9,104 bases of DNA, taken from assembly GCA_020724025.1 (NCBI GenBank), contig DYHU01000090.1, positions 1 through 9,104 on the forward strand, written 5' to 3'. Shown piece after piece: positions 1-9,104 of the stretch. Numbering within the stretch: position 1 is the stretch's first letter; each line of letters begins with the position of its first letter. Made by a program: the position numbers and the translations under genes. A model generated the notes under the pieces. It saw only the letters and a program-made list of their open reading frames with translations, was not told where the DNA came from and ran no database searches. This DNA is from Syntrophorhabdus sp. GTDB lineage: Bacteria > Desulfobacterota > BSN033 > UBA1163.

Positions 1-4
1 TGAA

Positions 5-715
5 ATGCCCCTTCCAAGTAAGGCACAAGATCCATTGCTTTCCTGGGCGAGCAAAAGGAAAGCGGCAACAGCAGTATCCTTAGAGATAAGACTTGGTGCT
101 GAAGAGACTTTCCAGAAGGCATTGGCAGAACTAGATGCCTACACATTTCTCTTTCTTCGTAACGCCCGATACATCTCAGTATATCTCGAAAATACCGGCG
201 AGCCAAATAAGCTCTTGGAATTCGAAAGAAATATCCCTCGCCCGGAAGACAAGGCTGCAATCAGGAAAGGTCATGTCAAGATAACATACCATGACAGGGA
301 AGCATGGGCAGCTATTTGCGGGATAAAACCAGAGGATTTGAATAATGAGTCAGAGAACTGGTGGTTTTACAGGAGGCCGATAGCGCGGACAGATTTTGAG
401 GCAGCTCTGGAAGGCCTTCCAGAACGCTGGCACGAAATCCGTCAGATAGAGATTGAGCTTGCGGTTCCCATCACAGCAGATAATGATGCCGGAAGATTCG
501 CCATTTATCTACCCACCAAGGCAAAGACAGGCACTGGCACCTGGGTTAATGCGCCCTTCTACGGGAAAATCGACCGGACAGGGATAGACTGGGATCGCGC
601 ATGGAATTCCTGCCTATTAAATCATACCGTCGCCTGTGTCGGCGGAATGGTCAATATTCTTCGCCAGTCTACCGAGGTCGATGTCGATGGGGACGTAGGT
701 TCTAAAACAACTTGA
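5..715 (+). CDS. Fragment of sacsin/HSP90-like ATPase-family protein
   Basis: An open frame of 236 codons. It is still open at the left window edge (codon 2-4 is GAA), so the ATG at 5 may be internal and the true N-terminus may lie outside. From memory the protein resembles the stretch after the GHKL ATPase core in very large sacsin N-terminal-like proteins. The segment LPTKAKTGTGTWVNAPFYGK (about residues 169-188), followed by IDRTGIDWDRAWN, is the conserved 'apF...R..id....N' region. Those proteins usually exceed 1000 residues and often occur in defence islands; this one stops soon after the motif, so it is probably truncated. The last 33 codons (617-715) overlap an opposite-strand frame and may not be native sequence. 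No catalytic ATP-binding motif is visible in the part shown. Family assignment is by eye and moderate; the function of the fragment, if any, is unknown. Confidence 0.5.
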   Translation: MPLPSKAQDPLLSWASKRKAATAVSLEIRLGAEETFQKALAELDAYTFLFLRNARYISVYLENTGEPNKLLEFERNIPRPEDKAAIRKGHVKITYHDREAWAAICGIKPEDLNNESENWWFYRRPIARTDFEAALEGLPERWHEIRQIEIELAVPITADNDAGRFAIYLPTKAKTGTGTWVNAPFYGKIDRTGIDWDRAWNSCLLNHTVACVGGMVNILRQSTEVDVDGDVGSKTT

Positions 716-1060
716 CAGTTGAACCCAAAAGGACAAAATGATTTTTCTTATGATCCCCGGATTTTCATATTGATTGTCTTCCTTCCAAGAATCCATAATG
801 GAAGCGGCCAGTCCAAGTAGCTCTTGAAGCTCCAAATTCGATTTCGGTTTTCCTACTTCGGCAAGCTTCAACGCGCGATCAGTGAGTTCTTTCTCTTTCT
901 CGAAGGCGGTCCTGTAGAGTTCAACCTCCTCAAATAACGTGACCGTATCCGTGATTCGTGTCCGAAATAGAATTTTCATGCCTCGAATGGCCGGACCATT
1001 CTCCAGGTTCGATACCCGCTGCTCCAGGAGGGCGACCTTCTGGTCTTTGAGACTTAAAAA
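617..1060 (-). CDS. Hypothetical protein with coiled-coil start, 5' end lost in a repeat
   Basis: Not recognised. The minus frame runs from about 1060 to a stop at 617. It begins with a heptad-like stretch (LKDQKVALLEQRVSNLEN) and continues as a charged, mostly helical protein with segments such as FEEVELYRTAFEKEKELTD. The frame stays open back to a GTG at 1159, but codons above 1060 come from the repeat at 1063-1114 (VIPGLTEPAPCLTRG is typical translated repeat) and from an opposite-strand integrase remnant, so that start is not credible. The first internal ATG is at 979, with GAGG almost touching it, a poor ribosome binding site. The gene therefore seems to have lost its 5' end. The last 99 bases overlap the sacsin-like fragment on the other strand; one of the two is probably non-native there. 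No transmembrane segment or known domain is visible. Confidence 0.4.
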   Translation of the reverse strand, partial: FLSLKDQKVALLEQRVSNLENGPAIRGMKILFRTRITDTVTLFEEVELYRTAFEKEKELTDRALKLAEVGKPKSNLELQELLGLAASIMDSWKEDNQYENPGIIRKIILSFWVQLSSCFRTYVPIDIDLGRLAKNIDHSADTGDGMI

Positions 1061-1062
1061 GA

Positions 1063-1114
1063 CTGGATTCCCCCGTGTCAAGCACGGGGCAGGCTCAGTC
1101 AAGCCCGGAATGAC
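1063..1114. repeat. REP-like palindromic repeat, copy 1
   Basis: The element starts CTGGATTCCCCCGTG and ends CCCGGAATGAC. It contains a hairpin CCCCGTG/CACGGGG with loop TCAAG. Its ends (CTGGATTCC and GGAATGAC) match those of the pair at 3554-3622, so both belong to the dispersed 'GTCATTCC...GGAATCCAG' class common in proteobacterial intergenic DNA. It separates the minus-strand hypothetical gene from the integrase remnant and has probably destroyed the 5' part of each. Confidence 0.75.
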
Positions 1115-1126
1115 AAATAAGGGAAA

Positions 1127-1284
1127 GGAGCAATCGCTGCGCGTCACCCATTCGATCACGCCGTTGGCGTGACTCAGGGCATGTATTTGGAAAAGAACAA
1201 TATCAATTGCGGAATGCGCTCGAGGCCATCAAGATCAGTGGAAGGAAGAAGGAGGTCAATAGTGGGGAAATTGGGCTTAAATGA
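1127..1284 (+). pseudogene. Tyrosine recombinase (integrase) C-terminal remnant, frameshifted
   Basis: Read in two frames joined at the A-run at 1191-1194, this stretch gives a coherent protein end: HPFDHAVGVTQGMYLEK, then EQYQLRNALEAIKISG, ending at TGA 1282-1284. One extra A in that run would restore a single frame. His (codon 1157-1159) and Tyr (codon 1184-1186) are exactly nine residues apart with a Thr five after the His, the spacing of the box II His and nucleophilic Tyr in XerC/XerD-type recombinases (LGHSxLxTTQxYTH), followed by the usual helix. The Gly normally before the His is Asp here. Upstream the frame meets TAA at 1118-1120 at the end of the REP repeat, so the rest of the enzyme is absent. 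Its position 45 bases from a tRNA 3' end suits an integrase. The call rests on this spacing and context only; another protein tail is possible. Confidence 0.4.
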
Positions 1285-1328
1285 TAATCTTGATAACTAT
1301 GGCACTTCCTCAAGTGCTTGAAAAGAAA

Positions 1329-1403
1329 TGGAGCCCACGGACGGATTTGAACCGCCAACCCGCTGATTACAAATCAGCAGCTCTACCATTGAGCTACGTG
1401 GGC
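1329..1403 (-). tRNA. tRNA-Thr (anticodon UGU)
   Basis: The reverse complement folds as a complete tRNA. The acceptor arm is GCCCACG/CGTGGGC, the D arm contains AGCTC...GAGCT, and the anticodon arm is CTGATTTGTAATCAG with anticodon TGT. The T arm contains GGTTCAAATCC. The discriminator base is U, and 3' CCA is encoded (1331-1329). The gene stands alone, without the Tyr, Gly or Trp tRNAs or tuf that often accompany tRNA-Thr. Its 3' end faces the degenerate island-like region at 1-1284. Confidence 0.97.
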
Positions 1404-1404
1404 G

Positions 1405-1442
1405 GTAATAAGAAGCACCCAATAATGCGTGCTTCTTATTAC
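1405..1442. repeat. Perfect 14-bp inverted repeat abutting the tRNA 5' end
   Basis: GTAATAAGAAGCAC (1405-1418) and GTGCTTCTTATTAC (1429-1442) are exact reverse complements separated by 10 bases. The structure starts two bases from the tRNA 5' end and lies between the cytochrome gene and the tRNA, both on the minus strand. There is no T-run after it on either strand, so it is not a standard terminator. It could be an RNA processing or leader hairpin, or a protein-binding palindrome. Confidence 0.75.
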
Positions 1443-1541
1443 AGAATTCACTATTAACTTTTTACCATATTTTCACTAACCGTTCAACCCACTGCTAAAA
1501 GCTGGAAGCTAAAAGGACATACCTTTTCACCCCCGCCTTTA

Positions 1542-1564
1542 TCCTCCCCCGTCGAGGGGGAGGA
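1542..1564. repeat. Hairpin just downstream of the cytochrome gene
   Basis: TCCTCCCCC (1542-1550) pairs perfectly with GGGGGAGGA (1556-1564) across a 5-base loop. It lies 14 bases after the cytochrome stop codon. No T-tract follows on the minus strand, so it is a possible transcript-end or mRNA-stabilising hairpin, or another dispersed G/C-rich palindrome, rather than a proven terminator. Confidence 0.5.
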
Positions 1565-1577
1565 AGGGGTATGGTGA

Positions 1578-3185
1578 TTATCTCCTCTTTTCTTCAATAG
1601 CCTTCTCCAAAAGTTTAACGCCTTCCTGCGAGGCGTTGATGGACTGTGCCAAAGATTCTCTTGCCTGCTGGGGATTATGGAAGCCATCGCTGTTTTCGGC
1701 AGTCCACCATTCCCATAAAATGTGAGCCTTGTCATGGAATGGCCAGATCTCTTTCAGTTTTTCTTCACCCACCCCCAGGTCCTTCGCCCGAACATAGGTT
1801 TCGATTAACTGTCCTAACCAGTACTCGGCTTTTCTCATCTTTCCCCGGAGGTAATTCTGAATGGCATCGACCTGATATTCTGCCTCTTCCTGAGTCCAGG
1901 ATTTGTGGCAGCGGACACAGGTGTCTCTCAGCATGTACCTTGCGCTCCGCTGTCCATGGTAAGTGAAGGATTTTCCTTTTTTATCCTTCACCTTTGGCAT
2001 ATGGCAATCCTTGCACTCCACTCCGGCCCGTTCATGTTTGCTTCCCCAGAAGGTTTCAACTTCCGGGTGCTGGAGTTTGGTCAGGGGAGCACCGGTTATC
2101 CCATGTCTGAAGTCCTTGAAGCTGATATCGGCATATCTCTTCTGGATGTCAAAGACATTGACCCATGGGAAGTAGTTGGCTCTCCGATCGTCCATCCCAA
2201 TGACGGCCCCGGTCTTCGGATCAAATCCCGGATTGCAATTATATTCGACATGGCACTGAGCACATAGAAGGTTGGAGTCCGGCTTGTTGAGGACGCCAAT
2301 GGCCCTGAAGGGTTTCCCATCCCGTTGGAATTCGATTTTTGTCATCAAAACTTTTTTACTCTTTTCTTTATCATAAGGATAGGTTCCCTCTCCACGGTCC
2401 ACAACGGTCTGGATCAAAGCATCCCGTATCACTCTTGGTTTCGCCGCATGGGGATCGTGGCAATGGATGCATCCCATCGGGTTTTTGAGATACTTTTTAG
2501 CCATCTCAATGGCGGCTGGATTTCCTCCCCTCTTCAAATCCGTTGCCGGATGGGAATCGCCCATATAAGGCCACTTCAGGATGGTATCCGTGGTCTTACA
2601 GGTCATGCAGACCGTATTAGCCGCTTTGGCTGTCTGGGGGAGTTCTTTTCCGGTATCATAGACGACATCCCAGAGTTTCCCTGTCTTTGTAATATCCTTC
2701 CAGTTTTTTAATTGGAATCTTCCGCCATAGGCCCGGTCTACCAGGAAATGGTCGGTGAGCATGAACACATGGGATCGTGGCTCGTCATGCTCCTTGGTGA
2801 AAGCATGAGGGGTCATCAGTTTATCAAAGGTGGGAGACCGGCTTGTGGTGGTGGCCTTCTCGACCTTTGCCTTTGATTTCAGATTGACCGACAGGAGGGT
2901 CTCGTATTGAGAAGGATGACACTGGCCGCAGAGGGATAGTTCGAGATTTGTTCCGGGGAGTTTTTCGGGGTCCTTGAGGTGCTCGGCCAGTTTGCTGTGG
3001 CATTTTGCACAGGAGAGAGAAGCATGTTTGCCATCCACCTTAAGGGATTTGATATCTTCATGGCATTGGTAACAGGCCAGCTCTTCTTTCGGGATCGTCA
3101 CCTTCTTGGAGTGGGCGGATGAGAGGTAGAAGAGGAAGGAGAGAAGAGATAATGCCAGAACCAAAAAAAGTCCTTTTCTGAACAT
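1578..3185 (-). CDS. Octahaem cytochrome c nitrite reductase (ONR/TvNiR type)
   Basis: A periplasmic enzyme reducing nitrite to ammonium with six electrons. Residues 1-26 are a Sec signal peptide. Haem sites are CYQCH 38, CAKCH 59, CGQCH 86, CMTCK 193, CIHCH 239, CAQCH 308, CKDCH 391 and CVRCH 423. The single CxxCK marks the Lys-ligated catalytic haem, as in NrfA, here preceded by three extra haems as in octahaem reductases. NrfA-like active-site parts are visible: HVEY with Tyr315, KLQHPE with Lys370, Gln372 and His373, HMPK after haem 7, and probably Arg137. Cys317, two after Tyr315, matches the Tyr-Cys crosslink pair of the Thioalkalivibrio enzyme and is absent from pentahaem NrfA. The 535-residue length fits ONR. 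AGGAGG lies 7 bases before the ATG. No NrfH-type quinol dehydrogenase is in the window. A hydroxylamine or other multihaem oxidoreductase is less likely because of the CxxCK. Confidence 0.93.
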   Translation of the reverse strand: MFRKGLFLVLALSLLSFLFYLSSAHSKKVTIPKEELACYQCHEDIKSLKVDGKHASLSCAKCHSKLAEHLKDPEKLPGTNLELSLCGQCHPSQYETLLSVNLKSKAKVEKATTTSRSPTFDKLMTPHAFTKEHDEPRSHVFMLTDHFLVDRAYGGRFQLKNWKDITKTGKLWDVVYDTGKELPQTAKAANTVCMTCKTTDTILKWPYMGDSHPATDLKRGGNPAAIEMAKKYLKNPMGCIHCHDPHAAKPRVIRDALIQTVVDRGEGTYPYDKEKSKKVLMTKIEFQRDGKPFRAIGVLNKPDSNLLCAQCHVEYNCNPGFDPKTGAVIGMDDRRANYFPWVNVFDIQKRYADISFKDFRHGITGAPLTKLQHPEVETFWGSKHERAGVECKDCHMPKVKDKKGKSFTYHGQRSARYMLRDTCVRCHKSWTQEEAEYQVDAIQNYLRGKMRKAEYWLGQLIETYVRAKDLGVGEEKLKEIWPFHDKAHILWEWWTAENSDGFHNPQQARESLAQSINASQEGVKLLEKAIEEKRR

Positions 3186-3207
3186 AGAAACCTCCTATCA
3201 GAGGATC

Positions 3208-3243
3208 GGGCCCTCTTCATTGAGTTAATAAAAAAGAGGTCCC
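3208..3243 (-). promoter_or_regulatory. Stem-loop in the leader of the nitrite reductase gene
   Basis: GGGCCCTCTT (3208-3217) and AAGAGGTCCC (3234-3243) pair at nine of ten positions around a 16-base A/T-rich loop. The structure lies between the 29-residue peptide gene and the ribosome binding site of the cytochrome. It could attenuate, terminate or process a shared transcript; no regulator site is recognised. Confidence 0.4.
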
Positions 3244-3301
3244 GGTTGATCGCAAGACTGAAGCCTTGCCCTAAAAAGGAAGGATTGATACTCCCATCGG
3301 A

Positions 3302-3391
3302 TTATTTCGGTCCTGCCAGCAGAATGACGATCGTCCATCCAAAGAGGAGGACCATAAAAGTGATGAATTGTCTGACCAATTGGGGATCCAT
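3302..3391 (-). CDS. 29-residue single-span membrane peptide upstream of ONR
   Basis: Not a recognised family. The frame runs from ATG at 3391 (minus) to TAA at 3304-3302. It begins MDPQLVRQFITFMVLLF and ends GWTIVILLAGPK. A short polar N-terminus is followed by one hydrophobic helix (about residues 9-26) and a tiny charged tail, the layout of small accessory subunits of membrane respiratory complexes. AAGGAGC stands 4 bases before the ATG, a convincing ribosome binding site. It is the first gene upstream of the octahaem nitrite reductase on the same strand, 116 bases away, so the two may share a transcript. A role as membrane anchor or small partner of the cytochrome or its electron donor is inference; an unrelated small membrane protein or a leader peptide are alternatives. 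Confidence 0.6.
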   Translation of the reverse strand: MDPQLVRQFITFMVLLFGWTIVILLAGPK

Positions 3392-3416
3392 AAAAGCTCC
3401 TTCTCTCCAGAGATTG

Positions 3417-3445
3417 AGATAGGTTGCCTAGAAAATAACTTTCAA
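3417..3445 (-). promoter_or_regulatory. Possible sigma70-like promoter for the peptide/ONR unit
   Basis: On the minus strand TTGAAA (3445-3440) is followed after 17 bases by CTATCT (3422-3417), 26 bases before the peptide start codon. The -35 box is good and the -10 box poor. The -35 box lies in the terminal inverted repeat of the neighbouring MITE-like element. Confidence 0.25.
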
Positions 3446-3742
3446 ATCCCCCCCCTTTGCTAAACTGATCCTTACCCATAAGTGGGGGCGCTGGACACAA
3501 GGGTTAAGTTTAATGTTGTTAACAGGTTGATATCATTATTAATTTTTAAGTTTGTCATTCCTGCGGAAGCAGGAATCCAGATGTTTCTATTGGTCCTGGA
3601 TTCCCGTTTTCACGGGAATGACACCAAAATACGAAATGCAAAACCTTCAATTACACCGGTCATGCCCCCTTCCTTGTGCCCAGCCACCTGACTTATGGGA
3701 CACGATCAGTTTGCTAAAGGGGGGAAAGGGGGAATTTGGAAG
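3439..3742. mobile_element. MITE-like element with about 65-bp terminal inverted repeats
   Basis: The left arm (3439-3502) and right arm (3672-3742) are imperfect inverted copies. Both contain TTTGCTAAA with a C- or G-rich run outside it, then (A/G)CTGATC or GATCAG, CATAAG or CTTATG, and inside these GCTGGACACAAGG against CCTTGTGCCCAGC. Together they enclose about 170 bases holding the REP pair at 3554-3622. No transposase frame is present. It fills most of the gene-free stretch 3392-3830. The rest of that stretch, 3743-3830, shows only a 7-bp inverted repeat TTTCATG/CATGAAA (3743-3749/3771-3777) and a T-run at about 3784-3792, possibly a weak terminator. Confidence 0.6.
3554..3622. repeat. 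REP-like inverted pair, copy 2
   Basis: Two 27-base arms (3554-3580 and 3596-3622) are inverted copies around a 15-base spacer. They start GTCATTCC and end GGAATGAC on the plus strand, and each contains its own small hairpin (CCTGC/GCAGG and CCCGT/ACGGG). It is the same class as the repeat at 1063-1114 and lies inside the larger inverted-repeat element. Confidence 0.8.
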
Positions 3743-3830
3743 TTTCATGGTTCGAGGGTAACAACTCCGTCATGAAAGATTGCCTTTTTTTTGGAGATGA
3801 TGTATTGAACATCTAACCCCTGTGCCTATT

Positions 3831-4622
3831 ATGAAAAATTTCAGAAATTATTTCAAGAAGGAAAGATCGAGATCCTGGCTGATCCTCTTCCTTCCGTTCC
3901 TCCTCTTTGCTTTTGACTCTTATGCGGGATCGATCAGGGAAGTCTCCCAGAATATTGAGCGTGTCAAAGCGGTTATCTCTCCTCTTCAGTTCGCTGTGCT
4001 CGGGGATAGCCGGGACGGAGAAAAGGTCTATACCCGGCTGGTGGAAAAAATCCTTGAGCGGAAGCCTGATTTCATCATCCATCTGGGGGATATGATCAGC
4101 AAACCTGATGGAAAAGAATGGCGACAGTTTTTCGATCTCTCAAGACCAATCACCGTCCCCTTTTTCCCGGTCGCCGGAAACCATGATGTGGGTATTAGCT
4201 CCCGGGGAGAAGAGATGTACAGAAAGCAGTTCCTTCTCCCGGAAGGGAAAGCCTACTATTCGTTTCGGGCGGGGCAAGGGTTTTTCATCATCCTGGATTC
4301 GGAGAAAGGGAAGGGAGGGGCGGATAGCTTCAAAAAGGGAGGAGGAATGGATAAATACCCTTCCGATCGAGATCAACTCCATCAGCTCTTCGCAAAGGCG
4401 AAGATGAATGCTGTCTTTGCGGGAGACGATCACCGGTATGATCGAAGAGAGAAGGATGGCATTCTTTATATTATCACCGGAGGAGGAGGCGCACCCCTCC
4501 ATCCGTTTAAAGAGAGAGGAGGATATTTCCATTATGTCTGGGTCTCGGTCCAGGCCGACAGGATCGAAGGGGAAGTCGTCGATCTGGAGGGGGAAGTTCG
4601 AGATCAGTTCATCATCAAATGA
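3831..4622 (+). CDS. Exported calcineurin-like metallophosphoesterase, active site incomplete
   Basis: From the ATG at 3831 the protein has 263 residues; a GTG three codons earlier is possible, and neither has a strong ribosome binding site. Residues 1-32 are a signal peptide (LILFLPFLLFAFDSYA), so it acts outside the cytoplasm. The family motifs appear in order: LGDSRD (57-62), HLGDM (84-88), AGNHD (115-119) and AGDDH (197-201), then a C-terminal TGGGGAPL typical of secreted purple-acid-phosphatase-like members. Two features are odd. The usual GHxH has become GDDH, and the segment between FFIILDS (151-157) and the GDDH motif is shorter than normal and lacks the H-x-P motif that supplies a metal ligand. 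It may bind one metal, have changed substrate, or be decaying. The substrate is unknown. The next plus-strand gene follows after 109 bases. Confidence 0.8.
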   Translation: MKNFRNYFKKERSRSWLILFLPFLLFAFDSYAGSIREVSQNIERVKAVISPLQFAVLGDSRDGEKVYTRLVEKILERKPDFIIHLGDMISKPDGKEWRQFFDLSRPITVPFFPVAGNHDVGISSRGEEMYRKQFLLPEGKAYYSFRAGQGFFIILDSEKGKGGADSFKKGGGMDKYPSDRDQLHQLFAKAKMNAVFAGDDHRYDRREKDGILYIITGGGGAPLHPFKERGGYFHYVWVSVQADRIEGEVVDLEGEVRDQFIIK

Positions 4623-4651
4623 GGAAAAAGGGAAAATTAACAATAATCAAT

Positions 4652-4711
4652 GATCAATGACCAATGAACAATCATCAATGACAATTGATTATTGACCATT
4701 GCCCATTGATC
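4652..4711. repeat. 60-base near-palindrome of CAATG-type repeats
   Basis: GATCAATGACCAATG... (from 4652) and ...CCATTGCCCATTGATC (to 4711) fold into one long imperfect hairpin with its centre near 4681. It lies between the phosphoesterase stop and the ribosome binding site of the next gene. Part of the sequence is a run of degenerate ATCAATGA units. It may end or stabilise transcripts, or be a dispersed repeat. Confidence 0.65.
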
Positions 4712-4731
4712 TTTTCAGAAGGAGGGATCAT

Positions 4732-5031
4732 ATGGGTTTAGGATTGGCTCTAATCGTGATGGGAGTGCTGATCTTCCTGGATCGGATGGGAACGGGTTAT
4801 GGGTTAAGAGAAGGATGGCCCTGGGTGGTGGTTGCCCTTGGGATAGGAGGCCTTTTTCGAAACCGGAGAAGTATCGCTGCCTGGGTGACCACGGTCATCG
4901 GAATCTTGATCCTGGGTGGGAAATATTACTCCATCCACATTTCGGTTCCGGGTGTGGTCAGAATCTATTTTCTTCCGGTTCTTCTGATCACCATCGGTCT
5001 CCTCTGGCTTTTGAGACATAAAAAGGATTGA
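4732..5031 (+). CDS. Four-helix membrane protein, LiaI/LiaF-like region
   Basis: The start at ATG 4732 is fixed by AAGGAGG 9 bases upstream; an in-frame TTG at 4699 has no such site and lies in the palindrome. The 99-residue protein is almost wholly hydrophobic, with four segments: about 1-17 (LGLALIVMGVLIFL), 27-42 (WPWVVVALGIGGLF), 46-64 (AAWVTTVIGILILGG) and 72-93 (IYFLPVLLITIGLLWLL). Its end is basic (RHKKD). The pattern of G(L/I)xLIxxGxLxFLD followed by WPxxxxxxGxxxLF resembles the N-terminal LiaI-LiaF-like membrane region found in envelope-stress and anti-sigma-associated proteins. The C-terminal LiaF domain is absent. The specific role is unknown; it may be co-transcribed with the phosphoesterase if the intervening hairpin is read through. 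Confidence 0.7.
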   Translation: MGLGLALIVMGVLIFLDRMGTGYGLREGWPWVVVALGIGGLFRNRRSIAAWVTTVIGILILGGKYYSIHISVPGVVRIYFLPVLLITIGLLWLLRHKKD

Positions 5032-5210
5032 GAGGACGATGAACAATGGACGATGAACTGTGAACTATAGACGAGGAACAAAGGAATTCCGGGATAATGG
5101 AAGATTGGAATAATGGAATATTGGGCAAAACCAAAAGGAAGAAGTTTTTTAAACCCATCATTTGAGCCTTCCAATGGATTTGGTTCATCGTTTAACGTTC
5201 ATCGTTCTCC
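5032..5210. repeat. Inverted pair of ACGATGAAC repeats between convergent genes
   Basis: The left arm 5032-5058 carries two GACGATGAAC units. The right arm 5183-5210 is its inverted copy, GTTCATCGTTTAACGTTCATCG. Between them are further short imperfect repeats such as GGAATAATGGAATATTGG. The right arm overlaps the 3' end of the cupin gene and supplies its last codons and stop. The stretch 5032-5191 holds no gene that can be supported. Confidence 0.6.
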
Positions 5211-5560
5211 GGATTGTTGGTTGGAATGAGTCCCGCTACCACCAGGATCGTGAGATCCTCATCTCCTATATTGGTTAACTCATGAAATTGGCCGATGGGG
5301 ATATGGATGGCGTCTCCTGGTCCAACCTCACACACCTCATCACCGACCTGCATACGGCCCAGGCCTTTTTGTATGATATAGATCTCCTCCATGGGATCGA
5401 CATGGCCAAGAAGTTTATTCCCCGGAGGGACTGAGGCGTGAGCTAAAAACATCAGGGTTTGCAGATGGCGGGTATCGAGAATCATGTGGGCGATGCCTCC
5501 CCTATGAGCCACGTAACGTGTCATCTTCACTTCGGGATGTGTCAAGTTGCGGAGTATCAT
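5192..5560 (-). CDS. Small single-domain cupin protein
   Basis: 122 residues forming one cupin_2 beta barrel. Motif 1 reads GHVDPMEEIYIIQKG (52-66), with His53, Asp55 instead of the second His, and Glu58/Glu59 as likely metal ligands. Motif 2 reads GDAIHIPIGQFHELTN (82-97), a perfect match to the G(X)5PXG(X)2H(X)3N pattern with His93 as ligand. Such stand-alone cupins bind a divalent metal and act as isomerases, dioxygenases or sugar-binding sensors; the substrate cannot be told. GAAGGA lies 8 bases before the ATG. It is downstream of the nitronate monooxygenase-like gene on the same strand, 126 bases away, so a shared transcript is possible. The final residues (ENDER) and stop lie in an ATGAAC-type repeat, so the original C-terminus may have been replaced. 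Confidence 0.85.
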   Translation of the reverse strand: MILRNLTHPEVKMTRYVAHRGGIAHMILDTRHLQTLMFLAHASVPPGNKLLGHVDPMEEIYIIQKGLGRMQVGDEVCEVGPGDAIHIPIGQFHELTNIGDEDLTILVVAGLIPTNNPENDER

Positions 5561-5638
5561 TTTATCGTTCCTTCATTAAGTTTGGAATTCAGCGTCATGA
5601 GTCGCATAGTCAATGAATCCATTTGTCAGGTCGTCAAA

Positions 5639-5662
5639 GACTATAAGACTATCGGACTATAG
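5639..5662. repeat. Three tandem 8-bp GACTATNN repeats
   Basis: GACTATAA, GACTATCG and GACTATAG follow each other with exact 8-base period, 24 bases downstream of the flavoprotein stop. An inverted ATAGTC occurs about 30 bases to the left (near 5606). It could be a small binding array or another member of the degenerate repeats that fill gaps in this region. Confidence 0.5.
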
Positions 5663-5686
5663 AAGGATTAGATCCATGAGGAGTGT

Positions 5687-6721
5687 TTAGGAGGCCATTT
5701 TTTTACTAACCGACTCCAGCAATTCCTGGGCCTCTGCAACGGTTCGCTCAATCAGTTCTTTGCAGGTTGGTAAATCTTTTATTAAACCGATGGCCTGACT
5801 TATAGGCAACACTCCAGTCTCTAAATCGCCACTCTCAATTGCGACCTTCAGCCCTTTTAGGCCAAGCGCCTGGCGAGCCAGGTCCTGAACACCCCGCTGC
5901 TTGAGCCCCCCCAAGAAAAGCTTATAAAAGGGAACATCGATCATGCGTTTAATTTGGAGGGCGCTGGAGAAGGCCTGGAAGAGTGACGGTCTCCCCTCTG
6001 CCATCTTGATGGAGGCCGGATTTTTGAGCCATCTCCCGGGCAAACCGTCGATCTTGTCCGAGCAGAGGGTATCTTCCATCCCTGCTTTCAGAGAAAGCTC
6101 TTTTGTTTTTTCGTGCATTTCGCATTCCTGGGTTAGCATGAACCGGGTTCCCATGGAGATTCCATCCGCCCCCAGAACCAGAGCGGCTGCCAATCCCCTG
6201 CCATCGCAAAAACCACCGGCCGCAATAACGGGAACTTTTGTTTGACGGGCAATCGAAGGGATTAAGACCAATGTGCCTACCTCGGCTCCGTGGGCTGCGG
6301 CCTCATGGCCTGTTACCACCAGGGCATCTGCTCCATCCATCTCTGCTCTACGAGCATGTTTCTCTATGGCAACCGTTGCCAAAACCTTCCCGCCATATTG
6401 ATGGACCGCTTTAATGATCCAATCCCCCTTCCCCAACGCATAATTTATAATCGGGACTTTTTCTTCAAGAGCGATCTCAATATTTTCTCTCGCATTGGGC
6501 ATGACCAAAGTGGCATTTACTCCAAAGGGTTTATCCGTGAGGGATTTCACCTGTTTAATCACTTCTCTTACCTGGTCCGGCGTATAAGCGACGGAATTCA
6601 ACATTCCGATCCCTCCGGCATTTGACACCGAGGCAACGAGTTTTGGTAAACTGATGAAAGCCATTCCGGCGAGCATGATGGGATGCTTGATTCCTAAGAG
6701 CTCAGTCATTCTCGTTTTCAT
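5687..6721 (-). CDS. Nitronate monooxygenase / FabK-like FMN flavoprotein
   Basis: 344 residues of a TIM-barrel FMN protein of the 2-nitropropane dioxygenase (nitronate monooxygenase) family, which also includes enoyl-ACP reductase II (FabK). Visible motifs are NAGGIGML (34-41), FGVNATL (66-72), TGHEAAAHG (137-145) with His144 at the catalytic position, VIAAGGFCDGRGLAAALVLG (165-184) for phosphate and FMN binding, and ISMGTRF (188-194). It is probably cytoplasmic; no signal is seen. It oxidises toxic nitronates, or reduces enoyl-ACP if FabK-like; the sequence alone does not separate these, and no fatty-acid genes are near. The usual QGPM near the N-terminus is LAGM here. AGGAGGAG stands 6 bases before the ATG. 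The cupin gene follows on the same strand. Upstream lies a shared 155-base divergent region. Confidence 0.88.
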   Translation of the reverse strand: MKTRMTELLGIKHPIMLAGMAFISLPKLVASVSNAGGIGMLNSVAYTPDQVREVIKQVKSLTDKPFGVNATLVMPNARENIEIALEEKVPIINYALGKGDWIIKAVHQYGGKVLATVAIEKHARRAEMDGADALVVTGHEAAAHGAEVGTLVLIPSIARQTKVPVIAAGGFCDGRGLAAALVLGADGISMGTRFMLTQECEMHEKTKELSLKAGMEDTLCSDKIDGLPGRWLKNPASIKMAEGRPSLFQAFSSALQIKRMIDVPFYKLFLGGLKQRGVQDLARQALGLKGLKVAIESGDLETGVLPISQAIGLIKDLPTCKELIERTVAEAQELLESVSKKMAS

Positions 6722-6815
6722 TGAATTCTCCTCCTATGTTCAAAGTGGAAAGGGGAAGGTTGGCCGTGGAGATTATCCCAGATTTAAAATTGTTTTGCAA
6801 TTTTTAACTTGTAGT

Positions 6816-6844
6816 TTGAATTCGAATGTGGTAACTATCATAAA
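6816..6844 (+). promoter_or_regulatory. Possible promoter in the divergent intergenic region
   Basis: TTGAAT (6816-6821) and CATAAA (6839-6844) are 17 bases apart, 32 bases before the start at 6877. The region also holds a 7-bp inverted repeat AAAATTG/CAATTTT (6786-6804) and a palindrome ATTCGAAT (6819-6826) overlapping the -35 box, either of which could be an operator. This is the A/T-richest part of the 155-base gap. Confidence 0.3.
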
Positions 6845-6876
6845 ACCTGTGTGGTCCTGAATGGGGAGGTGAACAG

Positions 6877-7953
6877 ATGGGTCTTTACAAGGTGATCTTC
6901 TTGGGGCTGAAAGTGGCCGGGCCGGAAGAGGAGACTCGTTTAATCCAGGGGCTTCAAAAGAGATTCAATCTCGCTCCGGAGAAGGCGGAGAGCTTGCTCC
7001 AGAGAGTCCCCATTGTGGTGAAGAAGGGGATATCGAAGGAAGAGATGGAGAGGTATGTAAAGGTCTTTGAGGAGATCGGGGGAAGGGTGAGGGTCGAAGA
7101 GGAACCCTCCACAGAGTTTGCAGGAATCTCCCGGGAACCTGAACCGCCACCCAGACCCAAACCAGAAGTGAAGCCCTATACCGGCCCCATGGTGACCTGC
7201 CCTCAATGCGGGTTTGAACAGCCTGAAAGCGACGAATGCGTCAAATGCGGCATCGTCATCTCAAAGTTTATGCAATATCAGGAGATGGCGCGTTCCATCG
7301 AAGGCCAGGTACGCGAGATTTCATCGGAAGAGAAGATCTCTCCCTGGGAGAGCGGAGGGGGATTCTTCTGGGCCTATATGAGAACGGCGAAGGAAGCCCT
7401 TTTCTCCCCCACCCGATTCTTTAAAAAGGTTGCGGCAGGAGAAGGATATTGGTCTCCCCTTATCTACGGGATCATCTCGGGGATTATCGGGTTCGGAGTG
7501 TCACTGGTCTATCAATGGTTTCTTTTTTCCACTTTTATCCCGCCCCAGATCCATGCCCTGATTCCGTATAACCTTATCCTTACCCTCTCTTTGCTCGGGA
7601 TCCCATTGATGGTGGCCTCCTCCATTTTCATCGGGAGCGCCATCACACACCTCTGCCTCATGATCGTTGGTGGGAATAAGCATGGGTATCAGGCGACTTT
7701 TCGAGCCATCTCCTATTCCTTCTGCGCCCATCTCTTCGATATCGTGCCGTTTATCGGGAGCTTCATCGGGTCGATCTATATGATCATCCTTATCATCTTT
7801 GGGGTGAGGGAAGGCCATGGGATCACCACAGGCAAAGCGGTTCTGGCTGTTCTTCTTCCTCTTATCGTTGTGTTTGGTTTAGGCATCCTTGCAGCGATCC
7901 TGCTCCCCATGTTTTTAGGAGGGTTAGGATTGTTCAGGGGAGTGGGAGTATAG
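6877..7953 (+). CDS. L7/L12-CTD-like, zinc-ribbon, Yip1-domain membrane protein
   Basis: 358 residues in three parts. Residues 3-75 resemble the ribosomal L7/L12 C-terminal domain in pattern: VIFLGL, a helix, LAPEKAESLLQRVPIVVKKG, a helix, IGGRVRVEE. A proline-rich linker (88-104) leads to a zinc ribbon with Cys108, Cys111, Cys121 and Cys124 (CPQC...CVKC). Residues 163-345 form a Yip1-like membrane domain with the signature AYMRTAKEALFSPTRFFKKV before about five hydrophobic helices (for example 192-218, 230-256, 284-309, 320-347). The soluble N-terminus would face the cytoplasm. GGGAGGTG precedes the ATG by 5 bases. It is closed by a strong terminator, so it is probably a single-gene transcript. 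The function of such prokaryotic Yip1 fusions is unknown; the L7/L12 likeness is fold-level inference. Confidence 0.8.
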   Translation: MGLYKVIFLGLKVAGPEEETRLIQGLQKRFNLAPEKAESLLQRVPIVVKKGISKEEMERYVKVFEEIGGRVRVEEEPSTEFAGISREPEPPPRPKPEVKPYTGPMVTCPQCGFEQPESDECVKCGIVISKFMQYQEMARSIEGQVREISSEEKISPWESGGGFFWAYMRTAKEALFSPTRFFKKVAAGEGYWSPLIYGIISGIIGFGVSLVYQWFLFSTFIPPQIHALIPYNLILTLSLLGIPLMVASSIFIGSAITHLCLMIVGGNKHGYQATFRAISYSFCAHLFDIVPFIGSFIGSIYMIILIIFGVREGHGITTGKAVLAVLLPLIVVFGLGILAAILLPMFLGGLGLFRGVGV

Positions 7954-7978
7954 ATTGGCGGTTGGGAGTTTTGGTTTT

Positions 7979-8015
7979 AATCAAAAAGGGGCACGGAGAG
8001 CCCCTTTTTGATTTT
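7979..8015. terminator. Strong rho-independent terminator, probably bidirectional
   Basis: AATCAAAAAGGGGC (7979-7992) and GCCCCTTTTTGATT (8000-8013) are perfect complements with a 7-base loop. T-rich tails follow on both strands. It ends the Yip1-domain gene 25 bases after its stop, and the next gene starts 13 bases beyond, which implies that the latter either has its promoter within this short stretch or depends on readthrough. Confidence 0.88.
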
Positions 8016-8028
8016 GGAGGGAAGGCTG

Positions 8029-9102
8029 ATGAAGATTGCCCTTAAGGGAATGCCGCGGCGTTCATTCCTGGTCGCTCTGGGATTAACGATTCTCATGCTC
8101 TTCACTTTCCGCTGGCGAGCCATCTGGTGGCCTTTCCTCTTCCGACCCAAGAAAGGAACGGTTCAACTCAGACCCAACCCGTTCGTCGAGGGAGAAAAAC
8201 AATTGGTCGGAATCGTTCACGGAAGAAATGTGGAGAAGACGGTGAGGAGTGCGATCGATCTCATCGGAGGAATGGAGAAATTGGATGTCCTCGGAAAATC
8301 GGTCCTCCTCAAGCCCAACATCCTTGATGCTTCACCTCCCCCCACAACGACCAATTCGCAGGTGGTGAAGGCGGTCGCCAAGATCCTTTACGAATCCGGA
8401 GCCCGTCGTGTCCTCATCGGGGATATGTCCGCCTTCTTCAAACTCCCCACACGCAAGAACATGGATTTGACCTTTATGAGGCTGATTGCTGAAGAAGTGG
8501 AGGCGGAGCTAATTCCTTTTGACGAAAGGGGATGGGTTTGTGTCGATCTTCCTCAAGGGCAATTCCTCAAAAGGGTCTATGTGGCTGAAACGCTCTTCGA
8601 GGTTGACCGGATCATCAACCTCCCCGTGATCAAAACCCATGGGTCAGCGACTTACAGCATTGCCCTGAAAAACTTTGTCGGCGCGACACATTTCAGGCAC
8701 AGGCCCTATCTGGTCGATCGGTCCCACTGGGAAGAAGTGATTGCCGAATTGAACCTGGCCTATGCGCCGGATTTACATGTCATCGATGGGACAAGATTGA
8801 TGGTGGAGGGAGGCCCCTTGAAAGGCAGGGCCATCGACGCCAACCTCATCATTGCCACAGGGGATCGTATTGCGGCAGATATTGTAGGACTGGGAGTGTT
8901 GAAGCACTATTCCGAGCTTCCGCAGATCAGAGAGGTTGATGTATGGGACCAGAGACAGGTGAAACGGGCCATCGAACTGGGATTGGGGGTAAAAGGGAAG
9001 GATGAGATCGAACTTCGCGAGATGGACCTGGAGCCCAACATTCCTGGTTTTAAAGGAGTAATAAAGACCGTTAGGAAGGCTGTTTTCGGAGAAGAGGAAT
9101 GA
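8029..9102 (+). CDS. DUF362 protein with Tat-like N-terminal signal/anchor
   Basis: ATG 8029 is preferred over an upstream in-frame TTG (8008) because GGAGG lies 8 bases before it and the TTG falls in the terminator. The product has 357 residues. The N-terminus PRRSFLVALGL (9-19) followed by a hydrophobic stretch to about 27 resembles a twin-arginine signal; no clear cleavage site is seen, so it may stay anchored. The rest is one DUF362 domain: VLLKPNILD (92-100), TTTNSQVVKAVAKIL (106-120), RRVLIGD (126-132), INLPVIKTH (196-204), ALKNFVG (212-218) and VIDG (251-254). Many DUF362 proteins carry a C-terminal 2x[4Fe-4S] ferredoxin; here the Cys clusters are absent. The function is unknown, with redox or cofactor roles suspected for the family. 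Its stop overlaps a following ATG (ATGA), which suggests a coupled downstream gene, possibly the missing electron-transfer partner. Confidence 0.87.
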   Translation: MKIALKGMPRRSFLVALGLTILMLFTFRWRAIWWPFLFRPKKGTVQLRPNPFVEGEKQLVGIVHGRNVEKTVRSAIDLIGGMEKLDVLGKSVLLKPNILDASPPPTTTNSQVVKAVAKILYESGARRVLIGDMSAFFKLPTRKNMDLTFMRLIAEEVEAELIPFDERGWVCVDLPQGQFLKRVYVAETLFEVDRIINLPVIKTHGSATYSIALKNFVGATHFRHRPYLVDRSHWEEVIAELNLAYAPDLHVIDGTRLMVEGGPLKGRAIDANLIIATGDRIAADIVGLGVLKHYSELPQIREVDVWDQRQVKRAIELGLGVKGKDEIELREMDLEPNIPGFKGVIKTVRKAVFGEEE

Positions 9103-9104
9103 TT
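9099..9104 (+). CDS. Possible start of the next gene (cut by the window edge)
   Basis: ATG at 9099-9101 overlaps the DUF362 stop as ATGA, with purine-rich GGAGAAGAGG just upstream. This is the usual form of translational coupling. Only two codons are visible, so nothing can be said about the product. Confidence 0.25.

Follow-up and report, generated by a model that had tools for sequence, protein, structure and literature searches.

A lineage-specific 29-residue peptide gene upstream of an octaheme nitrite reductase gene in Syntrophorhabdus: a probable single-pass inner-membrane protein

Introduction

The small subunits of cytochrome bd oxidase, CydX, CydY and CydZ, are described in PMC4325964 as short, frequently unannotated proteins in which few residues are invariant, and CydX, which has 37 residues, is encoded in the cydABX operon. 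AcrZ appears in PMC7267776 as a small transmembrane modulator of AcrB, and NrfH is presented in PMC8840924 and PMC12285233 as the membrane partner of NrfA and a tetraheme quinol dehydrogenase.

Here, we compare these systems with a 29-codon gene in a stretch of DNA from Syntrophorhabdus sp.; the window is the whole stretch of 9,104 nucleotides that was analyzed. AcrZ serves as a working analogy, in that a small transmembrane protein would act on a larger membrane protein. The likeness to NrfH lies in a hydrophobic membrane helix beside a nitrite reductase; however, NrfH is tetraheme in the cited accounts, whereas the peptide lacks a heme motif and does not consistently accompany the reductase. 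In contrast to CydX, which the cited account places in the cydABX operon, the peptide gene appears to stand in its own unit, and the octaheme nitrite reductase (ONR) gene is not constant beside it. None of the nine window frames scanned with Pfam matched CydA or CydB; the neighbors in relatives were grouped by clustering.

Results

Coding evidence for the small gene

The gene and its ribosome site lie on the minus strand of the window.

3302..3391, minus strand: 29-codon gene for the predicted small membrane protein, ATG to TAA; product MDPQLVRQFITFMVLLFGWTIVILLAGPK
3397..3401, minus strand: Shine-Dalgarno sequence AGGAG, 5 nt ahead of the small-gene ATG

An earlier note on this DNA had described a complete ATG-to-TAA frame and a strong ribosome binding site, and had proposed conservation with synonymous bias as a check; the description was borne out, and the bias was observed. 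The frame runs through 29 codons at 3391-3302 of the minus strand, with AGGAG 5 nt before the ATG. Across 16 loci (the window and 15 genomes), it has exactly 29 codons with ATG and a stop in every case, and a Shine-Dalgarno-like purine run is present 4 to 9 nt ahead of the ATG in all 16. The pN/pS ratio over these loci was 0.27 in the peptide frame, compared with 1.12 and 1.85 when the two remaining sense frames were read, and pairwise differences by codon position were 714:349:1377. In eight disjoint pairs, pN/pS was 0.23 against a neutral-simulation mean of 0.84, and none of 500 simulations was as low. The fixed 29 codons and the pN/pS of 0.27 are those of a short coding frame under purifying selection, and this substitution pattern marks the frame as a genuine, coding gene. 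A chance frame was ruled out by the fixed length, start, stop and Shine-Dalgarno run, together with the codon-position bias and the neutral simulations.

The antisense frame of the peptide gene is open in 15 of the 16 loci and showed a pN/pS of 0.39. This openness and this value are expected of the mirror of a true frame, and the reading as an antisense gene was rejected on a comparison of substitution bias, which is weaker in the mirror frame (0.39) than in the sense frame (0.27).

The suggestion that gene callers overlook the peptide held in part; the gene is sometimes predicted, under the name 'hypothetical protein', and 55 of the best 120 of 246 matching predicted proteins are exactly 29 residues long. 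Text searches of the literature, which is not searchable by sequence, returned no recognizable account of this peptide.

Distribution and gene neighborhood

A profile search found the peptide in 15 of the 17 genomes of the family, with one copy in each; the order group contains the same 17 genomes. The neighbors of the gene in the window are as follows.

1329..1403, minus strand: tRNA-Thr(TGT), on the same strand as and downstream of the peptide gene in 11 of 16 loci, including the window
1578..3185, minus strand: octaheme nitrite reductase (ONR), Pfam Cytochrom_C552; a neighbor outside the conserved unit of the small gene
3822..4622, plus strand: divergent metallophosphoesterase, present in 5 of 16 loci, including the window
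4699..5031, plus strand: divergent LiaF-TM domain protein, present at 13 of 16 loci and in 13 of the 15 peptide-bearing genomes
5192..5560, minus strand: cupin gene, the upstream neighbor in 13 of 16 loci
5687..6721, minus strand: nitronate-monooxygenase-like (NMO-like) gene; 12 of 16 loci have its orthologue upstream, at an identity of about 81% or higher

The cupin gene, the NMO-like gene, LiaF-TM and tRNA-Thr are steadier neighbors of the peptide than ONR is. The NMO-like rows of two loci (L123 and L120) were left out of the neighbor count because they are paralogues at 32-35% identity. LiaF-TM was found in 13 of the 17 lineage genomes, all 13 of them peptide-bearing, and in none of six further genomes of the class; in two genomes (G006 and G015), the locus that holds the peptide is assembled, and LiaF-TM was not matched. 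Downstream of the peptide gene, the 16 loci carry ONR (seven), an ONR remnant (one), tRNA-Thr within about 80-300 nt (five; L118, L119, L120, L122 and L125) or other frames (three). The last group comprises L121, in which a 405-codon frame lies between the peptide gene and tRNA-Thr, and L123 and L124, which have no tRNA within about 6 kb. Among the loci in which tRNA-Thr was not seen, two have none in about 6 kb and three have under 2 kb of downstream sequence. In the window, Rfam at gathering thresholds gave only tRNA matches.

Two genomes of the family gave no peptide. In G020, the contig stops 169 nt beyond the NMO-like neighbor. In G017, neither the NMO-like neighbor nor LiaF-TM was matched either, so a gap and a true absence look alike there, and G017 may truly be without the peptide. 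The genomes recorded for the peptide lineage are metagenome-assembled, with completeness not given.

In a phylum sample of 395 genomes, the peptide profile matched 11 lineage genomes and gave two weak matches outside the lineage. The match in G148 (E 0.007) is a 15-residue piece inside a 233-residue frame. The other is a 16-residue stretch in a 168-residue frame (L159; G393:C21:37194-37241, minus strand), which matched the profile at E 7e-4, probably by chance. Within the class, a match in G024 (E 0.02) likewise covers part of a longer frame, of 246 residues. Collections of phages and plasmids contained no peptide match.

A hydrophobic helix with a conserved face

As the earlier note had proposed, the window peptide contains one hydrophobic helix, with a best 19-residue Kyte-Doolittle mean of 2.43 from residue 9; the corresponding means were 2.3-2.9 in all 16 peptides. 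Residues 1-9 carry a net charge of 0 to +2 and the last residue is K, a weak topology signal. With K/R at positions 4 and 7, the N-terminus is probably cytoplasmic, and the peptide is probably a single membrane-inserted helix in this orientation.

An alignment of 63 rows, 61 of them different, revealed eleven invariant positions: M1, L5, F9, F12, L16, F17, W19, T20, L24, G27 and K29. Variability over residues 5-27 followed the helical period, with 86 of 5000 shuffles as high for the 63 rows; the first 16 rows had given a p of 0.08, which was not significant, and the helical-face signal is best described as modest. Seven of the nine invariant positions within residues 5-27 (L5, F9, F12, L16, F17, T20 and L24) lie within 60 degrees of one direction, while W19 and G27 lie off this face. 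One conserved face is the pattern expected of a helix packed against a partner.

Comparison with known families

No model in Pfam or NCBIfam was over its cut-off for the peptide, including Pfam on the 63 rows, and PDB sequences gave no match to the 16-row peptide profile at E 10. Weak matches to Imm_superinfect, PRRSV_2b, DUF3930, TatA_B_E, LPAM_1 and a mycoplasma family (best E 0.0084) were rejected as hydrophobic noise. The superinfection immunity protein PF14373 was likewise rejected: the window peptide scored 14.4 bits (E 0.037) against a cut-off of 27.9 bits, and 14 of the 63 rows matched it weakly (best E 0.0088).

By eye, the peptide resembles PspC (PF04024), in that DPxLVR is followed by a hydrophobic helix. 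Three members of the peptide family, of 29-32 residues (P0171, P0188 and P0199), were named 'phage shock protein PspC' by JGI; these were the three PspC names among the best 120 of 246 matches, and the rest of the JGI-named proteins were called hypothetical protein. The resemblance was examined with Pfam on the peptides, with PF04024 in the lineage and in 297 phylum genomes, and with a profile comparison by hhalign against 13 PspC rows, from which L226 and L227 had been dropped as wrong-frame noise. PF04024 matched none of the 63 peptide rows and was over its cut-off in none of the 17 lineage genomes. The program hhalign aligned the peptide and PspC in the DPxLVR register; 29 of 100 full shuffles and 78 of 100 helix-only shuffles scored as high. 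PspC membership was thus supported by neither Pfam, the lineage scan nor the profile comparison, and because the latter was no better than shuffles we have not filed the peptide under PspC.

Promoter, leader and insertion

The region upstream of the small gene in the window contains the following elements.

3828..3856, minus strand: conserved sigma-70-type promoter TTGAAA-17-CATAAT of the small gene, beginning 465 nt upstream of the ATG
3780..3808, plus strand: conserved block downstream of the small-gene promoter, which by inspection resembles a divergent promoter TTGCCT-17-TATTGA directed toward the plus-strand genes
3450..3724, no strand assigned: MITE-like insertion with 53-nt imperfect inverted arms, between the promoter and the ribosome site
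3553-3623: REP-like hairpin nested within the MITE-like element, from the window sequence

Fifteen of 16 loci have an exact promoter motif (12 of 12 positions, with the spacer at 17 nt), and L123 has 9 of 12. With 30 shuffles for each locus, the highest match was 9-11 of 12. The hexamers had been taken from an alignment. In the window, the motif falls at the beginning of the divergent phosphoesterase gene, and loci lacking this gene have an equally exact copy. The exact promoters start at -109 to -126 in ten loci and at -209 to -465 in five, and inserts of about 95-350 nt occur in the leader of five of the 16 loci. The distance of 465 nt in the window is due to the MITE-like insertion in its leader, and the ten loci with the promoter 109-126 nt before the ATG have no such insert. 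At L126, similar hairpin sequence was seen by eye upstream of the peptide in the alignment.

The block at 3780..3808 scored higher than any shuffle in 14 of 16 loci; L121 and L128 were the exceptions. As L128 is without both divergent genes and L121 has LiaF-TM, this pattern neither supports nor refutes the reading as a divergent promoter. Two apparently overlapping divergent promoters, the second recognized by eye, would occupy 3780-3856 of the window, separating the small gene from the phosphoesterase and LiaF-TM genes, and recur in most lineage loci. The small gene appears to be a one-gene unit with its own promoter, perhaps read on into ONR at those loci that have ONR downstream.

Relation to the octaheme nitrite reductase

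In the window, the ONR gene lies downstream of the peptide gene on the same strand after a gap of 116 nt. The nitrite reductase that the earlier note had placed there is a true ONR relative, with a best phmmer E-value of 1.8e-178 to chains of eight-heme nitrite reductases in the PDB. The same note had suggested that the peptide could be an anchor or accessory subunit in an electron transfer chain based on this enzyme, and had proposed conservation of the frame beside ONR genes as the test. Of 80 fetched ONR loci, 33 were scored over the upstream 1.2 kb or as far as the contig reached. The peptide frame was found at the six closest ONR loci, with scores of 114-142, but at none of the other 27, where the best score, 49, fell far upstream in a longer frame. 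The four ONR carriers next in similarity (68-72% identity) gave no peptide, apart from two weak partial matches in long frames (E 0.18 and 0.57).

Seen from the peptide, ONR lies beside it in six of 15 carrier genomes, plus the window, and is missing from the spot in the other nine. In three of these carriers, the sole ONR is a distant one (59-62% identity) on another contig; in six, there was no ONR at E 1e-30 and no match to the Cytochrom_C552 family at E 1e-5. Since these are metagenome assemblies with no completeness given, failure to find ONR elsewhere in a genome can reflect a gap in the assembly; the peptide spot itself is assembled in the carriers scored as lacking ONR. In the six ONR-less genomes, pN/pS of the peptide was 0.30 (0.28 without G011), a little above the 0.23 found beside ONR; three disjoint pairs of ONR-less genomes gave 0.25, and none of 500 neutral simulations was as low. 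Trees of neighboring genes were poorly supported, with ONR-linked and ONR-less loci intermixed.

One locus (L126, in G011:C128) retains ONR as a remnant, cut to its first and last parts with the last part in another frame; the local scores of 72 and 66 exceed a shuffle maximum of 55. This remnant arose by internal deletion. The peptide gene of G011 is intact beside the remnant and tRNA-Thr, as are its promoter and ribosome site, and its product is the most divergent, with 48% identity to that of the window and the highest pairwise pN/pS of the 15 (0.55).

Because the peptide persists where the neighboring ONR is gone, it is probably not part of the ONR enzyme. ONR and the peptide separate in both directions, which leaves the anchor or subunit reading of the earlier note unsupported: ONR adjoins in six of 15 carriers, the Cytochrom_C552 family is unmatched in six of 15, and the next four ONR carriers have no peptide. 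Co-occurrence with joint loss was not the pattern observed, and ONR subunit membership was rejected by distribution.

Discussion

The reading that we consider probable is that the product is a 29-residue protein, specific to this lineage, that crosses the inner membrane once, is expressed from its own promoter as a one-gene unit and packs with its conserved face on a larger membrane protein. The sigma-70-type promoter would drive the small gene as a one-gene unit, and the product would insert in the inner membrane as one helix. The face formed by L5, F9, F12/M13, L16, T20 and L24 would then pack against a larger membrane protein; the putative partner would be one that is always present in the lineage, and the peptide would steady or tune it, as CydX and AcrZ do theirs. 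We infer this packing from conservation alone. By gene order, the nearest partner candidate is the divergent LiaF-TM protein, with two peptide-bearing genomes giving no LiaF-TM match, and the peptide could also act without a partner. As judged by its sequences, the peptide is a new small-membrane-protein family of a known general kind, with a putative function.

Four other explanations were weighed against the distribution and sequence data. A dedicated anchor or accessory subunit that brings the periplasmic ONR to the quinol-oxidizing side of the membrane, with the ONR-less copies being leftovers or serving another cytochrome, would fit the position of the peptide gene, which immediately precedes ONR on the same strand in the window and at the six closest ONR loci. 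The G011 remnant indicates that the pair may be old in the lineage, the peptide is most divergent (48% identity; pN/pS 0.55) where ONR is broken, and the group ratio is slightly lower beside ONR (0.23 against 0.30). However, the peptide is still constrained (0.30; 0.28 without G011) in the six of 15 carriers lacking a Cytochrom_C552-family match, is missing from the next four ONR carriers and has its own conserved promoter motif, and the ONR translation, by inspection, has a hydrophobic N-terminal segment of its own; we regard this explanation as unlikely. Regulation of the downstream gene by a leader peptide (upstream ORF), through ribosome stalling or translational coupling, is very improbable. 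The short frame with a good Shine-Dalgarno sequence 116 nt ahead of ONR is compatible with it, and the peptide-ONR spacer has a slightly more stable fold than shuffled sequences (z -1.8; equalled by 11 of 200), but the downstream content varies (ONR in seven of 16 loci, a remnant in one, tRNA-Thr in five and other frames in three), and conservation covers the whole peptide and extends little beyond it.

The type I toxin TisB also has 29 residues. A membrane-active type I-like toxin or stress peptide, silenced by a small RNA or by a long leader, would share with our peptide its size, single helix, basic residues, good Shine-Dalgarno sequence and own promoter motif, and the leader is about 80-100 nt where it is free of inserts. 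Such a toxin is at odds with the presence of a single gene copy, at a constant locus, in 15 of 17 genomes, with eleven invariant residues and with the lack of matches in the phage and plasmid collections; in five of 16 loci, inserts of about 95-350 nt are tolerated in the leader, and the window gave only tRNA matches in Rfam at gathering thresholds. We give this reading the same low standing as the ONR anchor. A pairing of the peptide with the divergent LiaF-TM protein in a cell-envelope stress or membrane-regulatory module seems unlikely. LiaF-TM is confined to peptide-bearing genomes here (13 of 17, and none of six further class genomes), its gene is found upstream, in divergent orientation, at 13 of 16 loci, the conserved block nearby reads by eye as a divergent promoter, and JGI gave the PspC name to three of the best 120 of 246 peptide matches. 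Against this, G006 and G015 carry the peptide at an assembled locus and gave no LiaF-TM match, PspC membership was not supported, and the phosphoesterase gene separates the two in five of 16 loci. A more specific version is quite unlikely: here, the peptide and LiaF-TM would form a minimal two-gene envelope-stress module, with the peptide as a pared-down sensor or tuning helix standing in for PspC and ONR merely occupying the gap before tRNA-Thr. Its backdrop is that PspC is over the cut-off in none of the 17 lineage genomes.

With 63 aligned rows, eleven invariant positions, its own promoter motif and a presence in 15 of 17 lineage genomes, the 29-residue family is well defined. Should a partner of the probable inner-membrane protein be found, it would show how a helix of fewer than 30 residues selects and tunes a membrane complex through one face. 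The case also illustrates that an attractive guess from gene neighborhood, here a respiratory subunit, can fail once the presence and absence of the neighbor are checked.

A second type of ONR, 59-62% identical to that of the window, was observed elsewhere in the genomes G002, G013, G014 and G016 (L114-L117), and G002 carries both types.
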